Shown: piece by piece, positions 1 to 64,000 of the stretch | Numbering within the stretch: the stretch's first letter is position 1 | How the letters are laid out: each line of letters begins with the position of its first letter | Assembly (NCBI RefSeq): GCF_020662265.1 | Contig: NZ_VEWM01000017.1 | Span: 1-64,000, forward strand | Length of the DNA: 64,000 nucleotides | Source of the DNA: Psychrobacter sp. I-STPA6b | GTDB taxonomy: Bacteria > Pseudomonadota > Gammaproteobacteria > Pseudomonadales > Moraxellaceae | Direction of reading: 5' to 3' | Translations under genes and position numbers: made by a program | Notes under the pieces: model-generated | Database searches by the model: none | What the model saw: only the letters and a program-made list of their open reading frames with translations | Told to the model about the DNA's origin: nothing

Positions 1-18
1 ATAAAGATAAAAAACTTC

Positions 19-46
19 TTGACAGTGAGGGAGATTAGCGTATAAT
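19..46 (+). promoter_or_regulatory. rRNA operon promoter P1
   Basis: A perfect -35 TTGACA (19-24) and a perfect -10 TATAAT (41-46) are separated by 16 bp. This is the upstream member of two tandem promoters ahead of the 16S gene, about 470 bp upstream of mature 16S. Near-consensus sigma-70 elements with a slightly short spacer are usual for rRNA promoters. The upstream flank inside the window is A-rich and could act as an UP element, but only 18 bp of it are visible. Confidence 0.8.
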
Positions 47-150
47 ACGCACCTCATCGGGACGAGCTAAACACTTTAATGAAACAATTGATTAATTGTT
101 GAATGGAAGGGTTTAGATTGAAACGAAGAAAAAAAGAATTGAAAAAAAGC

Positions 151-178
151 TTGACAGATATTAAAAACATGATATACT
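151..178 (+). promoter_or_regulatory. rRNA operon promoter P2
   Basis: TTGACA (151-156) and TATACT (173-178) with a 16-bp spacer, preceded by an A-rich run (about 121-149) that resembles an UP element. It follows P1 by about 130 bp, giving the tandem P1/P2 arrangement common for rRNA operons. Transcription from it would give a leader of roughly 330 nt before mature 16S. Confidence 0.75.
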
Positions 179-252
179 GGATGGCTCACTAAGCAAGATA
201 AACACTCAAATATGAGTAACTTCAAATTGAAGGCTATCTTAGTTTAGATATA

Positions 253-277
253 ACATACAATGGAAGACATTGTATGT
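253..277 (+). other. stem-loop in the rRNA leader
   Basis: A perfect 10-bp inverted repeat (253-262 with 268-277) closes a 5-nt GAAGA loop. It lies between promoter P2 and the 16S processing stem. The position fits a boxB-like or other antitermination/processing element in the leader. That role is inferred from position only. Confidence 0.5.
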
Positions 278-292
278 CAACTATTTAAAAGC

Positions 293-314
293 AAACTAAA
301 GAACAACTTGTGTG
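293..314 (+). other. 5' arm of the 16S processing stem
   Basis: This segment is complementary to 2079-2101 just beyond the 3' end of 16S; 19 nt (2083-2101) pair without a mismatch. Such a long-range stem enclosing 16S is the normal RNase III substrate in bacterial pre-rRNA. The 3' arm contains TTGTTCTTTAG, which resembles the boxA antitermination sequence. Confidence 0.7.
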
Positions 315-518
315 GATTTTTGCTGACACAGAATGTTAATGAATTAAAGTTGGTCAAAGACTAACTATAAAAAGATTATCATTCTTTAAGGCAAGAAAAC
401 TCAAAAGTTAATTCATTACGAACATACGAATGAGCAATAAAATGCCAGTAGTCGAAAGACTATACGATTAAAGAATGAGCCAAGATTAGGAATCATCTTA
501 AAAGATTCCAAGAAGATT

Positions 519-2052
<1,534 letters not shown>

Positions 2053-2078
2053 AAAACGACATTCGGTCAGCAAGAATT

Positions 2079-2101
2079 CACAACAAGTTGTTCTTTAGTT
2101 T
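2079..2101 (+). other. 3' arm of the 16S processing stem
   Basis: Complementary to the leader segment 293-314, with one extra base. It lies between the 16S 3' end and tRNA-Ile. It holds a boxA-like TTGTTCTTTAG. Expected to be cut by RNase III when pre-16S is released. Confidence 0.7.
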
Positions 2102-2113
2102 AAGCTAAGCTCG

Positions 2114-2190
2114 GGGTCTGTAGCTCAGTTGGTTAGAGCACCGTGTTGATAACGCGGGGGTCATAAGTTCAAGTCTTATCAGACCCACCA
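2114..2190 (+). tRNA. ileT: tRNA-Ile (GAU)
   Basis: A 77-nt cloverleaf in the 16S-23S spacer. The acceptor stem pairs GGGTCTG with CAGACCC, the anticodon loop is TTGATAA (anticodon GAU), the T arm holds GTTCAAGTC, and the CCA end is encoded. Followed 9 nt later by tRNA-Ala, the standard Ile-Ala spacer pair. Confidence 0.95.
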
Positions 2191-2199
2191 AATAACTAC

Positions 2200-2275
2200 G
2201 GGGCCATAGCTCAGTTGGTAGAGCGCCTGCCTTGCACGCAGGAGGTCAGGAGTTCGACTCTCCTTGGCTCCACCA
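2200..2275 (+). tRNA. alaT: tRNA-Ala (UGC)
   Basis: A 76-nt cloverleaf. The acceptor stem pairs GGGGCCA with TGGCTCC (one G-T pair), the anticodon arm is CCTGCCTTGCACGCAGG with anticodon TGC, the T arm holds GTTCGACTC, and CCA is encoded. Second tRNA of the rRNA spacer. Confidence 0.95.
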
Positions 2276-2526
2276 TGATATAGAGTGAAGCGAAAGCAGA
2301 ACAAAGTAATTTTATATATAGATTATTTTCTTCTGTTTTATACAGATGATAATGACCTGACGAAGGCATTATGATTATTTAAAAACATAGATATGAGTCT
2401 GGGTTAAGTTATATATACACAATATATAATTTAACCTGATAATCAACCTTTAATGACATCAGTTGTTATCCCAAGGGTTGGTTATCGAAAGTAAAGAGAA
2501 CTGAATCAAGCGTAAACATAGGTGAT

Positions 2527-2573
2527 ATCGTTATCATTACTACATAGAATCCTAAGACTAATTGGGGTTGTAT
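2527..2573 (+). other. 5' arm of the 23S processing stem
   Basis: The sequence ahead of 23S pairs with the sequence just after it. Positions about 2560-2580 pair with 5419-5440 almost without interruption, and 2527-2536 pair perfectly with 5461-5470. This is the RNase III processing stem of pre-23S. A further 13-nt perfect complement links 2388-2400 with 5525-5537, next to 5S. Confidence 0.7.
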
Positions 2574-5427
<2,854 letters not shown>

Positions 5428-5545
5428 ACAACACCCAATTGGTTTTGTATAAACAAGTCTTGATAACGATTTTATATCATCCGATTTTACTTAGCTTGAT
5501 TTAGCTTAATATATTTAACACTTTAGACTCATATCTAACCCCCTT

Positions 5546-5660
5546 TGCTGACGACAATAGCAAGATGGAACCACCTGATCCCTTCCCGAACTCAGAAGTG
5601 AAACATCTTAGCGCCAATGGTAGTGTGGTTCGCCCATGTGAGAGTAGGTCATCGTCAGCT
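5546..5660 (+). rRNA. rrf: 5S ribosomal RNA
   Basis: About 115 nt. The terminal helix pairs GCTGACGA (5547-5554) with TCGTCAGC (5652-5659), and the core holds the conserved CCGAACTCAGAAGTGAAAC. It lies about 120 nt after 23S and directly before the operon terminator, completing the 16S-Ile-Ala-23S-5S order. Confidence 0.93.
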
Positions 5661-5670
5661 CCCTATACCT

Positions 5671-5707
5671 AAAGCCCCCTTTAACATTCGTTAATGGGGG
5701 CTTTTTA
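5671..5707 (+). terminator. rRNA operon terminator
   Basis: An inverted repeat AAAGCCCCC / GGGGGCTTT (5671-5679 with 5696-5704) is followed by a T-run. It starts 11 nt after 5S and is a standard rho-independent terminator. Confidence 0.9.
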
Positions 5708-5926
5708 TTGCCTATATCTTGAGATTTCTTACAATACTTCTTTATTCATCGCTCTTCGTTTATCCTTATTTGCCTTTCTCAGTGTAACAGCTATTTTGAT
5801 TTCTCTATTTAAGTTAGTACCTAATGATACAGTAGATTTTAATGATATAGATGCTATGATAGTTTTAATCAGTGGAAGTTAAGTACTGGTATGTATTTTA
5901 TGACGGTCTATTTAAGAGAGTAAATA

Positions 5927-6952
5927 ATGGCAGTAGATTTTTCAAATACTTTAATTGTGGCTATCTCTGCAACGGCTCTTTTTGATTTAAGAGAGTCTGA
6001 GCAGTATTTACAATCTTTAGTCTCTGATGATGAAGCAAATGCTTTAGATTTATTCCGTCGTTATATGAAAGAAAGAGAAGATGAAGTTTTAAGTAAAGGG
6101 GCAGGTTATCCTCTTATTAAGGCATTATTAAATTTAAATTATTGTATAGAACATGGTTGCCAAAAAAGTGCAGATAAGCTACAAACTTATAATTATCAAT
6201 CACCATTGGTAGAGGTCGTGATTGTATCAAAAAGTACACCAGATATTGGTATTCAGGTACTAAACTCTATTCGCCATTATGGTTTAGATATTACACGTTC
6301 AGCATTTATCTCTGGTGAGGGCGTGGCAGATTATATTGCAAATTTTAATGTCGATTTATTTTTAACCACAAATCGAGAGGATGCACAGCAAGTGACAGAT
6401 GCTGGTGTATGTGCTTGTGCTATTTTAGATGCAACCCCTGTCAATACATATGAATTGGATACTGATCAGTTACGAATTGCATTTGATGGTGATGCAGTAT
6501 TGTTTGATGATTCTGGAGAGTTATTATATAAGCAAAAAGGATTAAAGGCTTTTCATGATAGAGAAGCGGCGATGGCTGATATGCCCATTGAAAAAGGTCC
6601 TTATGCTGATTTATTAATTAAGTTGTCTAATCTACAACGACGCTTACCAACACATTTAAATGATAAGCCTATTTGCATTGCTTTGGTAACGGCTCGCAAT
6701 GCACCAGCAGATTTGCGGGCAATTAAGACATTACGAGAGTGGGGAGTCAATGTAGATTTGGCTTTCTTTTTGGGTGGATTAGAGAAAACATCTGTGTTAC
6801 AAACTTTTGCACCGCATATCTTCTTTGATGATTCAATTAAACATATCAATGCTGCTCGACAGGTTGTTCCTTCTGGATTGGTTCCCTATCAGTCTTCTTC
6901 ATTATTGTATCGTGATATGGATATGCAAGGGGCAACTTTAAAGCCTATATAG
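5927..6952 (+). CDS. 5'-nucleotidase family protein
   Basis: A 341-aa cytoplasmic protein that resembles the bacterial 5'-nucleotidase family related to animal cytosolic 5'-nucleotidase I (PF06189-like). Members remove phosphate from nucleoside monophosphates. The diagnostic segment is AFDGDAVLFDD, with the HAD-like D187/D189 pair. A later HIFFDDSIKH resembles the second acidic metal-binding motif of HAD phosphatases. There is no signal peptide or membrane segment. The ATG at 5927 has an upstream GAGAG-type RBS. It stands alone between the rRNA terminator and a convergent gene whose stop is only 14 bp away. The family call rests on motif memory; substrate preference cannot be read from the sequence. 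Confidence 0.8.
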   Translation: MAVDFSNTLIVAISATALFDLRESEQYLQSLVSDDEANALDLFRRYMKEREDEVLSKGAGYPLIKALLNLNYCIEHGCQKSADKLQTYNYQSPLVEVVIVSKSTPDIGIQVLNSIRHYGLDITRSAFISGEGVADYIANFNVDLFLTTNREDAQQVTDAGVCACAILDATPVNTYELDTDQLRIAFDGDAVLFDDSGELLYKQKGLKAFHDREAAMADMPIEKGPYADLLIKLSNLQRRLPTHLNDKPICIALVTARNAPADLRAIKTLREWGVNVDLAFFLGGLEKTSVLQTFAPHIFFDDSIKHINAARQVVPSGLVPYQSSSLLYRDMDMQGATLKPI

Positions 6953-6965
6953 AGCTTGATGTTTG

Positions 6966-7451
6966 TTATATTTTAGGCTGACATACTTCTTGTATTAGTT
7001 TAGGACTGAATTGTTGAGCTTCTACATTTTGTTTGATAGCCGATGGGCTACAGTCAATAATTTGCGGAATAACTTTGGTACTCATACGTCTTTCAAACAG
7101 ATAGATATCAACTTTGCGTAAGTCATGATTGTCTTGATGGACAGCGATGCTGTTTTTATCAATTGCTATAAAACGTACAATTTGCGGTTTGATATAGCTC
7201 CATGGGCGGAACCATACGGAGTTTTCGATGGTTTTGACGACTTGTAATTGTTCAGGTAAGTTTTGGTACTGTTGCTGATACCAGTTGTATTCTTGGTAGA
7301 TTTGAAATCCTAGTATACCTATTGCTGCAAATACAGGTATAAGCCATTTTGGGGCGGGTTTACCTGCTAAGCTACTAAGATGCCGAATGATAAGTGCGAT
7401 GCCTGCTAAGCCAAATCCCGCTGTAATTGTGGCGATAAACTCATAAATCAT
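6966..7451 (-). CDS. conserved hypothetical membrane protein
   Basis: A 161-aa protein of unknown function. The N-terminal third holds two hydrophobic segments (about residues 5-24 and 38-53), suggesting an inner-membrane hairpin. The remaining roughly 100 residues are polar, with conserved-looking aromatic content (WFRPWSYIKPQ), and probably form a soluble domain. A Cys near residue 134 and one near 158 could pair if the domain is periplasmic. It converges on the nucleotidase gene and is followed upstream on the same strand by the DUF1285 gene about 105 bp away, so the two may be cotranscribed. I do not recognise the family. Confidence 0.7.
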   Translation of the reverse strand: MIYEFIATITAGFGLAGIALIIRHLSSLAGKPAPKWLIPVFAAIGILGFQIYQEYNWYQQQYQNLPEQLQVVKTIENSVWFRPWSYIKPQIVRFIAIDKNSIAVHQDNHDLRKVDIYLFERRMSTKVIPQIIDCSPSAIKQNVEAQQFSPKLIQEVCQPKI

Positions 7452-7556
7452 TAAAAAATCCCTTTTATTTGAGAGGGTAAGCTTAGCATATAAAGTTATG
7501 ATGGGGAAAACATTCTATCGCAAAATCAGTTTTTATTGCTTTGATGGCAGTTAGAT

Positions 7557-8186
7557 TCAGTCATTATTGACAGTAATAGCGTAATGTTTACCTGCACTAT
7601 TTAGGGTTAAGGTTGTGTGTTGTCCATTTTCGGTGAGAGTACCAATTTGTATAAGGTGCATATAAACATTGCGAGTAATTAAAGCATACATACCAAAACG
7701 GACAGGAATGTAAGGTCGTAGCTCATTTTGATATGGACGCATGGTAATTTGATGTTCATCATCTAAGTATACGATGTCACCTGTACTGGTTAAAAACTCA
7801 ATCCATTGCTGTTTATCTTTATTGATAAGATTGATATCTGTGATAAAAAACGGTACATCTTCAACATGAATCTGCATTTTTTGCACAGGTGTTTTAAGAA
7901 AAAACTGTGCTTCGTTATTGACTTCTTCTTTCCATAGGATAGTGGCAAATAAGTTAATGAGTGACTGTCTAGTCATTTTTGTGCCTTCATGCCACCATTC
8001 ACCATTGGCTTTAATGACTAAGTCCATTTCTTCTATATTTTCTGGATGCCAGTCTGCTAATGGTGGAATGGCTCTCTCTTTACGTGTACTCATATGTTCT
8101 TTAATATAAGCACTTAGAGAGTCTATATTGTTTAACTCATTGTTATTTATAGTATTATTTTTATTTTTTTCTATGTCTTTTTTCAT
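7557..8186 (-). CDS. DUF1285 domain-containing protein
   Basis: A 209-aa soluble protein. The core from about residue 40 matches the DUF1285 pattern: PPLADWHPENIEEMDLVIKA, then GEWWHEG, then R-x-LINLFATILWKEE, followed by a beta-rich C-terminal half containing VPFFI and a PYIPVRFGMYAL stretch. DUF1285 proteins are widespread in Proteobacteria and of unknown function. The first 25 residues are K/N-rich, and a start at a later Met (residue 32) is possible, though the ATG at 8186 has an acceptable AAGGA-like upstream sequence. No partner gene is evident apart from the membrane protein downstream on the same strand. Confidence 0.8.
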   Translation of the reverse strand: MKKDIEKNKNNTINNNELNNIDSLSAYIKEHMSTRKERAIPPLADWHPENIEEMDLVIKANGEWWHEGTKMTRQSLINLFATILWKEEVNNEAQFFLKTPVQKMQIHVEDVPFFITDINLINKDKQQWIEFLTSTGDIVYLDDEHQITMRPYQNELRPYIPVRFGMYALITRNVYMHLIQIGTLTENGQHTTLTLNSAGKHYAITVNND

Positions 8187-8258
8187 AAAACGTATCCTTA
8201 TATGCGGTTATTAGCCAGCACAACACTGATGATAGAATTAGGGTTATTCATTGATTAT

Positions 8259-8405
8259 TTATTCAGAATTACCTTTCTGAGCAATATTTATTGAGCGTGT
8301 GCCATTTTGTGTGAACTGTTCTGGTACTACTTTAATGCTCACTTTACCATTTCTGATGGTAAAATCGTATCGTGTTTCGTGTGCTTTTCTTTTATAATGC
8401 CACAT
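8259..8405 (-). CDS. small 48-aa ORF or gene remnant
   Basis: An uninterrupted minus-strand frame from ATG at 8405 to TAA at 8259 encodes 48 residues with normal-looking composition: it begins MWHYKRKAHETRYDFTIRNG, continues with a KVSIKVVPEQF segment and ends QKGNSE. The frame stays open for 10 more codons upstream before a stop. The alternating beta-like pattern looks like the end of a real protein rather than random sequence. A Fur-like box lies 38 bp upstream. It may be a genuine small gene or the truncated C-terminus of a lost iron-regulated gene. I do not recognise a family. Confidence 0.35.
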   Translation of the reverse strand: MWHYKRKAHETRYDFTIRNGKVSIKVVPEQFTQNGTRSINIAQKGNSE

Positions 8406-8442
8406 ATTTTTTTCAATGAGTGCTGATGAAAACTTTTAGTAA

Positions 8443-8461
8443 TATATTGATAATCATTAAC
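8443..8461. promoter_or_regulatory. Fur-box-like palindrome
   Basis: The 19-mer here agrees with the E. coli Fur box consensus GATAATGATAATCATTATC at 16 of 19 positions by eye. It lies 38 bp upstream of the 48-aa minus-strand ORF and about 235 bp upstream of the ETF-QO start, so it more likely serves the minus-strand fragment. AT-rich sequence gives chance matches, so this is a candidate only. Confidence 0.4.
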
Positions 8462-8695
8462 ATTTAGTCTAGTTGTGGAATATATGTTTCATCCTACTTC
8501 AACTAGGGTGTCGATGTTGATTTATTTACTAAAAAGTTAGCAAATATACTGGGAAGAGTGGTTGAAATTTTGTATTGCGTTAATGCGTTACAATATTGTG
8601 AGAGTAAGTTTTAGTAATAGCCAAGACCACATGAGACATTGCAAAGATTGATATTGGCAGCAAAAATATAAGCCACCAAGAGTTTAGGAGTCTTT

Positions 8696-10465
8696 ATGCA
8701 CGAGCAGGAAACCCCAAGTCAAGTAACAGATACACCAGTTACTGAAGTAGCAACAACAGATGCAACTGTAGAGGTTGAGACACAACCAGTAGTAGAAGCT
8801 GAGCCAGAGATAGAACGTGAGTCTATGGAGTTTGATGTCATCATTGTTGGTGGTGGTCCTGCAGGGTTGTCTGCTGCCATTCGCTTACGTCAGATGGCTC
8901 TTGAGGCTGGTCAAGAAGAGTTTATGGTATGTGTGGTTGAAAAAGGGTCAGAGTTTGGGGCGCATACCTTATCTGGTGCGGTAATTGAGCCAAGAGCTTT
9001 GAATGAGCTGATTCCTGATTGGAAGGAAAAAGGCGCACCTGTTACGGTTGATGTGAAAAAAGATGAGTTTTACTTTTTGACGTCAGAGAAGAAGTCCTTT
9101 CAAGTAATGGATAGCTTAATTCCAGCACCATTGCATAATGATGGTAATTATGTGGTGTCATTGGGTAATGTGGTGCGTTGGCTAGCAGAGCAGGCAGAGG
9201 AACTGGAAGTGATGATGTTCCCGGGCTTCCCTGCTTCTGATATCCTTTATAATGATGATGGCTCTGTCCGTGGTATTTTAACTGGTGATATGGGCGTTGC
9301 TGCTGATGGCTCAGAGAAGCCAAGTTTTGAGCCAGGTTATGAGCTACTTGCAAAATATACTATTTTTGCAGAAGGATGCCGTGGGCATTTAGGCAAGCGT
9401 TTAATCAGTCGCTTTAATTTGGATAAAGATTCTGACCCGCAGCACTATGCTATTGGTTTGAAAGAGCTGTGGGAGATTGATCCTGAGAAGCATGAAGCAG
9501 GTACAGTTATTCATGGTTTGGGCTGGCCGTTGACGGATACTGGTTCAACAGGTGGTTGGTGGCTGTACCACGATGAGAATAATCAGGTAAGTTTTGGTTT
9601 GGTTGTTGACTTGTCTTATCATAATCCTTATCTATCACCTTTTGATGAGATGCAACGCTTGAAGTTGCATCCTGTTATTCGTAATTTCTTAGAGGGTGGT
9701 AAGCGTATCTCTTATGGTGCTAGGGCGTTAGTCAAAGGTGGTTTGAACTCGTTACCTAAGTTTATCTTCCCTGGTGGGGTATTAGTTGGTGATGATGCTG
9801 GCTTTTTGAACCCTGCGAAAATTAAGGGTACACATACTTCTATGAAGTCAGGTATGCTTGCTGCTGAGGCGGTGTTTGAGGCAATTCAGGCTGGTAGACA
9901 GCATGATGAGCTGGTTGCTTATGAGACATTATATAAGCAGTCTTGGCTTTATGAAGATAACTATGAGGCACGCAACTTCTCGTCAGCGATACACCGCATG
10001 GGTCTATTGATGGGTGGTGGCTTTAACTTTTTAGAGCATAATTTGTTTGGTGGGAAAATGCCACTAACTATCCATGATACGTGTCCAGATTATGAGCAGT
10101 TAGAGCGCTCAGCGCATGCGTATAAGCCTGATTATCCTAAGCCAGATGGTAAGTTAACATTTGATAAGCTCTCTTCAGTATTTATTTCAAATACCAATCA
10201 TGCAGAAGATCAGCCATGTCATTTAAAGCTGACTGACCCAACAGTACCGATTGATATTAATCTACCTATTTATGCTGAACCAGCGCGCTTATACTGCCCA
10301 GCAGGTGTATATGAGGTGGTTCACAATGATGATGGTGGTGCTAAGTTTGTGATTAATTCACAAAACTGTGTGCATTGTAAGACTTGTGATATTAAAGACC
10401 CATCACAAAATATCACTTGGGTGACGCCAGAAGGTGGTGGTGGTCCTAACTACCCAAATATGTAG
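8696..10465 (+). CDS. electron transfer flavoprotein-ubiquinone oxidoreductase
   Basis: A 589-aa ETF-QO, the membrane-associated flavoprotein that passes electrons from ETF (fed by acyl-CoA and amine dehydrogenases) to ubiquinone. The FAD Rossmann motif GGGPAGLSAAIRL sits near residue 52. The C-terminal ferredoxin-like domain carries the cysteines of the single 4Fe-4S cluster (LYCPAGVYE, then NCVHCKTCD). Internal LISRF, GGWWLYHD and KGTHTSMKSGMLAAE segments are typical of the family. The ATG at 8696 has a good TAGGAG upstream. It adds an acidic, low-complexity N-terminus of about 42 residues before MEFDVIIVGG; a start at that later Met would give a more usual length. The ETF subunits are not adjacent. 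A strong terminator follows. Confidence 0.93.
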   Translation: MHEQETPSQVTDTPVTEVATTDATVEVETQPVVEAEPEIERESMEFDVIIVGGGPAGLSAAIRLRQMALEAGQEEFMVCVVEKGSEFGAHTLSGAVIEPRALNELIPDWKEKGAPVTVDVKKDEFYFLTSEKKSFQVMDSLIPAPLHNDGNYVVSLGNVVRWLAEQAEELEVMMFPGFPASDILYNDDGSVRGILTGDMGVAADGSEKPSFEPGYELLAKYTIFAEGCRGHLGKRLISRFNLDKDSDPQHYAIGLKELWEIDPEKHEAGTVIHGLGWPLTDTGSTGGWWLYHDENNQVSFGLVVDLSYHNPYLSPFDEMQRLKLHPVIRNFLEGGKRISYGARALVKGGLNSLPKFIFPGGVLVGDDAGFLNPAKIKGTHTSMKSGMLAAEAVFEAIQAGRQHDELVAYETLYKQSWLYEDNYEARNFSSAIHRMGLLMGGGFNFLEHNLFGGKMPLTIHDTCPDYEQLERSAHAYKPDYPKPDGKLTFDKLSSVFISNTNHAEDQPCHLKLTDPTVPIDINLPIYAEPARLYCPAGVYEVVHNDDGGAKFVINSQNCVHCKTCDIKDPSQNITWVTPEGGGGPNYPNM

Positions 10466-10515
10466 TTGGATAAGATACGCTATCTTAGTAAGTTTTAAAG
10501 TCTGTTGAGATATGT

Positions 10516-10550
10516 AAAACCGTACTTTATATTTAAAGTGCGGTTTTTTT
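10516..10550 (+). terminator. terminator after ETF-QO
   Basis: A hairpin with arms AAACCGTACTTTA / TTAAAGTGCGGTTT (one G-T pair) followed by a T-run, about 50 bp after the ETF-QO stop. The following stretch up to 11036 is AT-rich with no gene that I can support. Confidence 0.85.
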
Positions 10551-11036
10551 AGGGTCTATTCTTTATTTATTGATAAGTCATTATCTGGCTATTGTATGTA
10601 CTTTTTTCGAAATAACATTAACTTATAGCCTCAACAGTCCTCATATGGCTAGAGGTATTTGAGTTGGATCTATTATTTGTCTCTTAGTTTTATGTCGTTG
10701 ATGAAGTGATAAGTTTATTAAGTAGGCGAAAGGTTGTTGGAAATAGATGATTTTTTGAACACTTATTGTCAATTTGGCTAAAATGAGACATAAAATTATC
10801 AAAAAACGCAAAATATAGCTTTTATATTCTTTTTTTGTGTTATAAGATTAGTAGTAAGCAAAGAGTATGTTTCAACTATTACTACTTTGTGTATACTTAT
10901 GTAAATTGTGTTAAGTGTTAGAAGATATTAAAAAATTGCTGGTATTTAAGAGTTTTAGTGCTGTTATATATACCATATCAATTTGAAAGTTACCTTATCA
11001 GGAAGATGAGGTTATTAAATATTCAAAGGAATGTTC

Positions 11037-11168
11037 ATGTTTGTTTTTGCACCTCAAGTATTACCTCATTGCAAGTCTTTGCAACACTCCTCTTACTTTA
11101 GTGACCGTTTTTTTTCTTTATCACGATTGCCTCGTGATGCAAGTTTTATGTATTTAGCACGCCTGTAG
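11037..11168 (+). CDS. possible 43-aa peptide upstream of the symporter genes
   Basis: An ATG at 11037 with an AAAGGA Shine-Dalgarno 6 bp upstream opens a 43-codon frame ending at TAG 11168. It starts MFVFAPQVLPHC and ends DASFMYLARL. It is basic and not membrane-like. It ends 74 bp before the small symporter subunit, in the untranslated leader of that operon, so a regulatory leader peptide is conceivable. Chance cannot be excluded. Confidence 0.25.
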   Translation: MFVFAPQVLPHCKSLQHSSYFSDRFFSLSRLPRDASFMYLARL

Positions 11169-11242
11169 TGTAGGCGTTATTCCTCCCTCGTGTGGCATGT
11201 GTACACACGGTTATTTTTTTATCTGACAGAAGGAGTTGTCAT

Positions 11243-11503
11243 ATGGATTCCCATAAAGCTGAAGCAGGCTATTGGAAAGCCAATGTCCGTTTAATTCTTT
11301 TCTGCCTATTCATATGGGCATTCTGCTCGTATGGCTGTGGTATTTTATTACGTCCTTTACTTGCTGGTATTTCTATCGGCGGGACTGATTTGGGCTTTTG
11401 GTTCGCTCAACAAGGGTCAATTGCAACATTTATTGTGCTGATTTTTTTCTATGCTTGGCGGATGAACAAGTTGGATAAAAAATATGGTCTAGATGAGGAG
11501 TAA
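11243..11503 (+). CDS. small subunit of a sodium/solute symporter (DUF4212)
   Basis: An 86-aa membrane protein of the DUF4212 family, which is encoded directly before VC_2705-type sodium:solute symporters and is thought to be their small subunit. Two hydrophobic segments are visible (about residues 17-40 and 52-72), with the family-typical AGYWKANVRLI at the N-terminus and WRMNKLDKKYGLDE at the C-terminus. The start is placed at 11243 because AAGGAG lies 6-7 bp upstream; an in-frame upstream extension exists but lacks an RBS and adds an atypical N-terminus. The symporter ORF starts 4 bp after the stop, so the pair is translationally coupled. Confidence 0.88.
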   Translation: MDSHKAEAGYWKANVRLILFCLFIWAFCSYGCGILLRPLLAGISIGGTDLGFWFAQQGSIATFIVLIFFYAWRMNKLDKKYGLDEE

Positions 11504-11506
11504 ACT

Positions 11507-13375
11507 ATGAGCCAGTTTGTTATTAATATTATTTTTGTTGGCTTGTCGTTTGCGTTGTACTTTGGTATTGCGATTTGGGCGCGAGCAGGTTCAACCAGTG
11601 AGTTTTACGTTGCCGGTGGTGGTGTGCATCCAGTGCTAAATGGTATGGCAACGGGTGCAGACTGGATGAGTGCGGCATCATTTATTTCAATGGCTGGTTT
11701 ATTAGCCATGGGTGGTTATGGTGCGTCTTCTTATTTGATGGGGTGGACTGGTGGTTATGTATTACTGGCCATGTTATTAGCACCTTATTTACGTAAGTTT
11801 GGTAAATTTACTGTACCTGATTTTATCGGTGATCGTTTCTATTCAAAAACGGCGGCACTGGTTGCTGTGGCATGTTTGATTATTGCTTCAACAACATATG
11901 TGATTGGACAGATGACAGGTGCTGGAGTAGCGTTTTCTCGCTTTTTAGAAGTGGATAATACAACGGGTCTTATCATTGCAGCATTTGTGGTTTTCTTTTA
12001 TGCTGTATTGGGTGGTATGAAAGGTATTACTTATACTCAGGTTGCTCAGTATGTGGTTTTGATTATTGCATATACTGTACCTGCAGTCTTTATTTCATTG
12101 AAATTAACAAATAATCCAATACCTGCATTCGGTATGTTTTCACATGATGCGAAGTCTGGTGAGTATTTGTTGACCACATTAAATCAGGTGGTGACAGATT
12201 TGGGCTTTCAGGCTTACACAGCTGATGTACCTAACAAATTAAATATGGTGTTATTTACCTTATCATTGATGATTGGTACAGCAGGTTTGCCTCATGTGAT
12301 TATTCGTTTTTTCACAGTACCTAAGGTTGCTGATGCCCGTTGGTCAGCAGGTTGGGCATTGGTATTTATTGCTTTGCTTTACTTTACTGCACCAGCAGTC
12401 GGTTCAATGGCTCGTTTGAACTTGTTACATACTATTTATCCTCAAGGTGTCAATGCTGAGCCTCTTCGTTATGAAGAGCGTCCTGAGTGGATGAAAACAT
12501 GGGAAGAGACTGGTCTAATTGAGTTTAATGACTGGAATAATGATGGTCGTATCGAAAGGTATTTTGATAATGGTTTAGGTAAAGCTGAGCTTGCATTAAA
12601 AGAGGCTCAGGAGCAAGGTGGTGACGTTGCTGCTGCTCAAGCGGCTGTAGAAGCAGCACGTGCAGAACATAGCAGTGTTATGGATGGTAAGTTTGAGCAA
12701 CGTGGCTGGAAAGGCAATGAGCTGGAAGTTAATAATGATATTTTAGTATTAGCAAATCCAGAGATTGCAAATTTACCACCTTGGGTTATCGGTTTGATTG
12801 CTGCTGGTGGTTTAGCAGCAGCTCTGTCTACCGCAGCAGGTCTATTGTTGGCAATTTCTTCAGCGGTCAGTCACGATTTGATCAAGGGATATATTAATCC
12901 TAATATTAGTGATAAAGGTGAGCTACGTGCAGCACGAATCTCAATGGGTGTAGCGATTGTGGTTGCAACTTATTTGGGATTAAATCCTCCAGGATTTGCC
13001 GCACAGGTCGTGGCATTGGCCTTTGGTATTGCTGGTGCATCTTTGTTCCCAGCATTGATGATGGGGATTTTCTCAAAACGTATCAATAACTATGGTGCTG
13101 TTGCAGGTATGTTGTCTGGATTGATTATTACCTTGGTTTATATCTTTGTTTATAAAGGCTGGTTCTTTATTTCTGGTACAGCGAATTTACCTGATACAGC
13201 AGAGCATTGGTTCTTAGGTATCTCACCATTATCTTTTGGTGCGGTCGGTGCAATGATTAACTTTGTTGTTGCATTTGCAGTATCTTCAGTGACTAAAGCA
13301 CCACCTGCTGAGATTCAAGCTTTGGTAGAAAGTGTCCGTTATCCTAGAGGTGCTGGTGGTGCTGTTGACCACTAA
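11507..13375 (+). CDS. sodium:solute symporter, VC_2705 type (SSS/SLC5 family)
   Basis: A 622-aa multi-pass inner-membrane transporter of the SSS family, closest in features to the VC_2705 group, relatives of the acetate permease ActP. At least 12 hydrophobic segments are visible. Family landmarks include SEFYVAGGGVHPVLNGMATG and DWMSAASFISMAGL in the first segments, GTAGLPHVIIRFFTVP mid-protein and AALSTAAGLLLAISSAVSHD later. Between roughly residues 310 and 420 there is a long hydrophilic insertion rich in Glu/Ala, with a DWNNDGRIE stretch that resembles a calcium-loop. The substrate is probably a small carboxylate such as acetate, by homology only. The DUF4212 subunit is directly upstream and a terminator follows. 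Confidence 0.9.
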   Translation: MSQFVINIIFVGLSFALYFGIAIWARAGSTSEFYVAGGGVHPVLNGMATGADWMSAASFISMAGLLAMGGYGASSYLMGWTGGYVLLAMLLAPYLRKFGKFTVPDFIGDRFYSKTAALVAVACLIIASTTYVIGQMTGAGVAFSRFLEVDNTTGLIIAAFVVFFYAVLGGMKGITYTQVAQYVVLIIAYTVPAVFISLKLTNNPIPAFGMFSHDAKSGEYLLTTLNQVVTDLGFQAYTADVPNKLNMVLFTLSLMIGTAGLPHVIIRFFTVPKVADARWSAGWALVFIALLYFTAPAVGSMARLNLLHTIYPQGVNAEPLRYEERPEWMKTWEETGLIEFNDWNNDGRIERYFDNGLGKAELALKEAQEQGGDVAAAQAAVEAARAEHSSVMDGKFEQRGWKGNELEVNNDILVLANPEIANLPPWVIGLIAAGGLAAALSTAAGLLLAISSAVSHDLIKGYINPNISDKGELRAARISMGVAIVVATYLGLNPPGFAAQVVALAFGIAGASLFPALMMGIFSKRINNYGAVAGMLSGLIITLVYIFVYKGWFFISGTANLPDTAEHWFLGISPLSFGAVGAMINFVVAFAVSSVTKAPPAEIQALVESVRYPRGAGGAVDH

Positions 13376-13413
13376 ATATATGCTTGATACTGATAATAAG
13401 TTAAGCTAAATAA

Positions 13414-13448
13414 GATGCTTATCAGTGCTACTACTGGTAAGCATTTTT
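13414..13448 (+). terminator. terminator after the symporter operon
   Basis: Arms ATGCTTATCAGT (13415-13426) and ACTGGTAAGCAT with one G-T pair, then a T-run. The rest of the spacer to murI (13449-13663) shows no gene. Confidence 0.85.
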
Positions 13449-13663
13449 TATTTTATGGGCAATTGTGAAAGTTATTTTGGCGATAGGTTTGGTGGACTGT
13501 CTTTAGATATGGTCAGTGGTCGGTTTTTAGATTACTGTACGCTATACTGACTATATAACTAGGAAACTCTCTGGTATGATGTTGTTTACGTTTTGTATGA
13601 AGTGGGATTGTTGCTAGCTTATCCACTGCTTATACAGGTATTTTTTTATCTTGATTCGTTATC

Positions 13664-14608
13664 ATGCCTCAAAATACAACTTCTTTACGACCAGTTATGA
13701 ATGTATCATCACCGATTGGTTTGTTTGATTCTGGTGTTGGTGGATTATCTGTGTATCAGCACTTACGTGTTATGATGCCCAATGAAAGATATCTGTATTA
13801 TGCTGATACTAAAAATGTGCCATATGGTAGTCGCAGTAGTACAGAGATTCAACAATTTACTCAAGAGGCGGTATCATGGTTGGTACAGGCAGGATGTAAA
13901 ATTATTATTATTGCTTGTAATAGTGCGTCTGCGTATGCGTTACATATGATGCGAGAGCAATATCCTGATGTTCCAATCGTGGGTTTAGTACCTGCGCTTA
14001 AGCCAGCTGTATTGGCAAGTCAAACCAAACATGTGGCAGTATTGGCAACGCAGGCGACACTTTCAGGAGAGCTGTTGAGTCGAGTGATTGCGCAAGTTGC
14101 ATCTGTGCATAATGTGCAAGTAACAAAGTGGTATGACCCAAATTTGGTTCCATGGGTCGAGTCTGGTATGCCTTTGACAGATCAGACAGCACTAGATTTA
14201 GTAGAAATGTTGGATAAGTTTAATGCCTCTGGTGTGGACCAAATTGTACTGGGATGTACTCATTATCCATTTTTTCGAGAGTTTCTATTGGCACAGATTC
14301 AAAAGCGTCAATATACCATGTCTGTTGTTGATTCTGGTCGAGCAATTGCTATGCGTGCATATGATTTATTGCAACAAGCAGGTTTATTACAGGTGCAGGC
14401 CTCAGATACTAAAAATAATGTGGCTTTTAATCTTGATACAAATAGTTTTGCATTGGTTGCCAATGAGTCATTACAGGGAGCAGGTGAGAGTATATCAGCA
14501 GTGGTGGTATCTGAGACGCCCTATTTACAGTTTTTTGCATCTAAATTGGATGCGCGCTTATTGATGCTGGTAGAGAAACTACTGAGTACTGAGAAAAGTA
14601 TAGAGTAG
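13664..14608 (+). CDS. murI: glutamate racemase
   Basis: A 314-aa racemase that converts L- to D-glutamate for peptidoglycan synthesis. Both catalytic cysteines are visible: C85 in IACNSASA and C198 in LGCTHYPFF. The N-terminal GLFDSGVGGLSV and the YYADTKNVPYG loop are diagnostic. The ATG at 13664 gives about 17 residues before PIGLFDSG; the Met at residue 12 is an alternative start. At 314 aa it is longer than the usual 260-285, mainly through the N-terminus and a C-terminal extension after residue 255. It is flanked by terminated genes and looks monocistronic. Confidence 0.93.
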   Translation: MPQNTTSLRPVMNVSSPIGLFDSGVGGLSVYQHLRVMMPNERYLYYADTKNVPYGSRSSTEIQQFTQEAVSWLVQAGCKIIIIACNSASAYALHMMREQYPDVPIVGLVPALKPAVLASQTKHVAVLATQATLSGELLSRVIAQVASVHNVQVTKWYDPNLVPWVESGMPLTDQTALDLVEMLDKFNASGVDQIVLGCTHYPFFREFLLAQIQKRQYTMSVVDSGRAIAMRAYDLLQQAGLLQVQASDTKNNVAFNLDTNSFALVANESLQGAGESISAVVVSETPYLQFFASKLDARLLMLVEKLLSTEKSIE

Positions 14609-14742
14609 TAGCATATCTAAAGTTGGTTAATTTTGGCATGTTGCAGGTTTTTTGAGGGTGATAATAAGATAAGCTGGATGTAGGTTCTTGCAAAGTTAGC
14701 AGGATTATCTAGATTTGTTGGTTATTCCTACATGATATTGAG

Positions 14743-15855
14743 GTGAGTAAAGTAACTATGCGTTATCATGTTCATACAATTATGGTTGTTGATGAGCAAC
14801 CAATAGTCAGTAGTCAGATGGCTCTATTTTTTGAGACTGTGGCATTTATGACTCAAGATTTAGCAACAGTGTCTGTTGAGACTATGAACTATAGTCGCCG
14901 TTGTATTGAAGCGTGCGACTTTGTTGTGATGGTTGTCGGAGATGGATATGGTAAAACCAATGCCTCTGGTGTGAGTCAGTTGCATTTAAGTTATCTCACT
15001 GCAAAGTCAAAACAAAAACCGCTGTTAATATTTATTAAAACAGATGATGTAGAAAACAGTAGTCGTCAACGGCAAGACTTTGTAGGTCTGCTTGAGTCAC
15101 AAAATAGCCAAGATATTTATTATTATAATAATGAAACAGTGTTTGCCCCACAGCTGGCAGAAGGTTATGAGCAGTTTTCTAGCGGTCTTAGTAAACCAAG
15201 CTGGAGCAAAGCCAGTACTCTTAATCCGATGGCAATGCCTGTACTTGAGCAAAACCTTGATGCACGTACTAAGCCAGAGTTAAGAAAGCAGACAGATAAG
15301 TCAGATGTGTCTTTATCTAATACACCACTGAACCCATCAGCTATCTCACGTCAACTCTCAGGAAGCTCTTCCCGTTCTTCTGTTGGTGCTTCTTCTATGA
15401 TGTCTTCCATGGCCTCGGGTAAAGTACGGTCAACGTTTATGCATTTAGAGCAAGAAGATACTTACTTTATCAATGGGTTGGATGACTGTTTTTCACTCAG
15501 TTATCGGGCGCATGCCTATCAGGAAGGCAATCTACAGGAAGTCTTTTTAACGGAACAGGTTACTTGGAGACAGATATTAAAAGTTTTGTCTGGATTGGGG
15601 CAGTCATTTTCGAGTGATGCATTATTACGGGGTTTAAATGATTTGGTAGCAGAAAATGCTGGCGAGATTGTTAAAGGTGTTGTACCAAATGCACATGCAG
15701 TCTCTCGTTGCCAAGTTAGCCCAGCAGAGTTAAGCTGGATTCTGCATCAGTTGGTTTATAATAATTGGATTGAATCACAGATAGTAAACCAGCGTACTCA
15801 TCGTGAATTTTGGCATTTGACAGTACAGGCGCTACAGATTGTTGGTTCATTGTAG
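14743..15855 (+). CDS. DUF4062-like protein with variable linker and C-terminal domain
   Basis: A 370-aa soluble protein, unrecognised as a whole. Residues 1-150 resemble the DUF4062 type of Rossmann-like fold: a strand-helix start, then ACDFVVMVVGDGYGK, then VSQLHLSYLTAKSKQKPLLIFIK. DUF4062 domains occur in putative signalling and defence proteins. Residues 150-235 are a Ser/Pro/Met-rich linker (SSSRSSVGASSMMSSM). Residues 235-370 form a second alpha/beta domain with no family that I recognise. The start is GTG at 14743 with a weak GAGG upstream; ATG at 14758 is an alternative. It follows murI by 134 bp on the same strand, without a clear terminator between them. Confidence 0.65.
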   Translation: MSKVTMRYHVHTIMVVDEQPIVSSQMALFFETVAFMTQDLATVSVETMNYSRRCIEACDFVVMVVGDGYGKTNASGVSQLHLSYLTAKSKQKPLLIFIKTDDVENSSRQRQDFVGLLESQNSQDIYYYNNETVFAPQLAEGYEQFSSGLSKPSWSKASTLNPMAMPVLEQNLDARTKPELRKQTDKSDVSLSNTPLNPSAISRQLSGSSSRSSVGASSMMSSMASGKVRSTFMHLEQEDTYFINGLDDCFSLSYRAHAYQEGNLQEVFLTEQVTWRQILKVLSGLGQSFSSDALLRGLNDLVAENAGEIVKGVVPNAHAVSRCQVSPAELSWILHQLVYNNWIESQIVNQRTHREFWHLTVQALQIVGSL

Positions 15856-16254
15856 GCAACCACAAAATTTTGTTAAATGCTTGTTTGTATATCACAATAT
15901 TGGTAAGTTTCTTATCCAAACTGAAATGGATATTGAGTGCTATTATTTAATAAATGAGCTAAAGATTTGATGTATGAAGTGAGGTATGATGATTAAGGTT
16001 ATGTTGTCTATAGAAGTATAAAATTGTATTTATATATTAAAAAACCACACTTCTTTGTTATTGCACCTTGATAGTGGTTGCAGTAGAATCTAGAAAGATT
16101 CAAGATGAGTTTGTCAGTATATGGTTTTATAATATTGAGATTATAGTATTGAGAGATGGACGCTTGAAAATTAGAGTATAAAGATAGTCCATGATATGAT
16201 GTTCGTATAATGAACATATTGATGAGATCAATTTAAATAATAAGGAATAGATAG
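15856..16254. other. intergenic spacer, no gene seen
   Basis: About 400 bp of AT-rich sequence between the DUF4062-like gene and the small acidic protein. Both strands carry only short frames without ribosome binding sites. The one notable structure is the palindrome at 16199-16217, annotated separately. Confidence 0.5.
16199..16217 (+). promoter_or_regulatory. palindrome over a TATAAT element
   Basis: ATGTTC (16199-16204) and GAACAT (16212-16217) form a perfect inverted repeat around GTATAAT, so a -10-like TATAAT (16206-16211) lies inside a possible operator. It is 37 bp upstream of the small acidic protein gene at 16255. No good -35 is visible at the expected distance, which would fit activator- or repressor-controlled initiation. 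The role is inferred. Confidence 0.35.
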
Positions 16255-16551
16255 ATGAGTACTCCTGAAAACGACGCCCTAAAACATGAGATTGATGATC
16301 TTGAAAATACCATGCACGAAACTGAGCAGTTTCATACGCTAGAAGAACAGGTTGCTGATATGAAGCGCCGTGGTATCAATCCAAGTCAAAGTTATAAAAA
16401 ATGGGATGATGATAAAGATGATGACTGGGGTGATGATACTTGGAAGGAAAATGGTAAGTGGGAGCCAAAGACATCAGCAGATCTAGATGAAAAAGCTCGT
16501 GACAATTGGGATGGTGATAATGGCAAAGCCAATCCACCGCCATTTGTATAA
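16255..16551 (+). CDS. small acidic protein of unknown function
   Basis: A 98-aa, highly charged, hydrophilic protein. Residues 1-45 look like a helical coiled segment (HEIDDLENTMHETEQFHTLEEQ); residues 46-98 are Asp/Trp/Lys-rich and probably disordered (KKWDDDKDDDWGDDTWKENG). The RBS is AAGGAA about 10 bp upstream. A perfect 16-bp terminator hairpin follows, and a palindrome overlaps the putative -10. The clean gene boundaries argue that it is real and expressed as a single-gene unit. I do not recognise the family. Confidence 0.65.
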   Translation: MSTPENDALKHEIDDLENTMHETEQFHTLEEQVADMKRRGINPSQSYKKWDDDKDDDWGDDTWKENGKWEPKTSADLDEKARDNWDGDNGKANPPPFV

Positions 16552-16600
16552 TGAAGTGAGCTATATTTATTAAGTGTCCATATTGGATATAGATTATGAG

Positions 16601-16640
16601 GATAAGGGGCTGTATAAAAATATACAGCCCCTTATCTTTA
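16601..16640. terminator. bidirectional terminator between convergent genes
   Basis: A perfect 16-bp inverted repeat (16601-16616 with 16621-16636) around an AAAA loop, GC-rich in the centre (GGGGCTG / CAGCCCC). It lies between the acidic-protein gene and the convergent transglycosylase gene and can serve both. Confidence 0.85.
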
Positions 16641-16683
16641 TTTGATATTTTATGACCTATCTATGATTGAGCGTTATTTTTTC

Positions 16684-18108
16684 TTAATGCCCTTTATCCA
16701 CACGAACCAAGCGGATACGACCATCAGCATCAACAACCCGACGATAGCCTTGCTGTGACTCAATAAGCTGTGCCATACGGTCAGATTGGCTGGCTGGCTG
16801 GGTGTACTGTCCATATCGGGTTGGTTGTTGGAAGTTTGGTTGCCGAAGAGAACTCCTTGATGGTGCATTGTTCGTGCTTGAGTTCATGATTGCTCTATAA
16901 AACTTCTGTCCAGCTCGTCCATCTGCGGGAAATATCCCATGGCTACTTTGATATTGTTGAATCGCACTACGGGTATTATCACCAATGATGCCATCCACTG
17001 TACCAATATCATATCCTGCGTTCAATAAGGCTTGTTGAATATCTTTGGCTTGTTGACGGCTGATACCAGGGTCATCCGTTGGCCATGCCGTGATAAAGTC
17101 AGTTTTACTGCTGTCTTCACGAGTCAATAAATCAGACAGATGTGCAATGGCAAGTGCATAGTTTTCTGAAGCATTATAGGAGTAAAAAGTATCAAAATTT
17201 TTACCCACTAGAAATGCGGGACCATTCTGTCCTGCTGGCATGATAAGTGCAGCTTGTGAGAGGTCATAAGGTAGAGGACGACCATCGGCTAAGGTAAAAC
17301 CTTGATTCCGCCAGTAGTTCATAGATTTTTTATTCCTACGATTACTCTCTCCCCAGTAGTTAGCTGGTTTTTTTACTTCATAACCCCACGGTTCACCACG
17401 ACGATAGCCTCGTTTGACTAGAAAGTTGGCAGTTGAGGCAAGGGCATCTGGCACACTGTTGACCAAATCTCGGCGACCATCACCATCAAAGTCGACTGCT
17501 AGCTCTAAAAAGGTACTGGGCATAAATTGTGTTTGTCCAAATGCACCAGCCCATGAGCCTGTCATATCATTGGCATGAATATCACCATTTTGCACGATTT
17601 TTAGGGCATTGGCGTATTCACCTCGAAAATAAGTTTGGCGACGGTCAAAGCAAGATAGGGTTGCTAAAGAATCAAATAATGGTTTTTTCCCCAATGTTTG
17701 TCCAAAGTTAGACTCTACGCCCCAGACACCAAGTACATGTTCTGGTTTGACACCATAACGTGCTTCAATACGGCGTAAGGTATCTGCCCATTGGTGTTTT
17801 GCTCGAATACCATCATCAACCCGCTCTTTATCGACTAAGGCAGATAGATAATCCCAAACATCCTTTTGAAACTCGGGTTGGTAATTGAGCGATTGGATGA
17901 CACTAGGGTCAGGTTGGTTTGGGCGATATTGCTCAAAAGTGTAGTTTGATATACCTCTGAATTTACTGGAGTTTTTTAAGCTATTGAGGCATTGTTGCAA
18001 TTGAGCATTAGATAGCTCGGGGGCAGGTGGCTTATTTGCATAGGCTGTGTTGGCTATTAGTGATAACCCAATTGTTGTAAAGGCGAGAGGCAGGGAGAAG
18101 TACTTCAT
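16684..18108 (-). CDS. lytic murein transglycosylase, MltB type, with a peptidoglycan-binding domain
   Basis: A 474-aa exported enzyme that cleaves the MurNAc-GlcNAc bond of peptidoglycan with anhydro-product formation. The signal peptide ends at about TAYA (residue 24) with no lipobox, so it is likely periplasmic rather than a lipoprotein. The catalytic domain (about residues 35-340) has the family hallmark GVWGVESNFGQ with E132 as the expected acid/base, then GSWAGAFGQTQFMPSTF and DFDGDGRRDL. Residues 345-405 form a PG_binding_1 repeat (QQALLNAGYDIGTVDGIIGD). The C-terminal 70 residues are Gln/Ser-rich and probably disordered. It belongs with the LysM lipoprotein upstream as a cell-wall gene pair, but a 695-bp spacer separates them. 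Confidence 0.9.
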   Translation of the reverse strand: MKYFSLPLAFTTIGLSLIANTAYANKPPAPELSNAQLQQCLNSLKNSSKFRGISNYTFEQYRPNQPDPSVIQSLNYQPEFQKDVWDYLSALVDKERVDDGIRAKHQWADTLRRIEARYGVKPEHVLGVWGVESNFGQTLGKKPLFDSLATLSCFDRRQTYFRGEYANALKIVQNGDIHANDMTGSWAGAFGQTQFMPSTFLELAVDFDGDGRRDLVNSVPDALASTANFLVKRGYRRGEPWGYEVKKPANYWGESNRRNKKSMNYWRNQGFTLADGRPLPYDLSQAALIMPAGQNGPAFLVGKNFDTFYSYNASENYALAIAHLSDLLTREDSSKTDFITAWPTDDPGISRQQAKDIQQALLNAGYDIGTVDGIIGDNTRSAIQQYQSSHGIFPADGRAGQKFYRAIMNSSTNNAPSRSSLRQPNFQQPTRYGQYTQPASQSDRMAQLIESQQGYRRVVDADGRIRLVRVDKGH

Positions 18109-18803
18109 GTAATGAGTATCCTTGGTAAATCAAATGAGATAATGGGGGTGTCAATGCACTTTAAACATATTCTTATATTTAAAATGTTATATCAGTAAGA
18201 TTAACCAAATTCACTCATAAATAAAAGACTTATGTTGATATGGTTACGAGAACCAGACATGTATTATGGTCATTGAATCAATATCACATTATTATTTGTT
18301 CACTTTACTGATTACATTAGAGTTGGCTTGCTACTTATTTCCTTACTATTATATTATTGCGAGGATATTATGAATCCAAGCAAATATTAAAAAATAATTA
18401 ATTTTATATAAATAGTTTTTAATTGTTTTTTAGTAGCTATTTCAGAAAAGAAATATGTTGCAAAGCAAAAATTAGATGATAATAGTGGAAGTTTGTTTAT
18501 AATTTTTTATATATTTAAAAAGTATATCTGCTATTTTATTTAAACTTAAATTTTTGATGTGTGAGTGTTAAAGAATACGGTCTATATCAGAATTTTATAT
18601 ATTTTTATCTAGGTAATTACATTGGTATTTTTAGAATATTTTACTGACTAAAGTTGATTTTATTTTTAAGAGTATCATCTCAAGCTATAGAGATATAGCT
18701 TGAGATGATAAAGAGTCAAACCTTTATTATTGATGGTGGCATTGATTAATATATAGGGTTTATTGAATGTTTAACAGAGCCTATTTTATTTTTGATTCTT
18801 GTA
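18109..18803. other. long AT-rich spacer with a perfect hairpin
   Basis: About 695 bp without a supportable gene on either strand. A perfect 15-bp inverted repeat (18674-18688 with 18695-18709, 6-nt loop) lies about 95 bp beyond the end of the minus-strand LysM gene. It lacks a clear T-run on either side, so it may be a mRNA 3'-end stabiliser or weak terminator for that gene. Confidence 0.5.
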
Positions 18804-19718
18804 TCAATAGTTTTCGTTATTGCTATTAACGATTTCTATGCGCTGTGTTGATGCAGATGCAGGAATTTTCAGCCTTTGACCAATAAATAGGTAGTCATAA
18901 TGATTGATGTTATTTAGATCTGCCAACTCCTTAACGTTAATATTGTATCTTTGAGCTAGTTTTATTAAAGAATCCCCTGATTTAACAGTATATATTGAAG
19001 GTGCTCTACTTGCTGAGCTTGTATGGACTGCGGGTTTATTTGCAGGGCTTGGTACACAACGGCATATTTGATTATCAGTAGGTATGGTTAACCATTGCCC
19101 AAAATATAAAGTATCATTGATTCTCATATTATTAGCTTGAGCCAGTTGCTGTGTAGATATACCGTATTGTCTGGCAATTTTAGATAAGTTATCTCCATAT
19201 GCGACTTTGTATTTTTGTCCTGAGCTTTCTCTGGGTGTATTGACTTTTGGCGTGATATTTGAGTTTGTATTTTGCTCTGAGCGAGAACTGCTCTTTGTCT
19301 TGGTGCTTGCTGTTGTTGTACGGCTATTGGACATGTTGGTTGTGCTGAGTTGGGGAACGGTTAAGCGTTGACCAATATTTAACAATGAATTTGATGGGAT
19401 ATTATTCATTTGAGCAAGCTGACTGACTTCAATATTATATTTTTGAGCAACTCTAGTTAAGCTGTCACCGGGCTTGACAATATATTGGCTACTGTCTTCT
19501 CTATCGGGTATATGGAGAATGTCATTAACTTTTAGCTCAAGTACTTTTAGACCGTTGGCATTAATAATGGCAGTTTGTGATACACCATAATGTCTGGCAA
19601 TACCACTTAGTGTTTCATTTCTCTCAACAATGTGTTGTGTAGCAGCATATAGTTGACTACTACAGCTAGCTATTAACAAAATATTAAGCCCTAATACTCT
19701 GAAAAATATTTTACGCAT
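18804..19718 (-). CDS. putative lipoprotein with four LysM domains
   Basis: A 304-aa exported protein with no catalytic domain. The N-terminus carries a hydrophobic signal with a lipobox-like IASC (C19), so lipid anchoring is likely. Four LysM repeats, each of about 45 residues, are evident: starting HIVERNETLSGIARHYGVS, YIVKPGDSLTRVAQKYNIE, YKVAYGDNLSKIARQYGIS and YTVKSGDSLIKLAQRYNIN, each ending with a G-Q-x-L-x-IP or similar. LysM binds GlcNAc of peptidoglycan. A Ser/Thr/Asn-rich linker separates repeats 2 and 3. It could be a wall-anchored scaffold or an amidase/transglycosylase activator; the job cannot be read from sequence. Both flanking spacers exceed 650 bp. Confidence 0.85.
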   Translation of the reverse strand: MRKIFFRVLGLNILLIASCSSQLYAATQHIVERNETLSGIARHYGVSQTAIINANGLKVLELKVNDILHIPDREDSSQYIVKPGDSLTRVAQKYNIEVSQLAQMNNIPSNSLLNIGQRLTVPQLSTTNMSNSRTTTASTKTKSSSRSEQNTNSNITPKVNTPRESSGQKYKVAYGDNLSKIARQYGISTQQLAQANNMRINDTLYFGQWLTIPTDNQICRCVPSPANKPAVHTSSASRAPSIYTVKSGDSLIKLAQRYNINVKELADLNNINHYDYLFIGQRLKIPASASTQRIEIVNSNNENY

Positions 19719-20378
19719 ATCTTTAACCTTCTATTTATTGAAAATAATACCATAGATAGTGTTCATAGCCTTGTGTCAACATTCGAGTTGTCCTATATGT
19801 CGCCCTAGTCTCATAAAATTGTCATAATATCTTCATATATTGGTTGAACAACAAAAGTTTTATACTTTTCTTTAATATCACTTTTCTTGAATGTCTCTAT
19901 GATAACTATGCCTATGGTTTATTTTGCTGGTATTTGTTTTCCTGTCATTAAATATATACTTTTAATAGGAGTATATATTTTTGATGGTAGTTGAATCTGT
20001 TTTGCTTGTTCCAATGTAATATTAATTTTTTTAAGGCTTCATCCCTTATATTTTTTTGGGGTTGAGTAAATTGCTGTTGTTAAGTAAATTTATTATAAGT
20101 TTTTATTATGAAAAATTATAATATCGCTGATTATAAAAAATTATACTTGTGGAACTGGTAGAATAATATTAAAGTTAATTAAATGGTTTTCTTTAATATA
20201 TTAAGAGTAGATAGGCACTCTGTTTTTCTAGAATCGTTACTCCTTTATAGTATAGATAGATAGAAGAGTCTTGATAATGGTATAAATGTACTAAATTACA
20301 ATGATTGAAGTTAAAGCTTATTGAGCCCACCATTATTTGTGTGGGTAATAACCATAAAAATTACAGGAAATTGCTCTT
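19719..20378. other. AT-rich divergent spacer
   Basis: About 660 bp between the minus-strand LysM gene and the plus-strand response regulator. It must hold both promoters. A 10-bp perfect inverted repeat (19950-19959 with 19971-19980) is followed by TTTTTG-like sequence and may be a weak terminator or operator. No ORF with an RBS is present. The AT content is higher than in the neighbouring genes. Confidence 0.45.
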
Positions 20379-21062
20379 ATGTTACATAAAGATGTATCAC
20401 TACTTCATGATAAAGGGTGCATATTGTTGATTGATGACCATGAGCTATTTCGGGCGGGGTTACGTCTTATTTTACAAGCACAGCTAGATGCAACAATTAT
20501 TGAAGTAGAAAAAATTAGTGATGTCATGATGGTAAAACAGCCAGTTGATGTGATTTTGTTAGATATCTGTCTGCCAGGATTAAATGGTATTGATGGTATG
20601 GCAATTTTACAAAAACGCTGGCCACAGGCTCGGATTATGTTACTGTCAGCACTAAGTCATCATCATGAAATCAATACTGCTCTTGAGTTGGGGGCGAGTT
20701 GTTTTGTCAATAAGAACTCAGCACCACAAGTGATATGCAATGCTGTCAAGAGCTTGTTAGAGCAACGTTTTGTTAGTCAGCAAAGTATGCTTGAGATGAA
20801 GGATACTGAAGTTGTGACGCACTCAAAGCCTATTTTGAGTGCACGTTTGCTTGAGATTCTGGCACTTATCGCTGAAGGAGAAAGTAATAAGGTAATTGCA
20901 GCTAGGCTACATCTAAGTGAGCATACGGTCCGTAACCACATTGTTACGCTAATGAAGCACTTTGAAGTGAGCAATCGGACGCAGATTATTTTGGCTGCGC
21001 AGCGAACAGGCTATCTTGAAGTACCATCACAGTCATTTTCTAAATTTCAACATGATGATTAG
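20379..21062 (+). CDS. NarL/FixJ-type response regulator
   Basis: A 227-aa two-component regulator. The receiver domain (about residues 13-130) has the acidic pair D19-D20, the phosphoacceptor D62 in LLDICLPG and the conserved Lys in VNKNSAP. The LuxR-type HTH occupies residues 150-215 (LSARLLEILALIAEGESNKVIA, then LHLSEHTVRNHIVTLMKHF, here split at the turn). It is followed 38 bp later by a hybrid sensor kinase and presumably receives its phosphate. The targets are not known. The RBS is AGGAAA about 10 bp before the ATG. Confidence 0.9.
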   Translation: MLHKDVSLLHDKGCILLIDDHELFRAGLRLILQAQLDATIIEVEKISDVMMVKQPVDVILLDICLPGLNGIDGMAILQKRWPQARIMLLSALSHHHEINTALELGASCFVNKNSAPQVICNAVKSLLEQRFVSQQSMLEMKDTEVVTHSKPILSARLLEILALIAEGESNKVIAARLHLSEHTVRNHIVTLMKHFEVSNRTQIILAAQRTGYLEVPSQSFSKFQHDD

Positions 21063-21100
21063 CGCTTTATTATAGGTTATGAATAAGATAAGGGGCTGTT

Positions 21101-23206
21101 ATGAAGTTCATGGATGACATTGATGTACTCAAGGCACAACTGTGTGATGATAATAAGTCTGAGCAAGTGCTGGCAGAGCAGATTAGGTTGATACGTCGTT
21201 ATGCACCTTTTGCTATTGCGGGTACTATTTTTACTGGTCTGTGCTTTTTCTTTATAGCATCTAACCCTGTTAATTTAACTATAAATCAAAAAATACTAAA
21301 TATTGCTTGGGTTATTCATCATACTATTACGACATTGACTTGTTGGTTATGTTGGTATCAGATTCTCAAACACTCTAATAATATTCAGCTTAATTTTCTA
21401 AAATGTATCTTTGTCATTTTGTCATTCGTGTTGATATTCATGGGGGCATTAAGTTTTTTAATCCTGTTATTTGTTTGGCATTATTACTACTTAGAGACGA
21501 TAGAGCAAATTTTGGTAGGCGTATGGGTAGTATTTTATGCGTGGCTTGTTGGTCTATGCTGGATTAGCTGGAAAAAAGTTGAACATTTGATGTCGTCATT
21601 TTATAAGGCGGACTCTACAGTAAATGAGAGATATACTGGTCATCAGGCAGAGTATCTAGCACATTATGCATCTTATCAAGTTTTACTGATTTGTAATTGG
21701 TTGGTAGGTAGCTTATGGGCATTAGCTGTTGCAAAGGTTATTTGTACAAACATTCAGGATTATATTCAAGTGCTGGTGATAATGGTTCTGTACTTTGGAC
21801 TGTTAGGTGGCGCGATTTCTAGTATAGCAATGTTTTGGCGGGCATATATTAGTTTGGTTTTACCCAGTTTGCTGACATGGGGGTTAGTACTGCTATATGT
21901 CGATAACTATCAATTAAAGGTTTTAGTTATTGTTGTCATTGCTTTGTTATTTTTAAATATATTGTTTTCCCGATTTACTTGGATTAACACTCTAAAATCT
22001 ATTTTATTATATTTAGAGAACACTCGTCTTATTTCTCAGTTACGGATTAAGACTCAACAAGTTGAGCAGGCTAGCTTGGCAAAGACACGGTTTTTAGCAA
22101 CAGCTAGCCATGACTTGCGTCAACCTGCACATGCACTGAGCTTGTTTATGGCAACTTTGGCAGATACAAAGCTTGATGCACAGCAACGCCAGATTGTGGA
22201 GTATGCACAGACTGCCAGTCAGTCGAGTCGAGAGATGCTTAATGCTATTTTGGACTATACACATCTGGAAGCAGGAGAGATGAAGCCACATATTGTGGTT
22301 ACAGAGCTTGATAGTTTGATTCAAAGTTTGGTTGATGAGTTTGCCATGCAGGCACGATCCAAACAGTTGACGCTACATTATCAGGGTACAGATGTGTGGG
22401 TTATGACGGACCCAGCCATGTTGTCATTAATTTTAAGAAACTTTATTAGCAATGCCATCCGTTATACCGACCAAGGTAGCATTGAAGTTTTGGTTGAACA
22501 GATTCCTGTAGACTCAAAAATGTCAATACTTTTGCCTAGTTGTCGAATTAGTGTGTGTGACTCTGGTAGTGGTTTGACTCAAGAAGAAATAGAGCATGTG
22601 TTTGATTCTTTTTATCAGTTAGAGCGTAATAAGAAAAGTAACCAAGGGCTTGGTCTGGGTTTAGCAATTGTGAAAGGTATGGCGCAGTTGCTGGATATTA
22701 AAATTGATGTACAGTCTGAGTTAGGTCAGGGTTCTAAGTTTTCAGTAAGTCTGCCTATCTGTACGGAGACCCATAATTCAGATGCGTCTTATGACACGGT
22801 TAATAACTGTTTAGTTGGTGTTAAGTTGCTATTGGTTGATAATGATGAGACTGTATTGATATCAATGCAGATGTTATTAGAAATATGGGGATGTCAAGTA
22901 GCAGTTGCACAGACATTGGAAGAAGCACTGGATATTTTTAGAAGCCATCGCCCCTCTATTGTCATTACTGATTTTCGCTTGGCTCAGTCTGTAACAGGAG
23001 GTGATGTTATAACAGCAATTACAGACTTACATAAAATGGAGTCAACACAGACTGATGAAAAGGTGCATTTCATTATTTTAACAGCAGATACCAGACCTGA
23101 GATTATCACAAAAACACAAAAAATTAATTCGGAGGTATTACATAAGCCTATTGACCCTAAGGTATTACAATATAAGTTGCAAGAGATTGTTAGTAGGGAC
23201 TGTTAG
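21101..23206 (+). CDS. multi-pass hybrid sensor histidine kinase
   Basis: A 701-aa membrane kinase. The N-terminal 300 residues hold about eight hydrophobic segments with no recognisable periplasmic sensor, so the signal is probably sensed in or near the membrane. HisKA follows with the H-box TASHDLRQPAHALSLF (phosphoacceptor H337). The HATPase domain shows NFISNAIRYTD (N box), DSGSGL (G1) and GLGLGLAIVKG (G2). A C-terminal receiver (residues about 575-700) has DNDE and the phosphoacceptor D624 in ITDFRLA. It is cotranscribed with the LuxR-type regulator upstream (38 bp). The lack of an Hpt domain here suggests the receiver acts as an intramolecular brake. The sensed signal is unknown. Confidence 0.9.
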   Translation: MKFMDDIDVLKAQLCDDNKSEQVLAEQIRLIRRYAPFAIAGTIFTGLCFFFIASNPVNLTINQKILNIAWVIHHTITTLTCWLCWYQILKHSNNIQLNFLKCIFVILSFVLIFMGALSFLILLFVWHYYYLETIEQILVGVWVVFYAWLVGLCWISWKKVEHLMSSFYKADSTVNERYTGHQAEYLAHYASYQVLLICNWLVGSLWALAVAKVICTNIQDYIQVLVIMVLYFGLLGGAISSIAMFWRAYISLVLPSLLTWGLVLLYVDNYQLKVLVIVVIALLFLNILFSRFTWINTLKSILLYLENTRLISQLRIKTQQVEQASLAKTRFLATASHDLRQPAHALSLFMATLADTKLDAQQRQIVEYAQTASQSSREMLNAILDYTHLEAGEMKPHIVVTELDSLIQSLVDEFAMQARSKQLTLHYQGTDVWVMTDPAMLSLILRNFISNAIRYTDQGSIEVLVEQIPVDSKMSILLPSCRISVCDSGSGLTQEEIEHVFDSFYQLERNKKSNQGLGLGLAIVKGMAQLLDIKIDVQSELGQGSKFSVSLPICTETHNSDASYDTVNNCLVGVKLLLVDNDETVLISMQMLLEIWGCQVAVAQTLEEALDIFRSHRPSIVITDFRLAQSVTGGDVITAITDLHKMESTQTDEKVHFIILTADTRPEIITKTQKINSEVLHKPIDPKVLQYKLQEIVSRDC

Positions 23207-23320
23207 TAGGAACTGTTGAACACTCATCACTCCGTCAAGCTAATATGTACGAGGGTTAAGCCTCTATTCACTGTTTAAAAATTGCCTAAGCCTTATAAAA
23301 AATAAAAGTGTTGGCATGTA

Positions 23321-24175
23321 TCAGGTTTTTTTTGTCTTTTTAAACTGTAACCAGCAAATACCAGGAAACCAATTACTAATAAAGGGGAGGTGTTTTTTGG
23401 CAGTCTGTACAAACCAGCGTAATACCCGCAATCTACGTGGATATAAAAAGGTAACATTATTGATAGTGATAGGATAGCCAATCCATTTCGATAAGGTTGG
23501 CTCAAGCTCATCACGATAAATACCCCAAGGCATCGGTGGAGTGCGATAATACGGCGTTTTCATCCAGCCTTTTTCACTGATGCTTTTTTGCGAAAAATAG
23601 ACGTTCAAATAATCAAACATCAATTTTGCCCCTGCAAATCGCTGTGCCATCGCATGAAATAAGGGACGCAACTGCTCAGGGGTAAAATACATAAACAACC
23701 CTTGTGCAGTAATAAATACAGGACGACCCTCAGGCACATCATCAAACCAACTGCTATCTAATACACTTTTGCTAATATGGCGGTGCTGGTCATCAGGGGT
23801 AATAAACCGTTCACGCATAGCAATGGCATCAGGTAAGTCAACCGATAGCCACAATACGCTATCAGGGGATTTGATACGAAAGCGTTGAGTTTCTAATCCT
23901 TCACCAAGATTGACAATCACCGCATTGGGGTTTTTGTGGATAAACTTTCGTACGTGTTTATCAAAAAGCTGTGAGCGGACGCCATGAGAGCCATCAGGTT
24001 TACCAAATGAACGCTGATAATCATAGTCAATGGCTTGATAGATACTGATACATTTGGGGTCTTCAATACAGCCATCGCTACGCATCGCTTCACTGGCACG
24101 ATTATGCAATGTCCAAAGCATGGTTTCGGGAACGTCAGTTAATGATGATTTTGTGGTTGTCGTTTCTGCTGTCAT
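23321..24175 (-). CDS. LCM-type class I SAM-dependent methyltransferase
   Basis: A 284-aa methyltransferase of the leucine-carboxyl-methyltransferase/TcmP fold (PF04072-like), a family acting on small-molecule carboxyl or hydroxyl groups. Visible motifs: HGVRSQLFDKHVRKFI, then VIVNLGEGLETQRFRI (SAM-binding loop), WLSVDLPDAIAMRERFI (acidic ribose-binding residue) and ITAQGLFMYFTPEQLRPLF. The start is put at 24175 because AAAAGG lies 9-12 bp upstream; a longer frame to 24280 lacks an RBS and would overlap the promoter. A Fur-like box lies 24 bp upstream of the ATG. The substrate is unknown; iron-repressed expression would suggest a siderophore or metallophore connection, but no such cluster is visible. 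Confidence 0.82.
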   Translation of the reverse strand: MTAETTTTKSSLTDVPETMLWTLHNRASEAMRSDGCIEDPKCISIYQAIDYDYQRSFGKPDGSHGVRSQLFDKHVRKFIHKNPNAVIVNLGEGLETQRFRIKSPDSVLWLSVDLPDAIAMRERFITPDDQHRHISKSVLDSSWFDDVPEGRPVFITAQGLFMYFTPEQLRPLFHAMAQRFAGAKLMFDYLNVYFSQKSISEKGWMKTPYYRTPPMPWGIYRDELEPTLSKWIGYPITINNVTFLYPRRLRVLRWFVQTAKKHLPFISNWFPGICWLQFKKTKKT

Positions 24176-24198
24176 GGCTGTGCCTTTTTTATTATTTG

Positions 24199-24217
24199 GT
24201 AAATGATAATTATTATT
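24199..24217. promoter_or_regulatory. Fur-box-like palindrome upstream of the LCM-type methyltransferase
   Basis: The 19-mer matches GATAATGATAATCATTATC at about 15 of 19 positions by eye. It lies 24-42 bp upstream of the methyltransferase ATG (24175, minus strand), where it would overlap a -10 region; a TTGAGC -35-like element lies about 17 bp further upstream. The position is right for iron-responsive repression by Fur. Confidence 0.5.
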
Positions 24218-24255
24218 GTCTAAAAGTATGCTCAATACCAGCGATTCTTTTTTAA

Positions 24256-24471
24256 AAACAGCACTGGCGTTCAAAATCACAAATGGTTTGGATTGAGGAA
24301 GGATTACAGGATTTGTGTCAATTTATTATTATCAATCAGGTCAAGTCCATTGCCATTCCTGCATTAGGGGCAGGTAATGGTGGACTTGATTGGCAAGCAG
24401 TCAAGCCAAAAATTGAACAAGCATTGGCTGATTTAGATAACATTGATATTGTTATTTATGAGCCAATCTAA
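24256..24471 (+). pseudogene. N-terminally truncated macrodomain (ADP-ribose-binding) gene
   Basis: This frame encodes the C-terminal half of a Poa1p/DarG-like macrodomain, which binds or hydrolyses ADP-ribose. Homology begins abruptly at KQHWRSKSQ (codons from 24256), directly after an in-frame TAA at 24253. It continues through [11 protein letters not shown], then [20 protein letters not shown] and ends at IVIYEPI, the usual end of stand-alone macrodomain proteins. The N-terminal 75-80 residues with the first ligand loops are missing, replaced by the promoter side of the divergent methyltransferase. An ATG at 24283 exists, but it has no RBS and would make half a domain. Probably non-functional. 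Confidence 0.75.
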
Positions 24472-24537
24472 AAGCCTATATTTATAATTCAAAGTGAGTA
24501 CTGTTGGTTATAAATACAAGCTCTAAATCATATCGCT

Positions 24538-26076
24538 TTAATCTGTGATGATTTGTAAACGCTTGGCAAGTGGTAACGTATTACTGATAAAGTTAGTTGC
24601 CATATTGTTCAATTCAGCTAAATTTTCTTCTTCAGTTTGTAAATCTTTTCCTTTTTTTACAAGATGCTTACTTTGTTGTGTTAATACCTGCCATGCCACC
24701 TCTGCTAATTGTGTACTTGATTTCTTACCTTGTTGGTAGGTATGTAAAAAAATTAAATCAAACTGACTAAAACTAAATGCGCCACCAGTTAGTGGACTGA
24801 CTAATGAAGTGATGTTTTGCTCAACCAAGCTTTGTTGTAAGATGTAATGATTTAACTTTTCACAACGCTGACGGACAGTCTCAATAACTTGCTCATCTTG
24901 TACCAAGATAATATTATTTTTTGCTTTTAAAAATGATAATGCTTCAAACAACTGTGATTGTTTAATGCTATCAGGCAGTGCTTGTTCAATATCTGCAACT
25001 TGATGGATTTTATAATCAGCTAAAATATCCAAAATAGGCTCATAAATATTTGGTAAAAGCTCAATTGTACCAATATTGCCTTCAATATTTAGGGTAATAT
25101 CTTGACGATTAGATATCATTAAAAAGCGTAAGTTTTGCCATGTTTTTTCTAGTTTTGCAGTCGAAATATTGCGAGCCCCTTTGACCCAAAAATCTTGTCG
25201 AAACTGAGTGTTACGCATATAGTCTTTGACAGACTGAATAAACATTGGGTCATCTAAACTGTTAAGAAAGTCTAGTTGCTCATCAGTAAAATTACTGTGT
25301 GGAAAATCTTCTAAGACATTAGGTGAGCAAGCAAACGTAGCTTTAGTGGGAGATAACCAGTCACTAAGCTCTGAAAAATACATGGGTTGCCAGTCGGAAT
25401 TAAAGTATTCATGAGCTAAATAATTACGGTCTTGTGTTTGCATTTGCTCAATTTTTTGTGGAATAAGTGGTGATTGTTGAACTAATGGTTGACAGATATT
25501 AAGCAAGTTTTGGGTAAAGTCCATTGAGGCTTGTACCCGTTTTTTCATATTTTGTCCACGGCTACCAAGCATGTGGTCGTGTTGATTGAGCATGTGTCGA
25601 ATGGGAGCAGTAGCAGACCAGCCAGGTAGGGTGTTATAACTAATATATAACACGCCACCAACTTTAAGTTTGCGACGTAAAAAGTCAGTAATGATGTGGC
25701 GATTATCATCTGATATCCAAGACCAGATACCGTGTAGCCCAATAAAATCAAAATCGGGCAAATCACTACGACTGCAAAACTCACTAAAGGACTCATCAGA
25801 AATATGGATATCACTATCTGTTATATCGGCAATCTCTTGTGCAAAACTGGCGTGAGCAGGATTAAAGTCAGTGCCATACCATTTGATATCAGAGGCGGCT
25901 GCATGGGTATTGATGGAGATACCCTGACCAAAGCCTAATTCACATGCAGTACTAAACTTAGGTACTTCAAGCCCTGCTCTTAGAAATGGAATAATAACAC
26001 TATTGGGGTTCAAATAAGGGTAGTAACCGTAAGTATAGTTAATGTCACTGATATAGCCTTCTGTCCAATCTGCCAT
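24538..26076 (-). CDS. class I SAM methyltransferase with a methyltransferase regulatory domain
   Basis: A 512-aa cytoplasmic methyltransferase. The N-terminal domain (to about residue 220) has TACELGFGQGISINTHAAAS (SAM motif I), WYGTDFNPAHASF (motif II acidic residue) and FIGLHGIWSWI. The middle and C-terminal parts match the methyltransferase regulatory domain pattern (PF10119-like). Rickettsial outer-membrane-protein lysine methyltransferases share this architecture, so a surface-protein lysine methyltransferase is possible, although many family members are uncharacterised. The C-terminal third has a helical region and ends with KRLQIITD. It lies on the same strand as tpm and msrA (62-bp and 44-bp gaps), suggesting one transcript msrA-tpm-this gene. 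Confidence 0.78.
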   Translation of the reverse strand: MADWTEGYISDINYTYGYYPYLNPNSVIIPFLRAGLEVPKFSTACELGFGQGISINTHAAASDIKWYGTDFNPAHASFAQEIADITDSDIHISDESFSEFCSRSDLPDFDFIGLHGIWSWISDDNRHIITDFLRRKLKVGGVLYISYNTLPGWSATAPIRHMLNQHDHMLGSRGQNMKKRVQASMDFTQNLLNICQPLVQQSPLIPQKIEQMQTQDRNYLAHEYFNSDWQPMYFSELSDWLSPTKATFACSPNVLEDFPHSNFTDEQLDFLNSLDDPMFIQSVKDYMRNTQFRQDFWVKGARNISTAKLEKTWQNLRFLMISNRQDITLNIEGNIGTIELLPNIYEPILDILADYKIHQVADIEQALPDSIKQSQLFEALSFLKAKNNIILVQDEQVIETVRQRCEKLNHYILQQSLVEQNITSLVSPLTGGAFSFSQFDLIFLHTYQQGKKSSTQLAEVAWQVLTQQSKHLVKKGKDLQTEEENLAELNNMATNFISNTLPLAKRLQIITD

Positions 26077-26138
26077 GTTACTGCCTTTTTTTGATTAAAT
26101 GTAAATACTTATAGAATAAGTAATCCTAACATCATTAC

Positions 26139-26837
26139 TTATAGTGGTGTTAACAACCAAGTGACAAAATACCCTGACGCACCACTTGAAGTGATTTTAT
26201 CGGCATATACTTTATCTAATAGTTTAATCTGATAATGCTCACCATAATAACGCTGAAGCATTTCGGGCGTGACCATAAAAGGTGGTGGTGAAACGTGTGT
26301 TTCAGGGTCTAAATCAAAGGTTAATAATAACTGTTTGGCAGAGTTGCTTAATTTGACTAACTGTTGAGTATAACGAGTTCTTAGATAATCTGGCTCATCA
26401 TCAGGCAGTGCTACCAAAGCTGCCCTGTCATAAATGGCATCAATCTGCCCAATTTTCTCAGTAGGCACAGCAAAAATATCACCCTGCCAAATATCAATAT
26501 TCTGCTCGGCATATTGAGCATGATAATGAGTGACTTTGCCATGTTTAGTAATATTAGGTGTCACCTCTAGCTCTTCAAACAACTGCTCAACAGCAGGCTG
26601 TGCCAACTCAATACCAACCACGTCCAAGCCTTGTTTGGCTAACCAACCAATATCCAACGTTTTGCCACATAATGGTACTAAAATACGAGAGCAGGTATGG
26701 TCGCTGTTTTGCCCAATATTTAACCCAGTATTCAATTGTAAGGTATCAAAAAACTGCATTAGCTTTGGGTTTACCTTAGGTTGATGAAAGCCAATTTGGT
26801 TGTTCTCCCAGCGATTTTGCCAAAATTCTGTATTCAT
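26139..26837 (-). CDS. tpm: thiopurine S-methyltransferase
   Basis: A 232-aa methyltransferase of the TPMT family, which in bacteria methylates thiopurines and selenium or tellurium oxyanions. The N-terminal EFWQNRWENNQIGFHQPKVN is diagnostic. The SAM loop is LVPLCGKTLDIGWLAKQGL, followed by VVGIELAQPAVEQLF and WQGDIF. YDRAALVALPD contains the conserved DR. It is 232 aa, against about 218 usual, mainly through a small insertion near residue 40. Same strand as msrA upstream (44 bp) and the MRD methyltransferase downstream (62 bp). Confidence 0.9.
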   Translation of the reverse strand: MNTEFWQNRWENNQIGFHQPKVNPKLMQFFDTLQLNTGLNIGQNSDHTCSRILVPLCGKTLDIGWLAKQGLDVVGIELAQPAVEQLFEELEVTPNITKHGKVTHYHAQYAEQNIDIWQGDIFAVPTEKIGQIDAIYDRAALVALPDDEPDYLRTRYTQQLVKLSNSAKQLLLTFDLDPETHVSPPPFMVTPEMLQRYYGEHYQIKLLDKVYADKITSSGASGYFVTWLLTPL

Positions 26838-26881
26838 AAAATTTCCTTATTAAAATAAGCTTACTTTTATCATAGTATGAA

Positions 26882-27400
26882 CTAACGTAAATAATCAGCA
26901 AAATTTTGTCTTAACTTTGCCAACTTTGGCGGAATGGCAAACTGACAGTAGCCTTGTGTCGGGTTTTTATTAAAATAGTCTTGATGGTAATCTTCAGCCA
27001 TAAAAAACTCAGGAGTAGGGGCAACTTCTGTAACCGCATTAATGCCCATGTCACGTAAATTATTGATGGTTTTCTCAATAGTAGGCTTTTGATTTTCATC
27101 AGTATAAAAAATAACAGAGCGATACTGTCTGCCAATATCATTGCCCTGACGGTTTGGTGTGGTTGGGTCGTGAATGGTAAAGAATATATTTAAAATGGTG
27201 TCAAGGGTAATGACAGACTCATCAAACTCGACCTTAATTACTTCAGCATGGTCGGTCTGCCCTGTACACACCGCTTTATAATTGGCAGTATCAGCTGTGC
27301 CACCTGCATAACCAGAAGTGACCGATTGCACACCTTTGACCGCTAAAAATACCGATTCGGTACACCAAAAACAGCCACCGCCTAAGATAATGGTTTGCAT
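26882..27400 (-). CDS. msrA: peptide methionine-(S)-S-oxide reductase
   Basis: A 172-aa MsrA that reduces methionine-S-sulfoxide in proteins and free methionine. The active-site GCFWC holds the catalytic C10, followed by VTSGYAGG, a conserved HAEVIKVEFD segment, DPTTPNRQGNDIGRQYRS and the C-terminal PTQGYCQ with a possible resolving Cys. No signal peptide, so cytoplasmic. AGGAAA lies 6-10 bp upstream of the ATG. First gene of the probable msrA-tpm-methyltransferase run. Confidence 0.95.
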   Translation of the reverse strand: MQTIILGGGCFWCTESVFLAVKGVQSVTSGYAGGTADTANYKAVCTGQTDHAEVIKVEFDESVITLDTILNIFFTIHDPTTPNRQGNDIGRQYRSVIFYTDENQKPTIEKTINNLRDMGINAVTEVAPTPEFFMAEDYHQDYFNKNPTQGYCQFAIPPKLAKLRQNFADYLR

Positions 27401-27519
27401 AATTTTTCCTTAATTTGTGAGTATATGCTTTTAGCTTAGCAAAGGTGGTAAATGGTGCAAGTGAGGATGTGTAATTTGTTATAATTTGCAATATTGGTCA
27501 TATAACTGAGGATATAATA

Positions 27520-27807
27520 ATGACACTTGAGGAGCTATATCCATATCGTAATGCCATTCATCAATTGGTCGCACAGTATCATCTGCAAAATCCACGTGTT
27601 TTTGGCTCAATGGCAGAGAATTGCCAAACGGCAAATAGTGATATTGATTTTTTGGTTGATGCCACAGAGCAAACGACACTATTTGATATGGGTGGTTTGC
27701 AACAAGCATTAAGTCAATTATTGTGTACTCCAGTGGATGTGGTCACACCAGAAGATTTACATATTAATTTTCGCAAGCAGGTCATATCAACCGCAAAGCC
27801 AATTTAA
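27520..27807 (+). CDS. mntA: MntA-type nucleotidyltransferase antitoxin
   Basis: A 95-aa minimal nucleotidyltransferase. The motif GS-x10-DxD is present as FGSMAENCQTANSDIDFLVD (G29, S30, D41, D43), followed by LFDMGGLQQALSQLL and a PVDVVTPEDLH strand carrying the third acidic residue. In MntA-HepT modules this enzyme neutralises the HEPN toxin by transferring AMP to its active-site tyrosine. It is 37 bp upstream of hepT in the usual order. AGGATA lies near the ATG at 27520. Confidence 0.88.
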   Translation: MTLEELYPYRNAIHQLVAQYHLQNPRVFGSMAENCQTANSDIDFLVDATEQTTLFDMGGLQQALSQLLCTPVDVVTPEDLHINFRKQVISTAKPI

Positions 27808-27844
27808 GGGCGTTACCATTAATAATCGTTATTAGGATATGATT

Positions 27845-28204
27845 ATGACCTCATCTGAGCCTAGACTGTTAGATTATTTGTCTCATATTAAACAAGCCAT
27901 TGATAATATTAATAATGATACCAATACACTGGATTTTATAGAATTTGAACAAAATCCAACCATTCAACGCTCAGTCATTTTTAGTTTTATTGTTATTGGC
28001 GAAGCCAGTACAAAGATTAGTCAGAAGTATCCTAGTTTTATTGAGGATAATTCACATATTGCATGGCAAGCCATGAAGGGTATGCGTAATCATCTGGCAC
28101 ATGGTTATTTTTCAATTAATCTTAAGGTGTTGTGGCGTACCATTATCATAGAACTTCCTACTTTAGAAACACAAATTCATACATTAATAGAGAGCCATGA
28201 CTAA
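27845..28204 (+). CDS. hepT: HepT-type HEPN ribonuclease toxin (DUF86)
   Basis: A 119-aa all-helical HEPN protein. The R-x4-H-x-Y active-site motif is present as RNHLAHGY (R81, H86, Y88 from this start). Other family signs are [27 protein letters not shown] and [11 protein letters not shown]. HepT is an RNA-cleaving toxin, modified on the motif tyrosine by MntA. ATG at 27845 is chosen because TAGGAT lies 6-7 bp upstream; ATG at 27839 is only 2 codons earlier but too close to it. The final 8 bp overlap the start of cmoA, so toxin and tRNA-modification gene are translationally coupled. Confidence 0.88.
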
Positions 28205-28976
28205 AAACACACCCACTCACGATACCCTTTTTACCACACCTTTAGATAAAGTCGCTCGCTTTTCTTTTGATGAAAAAGTGGTGGCATGCTTTCCTGATAT
28301 GATACGCCGTAGTGTGCCAGGCTACGGGCAGGTATTGGCGATGTTGCCGATTTTTGCTCGCCGTCATTGTCAATTTCGCCAAAGTAATGATAAGGGTGAG
28401 CGTATTAGCCGAATTTATGATCTGGGCTGTTCGCTGGGTGGGGCAAGTATGGCTCTGCTTAATAAGCAGGCAGGTGGATTTGATGCCTCAGAGGTGCAAA
28501 TTAAAGCGGTGGATATTTCCCCTGCAATGACCCAAAAAGCCAGTGAAGTGTTAGTAGAAAATTACCCTGATTATGATATTGAGGTTATCACTGCTGATAT
28601 TCGTGAGGTTGAGCTTGAGCCATGTGATATGGTGGTACTAAATTTAACCTTGCAGTTTTTACCAGTTGCCGACCGTGTGGCGGTATTACAAAAAATTTAT
28701 CAGGCATTAACGGCAGGTGGGATTTTATTATTAACCGAAAAAATTCATGTTAATGATGAGCAAGATGAGGCATGGTTGGTTGAGCGTTATTATGATTTTA
28801 AACGGGCAAATGGTTATAGTGAGATGGAAATTAGCGGTAAACGTAATGCCCTAGAAAATGTATTAATTACTGATACCTTAGATGAACATCATCAGCGGTT
28901 AAAGTCAGTTGGGTTTGAGCGAAGTTTGACGTGGTTTCAGTTTTTAAATTTTGCGTCAATGATGGCGATGAAGTAG
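28197..28976 (+). CDS. cmoA: carboxy-S-adenosyl-L-methionine synthase
   Basis: A 259-aa CmoA that makes carboxy-SAM from SAM and prephenate for the cmo5U34 modification of tRNA. Diagnostic motifs: [20 protein letters not shown], then [15 protein letters not shown] (SAM loop), [28 protein letters not shown] and LLLTEKI. The ATG lies inside the end of hepT (ATGACTAA overlap), and no separate RBS is visible, so translation probably depends on ribosomes finishing hepT. The partner cmoB is 2.2 kb downstream rather than adjacent. Confidence 0.93.
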
Positions 28977-29069
28977 GGTTAGAAAATAAGATTAAAATTT
29001 ACAAGAAGTAGCTAACTATTATTATGACAGTTTTTTTTGATTGCTAGTTTTTGTTTTATATAGTCTGCC

Positions 29070-29155
29070 TAATATAAATCCACCACGGTGTTAACCTCAC
29101 TTGATGTACTACTTGTACTATCTTCGTTCGGTTGCCTTGTGGTGAAATTATATTA
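29070..29155. repeat. 86-bp MITE-like palindromic element
   Basis: The segment is bounded by 17-bp imperfect terminal inverted repeats (29070-29086 with 29139-29155, 15 of 17 matching: TAATATAAATCCACCAC and its partner). The interior contains the direct repeat TGTACTACTTGTACT. It sits between cmoA and the FitAB-like module. The form suggests a small non-autonomous mobile or dispersed repeat typical of AT-rich Moraxellaceae spacers. No second copy is visible in this window. Confidence 0.5.
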
Positions 29156-29215
29156 GATTGACTATAGTATGTTAAGATTGAGACAAAATAGCTGTGAGTG
29201 TTAGGAGGAGGGGAT

Positions 29216-29482
29216 ATGGCAACATTAGTAATAGATAATCTTGATGAGGATGTGGTCGCCCGCTTTAAGGCATTGGCAGATGAACAAGGGGTGAGTCTGG
29301 AGGCTTTTCAACGGCAAGTAATCATGAATGTTCTAGAAAAAAGTGACGATGCAAACGAGCGAATGGTAAATAGACCACGTAATTTGCATGAAGCATTACT
29401 TAGAATACCAAAAAGCGATGATGATGAAGACATTTTTGCTAGAGAGGACAGTATTGTGCGTGATATTGATTGGTCAGAATAA
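29216..29482 (+). CDS. FitA/VapB-like ribbon-helix-helix antitoxin
   Basis: An 88-aa antitoxin. The first 40 residues are a ribbon-helix-helix DNA-binding region (MATLVIDNLDEDVVARFKAL, then ADEQGVSLEAFQRQ). The acidic C-terminus, with RIPKSDDDEDIF and VRDIDWSE, is the expected toxin-binding tail. The start is placed at 29216 behind the strong AGGAGGAGG; an in-frame upstream codon exists but precedes the RBS. The stop overlaps the toxin ATG as TAATG. It probably represses its own promoter with the toxin. Confidence 0.88.
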   Translation: MATLVIDNLDEDVVARFKALADEQGVSLEAFQRQVIMNVLEKSDDANERMVNRPRNLHEALLRIPKSDDDEDIFAREDSIVRDIDWSE

Positions 29483-29907
29483 TGCGTTATCTTTATGATA
29501 CGAATGTAATTAGTGAGCTTAGAAAAAGAAATATGGATATAAACTTTAAACAGTTTATTGATAAAATTAATTTATCTGATGAAGTTTATATTAGTGTTAT
29601 TACAATTGGTGAATTAATTAAAGGAATAGAGAAGGTCAAACATAAAAATGATTTGCAACAATTTATTATGTTACAAAATTGGTTTGATTATGACATAAAA
29701 CCCTTTGTTGATAATGCTTTATTATTTGATAGAGACTGTGCCAAAGTCTGGGGGAAATTAATGGTAATTAATCCACATAATCCCATTGATAAACAACTGG
29801 TAGCCACCGCAATGGTGCATGATTTAACCCTTGTTACTCGAAATGTAAAAGACATTCAAGCAACAGGGGTTAAGTTTATTAATCCATTTGTAATCGCTCA
29901 ACCCTAA
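29482..29907 (+). CDS. FitB/VapC-like PIN-domain ribonuclease toxin
   Basis: A 141-aa PIN-domain toxin. The acidic active-site residues are D6 (YDTNVISELRK), E44 (ITIGELIKGIEK), D103 (NPIDKQLVATAMVHD) and D124 (LVTRNVKDI). Length and order fit FitB/VapC. The ATG at 29482 overlaps the antitoxin stop. The C-terminal VKFINPFVI matches the usual FitB end. The stop codon overlaps the stop of the convergent SDR gene by 4 bp, which leaves no room for a terminator between them. Confidence 0.9.
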   Translation: MRYLYDTNVISELRKRNMDINFKQFIDKINLSDEVYISVITIGELIKGIEKVKHKNDLQQFIMLQNWFDYDIKPFVDNALLFDRDCAKVWGKLMVINPHNPIDKQLVATAMVHDLTLVTRNVKDIQATGVKFINPFVIAQP

Positions 29908-30641
29908 ACCGTTAGTCCGCCATCGACCACCAAGCGAGCATTTCGCATTGCCTCAGATTGAGATGATAATAAAAAGCACACCGCACCAGCAATATCCTCT
30001 GGCATGATAATCCGCCCTAACAAATTACTTTTTTGCTCATCACAAATGGCATTAATTTGCTCATCACTCATACCTGCCCGTTCAAACACAGAGGTAAGTG
30101 TCACCCCTGGAGCAACCATATTTACTCGAATTTTGCGTGGTTGTAATTCCACATTTAGCACACTGGCTAAGCCCTCTAATGCTGACTTTGAGGCGGTATA
30201 GACGCTGGTATTAGAAAATGCCTTTTGTGTTACAATAGAGCTTGTAAACACAATGCTACTGTTATCACTGATATAAGGTAATAATTTTTGCAAAGTGAAA
30301 TAAGCACTTTTAAAATTCACCATCATCATTTTATGAAACTGCGTATCTGTGGTTTCAGCAAAGGGGACAAATTCACAAATACCTGCATTAATAAAAACGC
30401 CTTGTAGGCTTTGATGATTGGATTTGATACGTTGTGCTAAGTTATTAATCGAATCTAAGTTAATGTTATCGGCAATATAACCAGTGCAATTTTTGGGTAA
30501 TTCTGCCAATGCTTGTTGCATTTTTTTATCGTGACTACCTGTAATGATAACGTGAGTATTTGGGTCGCTATTGGCTAAAAGTTTTGCGGTTGCCAGACCA
30601 ATCCCAGATGTACCACCAGTAATTAAAATATTTTTCATCAT
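29904..30641 (-). CDS. SDR family oxidoreductase
   Basis: A 245-aa short-chain dehydrogenase/reductase. The NAD(P)-binding TGGTSGIG lies at residues 8-15, the NAG-type motif is INAGI, and the catalytic set is S (FTSSIV), Y-x3-K in SVYTASKSALEG. The C-terminal VNMVAPGVTLTSVF and VVDGGLTV are standard. The substrate is not predictable. It is divergent from an HxlR regulator 137 bp away, the usual arrangement for redox-responsive SDR/HxlR pairs. It converges on the FitB-like toxin with a 4-bp overlap. Confidence 0.9.
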   Translation of the reverse strand: MMKNILITGGTSGIGLATAKLLANSDPNTHVIITGSHDKKMQQALAELPKNCTGYIADNINLDSINNLAQRIKSNHQSLQGVFINAGICEFVPFAETTDTQFHKMMMVNFKSAYFTLQKLLPYISDNSSIVFTSSIVTQKAFSNTSVYTASKSALEGLASVLNVELQPRKIRVNMVAPGVTLTSVFERAGMSDEQINAICDEQKSNLLGRIIMPEDIAGAVCFLLSSQSEAMRNARLVVDGGLTV

Positions 30642-30778
30642 ATTTTCCTATTAAATGTTAGAGATTTGATTAGAGGAAAAATGAGCATAAATAGTTTGTA
30701 AAAACTTAACAAGAACGCACAACAAAGTAGGTAACTAACCCAAAGGTTTGCTATCAAAGTGGGTAGGGGCTATCGCTT

Positions 30779-31249
30779 ATGTCAAAAATTGTAACTAAAC
30801 ATATCATTAAAGATGCAATCGAAACCCAATCCAGTCAGCCTAACCAAGTTGATAATCAAATTGATAACCAAATGAATAGTCAAATTGGTAATGATGAGGG
30901 CAGTCATGATGGCAATGACAAACCTTATTTACTAGCTGATGAGTGTCCCATTACCCAGTTTATGTTATTAGTCGGTGGTAAATGGAAACCGATTATTATT
31001 TGTTTATTAGTGAAACATTCCGTCATGCGATTTAGCCAGTTGCATCATGCCATTGCAGGTATTAGTGAAAAGGTATTGGCAACCCAGCTAAAAGAGCTGG
31101 AAACAGCACAACTTATTAGCCGTACCACTTATCCCCAAATTCCCCCCAAAGTAGAATATTCGTTGACCGAAAAAGGGCATAGTATCCTGCCAATTTTTCA
31201 GCAAATTGTTGTTTGGAGTGAGCAAAACCTTGACCAATTTAATCCCTAA
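30779..31249 (+). CDS. HxlR family transcriptional regulator
   Basis: A 156-aa winged-helix regulator of the HxlR/MarR-like family. The DNA-binding domain occupies residues about 55-150: CPITQFMLLVGGKWKPIIIC with the signature Cys, then FSQLHHAIAGISEKVLATQL, ELETAQLISRTTYPQ and VEYSLTEKGHSILPI. The first 50 residues are an unusual hydrophilic Asn/Gln/Asp-rich extension with repeated DNQ units. HxlR proteins sense aldehydes or oxidants through the Cys. It likely controls the divergent SDR gene. Its 3' end overlaps the start region of cmoB. Confidence 0.88.
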   Translation: MSKIVTKHIIKDAIETQSSQPNQVDNQIDNQMNSQIGNDEGSHDGNDKPYLLADECPITQFMLLVGGKWKPIIICLLVKHSVMRFSQLHHAIAGISEKVLATQLKELETAQLISRTTYPQIPPKVEYSLTEKGHSILPIFQQIVVWSEQNLDQFNP

Positions 31250-32300
31250 TAAAATAGCCAGTAAAGACAGTATCTTCACCGCCGAGCGTGAGCTACATTT
31301 AGCCTTATTACAGCTATCCCGTTATCACCCCATCGCCCATGAATGGTTAGCCAACCTACCAGAATGGCTAGCCACTATTAAAGATAAACGCCGTTATGCT
31401 CATGCCCCTGCTTATCTTGGTGCGGTAGAAAAACTGCCAGATTTGATAGGGCAAGGAGCGGTGACAAGCGTCGATTTCAATGCTGACGCCATCACCATTC
31501 ATTCTGACTTAACCGAATCACAACATAAGCAAATTACCGCATTATTAAAACAGCTTATGCCGTGGCGAAAAGGACCTTTTCAGATTGGGAGCAATGAGCA
31601 TAAAGTGTTTATTGATACTGAATGGCACAGTGATTGGAAGTGGCAACGTATCGCTCCACATATCAGCTCACTCGAGGGCAGGCGAGTGCTAGATGTGGGC
31701 GGTGGCTCTGGTTATCATGGCTGGCGAATGACTGGGGCAGGGGCAAAAATGGTGGTTATCATTGACCCTTCTTGCTTGTTTTATCATCAATTTATGGCGA
31801 TACGCCACTTTATTGGTGGTTTTGATGATTATACGACCCATTTTATTCCTGTGGGTTTAGAGGCATTGCCCGCCACCACTGAACAACATGGTCAACTCTT
31901 TGATACCGTATTTTGTATGGGGGTGTTATATCATCGTCCTTCACCATTTGAGCATTTGCAACAGCTTAAAAATCAACTGCGTACAGGTGGTGAATTGGTA
32001 TTAGAAACTTTAGTGGTAGAAGGCGATAAAACCACTGTTCTTGTGCCACATGACCGCTATGCGAAGATGAATAATGTATACTTTTTGCCATCTGTACCTG
32101 CATTGATTGGCTGGCTAGAAAAAGTTGGCTTTAGTGAGGTGCGTTGTGTGGATATTGATATAACGTCAATAGAGGAGCAACGAGCGACCGAGTGGATGAC
32201 CTATCAATCATTAAGTGACTTTTTAGACCCGAATGATAATAGCAAAACCATTGAAGGTTATCCTGCACCCAAACGGGCGGTTTTGGTGGCGACAAAGTAG
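31218..32300 (+). CDS. cmoB: tRNA U34 carboxymethyltransferase
   Basis: A CmoB of about 360 aa that transfers the carboxymethyl group of carboxy-SAM to 5-hydroxyuridine 34 of tRNA. Motifs: LMPWRKGPFQI, DTEWHSDWKWQRI, VLDVGGGSGYHGWRM, DTVFCMGVLYHRPSPFEHL, VLETLVVEGD and the C-terminal SKTIEGYPAPKRAVLVA. The start is uncertain: the frame enters from inside the HxlR gene. GTG 31218 is used here; TTG 31230 with GGAG about 11 bp upstream is an alternative, and TTG 31206 is also possible. Every option overlaps the HxlR coding end, so cmoB appears coupled to hxlR translation. cmoA is 2.2 kb upstream. Confidence 0.9.
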   Translation: MSKTLTNLIPNKIASKDSIFTAERELHLALLQLSRYHPIAHEWLANLPEWLATIKDKRRYAHAPAYLGAVEKLPDLIGQGAVTSVDFNADAITIHSDLTESQHKQITALLKQLMPWRKGPFQIGSNEHKVFIDTEWHSDWKWQRIAPHISSLEGRRVLDVGGGSGYHGWRMTGAGAKMVVIIDPSCLFYHQFMAIRHFIGGFDDYTTHFIPVGLEALPATTEQHGQLFDTVFCMGVLYHRPSPFEHLQQLKNQLRTGGELVLETLVVEGDKTTVLVPHDRYAKMNNVYFLPSVPALIGWLEKVGFSEVRCVDIDITSIEEQRATEWMTYQSLSDFLDPNDNSKTIEGYPAPKRAVLVATK

Positions 32301-32313
32301 TTATTGTATGAAT

Positions 32314-32384
32314 AAAAAATCATGTGGTAATTGTGACGGAAGCAATCATTACTTGCTACCCTCACTTTATACTACATGATTTTT
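32314..32384. terminator. large-loop terminator between cmoB and the DUF2788 gene
   Basis: AAAAATCATGT (32315-32325) pairs with ACATGATTTTT (32374-32384). The T-run is on the 3' arm of either strand, so it can terminate cmoB and the convergent DUF2788 gene. The loop is long (about 48 nt), which makes it weaker than the other terminators here. Confidence 0.55.
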
Positions 32385-32419
32385 ATTGAGTTAACTATTT
32401 ATTGAGTTAATTATAGAAT

Positions 32420-32638
32420 CTACAGAATCCACTTTTCAAATACAAACTCTAATACCACTTTAAGCAAAAAGCCCACAAATCCTGCACCAAGTGCTACAAA
32501 AATCCAAAACGTACCTGCCTTGCCAGCGTCAGACTTTTTGGCTATGTCCCACATAATAAAGAATAAAAAGGCAATAAAGACAGGTAATAAAACATACATG
32601 CCCCATTTGGTGACAGTTTCTGCAGCGATGGCAAACAT
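32420..32638 (-). CDS. small membrane protein, DUF2788 type
   Basis: A 72-aa inner-membrane protein with two hydrophobic segments (about residues 14-30 and 44-66) joined by the charged loop WDIAKKSDAGKAGTFW. This is the DUF2788 pattern, common in gammaproteobacteria and of unknown function. It converges on cmoB and is divergent from argS, with a 282-bp spacer that holds both promoters. Confidence 0.8.
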   Translation of the reverse strand: MFAIAAETVTKWGMYVLLPVFIAFLFFIMWDIAKKSDAGKAGTFWIFVALGAGFVGFLLKVVLEFVFEKWIL

Positions 32639-32920
32639 TTAGGTATCCTAATAATGATAATAAACTTGTTACTATTATAGTAATTCAGGTGCTGGTATGC
32701 CATGTGTGCAATGAAATAGTAACAAAATGACACGCCTTATTAGTCATAGATATTTTATGGTAGATAACATACTAAGATGGCAAAAATAGCCAAACCTTGC
32801 TATATTTAGCGGTTACTTAATATTTTTATTTTTCTAATTTACTATCAAAATGCCATATGTTAGCTAAGCAGTTATAAGCTTAGCCTATCATATTAGCCTT
32901 TAAAATTCGAGTTATTGATT

Positions 32921-34753
32921 ATGTCGCAAGCACACATTGATGAAATTGCTGCTCTATTTGAGCAAGCTACTCAAACCTTAAAAGCAGAAGGTATCCTGCC
33001 CGAAGACTGGCAAAATAATAGCCAGATTAGCCGTACAAAAAATCCAGAGCATGGTGATTTTGCCAGCAATATTGCATTGGTAGCTGCAAAAGTTGCAAAA
33101 ACCAATCCTCGTCAATTGGCAGAAAAAATTGTTGCTGCACTACCTGATAATGACAGTCTGCGTGAAGCACAAATTGCAGGGCCTGGGTTTATTAATGTAT
33201 TTTTAAATGCGGATGCTCGTTTTGCAGTTTTAGATGAGATTTTGAGTACAAAAGCACATTTTGGATTATCAGATGAGTTTGCAGACAACAAAGTACAAGT
33301 AGAATTTGTCTCAGCCAACCCAACTTCTAGCCTGCATGTGGGGCATGGGCGTGGAGCGGCATTTGGTATGAGTGTTGCCAATTTGTTAGAGGCGGTTGGT
33401 TATGAAGTCACTCGTGAATATTATGTTAATGACGCTGGTCGGCAGATGGATATTTTAGCGACCAGTACCTATTTGCGTTATTTAGAGCTGTGTGCTGAGT
33501 CTATCGTATTTCCTGTTAATGGCTATAAAGGTGAGTATGTCAAAGACATTGCCCAAACCATTAAGACACAATATGAAGACGCCTATGTGCATCCTGTCAG
33601 TGAGATTTTTGCCAATGTACCCGACGATGCGGTGTATCAAAGTAATGAGGCAGGCGAGCAAGTCTTAGTCTCTGGTGATAAAGAAAAGCACATTGATGGA
33701 CTTATTCACAATGCTAAAGCTGCCTTGGGCGAAGAAGGCTATGCCATCTTTTTAAATGCTGCACTTACCAGTATTTTAGAAGACATCAAAGATGACCTCA
33801 ATGACTTTGGGGTACGTTTTGAGCAGTGGTTTAGTGAAAAGTCCATTGAGCCTGAGATTGAGCCCGTATTACAGATACTTGATGAAAAAGGCTATTTGTA
33901 CGAAAAAGAGGGCAATATCTGGTTTAAATCGACTGATTTTGGTGATGAAAAAGACCGCGTAGTACGTCGTGCCAATGGTCAAACCACCTATTTTGCTTCT
34001 GACATTGCCTATCATAAAAATAAATTTGACCGTGGCTTTGATAAAGTGATTAACGTCTGGGGTGCAGACCATCATGGCTATGTACCACGTGTTAAAGCGG
34101 CACTCACTGCATTGGGTATTGATGCTGACAAACTGGACGTGATTTTGGTACAGTTTGTTGCCTTATGGCGCGGTGATGAAAAAGTACAAATGTCATCACG
34201 CTCAGGTCAGTTTGTGACCCTACGAGAGCTTCGTGAAGAGGTGGGTAATGATGCGGCACGTTTTTATTATGTGGCGCGCAAACCTGAAGTACATATTGAC
34301 TTTGACCTAGAATTAGCAAAATCACAAAGTCGTGATAATGCAGTGTATTATATTCAATATGCCCATGCTCGAGTATGTAGCATTTTGGAGAAACTTGATT
34401 CACTGGGTTATGGTAGTGATGATAAGCAAGGTAAGGCACATCAAACTTTATTGACATCCGAAGTGGAAAACGAGTTAATTAAGTTATTGGCTGCCTATCC
34501 TGCCATATTAAAACGGGCGGCAATAGGTTATGACCCACATATATTGACCAATTATCTTAAAGATTTGGCAGCACTGTTCCATGGCTGGTATAACGATAAT
34601 CGTATTTTACCTATCAGTCTTACTTCAGGAGATAAGCCAAGTGAAGATGAGTTGCTATTGATGCAGGCTCGCTTGCGTCTATCAAAAGCAGTGCGTCAGG
34701 TGATTGCTAATGGGCTAAGTTTGCTTGGTCTTTCTGCACCGACCAGCATGTGA
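32921..34753 (+). CDS. argS: arginine--tRNA ligase
   Basis: A 610-aa class I aminoacyl-tRNA synthetase. The HIGH-type motif is HVGHGRGAAFG, and the KMSKS equivalent is VQMSSRSG, as expected for ArgRS. The N-terminal Add1 domain (residues 1-110) and the C-terminal DALR anticodon domain (YAHARVCSILEKL) are both present. ATG at 32921 is chosen over the in-frame TTG two codons upstream; the RBS is weak. The SPOR protein lies downstream, as in many gammaproteobacteria where argS precedes ftsN. Confidence 0.95.
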   Translation: MSQAHIDEIAALFEQATQTLKAEGILPEDWQNNSQISRTKNPEHGDFASNIALVAAKVAKTNPRQLAEKIVAALPDNDSLREAQIAGPGFINVFLNADARFAVLDEILSTKAHFGLSDEFADNKVQVEFVSANPTSSLHVGHGRGAAFGMSVANLLEAVGYEVTREYYVNDAGRQMDILATSTYLRYLELCAESIVFPVNGYKGEYVKDIAQTIKTQYEDAYVHPVSEIFANVPDDAVYQSNEAGEQVLVSGDKEKHIDGLIHNAKAALGEEGYAIFLNAALTSILEDIKDDLNDFGVRFEQWFSEKSIEPEIEPVLQILDEKGYLYEKEGNIWFKSTDFGDEKDRVVRRANGQTTYFASDIAYHKNKFDRGFDKVINVWGADHHGYVPRVKAALTALGIDADKLDVILVQFVALWRGDEKVQMSSRSGQFVTLRELREEVGNDAARFYYVARKPEVHIDFDLELAKSQSRDNAVYYIQYAHARVCSILEKLDSLGYGSDDKQGKAHQTLLTSEVENELIKLLAAYPAILKRAAIGYDPHILTNYLKDLAALFHGWYNDNRILPISLTSGDKPSEDELLLMQARLRLSKAVRQVIANGLSLLGLSAPTSM

Positions 34754-34972
34754 TACTGGCTAAAATAGATAATATTGAGTGGAATTTTTATGGAAAAATG
34801 TCCATGGATGGTAAATGGCAGTTTTTTCTATGATAATACAGAATCAAGAAAAGTCGTCATGGTTTAGGATATATAGATAACCACTTTATATTCATGTTAT
34901 TTAGTCTGTGATGACACTTTCAAGATAGTTATTCTTTGTTATGTTGTATGAGCATCGAGGAGAAGTTTGGTA

Positions 34973-35761
34973 ATGTTAGCAAAAAAACCAAAAGGAGCGA
35001 CCCAAAAGCAGTCAGGTGGTGGTATATCTGGTCTCATTTGGATGTTTGTTGGTGCTGTTTTAACACTGATGATAGGATTGTTTTTGTACCTATGGAATCC
35101 ATTTGATATGGGGAACTCTGATCCAGTTGCTCCCTCTTCGACTGTGCAACCGAAGGTACAAACAGATACTGACAATCCAGATTATGAGTTTTATGATTTA
35201 TTGCCAGAGCAACAGATTACTAATATTCCAGATGAAGCCATTATTAACGAACGACCACAGCAAGATAGAGACTATCTAGAAGAAGCCCTCACACCAGATG
35301 TTGTGGTGGTAGTGCCAACCCCGACAGATGAAGCACCACGAGAAACAAGAGAGCAAAGTACAGGTGATTTTGAAGTATCAGAAGATACTGTATTAACCAC
35401 GCCATCTCAGTCACAAAGATCATCTGCAGATAATGAAATTATTGTGGTTGAAGAGGCTGAAACCTATGAGGGCAATACAGCATCAGAGCGAAGCTCTGAG
35501 CCAGCGCAAGCAGAACAGCCACGTACCAGCTATATTTTACAGATTAATAGCTTTAGTAATGCAGAAGAAGCAGATCGTCGTCGTGCGCAAGTTCTAATGG
35601 CGGGTGTGGATGCGCAAGTAATAAAAAATGAAACGGCAAGTGGGCAGGTAATTTATCAGGTTATCTCTAACCGAATGAATAACCGCCAAAATGTTGTCAG
35701 AGCGCAACAACGTTTACAAAATAACGGCATTGATAGTCTGATTGTAGAGCAACGCCGTTAA
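34973..35761 (+). CDS. FtsN-like SPOR domain protein
   Basis: A 262-aa single-pass inner-membrane protein. A basic cytoplasmic start (KKPKGATQKQ) precedes one transmembrane helix (about residues 20-40). Residues 45-185 are an acidic, Pro/Thr/Glu-rich periplasmic linker. The C-terminal SPOR domain begins at TSYILQINSF and contains EEADRRRAQVLMAG and GQVIYQVISNRM; SPOR binds denuded septal peptidoglycan. Position after argS and architecture match FtsN, a late divisome activator, although sequence identity to FtsN is usually low. The start at 34973 is set by GAGGAGAAG 7 bp upstream. Confidence 0.85.
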   Translation: MLAKKPKGATQKQSGGGISGLIWMFVGAVLTLMIGLFLYLWNPFDMGNSDPVAPSSTVQPKVQTDTDNPDYEFYDLLPEQQITNIPDEAIINERPQQDRDYLEEALTPDVVVVVPTPTDEAPRETREQSTGDFEVSEDTVLTTPSQSQRSSADNEIIVVEEAETYEGNTASERSSEPAQAEQPRTSYILQINSFSNAEEADRRRAQVLMAGVDAQVIKNETASGQVIYQVISNRMNNRQNVVRAQQRLQNNGIDSLIVEQRR

Positions 35762-35781
35762 ATATTATTTTTATAATTGAG

Positions 35782-35820
35782 TCTAGCCTTATTTTAAAAT
35801 AAGGCTAGATTTTTTTTGTG
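35782..35820 (+). terminator. terminator after argS/SPOR gene
   Basis: A perfect 14-bp palindrome-type hairpin (TCTAGCCTTATTTT and its complement) followed by a run of eight T. A standard intrinsic terminator. Confidence 0.9.
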
Positions 35821-35957
35821 TAGCATTTTTTGATTTTTATCAAGCCATTACTTATTAAAAAATGGCAATAAATATGATGATTCGTTCTACTGTTTTAAAA
35901 TCATAAATAAACGGTTAGGCTTTAATCATCAGACATAGGACATAATAAATTTAAGTC

Positions 35958-35985
35958 TTGTCAACCATGAGAAAACTGCTATAAT
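35958..35985 (+). promoter_or_regulatory. candidate promoter of the 202-aa protein gene
   Basis: TTGTCA (35958-35963) and TATAAT (35980-35985) with a 16-bp spacer. Transcription would give a leader of about 155 nt before the ATG at 36147, containing two inverted repeats (CATCGTG 35997-36003 with CACGATG 36049-36055; and 36087-36098 with 36122-36133). Confidence 0.5.
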
Positions 35986-36086
35986 AATACAGAACCATCG
36001 TGGGTTTAATCAAATTTTTAAACGTGTTTTAAAAATAACAACTTCCAGCACGATGTAAAATAACACTGGTAAAGCGTGCCTACCTG

Positions 36087-36133
36087 ATACTCTGACAAGG
36101 TTTGCTGTAACGCTTTCTTTATTGTCAGAGTAT
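36087..36133 (+). promoter_or_regulatory. stem-loop just ahead of the RBS of the 202-aa protein gene
   Basis: A perfect 12-bp inverted repeat (ATACTCTGACAA, 36087-36098, with 36122-36133) encloses 23 nt and ends 1 nt before the AAGGA Shine-Dalgarno (36135-36139). It may regulate translation, or be an operator for self-control. Inferred from position. Confidence 0.5.
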
Positions 36134-36146
36134 AAGGAAAATTATC

Positions 36147-36755
36147 ATGACTGCTTACCGAAATCTTTGCCCTTCACAACAGCCTTTGGCTCAACTGCTT
36201 TATCATACCATCAAGCAATCTAAATTAAGCTTACAAACCATCGTGCAAAAGATGGGTTATCAACCCAAAAATGTCTTACAAGCCTGTGATAGATTACGTC
36301 ATGTTATTGGTAGTGACTATCTTGGATTGGATAATAGCTATTATGACTTTCGTTTTAGCTCACTTGAATTTTTGCAAGCCTTATTTAAAGCATTAAATAT
36401 CCAGCCTGAGCAGTATCAAGATGAGCTAAATAAATTACAAAATCATTTGCAAAGTAAACAACAAGCGATAAAAAATACCCCTAGCTATTTATTACGGGCT
36501 GATATAGATTTTGACTTTAGCAATAGTGCCAATAATTGGCTAACCAAAATGGGGGTGGCAAAATTTTATCAATTAACCCTACCTGATGATTTTGCTTATC
36601 TTGATAAATTACAACAAGAAAATATGATTACATCATGTATTCAACAACATTATCAGCAATATAAAGATAACTTACCTTATCATGGAATAATCAAAGGCTA
36701 TCGGCTAATTATTGATGATAATAAGCAAAAAGAAGTCATAAAATATTCAGTATAA
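36147..36755 (+). CDS. unrecognised 202-aa protein with an HTH-like N-terminal half
   Basis: A 202-aa soluble protein. Residues 1-100 are helical and read like an atypical DNA- or RNA-binding unit: LAQLLYHTIKQSKLSLQTIV, QKMGYQPKNVLQACDRLRHV, then a YYDFRFSSLEFLQALFKALNI segment that resembles the end of Xre-like domains. Residues 110-140 are polar and Gln-rich; the C-terminal 70 residues form a mixed alpha/beta unit ending in YRLIIDDNKQKEVIKYSV. It has a well-formed promoter, a structured leader, a good RBS and a terminator, so it is a real stand-alone gene. I do not recognise a family; a self-regulating DNA-binding protein is a guess. Confidence 0.6.
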   Translation: MTAYRNLCPSQQPLAQLLYHTIKQSKLSLQTIVQKMGYQPKNVLQACDRLRHVIGSDYLGLDNSYYDFRFSSLEFLQALFKALNIQPEQYQDELNKLQNHLQSKQQAIKNTPSYLLRADIDFDFSNSANNWLTKMGVAKFYQLTLPDDFAYLDKLQQENMITSCIQQHYQQYKDNLPYHGIIKGYRLIIDDNKQKEVIKYSV

Positions 36756-36806
36756 AAAATTTTTGCTGAATGTTAATTTACTGAATATTAATAATAGACG
36801 ATAATA

Positions 36807-36844
36807 AAAACAGCCATGATTAGATAGCAATCATGGCTGTTTTA
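36807..36844. terminator. bidirectional terminator
   Basis: A 14-bp hairpin (AAAACAGCCATGAT with its complement) with a T-run on each strand. It lies between the 202-aa protein gene and the convergent 497-aa protein gene. Confidence 0.85.
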
Positions 36845-36896
36845 TTTTTAGTTGTACTTATGAGGATAATCTGCCATATGTTTATAATATATGGCA

Positions 36897-38390
36897 CTAA
36901 TATATACCGAAATCAGTTTTTCTGTTTGGTGGAGCGTTTAAAATTGCTTCCACATCTATTGAATCTATATAGTCAAGCATCTCATCAAATGACTGTTCCC
37001 AAGTTTTAATCGTTTCATCGGTAATGACTTCAGGCTTGAACTCAGGAACGTATTGCTCATGCTCATTGCTAGCTTTCGACCACTCATATTTTCTTTTCTC
37101 TCGCCAATTTTTCTTTCTTATTCCATTCACATAACCAAAATATCTGGCTGATATATACTCTTCTTTATATACTGCTATCAGCTCTTTAAAGTTTGGTTGT
37201 TGGGTGATTTTAGCTAAAGCGAGCATCATGTGTGGTTCGGCAAGAGACTCAACATAAGAGCTAATCTCACCTGCGGCTATAAGCTTTTGTCGCATTAACT
37301 TATTAAGTGCTAGCATGTTTTGTGGTCTTATAAGGTGTCTTTGGTACTCATCATCTATATCCTCAGGGGCTTTATCATAACTTCTTAATAATTTATACAA
37401 GCTTTGAGCATCTTGACAGTGCTGCAAAATATGTACAAACATATCTAAAGCTAAGGCGACTTGATATTTTAAATCACTTAGTGATGAGATTGGCATACCT
37501 GAATAACTAAAAACCTTCATCATCGTTTCGATGTCTAGGTCTACCGCATGCTCTGTGCCTCTATAAAAGTTCTTCATAGTAATATCAATATATTGATCAA
37601 GACCCATAGTACCTGCACAGGTTTTTATAGTACCAGAAGGTATGTCATTGATATAAATTTCTATACTAGAAAAAAAGTCAATTATGACACTTCCATCAGG
37701 GGTCTTCTCATGAGTTCGGTTTTTTGCGTTTATCCAAAAAACCACTTGTATTCTTTCATATTCAAAATAATAAGCAGTTTTGCCTACTTTTCTTTTTTGC
37801 TTGATGCCTGCCTGTTTAAATCTGTCTTTGATCATGTCATTGACTATTTTGTTTATTTGCGTTTGTGACTCAGGCAAGCTATCGTCGTCAATGGGCGTGG
37901 TGGACATGGATGCTTCTTGTTCAAGCTCTGCTAGCTTTTGTTGCCATGTCTGCTCAGTATGGGCGACAAAATCTTGCCAATCTACTTCTTCATCGACGAG
38001 TATGACACGACCATCAGGCAAAAAAACGGATTCAAGATTGTTATGCATCACCACTAGGTTATGCTCCCTAGCGACTTTAATGATAGGTGCCGAAAATTCA
38101 ATGATAAGACCCTCTGGAGCGTAGTCAATTTCAAAAACTGGATAATCCTCGTCTTTGGTTTGTGATACGAGGTCTTGATAGTAGTCAAAGACATCATCGT
38201 CACCAAAATAAGGCTTTGCTTGTGCCAAAAATTCTTCTATGGCTTGAGCAACTGCCACAAAAGCTTGTTTTGTCTTTTTATCTGCTGATATACCTTTTTC
38301 TTTTATTTGCTCTCTCATGGTAAGGGCTTGCCCATGACTGTTTGGTATGCCTTGCTCGGCAGACCATAGTGATATTCCATCAAAGCTCAT
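36897..38390 (-). CDS. unrecognised 497-aa cytoplasmic protein
   Basis: A 497-aa soluble acidic protein with no family that I recognise. Residues 1-165 form one domain (SLWSAEQGIPNSHGQ near the start, FEIDYAPEGLIIEFSAPI, DGRVILVDEEVDWQDFV). A low-complexity hinge follows around residues 165-185. Residues 185-300 form an alpha/beta unit with a VGKTAYYFEYERIQVVFWI strand pair. The last 200 residues are helical and charged (RKKNWREKRKYEW). No nuclease, helicase, ATPase or transmembrane motif is evident. It has a short AT-rich gap to the hydrolase gene upstream and ends at a shared terminator. The context (unknown genes, C5 methyltransferase nearby) suggests accessory function. Confidence 0.6.
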   Translation of the reverse strand: MSFDGISLWSAEQGIPNSHGQALTMREQIKEKGISADKKTKQAFVAVAQAIEEFLAQAKPYFGDDDVFDYYQDLVSQTKDEDYPVFEIDYAPEGLIIEFSAPIIKVAREHNLVVMHNNLESVFLPDGRVILVDEEVDWQDFVAHTEQTWQQKLAELEQEASMSTTPIDDDSLPESQTQINKIVNDMIKDRFKQAGIKQKRKVGKTAYYFEYERIQVVFWINAKNRTHEKTPDGSVIIDFFSSIEIYINDIPSGTIKTCAGTMGLDQYIDITMKNFYRGTEHAVDLDIETMMKVFSYSGMPISSLSDLKYQVALALDMFVHILQHCQDAQSLYKLLRSYDKAPEDIDDEYQRHLIRPQNMLALNKLMRQKLIAAGEISSYVESLAEPHMMLALAKITQQPNFKELIAVYKEEYISARYFGYVNGIRKKNWREKRKYEWSKASNEHEQYVPEFKPEVITDETIKTWEQSFDEMLDYIDSIDVEAILNAPPNRKTDFGIY

Positions 38391-38581
38391 AAAAACTCCT
38401 AATGATTGCTAATAATTGCGTTTTTTCAATCCTATCATAAAAAACTGCCAAAACCGCATTAAATACAATTGATAATATACAGTCATTTTAAATATTTTAG
38501 GTTTAGCTCAAGTTATCACTAAAACCCCTACCAATTTTTGGTTTCTCTTATCAGGCAAACCAGCTTTATCAATAAAATTAA

Positions 38582-39166
38582 TCAATCCTCACCATAAATC
38601 TCTGCATCATCAACCCAAATAATTGGGTCATCGCATAAATCATTGAGGTAATACCAAATTTCGTCCGCCCGAGCGATACGGTGGTGACCACCTTGATAAT
38701 ATTCAACTTCCCAACTATCGGGCAAATTGACCAAAGTTTGCTGAGCCACTGCCACATCTAATCGCTCATCATCACTCTCTATCATGACATAGGTTTTTTG
38801 TGGATTTGTGGTGTCAAAGGGCAAATCCATATTGGCAACTTCTGGGATACGGTCAGCCAATACCTTGCTAGGGTTGATACAAGGGGCTATCAGCAATGCC
38901 CGCAGATTATATTTATGGGCAAAATGATTGGCAAACCAACCACCCAAAGAATGACCCGCTAAGACGACTTGTGGATATTGTGCTATTTTTTGTTTAATTA
39001 GTTCATCATAAATGGTAAATATTTCTTTAAGATTTTCTCGATAATTGACGGTTTGACAATATTTAGGCTCACGATTAATACAAGTGTATTTACTGGTTTC
39101 ATTGCTAGAATCCAAACCATGAAAAAATAATAAAAAGGTATTGTTATTCTCAATGGGTAACATCAT
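38582..39166 (-). CDS. UPF0227/YqiA-type alpha/beta hydrolase
   Basis: A 194-aa protein of the small serine-hydrolase family that includes YqiA and YcfP. The oxyanion-side motif LLFFHGLDSSNE and the nucleophile elbow AGHSLGGWFANHF are present. The acid is probably the Asp in VMIESDDERLD and the His is in YYQGGHHRI. Such proteins have weak esterase activity; physiological substrates are unclear. It lies 62 bp downstream of the 292-aa protein gene on the same strand, so the two are probably cotranscribed. No export signal. Confidence 0.82.
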   Translation of the reverse strand: MMLPIENNNTFLLFFHGLDSSNETSKYTCINREPKYCQTVNYRENLKEIFTIYDELIKQKIAQYPQVVLAGHSLGGWFANHFAHKYNLRALLIAPCINPSKVLADRIPEVANMDLPFDTTNPQKTYVMIESDDERLDVAVAQQTLVNLPDSWEVEYYQGGHHRIARADEIWYYLNDLCDDPIIWVDDAEIYGED

Positions 39167-39227
39167 AGTTTTTCACCTTTGGTAGTTTTTCAATTCTTTT
39201 GCTAGTTTTGTTAAATGGTTTTGTATT

Positions 39228-40106
39228 TTAGATAGACTGATAAATACTAAATAATTGATAAACTTCTTGGGCTACCTGTTCTGGTATGTGACAACAGTCT
39301 TTAAAAAAGTTTTTATCAAATATTTGGCTGATGGTTTTTTTAACAGTGTTAGGGTTGTCTATGATTTGCTGTTTGTGATTTTTAATCAATGCTAAGGCTA
39401 CCGCTTCTGCTTCTGATGAATATTCGTCCCATGCATGATTAAAATAACACCCCACAGGACCAAAGTCATGACGATAAAAGACATCGGTAATGGCAAGCAT
39501 AAAGTCAGTTTGTGATGGGCTGTATTTACTTAACCAGTTTTGTTTGCAGTCATGTCGAGTATCGAAAGTTAAGGGCAAAATGGGTCGGTCATTCGGGTCG
39601 TTTAGGCGGTCGGCGGATACAATCGTACTGGGCTTACGTAAATCTGACCATAATAATGGACTTGCACCCGATAGTGTCCCATGAATGACATCATTAAACC
39701 TCCAAACTCCCCAACGCTCACTGTCAGCACGAGAGATGGTGTAGATGATAAATTGATTAAGTCCATCGCTATCATACATTATATGTTGGCTGGCGATTTT
39801 CACACCTTGCATGGGCAATACGTCAGTATATAGTCGGTCGATATGCTCTTGAGCATAGCTGTCAGGACAGATAAATCCATGCGTATCCTTTGCGATTAAC
39901 TCACAAGGCATAACAAAATCTAAGGTTTCCTCACTGTTATTAACAAAATAAATATCGTCTGTTAGGTTATCAATGGAGATGGTTTGTAAGTAAAATAAGG
40001 GTGTTTTGATTTTTGGGGTTGGGTTTTCTAAATGGTTTAATTTAGATAAGTTGGATTGTCCTGACCAAGTTAAGTTATTGATACGGTGTTGAATAAAATT
40101 GCTCAT
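39228..40106 (-). CDS. unrecognised 292-aa protein
   Basis: A 292-aa soluble protein of no family that I recognise. The sequence is rich in aromatic and acidic residues, with apparent beta segments (TPLFYLQTISID, DIYFVNNSEETLDFVMPCEL) then a conserved-looking middle (FIIYTISRADSERWGVWRF, GASPLLWSDLRKP) and a helical end. The start is set at 40106 by GAGAGGAAAA upstream; an in-frame ATG five codons earlier overlaps that RBS. It is probably in one transcript with the UPF0227-type hydrolase. No catalytic motif is visible. Confidence 0.6.
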   Translation of the reverse strand: MSNFIQHRINNLTWSGQSNLSKLNHLENPTPKIKTPLFYLQTISIDNLTDDIYFVNNSEETLDFVMPCELIAKDTHGFICPDSYAQEHIDRLYTDVLPMQGVKIASQHIMYDSDGLNQFIIYTISRADSERWGVWRFNDVIHGTLSGASPLLWSDLRKPSTIVSADRLNDPNDRPILPLTFDTRHDCKQNWLSKYSPSQTDFMLAITDVFYRHDFGPVGCYFNHAWDEYSSEAEAVALALIKNHKQQIIDNPNTVKKTISQIFDKNFFKDCCHIPEQVAQEVYQLFSIYQSI

Positions 40107-40488
40107 TAATTTTCCTCTCATTTTATTTTTTAAAGTAAGGGTTGTAAGGTATAAGTTTTAAGATATGGATTTAAAGGTATGGTGGTTTGGTTTAAGTTAG
40201 CCACTTTTTATCATAACCAGTTGTATTTTGGTGAAATTTAAGTTTGATTAAATGTGTTTGATGTTGTGAGTTAAAAAAGTTTAAAAGTAAGATGGTTTGT
40301 GGTTGGTGATGTTTTTTATAAAAGGGTTTGTAAAAATAGATGGTTTTGTGAAGTTTGGTAGTTGTTACCTATGTGTTGTTTTATAAGTTCACTATAATAG
40401 AGAAAATCCAAAAAAGGAATAACCTGTGATATGGTTTACGACATTAGTTGTCGTGATGTTTTAAGATATAGAATAAAATATATAGGAA
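40107..40488. other. strongly G/T-skewed spacer
   Basis: About 380 bp between divergent genes. From about 40125 to 40380 the plus strand has very few C (under ten in 240 bases) and many G and T, with repeated TGGTTTG and GGTTTGT words. No ORF with an RBS is present. Both divergent promoters must lie here; a TATAAT-like element is near 40395 for the plus-strand gene. Confidence 0.5.
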
Positions 40489-40494
40489 ATGGCG

Positions 40495-40794
40495 ATGATG
40501 GATACAAACTCAAATAACAGCTCTAGCTTGAATCAATCAGTTATGTTGTCCATTATTGTGAGAGCTATTGGGCGGATAATAATTAGTGTGCTGATTGCCA
40601 CTTTTGGATTTTATTTGGCATTTATGTCCACAGTTGGACCAACCATTGCCCCAGAGGTGTGGGACGGTGATTTGGATATGTTAATACGATTAAGTGTTTT
40701 GGGGCTTGGGTTTTTAACCATGATTGGGGCAGTAGTTTGGTTGATTTTTCCTGTGGCGAAACGGGTATTTGCTATGCTGAATAAGTCGTTGTAA
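40495..40794 (+). CDS. small two-helix membrane protein of unknown function
   Basis: A 99-aa protein. After a polar Asn/Ser-rich N-terminus there are two hydrophobic segments (about residues 17-45 and 65-90), the second ending in basic residues (VAKRVFAML). A conserved-looking acidic loop (APEVWDGDLDML) separates them. ATG 40495 is favoured because AGGAA lies 6 bp upstream; ATG 40489 directly abuts it. Family not recognised. Confidence 0.6.
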   Translation: MMDTNSNNSSSLNQSVMLSIIVRAIGRIIISVLIATFGFYLAFMSTVGPTIAPEVWDGDLDMLIRLSVLGLGFLTMIGAVVWLIFPVAKRVFAMLNKSL

Positions 40795-40880
40795 TTTTAT
40801 GATGGTATGTTGATGTTATTGTTAGTTAAGACAGTGGTTAAGGTGGTTTGGTATCACTATCATCAATGTGGTTAATGTGG

Positions 40881-41834
40881 CTAAATCAATGCCAAAATAC
40901 CCTCAGCAATCCTTTTTATCAATGGTACAGTAACAGAGTTACCTGCCTGCATATATAGTTTACTCATCGCCATATTCTCAGGCAAGATAAAATCTTTGGG
41001 GTATCCTTGAAATAAAAAACACTCTCTTGGGGTTAGTTTACGAATACCATAATTGTCTTTAATTAAAGGCACATTATGCCCACCTGTTCCCATATTAGCT
41101 GTTAGGGTAGGGCAGACATTATTTTTATTTTCACGGACATACACCCGTCGCCATTGATATAAGGTATCTTGACTGGTCATATTTTTGATAAGTTCAGGAT
41201 AGTATTTATGGGTTTTTGCATAATAAAACTTATCCTCTTTTTTATCATCAATATTGATAATATCATGAATGGTTTTTTTAAGGGTTATTGGTTCTGGAAA
41301 TTGAAAATCTTGATGGTTTTTGACACTTTTAGGGTCAAAGGCGACAATAAATATTCGCTCTCGATTTTGTGGAATATTGGCATATTCCATGGTGTTTAAT
41401 ACTTGATAATAAACTTTATAGCCAAGCTTTGCTTCTAAGGTCGATAAAATCACTTTAAAAGTATTGCCTTTATCATGCCCGACTAAGTTTTTGACATTTT
41501 CTAAAAAGACAACTTTGGGGCGGTGTTTGGTAATGATTTGTTCAATATCAAAAAACAATGTACCACGAGTATCTGCAAAGCCTTTTTGATAGCCTGCGAT
41601 AGAAAATGCTTGGCAAGGAAAGCCTGCACATAAAATATCAAAGTTATCTGGGATTTGTTGTTTGATGTCATCTTGAGTGATGTCGCCTTTGGGCTGTATG
41701 CCGTGATTTTGTTCATAGGTATGGCAGGCATTAGGTTCAATTTCACTGGCAAATACACATTGCCCGCCCAAGCTCTCTAATGCCAAATGAAAGCCACCAA
41801 CACCTGCAAATAAATCAATAAAGGTAAAAGCCAC
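40881..41834 (-). CDS. DNA (cytosine-5-)-methyltransferase
   Basis: A 317-aa C5 methyltransferase that methylates a cytosine within a specific DNA sequence. Motifs in order: I DLFAGVGGFHLALE, IV DILCAGFPCQAFSIAG with the catalytic C74, VI VVFLENVKNL, VIII NIPQNRERIFIVAF, IX RKLTPRECFLFQG, X MQAGNSVTVPLI. The target-recognition region lies between VIII and IX (about residues 185-260). The length is normal for a type II enzyme. No restriction endonuclease gene is adjacent on either side, so it is an orphan here or has lost its partner. The recognition sequence cannot be read from the protein. Confidence 0.93.
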   Translation of the reverse strand: MAFTFIDLFAGVGGFHLALESLGGQCVFASEIEPNACHTYEQNHGIQPKGDITQDDIKQQIPDNFDILCAGFPCQAFSIAGYQKGFADTRGTLFFDIEQIITKHRPKVVFLENVKNLVGHDKGNTFKVILSTLEAKLGYKVYYQVLNTMEYANIPQNRERIFIVAFDPKSVKNHQDFQFPEPITLKKTIHDIINIDDKKEDKFYYAKTHKYYPELIKNMTSQDTLYQWRRVYVRENKNNVCPTLTANMGTGGHNVPLIKDNYGIRKLTPRECFLFQGYPKDFILPENMAMSKLYMQAGNSVTVPLIKRIAEGILALI

Positions 41835-41900
41835 GCCTACTGCCCCGTTGTTTGTTTCAGTTGTGTTCAGTTGATAAAGCGGGGTATTTTAACACACTAG

Positions 41901-44177
41901 CTACCAACCCACAGGGTCAATATCTAAGGTGAGTTTTAGATATTTTGCCGAAGGTAGTTGCAACACTTGCTCCCACCATTGTTGCAGGATTTGATGTAGG
42001 TGAGGGCGGTTTTTGCTCAGTAGTAATATCTGAGCGTGATAACGGCTGTTTTTTTTGTGCATTGGTGCATCAATAGGTCCTAACACTGCTAGCTCGTTTG
42101 GTGTGGGCAAAATAGCCAACGCATCTTTTAATGCCTGATTGGTACGCTCACTGGTTTTGCCCTCACAGCGAATCAGAGCTGCATGCGTGTAGGGCGGCAA
42201 ACCCATGACTTGGCGTTCGTGTAGTAGCTGATGGGCAAAGGCAAGATAGCCATCTTTGACCAGTTTTAGTAGTAATGGATTGTCAGGTTGCACCGTTTGG
42301 ATAAGCACCTTTCCTGCTTTATCGCCCCGTCCAGCCCGACCAGCCACTTGAATAATAAGTTGGGCAGTATGCTCAGGCGAACGAAAATCTGCTGACAAAA
42401 AACCTCTATCTGCATTGGGCAACACGACTAGGGTGACATTGGGAAAGTGGTGACCTTTGGCAACCATTTGTGTGCCAACCAAAATAGCAGGCTTGCCTTG
42501 ATTAATCCGCCGATAGATATCTTCCCAACTGTCTTTACGGCGGGTGGTATCGCGGTCAATTTGGATAATGGGGTAGGTGGTTTTACTGGTCTGCGGATTG
42601 GAAAAAATAGCGTGTAGGCTTTCGCTCAGCCGTGTCGTTCCCATGCCCACAGGGTCAATATTTTGGCTACCACAATCAGGGCAAGCTTTTGGAATATGTG
42701 CCTGCCAGTCGCAATGATGGCATTTAAGATAAGAAGGTTTGTGCTGCTCAAGTTGGCTATGATGGACGGTCAAATGTGCCTCACAGCGTGGACAGTCTGC
42801 CTGCCAACCACATGCCCCACACAATAGCACAGGGGCATAACCTCGCCGATTTAAAAACACCAAAACTTGCTCACCTGCCTCTAATGTCTGTCGAATGGCG
42901 TTGATGGTGTCAGAGGTGAGTCCTGTATTTTGTGGTTGTCCATCTGGCTGTTGGCTGTATTCAGTGGGTTTGTCACGAGCATCCACCAGTTGTAGATTGG
43001 CGGTGGTGGCGTGTCCTGCTCGTTTAGTCAGTTGCAGTTCGGTCAGCTTGCCATCAGTGACCAATTTAAGCTGTTCTAGGGATGGCGTTGCCGTTCCTAA
43101 TACCACTGCTATTCCTAACTGATAACCTCGATACAGTGCCACATCTGCCGCTTGATAGCGTAGGGTATCTTGCTGTTTGTAGGATAAATCATGTGCCTCA
43201 TCGACAATAATTAAGCCCAGATTGGCAAAGGGATACAGTAAGGTTGAGCGAGTACCGATGACGATTTGAGCATGACCTTGACGGCAATCTTGCCAGCCTT
43301 GCATACGTTGGCTGTTATTTAACCCTGAATGTAGCAACAAAATATTGGCAGCAAAGCGACTGGCAAAGCGGGCTTTGGTTTGCGGTGTTAGCCCAATCTC
43401 TGGCACTAATACCAAAACTTGTTTGCCTGCCTCAAGCACAGGTTGCATGGCTTGCAGATATACTTCAGTTTTACCACTGCCAGTGACCCCATTGAGCAAA
43501 AAGCCTTGATATTGGTTTTGCTCACAGGCATGATGAATTTGCTGGACGGCAACTTGTTGCTCATCGTTTAAATCTAAGGGTAGTTTTGCCAAACTCACAG
43601 GCAGTGGGGCAGGTTTTTGTTCAAAATAATGCTCAATTAAGCCATTATCCTCAAGGCGTTTTAAAAAGGGACGCTCCATGCCTTCCATCAGCAAAATATC
43701 TTCACTTGCCCCATTTTTACCATGTAGCTTGAGCATGGCAAACTGCTGTTTTTGTTTTTTGGCATTACTATGAAAATCATCTTCAGTGACGTTAGGCAAT
43801 ACTCGCCAATGGCGAATCAGCAAATCCAGTGGTTTGCCTTGACGGATAAGGGTGGGTAGCATGACTGCCAGCACATCACCAAGCGGGTAATGGTAATAAC
43901 GGGCAAGCCATCGGGCAAGATTAAGCATTGGCTCATCAAGTAACGGCTCATCATCAAGGACTTTTTTTATCGGTTTGAGTTTGCTAGGGTCAATGGGACA
44001 ATCACTAGCATTGATATGAGCGACCACAATACCGATAAGCGTTTGTCGCCCGAATGACACTTGCACTCGACTACCTATTGGCGGTAGAGGGGCGTTGTTA
44101 GAGCTGGAAGAATGTGCGGGGGGAAGGTAATCAAACACCCGATAAAGCGGCACAGGTAGGGCAACACTGACAAGCAT
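41901..44177 (-). CDS. priA: primosomal protein N' (replication restart helicase PriA)
   Basis: A 758-aa superfamily 2 helicase that reloads the replisome at stalled forks. The N-terminal 3' DNA-binding domain is followed by Walker A GVTGSGKTEVYL, Walker B IIVDEAHD (DEAH), motif VALYRG, and a zinc region with eight cysteines (LCGACGWQADCPRCEAHL, then CHHCDW and CPDCGS). Motif V/VI residues are in VGTQMVAKGHHFPNV and IIQVAGRAGRGD. AGGAAA lies upstream of the ATG at 44177. It follows ridA with a 39-bp gap on the same strand, so cotranscription with spoT-ridA is likely. Confidence 0.96.
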   Translation of the reverse strand: MLVSVALPVPLYRVFDYLPPAHSSSSNNAPLPPIGSRVQVSFGRQTLIGIVVAHINASDCPIDPSKLKPIKKVLDDEPLLDEPMLNLARWLARYYHYPLGDVLAVMLPTLIRQGKPLDLLIRHWRVLPNVTEDDFHSNAKKQKQQFAMLKLHGKNGASEDILLMEGMERPFLKRLEDNGLIEHYFEQKPAPLPVSLAKLPLDLNDEQQVAVQQIHHACEQNQYQGFLLNGVTGSGKTEVYLQAMQPVLEAGKQVLVLVPEIGLTPQTKARFASRFAANILLLHSGLNNSQRMQGWQDCRQGHAQIVIGTRSTLLYPFANLGLIIVDEAHDLSYKQQDTLRYQAADVALYRGYQLGIAVVLGTATPSLEQLKLVTDGKLTELQLTKRAGHATTANLQLVDARDKPTEYSQQPDGQPQNTGLTSDTINAIRQTLEAGEQVLVFLNRRGYAPVLLCGACGWQADCPRCEAHLTVHHSQLEQHKPSYLKCHHCDWQAHIPKACPDCGSQNIDPVGMGTTRLSESLHAIFSNPQTSKTTYPIIQIDRDTTRRKDSWEDIYRRINQGKPAILVGTQMVAKGHHFPNVTLVVLPNADRGFLSADFRSPEHTAQLIIQVAGRAGRGDKAGKVLIQTVQPDNPLLLKLVKDGYLAFAHQLLHERQVMGLPPYTHAALIRCEGKTSERTNQALKDALAILPTPNELAVLGPIDAPMHKKNSRYHAQILLLSKNRPHLHQILQQWWEQVLQLPSAKYLKLTLDIDPVGW

Positions 44178-44216
44178 TATCGGGTTTCCTTAGACTATTT
44201 GTTTAATGAAATAAAT

Positions 44217-44612
44217 TTAACCTTCTAGCACCATAATGGCTTCAATCTCTACCACTGCCCCTTTAGGTAGGGCTGCGACTTGTACGGCAGCGCGGGCAGG
44301 GTAGGGCTCTTGCAGACGTGCGACAAATACTTCATTTAAGGCAGCAAAGTCATTTAGGTCGGTTAAATAGACGTTAAATTTGACCACATCTTTAATTGAG
44401 CCACCAGCCGCTTGGCAGACTGCTTCGATATTATCAAAGACTTGCTTTGCTTGTGCGTTAAAGCCATCTTGTAGCTCCATCGTAGCAGGGTCTAGTCCAA
44501 TTTGTCCTGATAAATAAACGGTATGACCACTGCCATTGCTGACTTTGACGGCTTGTGAATATGTGCCAACAGCAGCAGGGGCATTATCGGTATGTATGAC
44601 TTCACGTGACAT
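44217..44612 (-). CDS. ridA: RidA family 2-iminobutanoate/2-iminopropanoate deaminase
   Basis: A 131-aa YjgF/RidA protein that hydrolyses reactive enamine/imine intermediates. Features: [23 protein letters not shown], the active-site Arg in [17 protein letters not shown], and VEIEAIMV at the end. The location next to spoT matches the common spoT-ridA order in gammaproteobacteria. AAGGAAAA lies upstream of the ATG. Confidence 0.95.
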
Positions 44613-44661
44613 AAAAATTTTCCTTGTTAAGTTATTAAGTTTATAAGTTTAAATGATTAAA

Positions 44662-47094
44662 TTAAGAAGCAGATGGACTGTCAGCTTCAGGTTTACTATT
44701 GGCTTTAACCTCACCTTTATTTTCAGGCTTGCCACCTTTGTTTTTATCAGCATTTCTGTCAGGGTCATCGTATTGATATAAGCGGGCGACGTTTGGGAAA
44801 CCCAGATGTGGACGCAAGGCTCGGATACCCTCTGATAAGTGGTTGCGACTGCGTACTACCACATGAATGATGGTATCGCTGGTGCGCACATTGACCTTTT
44901 TTACCCCAATATTGACTTGGCGTAGCTCATAAATGGCTTGGCTAACTTGCTCTTCAGTTAGTGCTAAATTAAGCTTTAGATAAACGGTAAAGTGCGCTCG
45001 GTCACTGGGGTGCTTGATACGGCTATTAATGGTTTCTTCATCAAGCCAGTGTAGTTGAAACAACTGGTAAGGGGAAAAATCACGAATATTATCCAAAGAA
45101 TAGCATTTATGACGGTGTAATACCAAGCCATCACGTGATAAATGCCCCATGATTGGGTCGCCGTATATGGGGTTACAGCACTTGGCAAAGTCAATCTCAA
45201 GCCCTGCCATATCTGCTAATAGTTGCTGAGGCAGTTGCATACCTTGTGCTTGAGCATTAGCCTGTTTTAGGGCAATTTCTTCACTAAATAAACGTGAAAC
45301 GACCAGCTGTGGCAATAATGAACCGGCACTGATTTGTTCAAATAAGGCATTTTTATCATCAATATTGCGCCAAGTGAGTAGGCTTTGCCAATCTTCATCC
45401 GTTAGGTCGGTTAATGACTTGTCATAGGTTTTTAATGCCCTATCTAAGGCTTGCATACCATGTTGACGTTGCTCATCATTAGATAAATCTTTCAGCCAGT
45501 GGCGTAGTTGACGACGGGCTTTGTTGGTCACTACAAAGCCTAACCATTCAGCTTTAGGTTTTGCTGACTTATCGACTTCAATCTCTACCGTTTGACCATT
45601 TTTAACCACGGTTCCCAGTTTGGCAGGCTTATTATCAATATTAGCCCCTACCGCAATGTTACCAACCATTGGACCGACGGCATAGGCAAAGTCTAACGCA
45701 GTTGCCCCTCGTGGTAGCTCATATGCCCGACCTTGTGGACTATAACAAAGGATTTTGCGCTCGTTTAGGTAGCTTAATAGGTTTTCAATCACATCCACTG
45801 TTGAGGAAGGGTCTTCATCATCAATATCTGAGTAACGGTTGATGATGTCTTTCATATTACGTAGTGATGCTTGAATCACTGACTGGCTAACCTCTGAAGC
45901 ATGCTCTGCACCAATGACCCCTAAACGTGCGGCTGCTTGCATTTTTTGGGTTAAAATAGTGACTTTGATGGTATCATTTTCATTTTCATAGGTCAGTGTC
46001 ATTGACTGATTACCACCAGGACGTGGACGGCGGATATTGTCCTCAATATGCTCATCATCAATCTGATAGCGCTGTTTAAGGTATTCTAATAGCTTGTAAC
46101 AATCATCTGTATTATCAAGTACAATTTCAAAGGCATATTGGCGTAGTAAGGTGTTCATTTCACCACGATTGCGAAAGAATTGCCGATACATATTGACCTT
46201 GTTATCTAACACTCGTACATGCCCAGTTAGTTTTAGCTTATCGAGTAGATGCGTTAAATAGCGCTGTATGGCATCTTTTTGAAAATTACGTCCCAGCCCT
46301 TGCTGTAACAGTTTATCTGACATTTTGGTATACATCACAGGGTCTTGGTTGCGATAACACAGTACTTCAATATAGTCAGCAATGTCATTTAGCCCCATGA
46401 TACGAGCAAATGGCACATAAAACTGTAGTGTCTCTTTGGCGGTGGCTTTTTGTTTTTCAGGGCGTACCGCATCAAGGGTCGACATATTGTGCAGGCGGTC
46501 AGCTAGTTTGACAATCAATACGCGTGGGTCATCAAGGGTAGCGGTTAAAATTTTATGAAAAGTTGCTGATTTATTTTGTTGTTTGTTGTGTTTTGAGGAT
46601 TTAAGCTTAGTGACACCATCGACCAATCGTGCCACCACTTCACCATAACGTGTCACCAAATCCTCATGAGTGACTTCCGTATCTTCTACCGTATCATGCA
46701 AAATCGCAGCAATGATGGTATCTCGGTCAAGGTGAAAGCCTGCTAAAATCTCAGCCACAGCGATGGGGTGGGTAATGTATGGTTCACCTGATTTGCGTTT
46801 ATCTTTGATATGAGCGATATCACCAAATTGGCAGGCATCAATCACATCTTGATATTCTTTTGGGCTTAGATAAGCTACAGCACGGAGTAGGTTGAGTCGA
46901 GCCTCATCGACTAAATGATGGCTAAGTTTTGGTAGCTGAGCAAGCTCAGTTGCTGTCAGCCCTCGTTGAGGGCGTTTGGCATTATTTGTGATGACTGTAT
47001 CTGCACCCTCTGTAGAGCTGTCATTACTAGATGGCTGTATAAGCTTAGCAGAAGGTGTGGGTTTGTTTGTCGAGTCAGTTGGTGGCTTAAACAT
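44662..47094 (-). CDS. spoT: SpoT-type (p)ppGpp hydrolase with degenerate synthetase domain
   Basis: An 810-aa long RSH protein. The HD hydrolase domain is intact: YITHPIAVAEIL, H133-D134 in ILHDTVEDTEVT and D199 in KLADRLHNM. The following synthetase-fold region (about 290-400) keeps the fold (NTDDCYKLLEYL) but has lost key residues: the usual D-x-x-AFR is RQYAFE (320-323), the GYQSLHT equivalent is GNQSMTL, and the E-x-QIRT equivalent is KVTILT. TGS (LCYSPQGRAYELPRGATALD) and a C-terminal ACT domain follow. Moraxellaceae SpoT is known as a monofunctional hydrolase with a pseudo-synthetase, which fits. It is 50 bp upstream of ridA and about 1 kb downstream of rpoZ. Confidence 0.93.
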   Translation of the reverse strand: MFKPPTDSTNKPTPSAKLIQPSSNDSSTEGADTVITNNAKRPQRGLTATELAQLPKLSHHLVDEARLNLLRAVAYLSPKEYQDVIDACQFGDIAHIKDKRKSGEPYITHPIAVAEILAGFHLDRDTIIAAILHDTVEDTEVTHEDLVTRYGEVVARLVDGVTKLKSSKHNKQQNKSATFHKILTATLDDPRVLIVKLADRLHNMSTLDAVRPEKQKATAKETLQFYVPFARIMGLNDIADYIEVLCYRNQDPVMYTKMSDKLLQQGLGRNFQKDAIQRYLTHLLDKLKLTGHVRVLDNKVNMYRQFFRNRGEMNTLLRQYAFEIVLDNTDDCYKLLEYLKQRYQIDDEHIEDNIRRPRPGGNQSMTLTYENENDTIKVTILTQKMQAAARLGVIGAEHASEVSQSVIQASLRNMKDIINRYSDIDDEDPSSTVDVIENLLSYLNERKILCYSPQGRAYELPRGATALDFAYAVGPMVGNIAVGANIDNKPAKLGTVVKNGQTVEIEVDKSAKPKAEWLGFVVTNKARRQLRHWLKDLSNDEQRQHGMQALDRALKTYDKSLTDLTDEDWQSLLTWRNIDDKNALFEQISAGSLLPQLVVSRLFSEEIALKQANAQAQGMQLPQQLLADMAGLEIDFAKCCNPIYGDPIMGHLSRDGLVLHRHKCYSLDNIRDFSPYQLFQLHWLDEETINSRIKHPSDRAHFTVYLKLNLALTEEQVSQAIYELRQVNIGVKKVNVRTSDTIIHVVVRSRNHLSEGIRALRPHLGFPNVARLYQYDDPDRNADKNKGGKPENKGEVKANSKPEADSPSAS

Positions 47095-47362
47095 GGCTAA
47101 ACTGTCCTAATATTCTAGATTGTTTGGTAAAGGATGTGACAATGCGCCACTGGATTCCTTACCATAACAGTATTAATTTTTGGTAAAAAGTGATATCAAT
47201 AATTAAAAAACCATGCTATTAATAAAGCTGAATTACTGTGGTGATGTGGTAATAAATACTTCAAAACACTTGACCATACTATCTATCTACAGATGTTACT
47301 TTGATAAATTCAGCGAGTGCTATTTATAATTCAAAATAGTTAATTAATAAGCACGTTTTTAT

Positions 47363-47483
47363 TAGGGTTTGTTGAGTAGTCATCTTCATAGGAAAAATTT
47401 AGTCAATTTTTACATGAAAGTATAAAATAGCTGTATTCCTTGTAGATACTAGCCTAATGGGATAAATGCTCAACAGACCCTAG
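47363..47483. repeat. 121-bp MITE-like repeat, copy 1
   Basis: Bounded by imperfect inverted repeats (TTAGGGTTTGTTGAG at 47362-47376 with CTCAACAGACCCTAG at 47469-47483, 13 of 15 matching). Read on the minus strand, its first 75-80 bases align with 56803-56890 in this window (shared words include GGCTA-TATCTACAA and GGATACAGC or GAATACAGC). No coding frame. It is a dispersed intergenic repeat, probably non-autonomous. Confidence 0.65.
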
Positions 47484-47980
47484 ATTGAATAAAAAGTTAT
47501 GCTCACTGCTTATCTAGGTTGTTTATTTCTGGTGCTTATTTATCTAATATCAGATTTATAGCATGCAACAGAACACCTTTATTAAAATAAGTAGTGTCAA
47601 AAAAGTCGCTTAGGTATGTAACCAATGGTAACAAACATAAGCGACAAGAATGATTGATAGCAATCAGTCGGTTAAATTGCATAAACTTAATAATTTGCAT
47701 ATTCATCATCTACAAATGAAAAAAATCATGCACCAATGCCAAAATAATAGACATCTGTGTCATGAGTTTTATTCCTATGCTCTTCTAATTAATCCTAAAA
47801 TCCTGCTTGTGTCAACCCCAAATAACCATAATAATATATTTTTATAAAAAAATAGACAAAAAGACATTTTTTGTGGTTATCTGGCGTATTTTGAAGATTT
47901 CATTTACAAAATAGATGAAGATGTCAACGATTAGACGTAAAAAAGCCACAATAAGTGGTTTCTTATTGTGGCTTTTGTTA
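47484..47980 (+). other. structured noncoding stretch with several stem-loops
   Basis: A 41-bp imperfect palindrome (47605-47619 with 47631-47645, core GTCGCTTA / TAAGCGAC), a second hairpin TGATTG-ATAG-CAATCA (47651-47666), and a perfect 15-bp terminator hairpin (47941-47955 with 47962-47976, AAAAGCCACAATAAG arms). The only frame on the plus strand (47650-47847) is His/Asn-rich, lacks an RBS and overlaps the second hairpin. A small RNA of roughly 300-370 nt ending at the terminator is possible. Alternatively, this is an old mobile-element scar. Confidence 0.4.
47941..47976. terminator. bidirectional terminator beyond rpoZ
   Basis: A perfect 15-bp hairpin with a 6-nt TGGTTT loop, flanked by A/T runs on both sides. 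On the minus strand it terminates gmk-rpoZ transcription about 135 bp beyond the rpoZ stop; on the plus strand it would end any transcript from the 47.6-kb spacer. Confidence 0.8.
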
Positions 47981-48111
47981 TCAACATGATGATAGACGTG
48001 GCATGTTAAAAATCAGACAAAGTTGATTTGTAATAACAGTAGTTTATTGACAGTAAGCTATTAACTAAAGCATTAACTAAAAAGAGCCAGTCTTTTTTGC
48101 ATCAGGCAACT

Positions 48112-48372
48112 TTAGAATCCATGTCCACTGCTTAGAGCCAAGTCTAAAGAGTTGGTCGTAAAATGATGCTCAGGTTGCTCTAAAATATCACTGGTGATAT
48201 GTCCAGCTGCGATTTCACGAAGCGCCAAAACAGTGGGTTTATCATTATCAACCTCAACGGTTGGCTCAGCGATGCCTTTGGCGAGTTGATGGGCGCGTTT
48301 GCTAGCGACCAAAATCAACTCAAAGCGATTTTCAACATTATCTAAGCAATCTTCTACAGTGACACGTGCCAT
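48112..48372 (-). CDS. rpoZ: RNA polymerase omega subunit
   Basis: An 86-aa omega subunit that helps assemble RNA polymerase and forms one of the ppGpp-binding sites in Proteobacteria. Diagnostic are [33 protein letters not shown] and [14 protein letters not shown]. It lies 167 bp downstream of gmk. The classical gmk-rpoZ-spoT order is kept, but a 1-kb spacer with a terminator and a repeat now separates rpoZ from spoT. Confidence 0.96.
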
Positions 48373-48539
48373 ACTAACCTCTATTAATGAAACTTGATTT
48401 TTCTCTGTCTTAATATGAGCAGTGATAAAAATAAATAGTGACTGACCCGATTAAGAAGAAAATAAGAATAACTGCCTATTATACCAAAAATAGCGGAGAA
48501 AAACTGCTATAAAACTGACTATACAGGGCGATTGTATGC

Positions 48540-49154
48540 CTAGTTGGATAATAGTGCAGCAATGGTATTCTCAAAGCGTTGTTGTTGGCGTGCTAGCGTT
48601 TGACGCTTGGCGATGATAATGGACTTTAACTCTGCCAATGCCACATCAAAGTTATCATTCACCACCACATAATCAAAGTGAACATATTGGCGCATTTCAT
48701 CCACAGCACCTGCAAGCCGACGCTCAATAACTTCGGTGCTATCTTGCCCGCGTGTCGATAAGCGTTGACGTAGGCTGGCTAAACTGGGCGGTAGAATAAA
48801 AATCATGGTGACATCATCAAAAATCTCTTTCACCTGTAGAGCGCCTTGCCAGTCAATTTCCAAAATAACATCTAGCCCAGCATTAAGCTGTTTGTTGACG
48901 CTTTCTTGCGATGTGCCATAGTAGTTGCCAAAAACTTCTGCATGCTCTAAAAATTGTCCCGCTTGAATGCCTGAAACAAAGTTGGCAACATCGGTAAAGT
49001 GGTAATGCTGTCCATCAACTTCACCAGTACGTGGCTGGCGAGTGGTATGCGAGACACTGACGGCAAGCTCATTAGTGGTGGCAATAAGCTGTTTTACCAG
49101 TGAGGTTTTTCCGGTTCCTGAAGCAGCAGTGATAATAAAAAGTGACCCAGTCAT
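48540..49154 (-). CDS. gmk: guanylate kinase
   Basis: A 204-aa GMP kinase. The P-loop is [17 protein letters not shown], followed by [34 protein letters not shown] and [15 protein letters not shown], all standard. The lid region is [26 protein letters not shown] upstream of the ATG serves as a weak RBS. It is divergent from ispH (about 210 bp), and upstream of rpoZ on the same strand. Confidence 0.96.
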
Positions 49155-49363
49155 CGTGTTATCCTAATGGGTGAGTGATATTTGTAAAATTATGGTAAAG
49201 TGTGGGCATAAATATTACGTTATAATGGCACGTTGAATGTGCTGTACGCTTATTTTCACGACTTTTCCATGCTTTATATTGATATTAGGTATTATCATCA
49301 ATATAAAATCGTTGAGTCATTATTGACCAGTTTTCGCTAAATTATCTATTGATAGGCATCTTT

Positions 49364-50317
49364 ATGCAAATATATCTTGCCAATCCTCGTGGGTTTTGTG
49401 CGGGCGTTGACCGTGCCATCGCCATTGTAAACGAGGCGTTAGCCCGATTTCCACCACCAATTTATGTTCGCCATGAGGTCGTACATAATAAGTTTGTTGT
49501 GTCTGACTTAGCAAGACGTGGTGCTGTTTTTGTCGAAGAGTTAGATGAAGTGCCAGATGGTGCAATTGTTATTTTCTCAGCACATGGGGTGTCAAAAGCT
49601 GTTGAAGAAGAAGCAGAACGTCGAGATTTAACGGTATTTGATGCCACTTGTCCTTTGGTAACAAAGGTTCATATTGAAGTCTCAAAGTTTGCCAAAGATG
49701 GTATGGATGCCATTTTAATTGGTCATGCTGGACATCCTGAAGTAGAAGGTACAATGGGACGCTTTAACCGCAGTCATGGTGGACAGATTCACTTGGTCGA
49801 AAATGAACATGACGTTGCTAATCTAAGTATTCGAGACCCACAACGACTGGCGTTTGTTACTCAGACAACCTTATCTATGGATGATACGGCTGTTGTTATT
49901 GATGCCCTACGGGAAAAGTTTCCAGAAATTAAAGGGCCACGCAAAGATGACATTTGCTATGCCACTCAAAATCGCCAAGATGCGGTTAAGGATTTGGCTG
50001 AGCGTTGTGAAGTAGTGCTGGTAGTTGGCTCTCCCAACTCATCTAACTCCAATCGTTTGCGTGAGTTGGCGGAACGTATGGGCTGTCGTGCCTTTTTGAT
50101 TGATAATGCTGGTGAAATGAAGCAGTCCTGGTTTACGGATGTTAAGCATGTGGGTGTGACAGCAGGGGCATCTGCCCCTGAAGTTCTAATTCAGGACGTT
50201 TTACAGCAGTTGCAAGAGTGGGGTGGACAGCTTCCTAGCGAGCTAGAAGGTATCGAAGAGAATGTGACTTTTAGCTTACCCAAGGCGTTACGTATTCCTG
50301 TAGAGCAGGTCTCGTAG
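49364..50317 (+). CDS. ispH: 4-hydroxy-3-methylbut-2-enyl diphosphate reductase
   Basis: A 317-aa iron-sulfur enzyme, last step of the MEP isoprenoid pathway, making IPP and DMAPP. The three cluster cysteines are seen in [25 protein letters not shown] and [11 protein letters not shown]. The HEVVHN and [10 protein letters not shown] segments and SSNSNRL substrate loop are present. The start at ATG 49364 gives the normal [12 protein letters not shown]; an in-frame TTG five codons upstream is unlikely. A terminator follows 50 bp after the stop. Confidence 0.96.
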
Positions 50318-50366
50318 AGTCAACTAGTCTTTGTAGTTTTGCTTAGTATGTCGTTATAGTATTTAT

Positions 50367-50400
50367 GCTCCTTTTTATAAAATAAAAAGGAGCTTTTTTT
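50367..50400 (+). terminator. terminator after ispH
   Basis: GCTCCTTTTTAT / ATAAAAAGGAGC-type stem (50367-50393) followed by eight T. The remaining spacer to 50753 holds no gene that I can support. Confidence 0.9.
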
Positions 50401-50759
50401 ATGTATATTTACTTATAAAATAGGTTGCTATTCATTTTCATTATGTTATTTTAAGTCATGTATGAACTGTTTATATTGGTAATTTCTTGCAAGTTTGTTG
50501 CAGTAAAATAGTGAAGCTATCACCTTTATTTTTATAAGTATTCTTTTGCTGGTTACTATCTTTATGACTATAGGTCTAAGCTTGTTATAAAAGTAGTTGG
50601 TGGTTCGCTAAGTTTATTGGTAACAAACGGATATTGCGTTCATTGTATTAGCGGTTCATCTATATGTTAAATCATAAGCATATTAAATCATAAACTTTAT
50701 AAACTGTAAGTGTGACGTGTTAATCATTAACTAATGATCCTAAGTTTAGGGAGATGAGT

Positions 50760-51635
50760 ATGAACCATAAATGGAAAGTATTGGCAATATCGGCGTTATT
50801 GGGATTGGCAGGGTGTAATCAATCTCCAGAACCAGCAGAAACGGCAAACGCAGTAGCAGTAAGCGACAGTTCAGAATCTACAGAGGTGGAAGCGCCTGTC
50901 AGTACCTTACCTGCAGATGCACCTGTTTATATTGTAGGAACGATTTCTTCATTTCCTCCTTTTGTATTAAGTGATGAATATGGAAAGCCGAAGGGATTTG
51001 ATATTGATATTATTAAAGCCATCGGTGAAAAAGAAGGATTTGCTGTTCAAGTGATTATCTCTCCTTGGCAGGGGTTACTGGATATGCTCAATAGTGATGA
51101 GCGAGATATTATTGCAACAGGTGTGGTTATCAATCCTGAGCGTGAGCAAAAGTATGATTTTTCAGACCCATATTTAGATACTCAGTGGATGGGGATTTTA
51201 CAAGAGAATCCTAGCGCAGGTAGACCAAAGTACGATAACTTTGCAGAGGCAGTACAGCAAAGCACTAAATTTACCACACAAGCAGAGTCCGCTGGTGTAC
51301 CAGCATTAGAACAGTTATTGGCAGGACGTACAGATGCGAAAATTATTGAAGTAGACAGTCAGTTTATGGAGCTAGAGAAAGTCGTTCGTAATGAAGCAGA
51401 TATGGCGTATGATATCTCACGAGTTCTACAGTATTATAGTAATCAGATGGGTGATTACAACTTATATGGTCTTGTCAATCCAGACTCACAAGTAGAATAT
51501 TTTGGTTATGCTGTCAAAAAAGGACGGGATGATGACCTTCTACAAAAAATTAATAGTGGATTGAAAAAAATCAAGGCAGATGGTACTTATGATAAAATTT
51601 ATACTAAATGGTTTGGGGAAGCGCCTACGAATTAA
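50760..51635 (+). CDS. amino-acid-type ABC transporter substrate-binding lipoprotein
   Basis: A 291-aa solute-binding protein of the SBP_bac_3 family. The signal peptide ends at lipobox LAGC (C19), so it is a lipoprotein. A Glu/Ala/Ser-rich linker to about residue 58 precedes the binding fold: YIVGTISSFPPFVLSD, GKPKGFDIDIIKAIGEKEGF, DIIATGVVINPEREQKYDFS and GYAVKKGRDD. The start is ATG 50760, 6 bp after AGGGAG; an ATG two codons earlier abuts the RBS. No permease or ATPase gene is next to it, so it is an orphan binding protein or serves a transporter elsewhere. Its ligand is probably an amino acid, by family only. Confidence 0.88.
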   Translation: MNHKWKVLAISALLGLAGCNQSPEPAETANAVAVSDSSESTEVEAPVSTLPADAPVYIVGTISSFPPFVLSDEYGKPKGFDIDIIKAIGEKEGFAVQVIISPWQGLLDMLNSDERDIIATGVVINPEREQKYDFSDPYLDTQWMGILQENPSAGRPKYDNFAEAVQQSTKFTTQAESAGVPALEQLLAGRTDAKIIEVDSQFMELEKVVRNEADMAYDISRVLQYYSNQMGDYNLYGLVNPDSQVEYFGYAVKKGRDDDLLQKINSGLKKIKADGTYDKIYTKWFGEAPTN

Positions 51636-51746
51636 TTAAAGTGTTTATTCAAGTCGCTATGTTATCCAGTTAAATGATTAAGTGACATAGTAATGTAATC
51701 AACTAAAATACTAACCAAATTAATAGATATCATGATTTTATCAATT

Positions 51747-51773
51747 AAGCCTGCTATTACAGCAGGCTTTTTT
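51747..51773 (+). terminator. terminator after the substrate-binding protein gene
   Basis: AAGCCTGCT / AGCAGGCTT stem with an ATTAC loop, followed by T-run. Intrinsic terminator about 110 bp after the stop. Confidence 0.88.
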
Positions 51774-51803
51774 ATAGATAATCAAATATTATTAGCAACA
51801 GTG

Positions 51804-51830
51804 CTTGAAAATTATCATAAGCGCCCATAT
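51804..51830 (+). promoter_or_regulatory. sigma-32 (heat shock) type promoter of htpG
   Basis: CTTGAAA (51804-51810), a 13-bp spacer and CCCATAT (51824-51830) match the RpoH consensus CTTGAAA-N13..15-CCCCATNT closely. It lies about 106 bp upstream of the htpG ATG, as expected for this heat-shock gene. Confidence 0.75.
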
Positions 51831-51936
51831 TTGTTCACTCAGTAGACTGCTTTACTCATCATAGTATTATGTTGAGTTAACAAATGCAGTCATAGAAAAT
51901 GAACCGTTTAACGATGAATAAAGGATTGAGAAACTT

Positions 51937-53880
51937 ATGAGTGATAACAATCAACCACAAAAGCACGTCTTTGAAGCTGAAGTCGCACAGCTACTACATT
52001 TAGTGACCCATTCTTTATATTCTAATGCTGACATTTTTGTGCGTGAGCTGGTCTCTAATGCCTCAGATGCGTGTGACAAATTGCGTTTTGAAGCAACCAG
52101 TGATGACAGTCTTTATGAAGGGGATGCTGAATTACGTATTCGCATTGATATTGATAAAGAAGCCAAAACCATCACCTTTACTGACAATGGTATTGGTATG
52201 AATACCCAAGATGCCATTGAAAACTTAGGTACCATTGCCAAATCAGGAACCAAAGCCTTTTTGGAAAAGCTATCAGATGCACAAAAGCAAGATGGCAACT
52301 TGATTGGACAGTTTGGCGTGGGCTTTTACTCAGGTTTTATTGTTGCTGACACCATTACTGTAGAGTCACGTAAAGCTGGTGAGTCAGCCGAGCAGGGCGT
52401 ACGCTGGGTATCAGACGGTACAGGTGCATTCACCACTGAAAGTATCAACAAAGACACTCGCGGTACCAGCATTACTTTGCACCTAAAAGAAGAATATAGC
52501 GAAGGTGAAAGTGACTATCTTGACCGCAATAAAATCAAGCGTTTGGTTAATAAATACTCTGACCATATCAGCTTACCGATTCAAATGCGTAAAGAAGTCT
52601 GGCAAGAAGATGTTGTTGAAGATGGTGAAGAAAGCGATACACCGGCTGGTGGCGAAATGGTCGTCACTGATGAGTGGGAAACCATCAACAAAGCCAGTGC
52701 ATTATGGACACGTAGTCCATCTGAGATTGACGATGAAGAATACATCGACTTTTATAAAAACATTACCTATGACTTTGATGAGCCATTAACATGGACGCAC
52801 AATCGTGTCGAAGGTCGAGTGCAGTATACTCAGCTACTTTATATTCCTAAAAAAGCACCTTTTGACCTTTATGCCCGTGAACAACAACGTGGTCTAAAAC
52901 TATATGTGAAGCGTGTCTTTATCATGGATGATGCTGAGCAGTTACTACCAATGTACCTACGCTTTGTTAAAGGAGTGATTGACTCTGCTGACTTGCCACT
53001 AAATGTCAGCCGTGAGCTACTGCAAGAAAGCCGTGATGTAAAATCTATCCGTGATGGTAATGCTCGCCGAGTCTTAACCTTGTTGGCTAGCTTGGCAAAC
53101 AGTGAAGACAGCGAAAAGCAAGATAAATATAAACAGTTTTATGCTGAATTTGGTGATGTCATCAAAGAAGGTCTTGGTGAAGACATGAATAACCAAGAGC
53201 GTATCGCTAAGCTGTTGCGTTATACCACCAGTACACATGAAGGTGTGGAAACCAGCTTTGCTGACTATAAAGAGCGTATGAAAGAAGGTCAAAAAGCCAT
53301 CTACTATCTAACGGCTGAAAACTTAGCTTCTGCAAAAAATAGCCCTCAACTTGAGCTATTTAAGAAAAAAGGCATCGAAGTTATCTTAATGACCAGTCGT
53401 GTTGATGAGTGGGCGATGAATTTCTTAACTGAATTTGACGGTACACCACTACAAAATATCGCTAAAGGTGCGGTGGACTTGGGTGACCTACAAGATGAAG
53501 AAGAGAAAAAAGAAGCTGAAAAAGCACAAGAAACCCTAAAACCTGTGGTTGATAAACTAAAAACCACATTGGGTGAACGTGCCAAAGATGTGAAAGTGTC
53601 CACACGTTTGGTTGATAGCCCTGCTTGTTTGGTAGTGGGTGATGGTGAGCTGACCCCACAGATGGTACAAATGCTTAAACAAATGGGACAGCCTGTGCCT
53701 GATGTGAAGCCTACTTTAGAAATCAACCCAACCCATCCGCTGATTCAAAAGCTAGAAAATAGTGAGCAGTTCGATGACTTGGCACAAGTGATTTTTGACC
53801 AAGCATTATTGGCAGATGGTGGTCAGCTTGAAGACCCATCAGCGTATCTAAAACGAGTTAATGAGTTATTAATGAAATAA
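51937..53880 (+). CDS. htpG: molecular chaperone HtpG (Hsp90)
   Basis: A 647-aa Hsp90 homologue. The N-terminal GHKL ATPase domain shows [34 protein letters not shown] and [11 protein letters not shown]. The middle domain has [12 protein letters not shown] with the catalytic Arg, and the C-terminal dimerisation domain ends at residue 647. A charged insert of about 25 residues in the middle domain ([17 protein letters not shown]) is in the usual variable position. Heat-shock promoter upstream, strong terminator downstream; single-gene unit. Confidence 0.97.
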
Positions 53881-53916
53881 TTTAACTTACTGTTTTTTTG
53901 ATAGTAATAATGTGAT

Positions 53917-53950
53917 AAAAAAGGGACTTATGATAAGTCCCTTTTTTTTA
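53917..53950 (+). terminator. terminator after htpG
   Basis: AAAAAGGGACTTA / TAAGTCCCTTTTT stem with a TGA loop and trailing T-run. Confidence 0.9.
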
Positions 53951-54129
53951 TTTTATGTTGTGATTGATTCGGTAAGATTTAGTCAAAGGCTTGTGTATTA
54001 AGGGTATATGCTCTATAACCGTTACAAATTCTAATTATTAAGTGCTGAAATAATCCGTTACTATATCTATAGTAGCGTATGACCTTTTATTCCCTTTTTT
54101 TGACCTATGACTGATAGAGGTGTGTCCAG

Positions 54130-55557
54130 TTGTCCCTAGCATCACTCAAAGTCCCTTCTTTACAGCGCTTTCCATTGAACTTTGCTGCCAACCTTATAGC
54201 CGCCTTATGGATGCTAGTTGGCTCTACACGTGCTTTTGCATGGGTAAAGCCCACCTTTTTACAGTTTTTAATTTTCTCTGTACTGGCATTAGCAAGTAAT
54301 ACCTTATTTTCATGGTTAGCGGCTGATTATGGCAGTGTGTTTAATGAGCAAGGACTAGTCAGTTACTTAATATGGCCGATTATTGCTGTACTGGCTGGTA
54401 TCATTTTGGCACGCCGTTCGGGAAACTATGCCTTACTGTTTGTTCCTGCGGTATTATGGCTGACAGCCGATACCATGTTAGCCTTGCTCCAAAGTTTGAT
54501 TCAGTTTTTGGGAACGAGAGGATGGTTACCGTTATGGAGCTATTCATTATTACCAACTGTTTTTCTACTATTATTTTTATGGCAGACCGTAGCGTTGTTA
54601 TGGATATTTGCACGCAAACTGCGAACGCCATGGTGGGAGCGTCTTTTAGTTTTAATTGGTGCAGTGGCACTATTAACAATGTGGCAAAAAAATGTCGCTG
54701 ATCAGCCCATATTTAAAGCTGTACCCAGTATGCCTGTATTAGAAGAGTCTGCATTTTATGCTCAGCCTATTTTATTATCCAATGCGCTTAATGCCATACA
54801 ACAAAACCGTATGGGAGAGACAGATTGGTTTTTTATGGGGGTAGCGGGCTATGCAGGGCAAAATGTATTTCGTTCAGAAATAGATGAAGTTCGGCAGTTA
54901 TTTGATGTGCGTTTTAAAACAAAAGGGCATTCACTAAGTTTAATTAATAATACCTATAGTTGGAATGAACAACCCATTGCTACCAAGACCAGTATTGCTC
55001 AAGGATTAAAACGTATTGGACAAAGAATGAACCCTGATGAAGATGTATTGTTTATGGCATTGTCTTCACATGGTGATATTGGTGCCTTGCAGTTAGATAA
55101 TCCACCCATGGCATTAGAATATATTGACCCAAAATGGTTGCGTCAGACATTAGATGACTCAGGTATTCGCTGGCGAGTGATTGTTATCTCAGCGTGTTAT
55201 TCAGGCTCATTTATTAATGAATTGGCGTCACCAACAACGGTTGTTATTACTGCTTCAGCAAGTGATAAGACCTCTTTTGGTTGTAGCAATGAAGCGGATT
55301 TAACTTATTTTGGTCGGGCATTTTTCGCTGAAAGTCTGCGTAATAATAACAGCTTAGAATCAGCATTTTTAGAAGCCAAACAACGCATAGCTGAGCGTGA
55401 ATCAGCCATGGGATTTGATGCTTCAGAGCCACAAATGGTGATTGGTGAGCTCATGGAAGTTGCATTACCTGAGTTTGAGCAAACATTATTTGAGCAGAAT
55501 CAGCCTGAGTCAATCAGCATTAACATTCCAGCAGATGTCTTATTAACACCGCCCTAG
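54130..55557 (+). CDS. membrane-anchored C13-family (legumain-like) peptidase
   Basis: A 475-aa protein. The first 190 residues hold about five transmembrane helices. The C-terminal part (about 210-440) is a caspase/legumain-fold domain of family C13: the catalytic His is H314 in MALSSHGDIG and the Cys is C356 in VISACYSGSF, with a following ASASDKTSFG loop that matches the family substrate-pocket loop. The topology would probably place the domain in the periplasm. Bacterial C13 proteins are thinly studied; substrates are unknown. The start is TTG 54130 with AGAGG 12-16 bp upstream, because a stop lies just before it; a later internal start is possible but would lose the first helix. Not in an operon. 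Confidence 0.85.
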   Translation: MSLASLKVPSLQRFPLNFAANLIAALWMLVGSTRAFAWVKPTFLQFLIFSVLALASNTLFSWLAADYGSVFNEQGLVSYLIWPIIAVLAGIILARRSGNYALLFVPAVLWLTADTMLALLQSLIQFLGTRGWLPLWSYSLLPTVFLLLFLWQTVALLWIFARKLRTPWWERLLVLIGAVALLTMWQKNVADQPIFKAVPSMPVLEESAFYAQPILLSNALNAIQQNRMGETDWFFMGVAGYAGQNVFRSEIDEVRQLFDVRFKTKGHSLSLINNTYSWNEQPIATKTSIAQGLKRIGQRMNPDEDVLFMALSSHGDIGALQLDNPPMALEYIDPKWLRQTLDDSGIRWRVIVISACYSGSFINELASPTTVVITASASDKTSFGCSNEADLTYFGRAFFAESLRNNNSLESAFLEAKQRIAERESAMGFDASEPQMVIGELMEVALPEFEQTLFEQNQPESISINIPADVLLTPP

Positions 55558-55729
55558 TATCTGAGTAGTCTGAGTAGAAGGTGGGTAAGTGACCTTTTAA
55601 AACCTGTACTAATGAGAGTATAATCCTAACATATAGCCATCAAACACATAAATCATATATTAAACTTGAATTTTGAGTTTAATAATGGTTAATGTCTAGC
55701 CAATTTATTAAAATTATAGGTAATGCCTT

Positions 55730-56431
55730 ATGACATCACAGTCTTGCACCAAAGATTACTTAATTGCACCTTCTATTTTATCTGCTGATTTTGCTCGTTT
55801 GGGTGAAGAAGTAGAAAATGTCTTAAAAGCAGGGGCAGATGTGGTACATTTTGATGTGATGGATAACCATTATGTACCAAACTTAACCTTTGGTAGCATG
55901 ATTTGTAAAGCATTACGTGATTATGGCATCACTGCACCAATAGATGTGCATCTAATGGTTAGCCCTGTTGATGGTATGATTGAGCAATTTTTAGAGGCGG
56001 GTGCAAGTATCATTACTTTTCACCCTGAAGCGACCCAACATGTTGACCGCTCATTACAACTAATTAAAGATGGCGGGGCAGAGTGTGGTTTGGTACTAAA
56101 TCCAGCGACACCATTGCACTATTTGGACTATGTCATGGATAAAGTTGACCAGATTTTGTTGATGAGTGTCAATCCAGGCTTTGGTGGACAGTCTTTTATT
56201 GATACTACTTTGGATAAAATTCGAGAAGTAAGACGGCGTATAGATGCTACTGGGCGAGCCATCCGTTTAGAGGTTGATGGTGGTATCAAAACAAATAATA
56301 TTCGAGCTGTCGCAGAAGCAGGTGCAGATATGTTTGTGGCTGGGTCAGCTATTTTTAACCAAGATGACTATCAAGCAGTCATTACAGCCATGCGAGAAGA
56401 ATTAAAGTTGGTTGGTTGTCAGTCAGCATAA
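55730..56431 (+). CDS. rpe: ribulose-phosphate 3-epimerase
   Basis: A 233-aa TIM-barrel epimerase that interconverts ribulose-5-P and xylulose-5-P. Motifs: [34 protein letters not shown] (metal His/Asp), [21 protein letters not shown] and [11 protein letters not shown], and the final AGSAIF. It is 233 aa, standard length. A short membrane-protein gene begins just after its stop. Confidence 0.96.
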
Positions 56432-56453
56432 TTGTGAAGTGGTAGATAGTTAT

Positions 56454-56804
56454 ATGCAATCTTCAAAAGATATCACCAATAATCCTGCACAACAGCTCAA
56501 AACGAGCAAAAAAGTGAGCCTTGTTCCTAAAGGGATTACCATTGGCTTGGCGATAGCAACTTTGTGTTTAAGCTCAGCAATTTATATCTTTCGTCTGATA
56601 TTGGGTGATGATCCTAATACAGTGATACGTCATGCACTTATCATCGTGCCTCTTTTTACATTGGGTGTACCTTTAGTATTTTGGTTAGGTGCATTAGTGA
56701 TGAATAAGTTTAAAGGGATGAATATTCAAACCCGAAATGCGCTCACATTGGGCTGGTTAATGGCTTGTGTTGGTCTATTATGGCTAATGGGTGCTTATAG
56801 CTAG
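56454..56804 (+). CDS. small membrane protein of unknown function
   Basis: A 116-aa protein following rpe by 22 bp. Residues 1-30 are polar; three hydrophobic segments follow (about 32-52, 60-83 and 94-114) with a DDPNTVIRH loop between the first two. ATG 56454 is chosen; an in-frame upstream start at 56412 overlaps rpe and lacks an RBS. The RBS is weak, so translation coupling with rpe is plausible. Family not recognised. Confidence 0.6.
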   Translation: MQSSKDITNNPAQQLKTSKKVSLVPKGITIGLAIATLCLSSAIYIFRLILGDDPNTVIRHALIIVPLFTLGVPLVFWLGALVMNKFKGMNIQTRNALTLGWLMACVGLLWLMGAYS

Positions 56805-56805
56805 G

Positions 56806-56940
56806 GGTTGTTAAATATTCAGCTCATTGGGCTAATATCTACAAAGGATACAGCCATCTTTTGTTTTTATATAAAAACTGGCTGAACTTGCCTTATTCTG
56901 CGTTATGCCAAATGGTGATGCAACTTTCTCATAGGAACAA
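56806..56940. repeat. degenerate relative of the 47.4-kb repeat, copy 2
   Basis: Begins with AGGGGTTGTTAAATATTCAGC and continues through GGGCTAATATCTACAAAGG and ATACAGCC, which align with the minus strand of 47363-47483 over about 80 bp. The remaining part (56885-56940) differs. The distal end supplies the AGGAA that may serve as RBS for the following gene. The terminal inverted repeat is eroded here. Confidence 0.5.
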
Positions 56941-56942
56941 GC

Positions 56943-57254
56943 GTGTCTATATTCTCTCCTGATTCTGATTATTATATCTTTCCCAAAGACTTGCCCAGAC
57001 CTTTGATGTTAAGCTTGATTTTTGCTTGTGTATTATTGGGGCTAGCATCTTTGCGTCATGGTCATGACTGGCAAAATTGGCTTAATGTTATCGAAAATTG
57101 GTTGTTGATGTTATTGATATTTCCAACCGCAACAGCAACGGTGGCCTTGCCTCTAAAATATCGTGACCCCAGTTTTGAGTTAAAACAAGCTTATTATCTA
57201 GGAATGTTTGTGGCACTCTTATTTACCTTAGCAAAGTTACGCTATTGGCGCTAG
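56943..57254 (+). CDS. small membrane protein starting at the edge of a repeat
   Basis: A 103-aa protein with a polar N-terminus (FSPDSDYYIFPKDLPRP) and three hydrophobic segments (about residues 22-38, 50-68 and 80-97). The start is GTG 56943, with AGGAA 5-9 bp upstream inside the repeat-like sequence. A membrane role is all that can be said. Family not recognised. Confidence 0.5.
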   Translation: MSIFSPDSDYYIFPKDLPRPLMLSLIFACVLLGLASLRHGHDWQNWLNVIENWLLMLLIFPTATATVALPLKYRDPSFELKQAYYLGMFVALLFTLAKLRYWR

Positions 57255-57404
57255 ATATCAAAGCTAAATATAAAATAAACTGATTATTTTATATACCATA
57301 AGAAGCTAGAAAGGGCTTGAAGTTTGCTGTCATTGCCATCATTGTTATACATCAATACATATTTTTAGTAAAGATGACTAAGAATAGGCTGAAGAGGACG
57401 TAAT

Positions 57405-57743
57405 ATGACGCATGAACATGACCAAGAGATAAATGAGGCAGTTGAGCTAGAAGCAGAATCAGATACTAAAGGTAAAAACAAAAAGTTTTCTAGTTTTGGC
57501 AAAGAAACCATGTTAGAGCTGGTTGAGCTGGAAGGTGGTAAACTGGTCTTACGTGATGTCAATAGTAAACAAGACCCTTTAGTAACCATTGATTTCGCTG
57601 ATAAAATCTATGATGTACTTGGCAAAGATGCTCAGTTTATTGGGCAACATATGATTCATGCCGCCATTCAGGTCATCATGCATAAGCAAATGAGTCAATG
57701 GCATGCACATGTTTATGATGAAGAGCCAAAGCACTATAGCTAA
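57405..57743 (+). CDS. conserved-looking hypothetical protein
   Basis: A 112-aa soluble acidic protein. Residues 1-30 are Glu-rich and likely disordered; residues 31-112 form an alpha/beta unit: FGKETMLELVELEGGKLVLR, VTIDFADKIYDVLG, FIGQHMIHAAIQVIMHKQM. AGAGGACG lies upstream of the ATG. It converges on rpmG with a shared terminator. I do not recognise the family, though the well-formed core suggests a conserved protein. Confidence 0.65.
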   Translation: MTHEHDQEINEAVELEAESDTKGKNKKFSSFGKETMLELVELEGGKLVLRDVNSKQDPLVTIDFADKIYDVLGKDAQFIGQHMIHAAIQVIMHKQMSQWHAHVYDEEPKHYS

Positions 57744-57813
57744 AGTGAAGTTGGTTAGGTTAATAGTGGGTAAATAGTACAAAAACCAATTCATACTTCA
57801 TTGATATACTATA

Positions 57814-57849
57814 TAAAAAAGGGATTATCTGATGATAATCCCTTTTTTT
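57814..57849. terminator. bidirectional terminator between the 112-aa gene and rpmG
   Basis: A 15-bp hairpin AAAAAAGGGATTATC / GATAATCCCTTTTTT with a TGAT loop, serving both convergent genes. Confidence 0.9.
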
Positions 57850-57877
57850 GATGCTGAATAGATGCTAAGAAATCAAC

Positions 57878-58033
57878 TTACTTGATTTTAGCTTCTTTAA
57901 ATACAACATGCTGGCGAATTTTAGGATCAAACTTTTTGATTTCCATTTTGCCTGGCATGGTGCGTTTATTTTTGGTCGTGGTATAGAAATAACCAGTTCC
58001 AGCAGTTGAGACTAATTTGATTTTATCTCTCAT
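57878..58033 (-). CDS. rpmG: 50S ribosomal protein L33
   Basis: A 51-aa ribosomal protein read from the minus strand: it starts [20 protein letters not shown], continues [20 protein letters not shown] and ends VFKEAKIK. This is the cysteine-free (zinc-independent) form of L33, as is usual in gammaproteobacteria. ATG at 58033 with GGAAGAT upstream; it follows rpmB by 61 bp in the standard rpmB-rpmG pair. Confidence 0.96.
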
Positions 58034-58094
58034 GATAATCTTCCTTCAGTAGATGGCTTATTAAGATAGCAGTGGTGACTATAGTATGTCAGTA

Positions 58095-58331
58095 TTAAAC
58101 TTTTTGACCCTGCGCACGCAAATCAGCCAATACTTTATCAATACCGTGCTTGTCGATAATACGCATACCTTTAGAAGAGACACGAAGACGAACAAAACGG
58201 TTTTCTGACTCTACCCAGAAGCGATGGTTGTGAAGGTTTGGTTGGAAGCGGCGACGGGTTTTGTTGTTCGCGTGCGAAACATTGTTACCCACCATTGGGC
58301 GCTTTCCAGTCACTTGGCAAACTCGAGACAT
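58095..58331 (-). CDS. rpmB: 50S ribosomal protein L28
   Basis: A 78-aa ribosomal protein with the family start [20 protein letters not shown], then [17 protein letters not shown] and [19 protein letters not shown]. Single Cys at residue 5, not a zinc motif. GAGG lies upstream of the ATG. Promoter at 58374-58401; rpmG follows. Confidence 0.97.
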
Positions 58332-58373
58332 GGCGAACTCCTCATATATTAGTAAGACATGTGCATAAAGCGC

Positions 58374-58401
58374 ATTTTATCTTACTTATCCATAGTATCA
58401 A
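58374..58401 (-). promoter_or_regulatory. rpmBG promoter
   Basis: On the minus strand TTGATA (58401-58396) and TAAAAT (58379-58374) with a 16-bp spacer, about 43 bp upstream of the rpmB ATG. Confidence 0.6.
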
Positions 58402-58972
58402 CTCATACACTGTGGAATGGACACAATGAGGTCAAACTTGGATAAATATTGTTAATGGTAATTTGGCGGCCGCCTATCTTTACGCCACAACGAAAAGTAG
58501 CAGACCCACAAGAAAATTTAAAGCGCATATTTATACCATAAGATGCCAAATAACACAACTAAAAATTGATAATACCCTTTGAAATTACTGGTCAATGTAT
58601 TGGAGTTTGGATGTAACGTCATTTTTCTCGACAGGAGGATTCCTCTGTCTATTTTAGTAAAGGTAGATACGGATGATAACATTTATAACCCAAAGAAGGT
58701 ATTTTGCTAAATTTAGGTTGTAAGTTACATACAAAAACAGTAAAGTTATTATCAGGAAACTCAATAAAAATATTTGGTTACTAAGTAGTAATGATGAGGC
58801 TACATAACATACCAAGTAAATTTGAGAGGAAGCATTGCCCCAGTAACTTAGCGCATTGTTGTTATATCAATAAAATCTGTTGCTGTTTAGGGTGAGTTTA
58901 TTTATTGAAACTGAAATAATCTCATAACAACTTTTTTAATTTGTCACAATTTTTTAGCACATAGTACCTATT
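58402..58972. other. divergent spacer between rpmB and the Big_1 lipoprotein gene
   Basis: About 570 bp with no supportable gene. It contains a GGCGGCCGCC palindrome near 58466 and a short imperfect hairpin (GACAGGAGG with CCTCTGTC, about 58631-58650). The AT-rich second half presumably carries the lipoprotein gene promoter. Confidence 0.45.
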
Positions 58973-58999
58973 TTGGGGTACGAATGCGGAGTCTATATT

Positions 59000-61351
59000 A
59001 TGTCTAATACAAGCTTTTTGAGCACAATTACTAATAATCATAAGCGATCAGCAATTAAGTTCTTTCAGCTGACATCTTTATCATGTGCATTAGCTTTGGC
59101 TGGTTGTGGAGGCGGTGGTGGTACTGTTGACTCAATTGACCCTAGACCAGATCTTGGTGTAGGCGGAAGCACAGGCGGTTCAGGAAGTGGCACAGGAACA
59201 GGCGGTGGCGAGACAGAGTCTGAAGTGAAAATTAAAAAAAGTGCGTTGGTTGATGTTGATGGCAACGCTATTAATTCAATTGGTTTAGAAGGTGCTTATT
59301 ATCAAGTTGAAGTGGTTGATAAGGCAAATAAGCCCATTGCTAATGCCAAGGTTTCTTTTAGTATTGACGCACAAGGTGTGGTGTTAACACAAAGCACTTC
59401 TGGTTCTGTTTTAACAGACACCAATGGTATGGCTCAAATTTTCCTAAAACCACAGAATGCAGAAGTTTCAGGAGCCTATACAATTTCAGCTTTGGCAGAT
59501 TTTGGTAATCAAACAGCAAATAGTAATAAAACATTCTCAGTACAAGCAACGAATGTTGTGCTTAGTAAGCTGACTATTGAAAATAAACAGTTGCCATCTG
59601 GTGGACAAACTCCTGTAAGTCTACAAGTCACTGATACAAATGGTAAAGCGTTAAGTGGTGTATTGGTTAACTTAAATAGTAGTTGTGGTGATATTGTTGC
59701 CCAAGTGAGTTCTGATACAGATGGGATGGTACGTGCTGTTTATAAAGCCATTAATGCTGATAACTCTCTGTGTGGTGGCAATGTGCGTCTATCAGCAAGC
59801 ACAGGTAATAAGACACAATCTGAGACGATTGAAGTTGCCTCTCCTGAAGCAACATCTATCATCTACACTGCTAATGATTTGACCATGGGTATTCAAAATA
59901 GTGGCTCTTCTTCAACAGGGCAAATTGAGTTTACTGTTTACTCAAACTCATCTCCACTTGCAAATCAGAAAGTTGAGCTGTCACTAGAAAAAGCACCTTT
60001 AGGGCTGACTTTTGGTCCTGAGAAAAAAAGAGAGAGCTATATAGCGACTACGGATGAAAATGGTAAAGTTCAAGTCAATCTTTATCCAGGTAGTACGCCT
60101 GGTCCTGTTGAAGTGAAAGCAACACTGGTCTCAGACGAAAATGTAAATGCATTATCAAAAAATATCACCGTTGCTAGCTCTCGAGTGACTCAAACAGGTC
60201 TTAGTATATCTTGGGAAAAAAATGTACTAGATTGGAGTGCGGATGGAAATACAGCTGTTATACAAGCACGAATGTCAGATAGAAATGGTAATAAAGTACC
60301 TGACGGTACAGTAATTAACTTTACAGCAGAAGGTGGGAAGATTACTTCGGACTGCTCTACAGTAGATGGTGTTTGTCAAGTAACGTTCTCTACCCAAAAC
60401 TCACGCCCAGGAGATGGTCGAGTGAGTGTTTTAGCTGTGGCTGAGGGTGAAAAAGACTACATCGATACGAATGGCAATAATGCTTGGGATAAGGATGATA
60501 TTTTTGTCTACAATATTGGTGATACCTATCGTGATGATAATGAGAATCATAAGTATGATCAGGGTGAGTTCACTTATCCCTCAAAAGGTGGTAACCAAGC
60601 GTGTGAAAACAATTTAGATCAATATATTAATTTAAAATTCCCAACCCTACCTGCTATCAAACGTACACAGTATAAAGCAAGATATGTGGCAGAGTTTGTC
60701 TATCCGAATCGACCTGATACATGTAATGATGGTTTAGATGCTGTAGTAAGATATCAAGGCATTACTTTATTATCTGATAGTAATAATGCTAGATTTGTAT
60801 TAGGTGATGTAGAGAATAAAGTGTTTACACCTCGACCAGAACAAGTGGTTAAAGGTAGTGACAACCTCATTTCTGTACGTATGAATAGTGGTGGATTTTA
60901 TGATTTAAATCCAATGCCATCAGGTACTACGATTACTGGTGTTGCTAGTGATGAAACCTCATCTAAGCCAACGGCAGTAATCGTACCTTCTGGTACAAAC
61001 AACTATGTCATTAAGGTTAATGGTGCTAATGCTAATAGCTTCATTACAGTTAAAAAAGGTGAAGTAGAGTTTCCTGTAACAACCAATGCAAATGGATCCG
61101 GTCAAACAGCACCATTTAGTACAATCCCTGATGGAGATATTAGTATTGAGCAGGAAACTAAAGACTGTGAAGCTAGCCTTGTGGCAGGCGTTACAAAAGT
61201 CCCTGCAAATGTTGCTGTTGGTAAACCAGGTGATAATTTAGGAACTGTGACAACGTTTAAATTAAAGAACTGTCAAGCGGGAGATGAGTTTAAAGTAACC
61301 GCAACAGCACCTAATGGGAATGTGACTAGCTATACATATACTATTAAGTAA
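59000..61351 (+). CDS. Ig-like (Big_1 type) repeat lipoprotein
   Basis: A 783-aa exported lipoprotein. The signal ends in LALAGC (C36), followed at once by a Gly-rich tract and a Gly/Ser/Thr linker (residues 37-75). Several Ig-like beta-sandwich units follow, with Big_1 signs: VVDKANKPIANAKVSFSI, TDTNGMAQIFL, LQVTDTNGKALSGVLVNL, TDENGKVQVNLYPGS and MSDRNGNKVPDGTVINFTAE. A cysteine pair sits in several units. Around residues 490-530 a D/N-rich segment (YIDTNGNNAWDKDDIF, then DNENHKYDQGEF) may bind calcium. Big_1 proteins are surface adhesins or intimin-like stalks; here no outer-membrane barrel is attached, so a lipid-anchored surface or periplasmic protein is likely. ATG 59000 with GGAG upstream is preferred over the TTG at 58973. 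Confidence 0.85.
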   Translation: MSNTSFLSTITNNHKRSAIKFFQLTSLSCALALAGCGGGGGTVDSIDPRPDLGVGGSTGGSGSGTGTGGGETESEVKIKKSALVDVDGNAINSIGLEGAYYQVEVVDKANKPIANAKVSFSIDAQGVVLTQSTSGSVLTDTNGMAQIFLKPQNAEVSGAYTISALADFGNQTANSNKTFSVQATNVVLSKLTIENKQLPSGGQTPVSLQVTDTNGKALSGVLVNLNSSCGDIVAQVSSDTDGMVRAVYKAINADNSLCGGNVRLSASTGNKTQSETIEVASPEATSIIYTANDLTMGIQNSGSSSTGQIEFTVYSNSSPLANQKVELSLEKAPLGLTFGPEKKRESYIATTDENGKVQVNLYPGSTPGPVEVKATLVSDENVNALSKNITVASSRVTQTGLSISWEKNVLDWSADGNTAVIQARMSDRNGNKVPDGTVINFTAEGGKITSDCSTVDGVCQVTFSTQNSRPGDGRVSVLAVAEGEKDYIDTNGNNAWDKDDIFVYNIGDTYRDDNENHKYDQGEFTYPSKGGNQACENNLDQYINLKFPTLPAIKRTQYKARYVAEFVYPNRPDTCNDGLDAVVRYQGITLLSDSNNARFVLGDVENKVFTPRPEQVVKGSDNLISVRMNSGGFYDLNPMPSGTTITGVASDETSSKPTAVIVPSGTNNYVIKVNGANANSFITVKKGEVEFPVTTNANGSGQTAPFSTIPDGDISIEQETKDCEASLVAGVTKVPANVAVGKPGDNLGTVTTFKLKNCQAGDEFKVTATAPNGNVTSYTYTIK

Positions 61352-61430
61352 ATATAGTATGCTGTATCTACAGCAGATAACATAAACACTGAGTATTTTT
61401 TGGTGCAATTAACTATCTGATAGATGGAGA

Positions 61431-61455
61431 CCCTCAAGTATTCTTGGGGGTTTTT
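61431..61455 (+). terminator. terminator after the Ig-like lipoprotein gene
   Basis: CCCTCAAG / CTTGGGGG stem with a short loop, then T-run, about 80 bp after the stop. Confidence 0.8.
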
Positions 61456-61577
61456 ATTTATGTGAATACAAAGGCTTTTAGAAAGTAGATAGGGATAAAA
61501 TATAAAACTTATTGTCTTTATATGTGATACAGCTTTACAATATTGCCCCTATGATAACTTGAATAGAATAGATTCTT

Positions 61578-62489
61578 ATGAAAACAACATCAGCAAACTT
61601 TGCTACGCTACCAAGTGTGGCACCATCAACAAAAGAAACAGCCACTTTACTAGTACAATGCCAAGATCAGGCAGGTATTGTGCAGGCTGTCTCAGGTTTT
61701 ATTTATGAGCAGGGCGCAAATATTATTACTTTAGATCAATACTCAACTGCGCATGAAGGCGGGCAGTATTTTATGCGTGTTGAGTTTGCATTGGCTGGTT
61801 TCTCAGAGGTGCTTAGTAGTTTTGAGGAACAGTTTGCACAACAGGTTGCTAGTAAATATCAGATGGACTGGCAGTTGCATGATAATACAGCAAAGTATCA
61901 GGTTGGTATTTTAGTTTCAAAGTTTGACCATGCACTTTTGGATTTATTATGGCGTCATCAGCGTGGTCTGCTTGATTGCGATATTACGTGTGTGGTGAGC
62001 AACCATGAAGATTTGCGTCAAGCGGTAGAAAACTTTGGAATTGAGTTTCATCATGTCCCTGTAACAAAGGAAAATAAAGCGCAGGCTGAGGCACAAATTC
62101 ATGAGTTAATGGCGCATAATGATTTATTGGTTTTAGCACGTTATATGCAGATTTTATCAGCAGATTTTGTTGCTAAGTGGTCAATGCGTATTATCAATAT
62201 TCATCATTCATTCTTACCAGCATTTGTTGGTGCAGACCCTTATCGACAAGCATTTGAAAAAGGGGTGAAGTTGATTGGTGCAACGGCTCATTATGTGACT
62301 GCTGAGCTGGATCAAGGTCCTATTATTGAGCAAGATGTACATCGAGTGACACACCGTCAAGGTGTTGCTGATTTACGGGCAATTGGACGTGATGTAGAGC
62401 GTAACGTCTTGGCTAGAGCTGTAAACTGGCATGTACAAAATCGGGTGATTGTCACAGGTAATAAAACCATTGTTTTTAATGAGCTTTAG
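61578..62489 (+). CDS. purU: formyltetrahydrofolate deformylase
   Basis: A 303-aa enzyme that hydrolyses 10-formyl-THF to formate and THF, supplying formate for PurT. The N-terminal ACT domain (residues 22-100: TLLVQCQDQAGIVQAVSGFI) is followed by the formyltransferase fold with VGILVSKFDHALLDLLWRH, LVLARYMQIL, INIHHSFLPAFVGADPYRQA (catalytic His) and LDQGPIIEQDV with the catalytic Asp. The first 20 residues are an extension rich in Thr/Ser/Pro. Terminators flank the gene on both sides. Confidence 0.95.
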   Translation: MKTTSANFATLPSVAPSTKETATLLVQCQDQAGIVQAVSGFIYEQGANIITLDQYSTAHEGGQYFMRVEFALAGFSEVLSSFEEQFAQQVASKYQMDWQLHDNTAKYQVGILVSKFDHALLDLLWRHQRGLLDCDITCVVSNHEDLRQAVENFGIEFHHVPVTKENKAQAEAQIHELMAHNDLLVLARYMQILSADFVAKWSMRIINIHHSFLPAFVGADPYRQAFEKGVKLIGATAHYVTAELDQGPIIEQDVHRVTHRQGVADLRAIGRDVERNVLARAVNWHVQNRVIVTGNKTIVFNEL

Positions 62490-62521
62490 GTTTTAGTATT
62501 CTTTGGCTGTACTGTAGATAC

Positions 62522-62553
62522 AAAAAAGAGCTGTGTAAAAACAGCTCTTTTTT
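62522..62553. terminator. bidirectional terminator between purU and the hydratase gene
   Basis: AAAAAAGAGCTG / CAGCTCTTTTTT hairpin with an 8-nt loop, between convergent genes. Confidence 0.9.
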
Positions 62554-62584
62554 ATACTATAAACTACCAAGAGAGGGTCAGATA

Positions 62585-63367
62585 TTATTGAGTAACGGTG
62601 ATTGAGATATCGCCAATATTAGGAAAAATACCTGTAAATGTCCCCGTTTCTAGTGGAACAGGGCTACCAAATGAGCCAGATGATATAAACATACCTGCGT
62701 TGATATGCAGACCATGTGAGGCAAGTTTTTGTACCAGCCATTGGATGGCATTGGCTGGATGATTAAGAACGATGCTGGCAGGTTCAATTAACAAGGTAGC
62801 ATTATCTTTTTGCAGTTCACCCGTTGTTGAGCCAATGGCGTCATAACTTGCTTGGATTGGCTCGCCAAGGCAGACATATCCACCGACTGCACCATCAACA
62901 CACAAATGCTCTTTACTCATATTAGCAAACCAGTTGTTATAACGAGAGTCTGGAATCTCTAAACAAGGCGCGATAAGACATTTTTGGCACAGTTGCTCTG
63001 GTGTGTCTGTGGGGAGTAGACGCTCTTGGGCAATAAATGCCAGCTCAAGCTCAATCAGAGCACTATGGACATCATGAGTTAGGGATAGTGGTTGGGTATG
63101 CTCCCAAACTTGTTGCTCACTCAGTTGACCATAAATTGGTTCTAGTGAGTTAAAGATTTTGAGAGTTTGCTCATTAGTCATACTGATTTTATAGCCTGCC
63201 AGATGTTCTCCATGTGCCAGTTTTTGTGCAGTAACCGCGTGCTGGATATGATATGCCTGCTCAAGTGTTAGATTAGGTATCATCTGGTTAGTATCAATGG
63301 TTGTATGGGTGTGATAGGCTTTAAAGATAATCTCAACCAATTGTGTGGGGGAGAGTGGCGTTGTCAT
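62585..63367 (-). CDS. 2-keto-4-pentenoate hydratase family protein
   Basis: A 260-aa enzyme of the MhpD/2-oxopent-4-enoate hydratase family (FAH superfamily). Motifs: LTLEQAYHIQHAVTAQKL, GYKISMTNE, YGQL, IELELAFIAQERL (metal-binding Glu pair), CLEIPDSRY and the C-terminal GSFGSPVPLETGTFTGIF. Members act in meta-cleavage pathways, but no other aromatic degradation gene is near. ATG at 63367 is chosen with AAGGA 7 bp upstream; a GTG directly before it is an alternative. It lies downstream of coaX on the same strand. Confidence 0.85.
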   Translation of the reverse strand: MTTPLSPTQLVEIIFKAYHTHTTIDTNQMIPNLTLEQAYHIQHAVTAQKLAHGEHLAGYKISMTNEQTLKIFNSLEPIYGQLSEQQVWEHTQPLSLTHDVHSALIELELAFIAQERLLPTDTPEQLCQKCLIAPCLEIPDSRYNNWFANMSKEHLCVDGAVGGYVCLGEPIQASYDAIGSTTGELQKDNATLLIEPASIVLNHPANAIQWLVQKLASHGLHINAGMFISSGSFGSPVPLETGTFTGIFPNIGDISITVTQ

Positions 63368-63420
63368 CACAATATCCTTATAGTGTTTTTTATCATGGTG
63401 TTTTTATCAAAAGCTACTTT

Positions 63421-64000
63421 TTAGTTAAAGAATCGTATCAATCCATTGAGAAGCAAGTCTTCACGAATATGTAAAGGGTGGTCAATATGTTGTGCTAGGA
63501 TAGATGCATCACCCCCTGTCATAATCAGCTCAAAGTTAGGATGACGACGGCTGATTTCATTTACTGCACCAACAATTGATAATAAGATTCCACGATGAAC
63601 AGCATCGGCAGTGGTTGTGCCTTGGGCGATGCTATCAAATGTACCGTTTGAGATACTGATTTGTTTTGTGCCAGAAAATAGGGCTTCTCGTTGTAGATAA
63701 ATATTAGGGAAGATATATCCACCCAGATGGTGTGCATGGTCAACCAAGTCAATAGTGACTGCAGTGCCACAGCCGATGACACATTGACGTTTTTTGCTAT
63801 CAACAGCCCCTAAAAGCTGTAGCCAGCGATCTACACCAAGTTGACTTGGCTCATAGTCACTTTTGAGTAAGCTATGATTGGCATCAACATGTACAAACTT
63901 AAATGGAATAGATAAATGGCTTAGTGATTCTGCAATTTGTGTATTAATCTGCTCACCGAGAACAGAAGAAATGCCAATAAAAGCAGGGGCTAATTGTTGG
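63421..64000 (-). CDS. coaX: type III pantothenate kinase (partial, N-terminus outside the window)
   Basis: The frame is open from the right edge to the stop at 63421 and gives the C-terminal 192 residues; about 50-60 N-terminal residues lie beyond 64000. CoaX phosphorylates pantothenate in the first step of CoA synthesis. Visible motifs: LGVDRWLQLLGAV, QCVIGCGTAVTIDLVDHAHH, LGGYIFPNI, the TADAVHRGILLS segment and LIMTGGDAS. The TTG inside IDLVD is not a start; the reading frame continues upstream through QINTQIAESLSHLS. Same strand as the hydratase gene 54 bp downstream. Confidence 0.93.
   Translation of the reverse strand, partial: QQLAPAFIGISSVLGEQINTQIAESLSHLSIPFKFVHVDANHSLLKSDYEPSQLGVDRWLQLLGAVDSKKRQCVIGCGTAVTIDLVDHAHHLGGYIFPNIYLQREALFSGTKQISISNGTFDSIAQGTTTADAVHRGILLSIVGAVNEISRRHPNFELIMTGGDASILAQHIDHPLHIREDLLLNGLIRFFN

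Follow-up and report, generated by a model that had tools for sequence, protein, structure and literature searches.

Does the interval between argS and priA in Psychrobacter sp. I-STPA6b encode a defence system? It holds a DNA methyltransferase among proteins of no recognised family, and an earlier note on this DNA had taken such a layout between two housekeeping blocks as typical of undescribed defence or exclusion systems. We analysed the interval within its window (the whole 64,000-nucleotide stretch of contig NZ_VEWM01000017.1) and compared it with 60 genomes of the genus. The suspected island dissolves into unrelated neighbours when close relatives are read. Our main reading, to which we give a probability of about two in three, is that the interval is a patchwork and that its methyltransferase is left from a type II restriction–modification (R-M) system acting on GCNGC, the endonuclease having been lost or lying elsewhere. 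The earlier note had placed six ORFs between the SPOR gene and priA, and we find them where it did:

34967–35761, plus strand: SPOR-domain protein (the earlier reader's name), downstream of argS; flank, kept in the closest relative found, G323 (59%)
36147–36755, plus strand: u202, 202 aa; genus-wide family
36897–38390, minus strand: u497, 497 aa; rare accessory gene between the hydrolase gene and u202
38582–39166, minus strand: alpha/beta hydrolase of UPF0227, 194 aa, with a GHSLG motif; conserved as the second of two paired genes
39228–40121, minus strand: u297, paired with the hydrolase and preceding it; 297 aa, or 292 if translation starts at a later ATG
40489–40794, plus strand: m101, small protein, membrane-type by eye; 101 aa, or 99 if a later ATG is the start
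40777–41902, no strand: segment standing where G323 has its CDF cation exporter gene, delimited by similarity to that genome
40881–41834, minus strand: C5-cytosine DNA methyltransferase, 317 aa from a GTG, predicted specificity GCNGC
41901–44177, minus strand: priA, core gene; other flank

All six are real and not chance ORFs: relatives of five were found in 23 to 53 of the 60 genus genomes, and u497 has a near-full-length relative in one. The proteins of 202, 497, 297 and 101 aa (the last two given before as 292 and 99 aa) are indeed unrecognised, with no family near the cut-off in Pfam, NCBIfam, PADLOC or PHROGs. No family of PADLOC-DB 2.0.0 matched five of the six proteins at E values up to 1; only the methyltransferase was matched, by methyltransferase models in the best 25 of 63 rows.

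The flanks are core genes, as had been supposed, with argS and priA each present in 60/60 genomes. The interval itself, running from argS and the SPOR gene to priA, was found in this genome and G323 only, and in G053, G029 and G031, among other assemblies, the distance between argS and priA is about 290–320 kb. G323 has SPOR–hydrolase–m101–CDF–priA, with the hydrolase 90% identical, m101 (77%) at the same place, and u202, u497, u297 and the methyltransferase all absent from the interval. The CDF gene directly follows priA at each of the 23 loci checked outside the window (23/23). In the window, the methyltransferase gene stands where CDF is expected, and similarity to G323 breaks off close to where m101 ends and, on the other side, where priA ends. 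Neither the window nor the 784 kb of this genome that were searched contained a CDF relative. The methyltransferase gene may thus have taken the place of the exporter gene that normally follows priA.

By sequence, the enzyme is a C5-cytosine DNA methyltransferase. It scores 320 bits against Pfam DNA_methylase (cut-off 22) and 334 against TIGR00675 (cut-off 100.65), and carries the expected PC, ENV and QxRxR motifs (PC at 73, ENV at 112, QNRER at 156). No endonuclease gene was seen among its neighbours, in agreement with the earlier note, so that the locus is not a complete type II R-M system. Its nearest relatives were sought in plasmids and phages and, among chromosomes, within the genus. Those that stand beside restriction endonucleases (REases) are 54–56% identical over 97–100% of the length; a Streptococcus thermophilus plasmid relative is annotated beside a Bsp6I-family REase, a P. 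megaterium relative beside an NgoFVII-family REase and a Caldicellulosiruptor relative beside a PLD-domain REase. In an alignment of six sequences, the target-recognition stretch is near-identical to those of the enzymes beside Bsp6I- and NgoFVII-family REases, whose specificities are GCNGC and GCSGC. Because of this likeness, the methyltransferase most likely belongs to the M.Bsp6I group and methylates a cytosine in GCNGC; both its specificity and its activity we infer. It differs from the Bsp6I and NgoFVII systems in having no adjacent endonuclease and in that the Bsp6I family is absent from the genome. An enzyme that goes by the name Bsp6IM methylates GCNGC in Mycoplasma agalactiae according to PMC9465063, which gives GCNGC as m5C in one table and as m4C by SMRT elsewhere.

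The methyltransferase has three matches in this genome, namely the window gene itself, a relative (47%) at C35 and, at C84, one that is prophage-like. Outside it, no full-length match among the 60 genus genomes is above 48%. The best of these, in G014, looks HhaI-like by eye; the recognition motif for GCNGC, scanned for in a subset of loci, is missing from it. M.HhaI, a C5 methyltransferase of solved structure, shares family and size with the window enzyme (E 1.6e-67) but differs in the target-recognition region. The HhaI site, GCGC, has an observed/expected ratio of 0.59 in this genome, compared to 0.74 in G323. The orphan prophage enzyme M.BatI, as described in PMC8936443, is likewise an orphan C5 methyltransferase with GCNGC-type sites (GCDGC), although its context is a prophage and the likeness is one of type and site.

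Site avoidance can test the predicted specificity of an orphan methyltransferase from sequence alone. Over 780 kb of this genome (3.2 Mb), the observed/expected ratio of GCNGC is 0.49 (bootstrap 0.42–0.55). The ratios are normal in eight relatives sampled at 94–100 kb each (1.14 in G323, 1.03–1.18 in the seven others), G323 having 40.3% GC; we therefore rejected a habit of the genus or an effect of GC content. Among 96 palindromes measured against G323 over 404 kb of this genome, GCNGC shows the strongest depletion, with z of −12.9 and the next at −4.7 if sites are taken as independent. GATC, GTGCAC and GCGC are likewise lower here than in the relative, though at far smaller z. Of the 72 GCNGC sites of G323 in aligned DNA, 39 are lost here (33 kept), compared to 2/35 in the reverse direction (33 kept); the control CGNCG was kept at 17/26 and 17/27 sites in the two directions. 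The asymmetry has a P value of 8e-10 on 41 discordant sites; this value, like the z scores, assumes independent sites, whereas GCNGC counts are overdispersed (variance/mean 4.3 per 5 kb).

Avoidance of the predicted site, found specifically in the genome that carries the methyltransferase, is the mark that a past or present type II restriction enzyme usually leaves. We read it as restriction avoidance because GCNGC is halved here, normal in relatives and lost one-sidedly without a bias from C to T. PMC4687349 describes avoidance of this kind for type II systems, including lost ones of which it is the trace, and the present case agrees with those described there in that one type II site is depleted in a single genome and not in close relatives. 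It differs in that a methyltransferase of matching type is still present and in that avoidance is patchy along the genome. The ratio ranges from 0.02 to 1.0 per 20-kb piece, one such piece has 1 site where 50 are expected, and stretches without GCNGC reach 16.5 kb. Uniform selection alone does not explain this. If the patchiness is genome-wide, the species would make a good case for dating the loss of a restriction system and mapping later import of DNA.

Under our main reading, the lineage would long have carried an enzyme cutting unmethylated GCNGC, and restriction would have imposed genome-wide selection against the site. The present methyltransferase would be the protective half of that type II system, either surviving or separated, with the endonuclease lost or located elsewhere. 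The past enzyme and the order of these events we infer.

We hold it possible, though tentatively, that the GCNGC enzyme is still encoded elsewhere in the genome, perhaps as an unrecognised kind, in a working split R-M system. The very strong avoidance in parts of the genome fits an enzyme active until recently, and the search with NgoFVII, PLD and Bsp6I REase examples, which gave no match, covered 784 kb of the 3.2 Mb. Against this, no endonuclease lies beside the methyltransferase, a genome-wide search for the Bsp6I family (PF09504) gave no match, and the patches with a normal site count suggest relaxed restriction.

C5 methylation raises mutation from C to T, and an enzyme predicted to methylate GCNGC could by itself have eroded its sites through deamination, with no restriction enzyme involved. 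We consider this unlikely, as the changes are distributed over both positions and all bases: among 52 single-base differences at G323 sites, the inner C became T in 13/25 and the outer G became A in 14/27. Transitions thus make up 27/52 at GCNGC compared to 12/16 at the control, and the one-step products GTNGC (1.02) and ACNGC (1.11) are hardly enriched relative to G323, CCNGC standing at 1.18.

The methyltransferase could also be a recent arrival, a phage- or plasmid-borne orphan protecting from GCNGC restriction, with the avoidance older and of independent cause. Relatives do occur on phages, and one on a plasmid stands beside no annotated REase, which is why an orphan that never had any partner is possible. 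It would then be chance that the predicted motif is also the palindrome with the strongest depletion among the 96, and we think this explanation improbable. It is also improbable that a GCNGC endonuclease of a kind missed by current models, maybe still present, emptied the long stretches and that the normal patches are later imports from relatives; were it so, the GCNGC pattern would be a natural recombination barcode marking imported DNA. The u497 protein would be a remote candidate for that endonuclease. Even though the methyltransferase and genes of no recognised family sit together in a lineage-specific interval, a single defence or exclusion system built from the whole block is very improbable, because the parts differ in history, with neither the methyltransferase nor u497 linked to the rest. 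What stands of the defence idea is the methyltransferase, through the avoidance of its predicted site.

The histories of the other genes bear this out. u497 was found in 2/60 genus genomes and 4/348 genomes of the family, itself included in both counts, and may be a rare single-gene insertion. Its relatives in G026 lie on three contigs (C90, C117 and C7), those on C117 and C7 at contig ends and perhaps two halves of one copy. Their neighbours are housekeeping-type genes in G026, a HigB toxin and an HTH protein in G236, and TauD, sulphite reductase and small ORFs in G272. G026 has no match to the methyltransferase and a GCNGC ratio of 1.03, which disfavours u497 as the partner of the methyltransferase. 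Neither u497 nor two of its relatives had a match in plasmids or viral contigs, and u497 had none in phages. The structure model of u497 (mean pLDDT 63) gave no Foldseek match at E 0.001 or better, and PDB profile searches with queries A1, A2 and A3 gave none; a second structure look returned partial PcyA-, frataxin- and CorA-like matches with Z up to 5.7, under the tool's meaningful level. We do not claim a toxin–immunity role for u497, for which there was no model match and nothing in a narrow literature search.

The only tight linkage among the interval genes is that of u297 with the hydrolase. u297 occurs in 34/60 genus genomes, and in 35/35 copies the hydrolase follows it directly on the same strand, with 27–263 bases between the matched stretches; at the loci read beyond the window the pair stands without a methyltransferase. 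The two are an old gene pair. The structure model of u297 (mean pLDDT 56) had no Foldseek match at E 0.001 or better. The hydrolase was rightly assigned to UPF0227 (PF05728; 45.2 bits, cut-off 21), sharing this family and the GHSLG motif with YqiA and YcfP; it differs from them in being paired with u297 and in falling far under the NCBIfam equivalog cut-offs (33 vs 252 and 24 vs 240 bits). In G296, the order priA–CDF–u297–hydrolase–u202 matches the window in order and orientation. The pair, with u202 nearby, would thus be an old Psychrobacter block that stands beside priA in some lineages, such as that of G296, and elsewhere in others. The u202 family is present in 48/60 genomes, often in two copies, and in five genomes its N-terminal ∼100 aa occur alone, as ORFs of 120–123 aa near priA.

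The interval between argS/SPOR and priA contains the following six open reading frames, all located where the earlier note had placed them.

36147-36755, + strand: u202, a 202-aa protein
36897-38390, - strand: u497, a 497-aa protein
38582-39166, - strand: a 194-aa UPF0227-type hydrolase
39228-40121, - strand: u297, a 297-aa protein
40489-40794, + strand: m101, a 101-aa protein
40881-41834, - strand: a C5 methyltransferase

Clear families could be assigned to two of the six proteins, the methyltransferase and the hydrolase; for u202, u497, u297 and m101, no model of Pfam, NCBIfam, PADLOC or PHROGs scored close to its cut-off. The flanks are indeed core genes, with argS and priA each present in 60/60 genus genomes, and no endonuclease was found to accompany the methyltransferase. 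The proposal that the block constitutes an undescribed multi-gene defence system is not supported. The interval is not a new multi-gene system but a patchwork of separate parts: two long-paired genes, one rare gene without a family assignment, and a methyltransferase of predicted GCNGC type that looks like an orphan. Specific avoidance of the predicted site of this methyltransferase in the sampled genome (G000) is the result worth following.

When 105 genomes of the genus were searched at the DNA level, a single clearly closer relative emerged, G323, in which the order is argS, SPOR, hydrolase (90% identical to that of the window), m101 (77%), a CDF-family cation exporter gene (398 aa; Pfam domains Cation_efflux and ZT_dimer), then priA with its next neighbour. 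Of the six, the hydrolase and m101 are kept in G323, and u202, u497, u297 and the methyltransferase are all missing from its argS-priA interval. In three other genomes (G053, G029, G031), argS and priA lie ∼290-320 kb apart. The window and G323 cease to be similar where priA ends on one side and close to the end of m101 on the other; the stretch enclosed by these breakpoints holds the methyltransferase in the window and the CDF gene in G323. Beyond the window, 23/23 loci that were checked (G323 among them) have a CDF relative after priA, so the methyltransferase sits where the genus conserves an exporter gene. A scan of 784 kb of the genome carrying the window turned up no CDF relative. The spacers flanking m101 (40122-40488 and 40795-40880) contain only 5-6% C on the + strand, with high GC skew.

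Relatives of u297 occur in 34/60 genus genomes and strong hydrolase matches in 38, among them all 34 with u297 (counts that ignore kinship). In 35/35 copies u297 is the immediate upstream neighbour of the hydrolase, in the same orientation, and 27-263 bases separate the matched stretches; the four genomes that have only the hydrolase carry it after the CDF gene beside priA. All 31 loci with u297 relatives in named records are from Psychrobacter, which identifies the genus. In one genome, G296, priA is followed by CDF, u297, the hydrolase and u202, the last convergent and 49-50% identical, an arrangement in the order seen in the window; in another, G308, a short fragment of the hydrolase lies beside priA together with the N-terminal portion of u202. 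Given the adjacency of the pair, the G296 order and these remnants, the u297/hydrolase/u202 block is probably old in the genus, with parts probably lost in G323. There, a ∼190-base element, MITE-like by eye (inverted ends GATCTGTTGAAC / GTTCAACAGACC), sits between m101 and the hydrolase, at the expected position of u297 (L237 ∼5980-6190), and is possibly linked to its loss. Relatives of u202 are found in 48/60 genus genomes, frequently in two copies (kinship again ignored). Short forms (120-123 aa, N-terminal domain only) lie near priA in G005, G023, G035, G038 and G056 (L153-L157), adjoining an m101 relative in 2/5 of these.

The rare gene is u497, which can be described as an accessory protein. 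Relatives are confined to 2/60 genus genomes (the window's and G026) and 4/348 family genomes (the window's counted), and searches of plasmid and phage records gave no relative; the copies sit in unrelated places, and a structure search assigned no fold. One relative (L239, contig C205 of G236) directly follows a HigB toxin gene and an HTH gene, HigA-like by position.

Among plasmid records, the best 15 hits to the methyltransferase are 52-58% identical and nearly all from Firmicutes. Its relatives adjoin restriction endonucleases of the Bsp6I family, the NgoFVII family or a PLD-domain type, with one context lacking an annotated endonuclease, and the target-recognition stretch is near-identical across six aligned sequences. 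An enzyme linked to this group by name, Bsp6IM, is reported to methylate GCNGC in Mycoplasma agalactiae in PMC9465063, which gives the modification as m5C in one table and as m4C by SMRT elsewhere. Some C5 methyltransferase match was seen in 23/60 genus genomes, the window's included, and outside the latter none of the 60 showed a match >48% over the full length. Among the matches listed on priA's own contig, none lies within 50 kb of priA.

GCNGC is underrepresented in the window (89 observed versus 157 expected from dinucleotide shuffles) and over 780 kb of G000 (observed/expected 0.49, bootstrap 0.42-0.55; trinucleotide model), compared to 1.14 in G323, 1.13 in G053, 1.12 in G044, 1.03 in G031, 1.03 in G026, 1.11 in G296, 1.18 in G308 and 1.06 in G022 (94-100 kb each). 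Both subtypes are low in G000 (GCWGC 0.47, GCSGC 0.60; 404 kb). Relative to G323, GCNGC is the most depleted of 96 palindromes, with z = -12.9 versus -4.7 for GATC, the next (z treats sites as independent). Across 24.7 kb that align between the two genomes (window 26888-63982), the window keeps 33/72 G323 sites and G323 keeps 33/35 window sites (P = 8e-10, treating sites as independent), whereas the control CGNCG is symmetric (17/26 and 17/27). Deamination of the methylated base could also erode such sites. However, C-to-T at the inner cytosine does not account for the bulk of the changes (13/25 there, versus 14/27 G-to-A at the outer base), and transitions make up 27/52 at changed sites versus 12/16 at the control. 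This argues against deamination and for selection. Site avoidance of this kind is described for type II systems, lost ones too, in PMC4687349.

Two observations speak against the avoidance reading. First, depletion is uneven: across L248-L264, L285-L303 and the window, observed/expected per 20 kb varies between 0.02 and 1.0, and some aligned segments retain most sites, e.g. 11/15 in argS. The longest GCNGC-free run in G000 is 16.5 kb, with 17/156 5-kb blocks empty, compared to 0.7-3.3 kb and no empty block in eight other genomes. Such a mosaic would be expected if DNA had later been brought in from relatives that do not avoid the site. Second, no endonuclease was found, the NgoFVII type having been looked for in ∼1/4 of the genome.

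G000 carries two further C5 methyltransferases. One, on contig C84 at ∼112 kb (L253:11903-12820), lies in an apparent prophage, judged by eye from replication and repressor-like neighbours. A segment of contig C35 at ∼150.7-154.8 kb (L264:10707-14807) holds the other, followed by an McrB-like AAA protein (PADLOC REase_II) and a 560-aa protein with no PADLOC match, which looks McrC/LlaJI-like. The recognition stretch of the C35 methyltransferase fits, by eye, the CCNGG motif given in PMC3346939.
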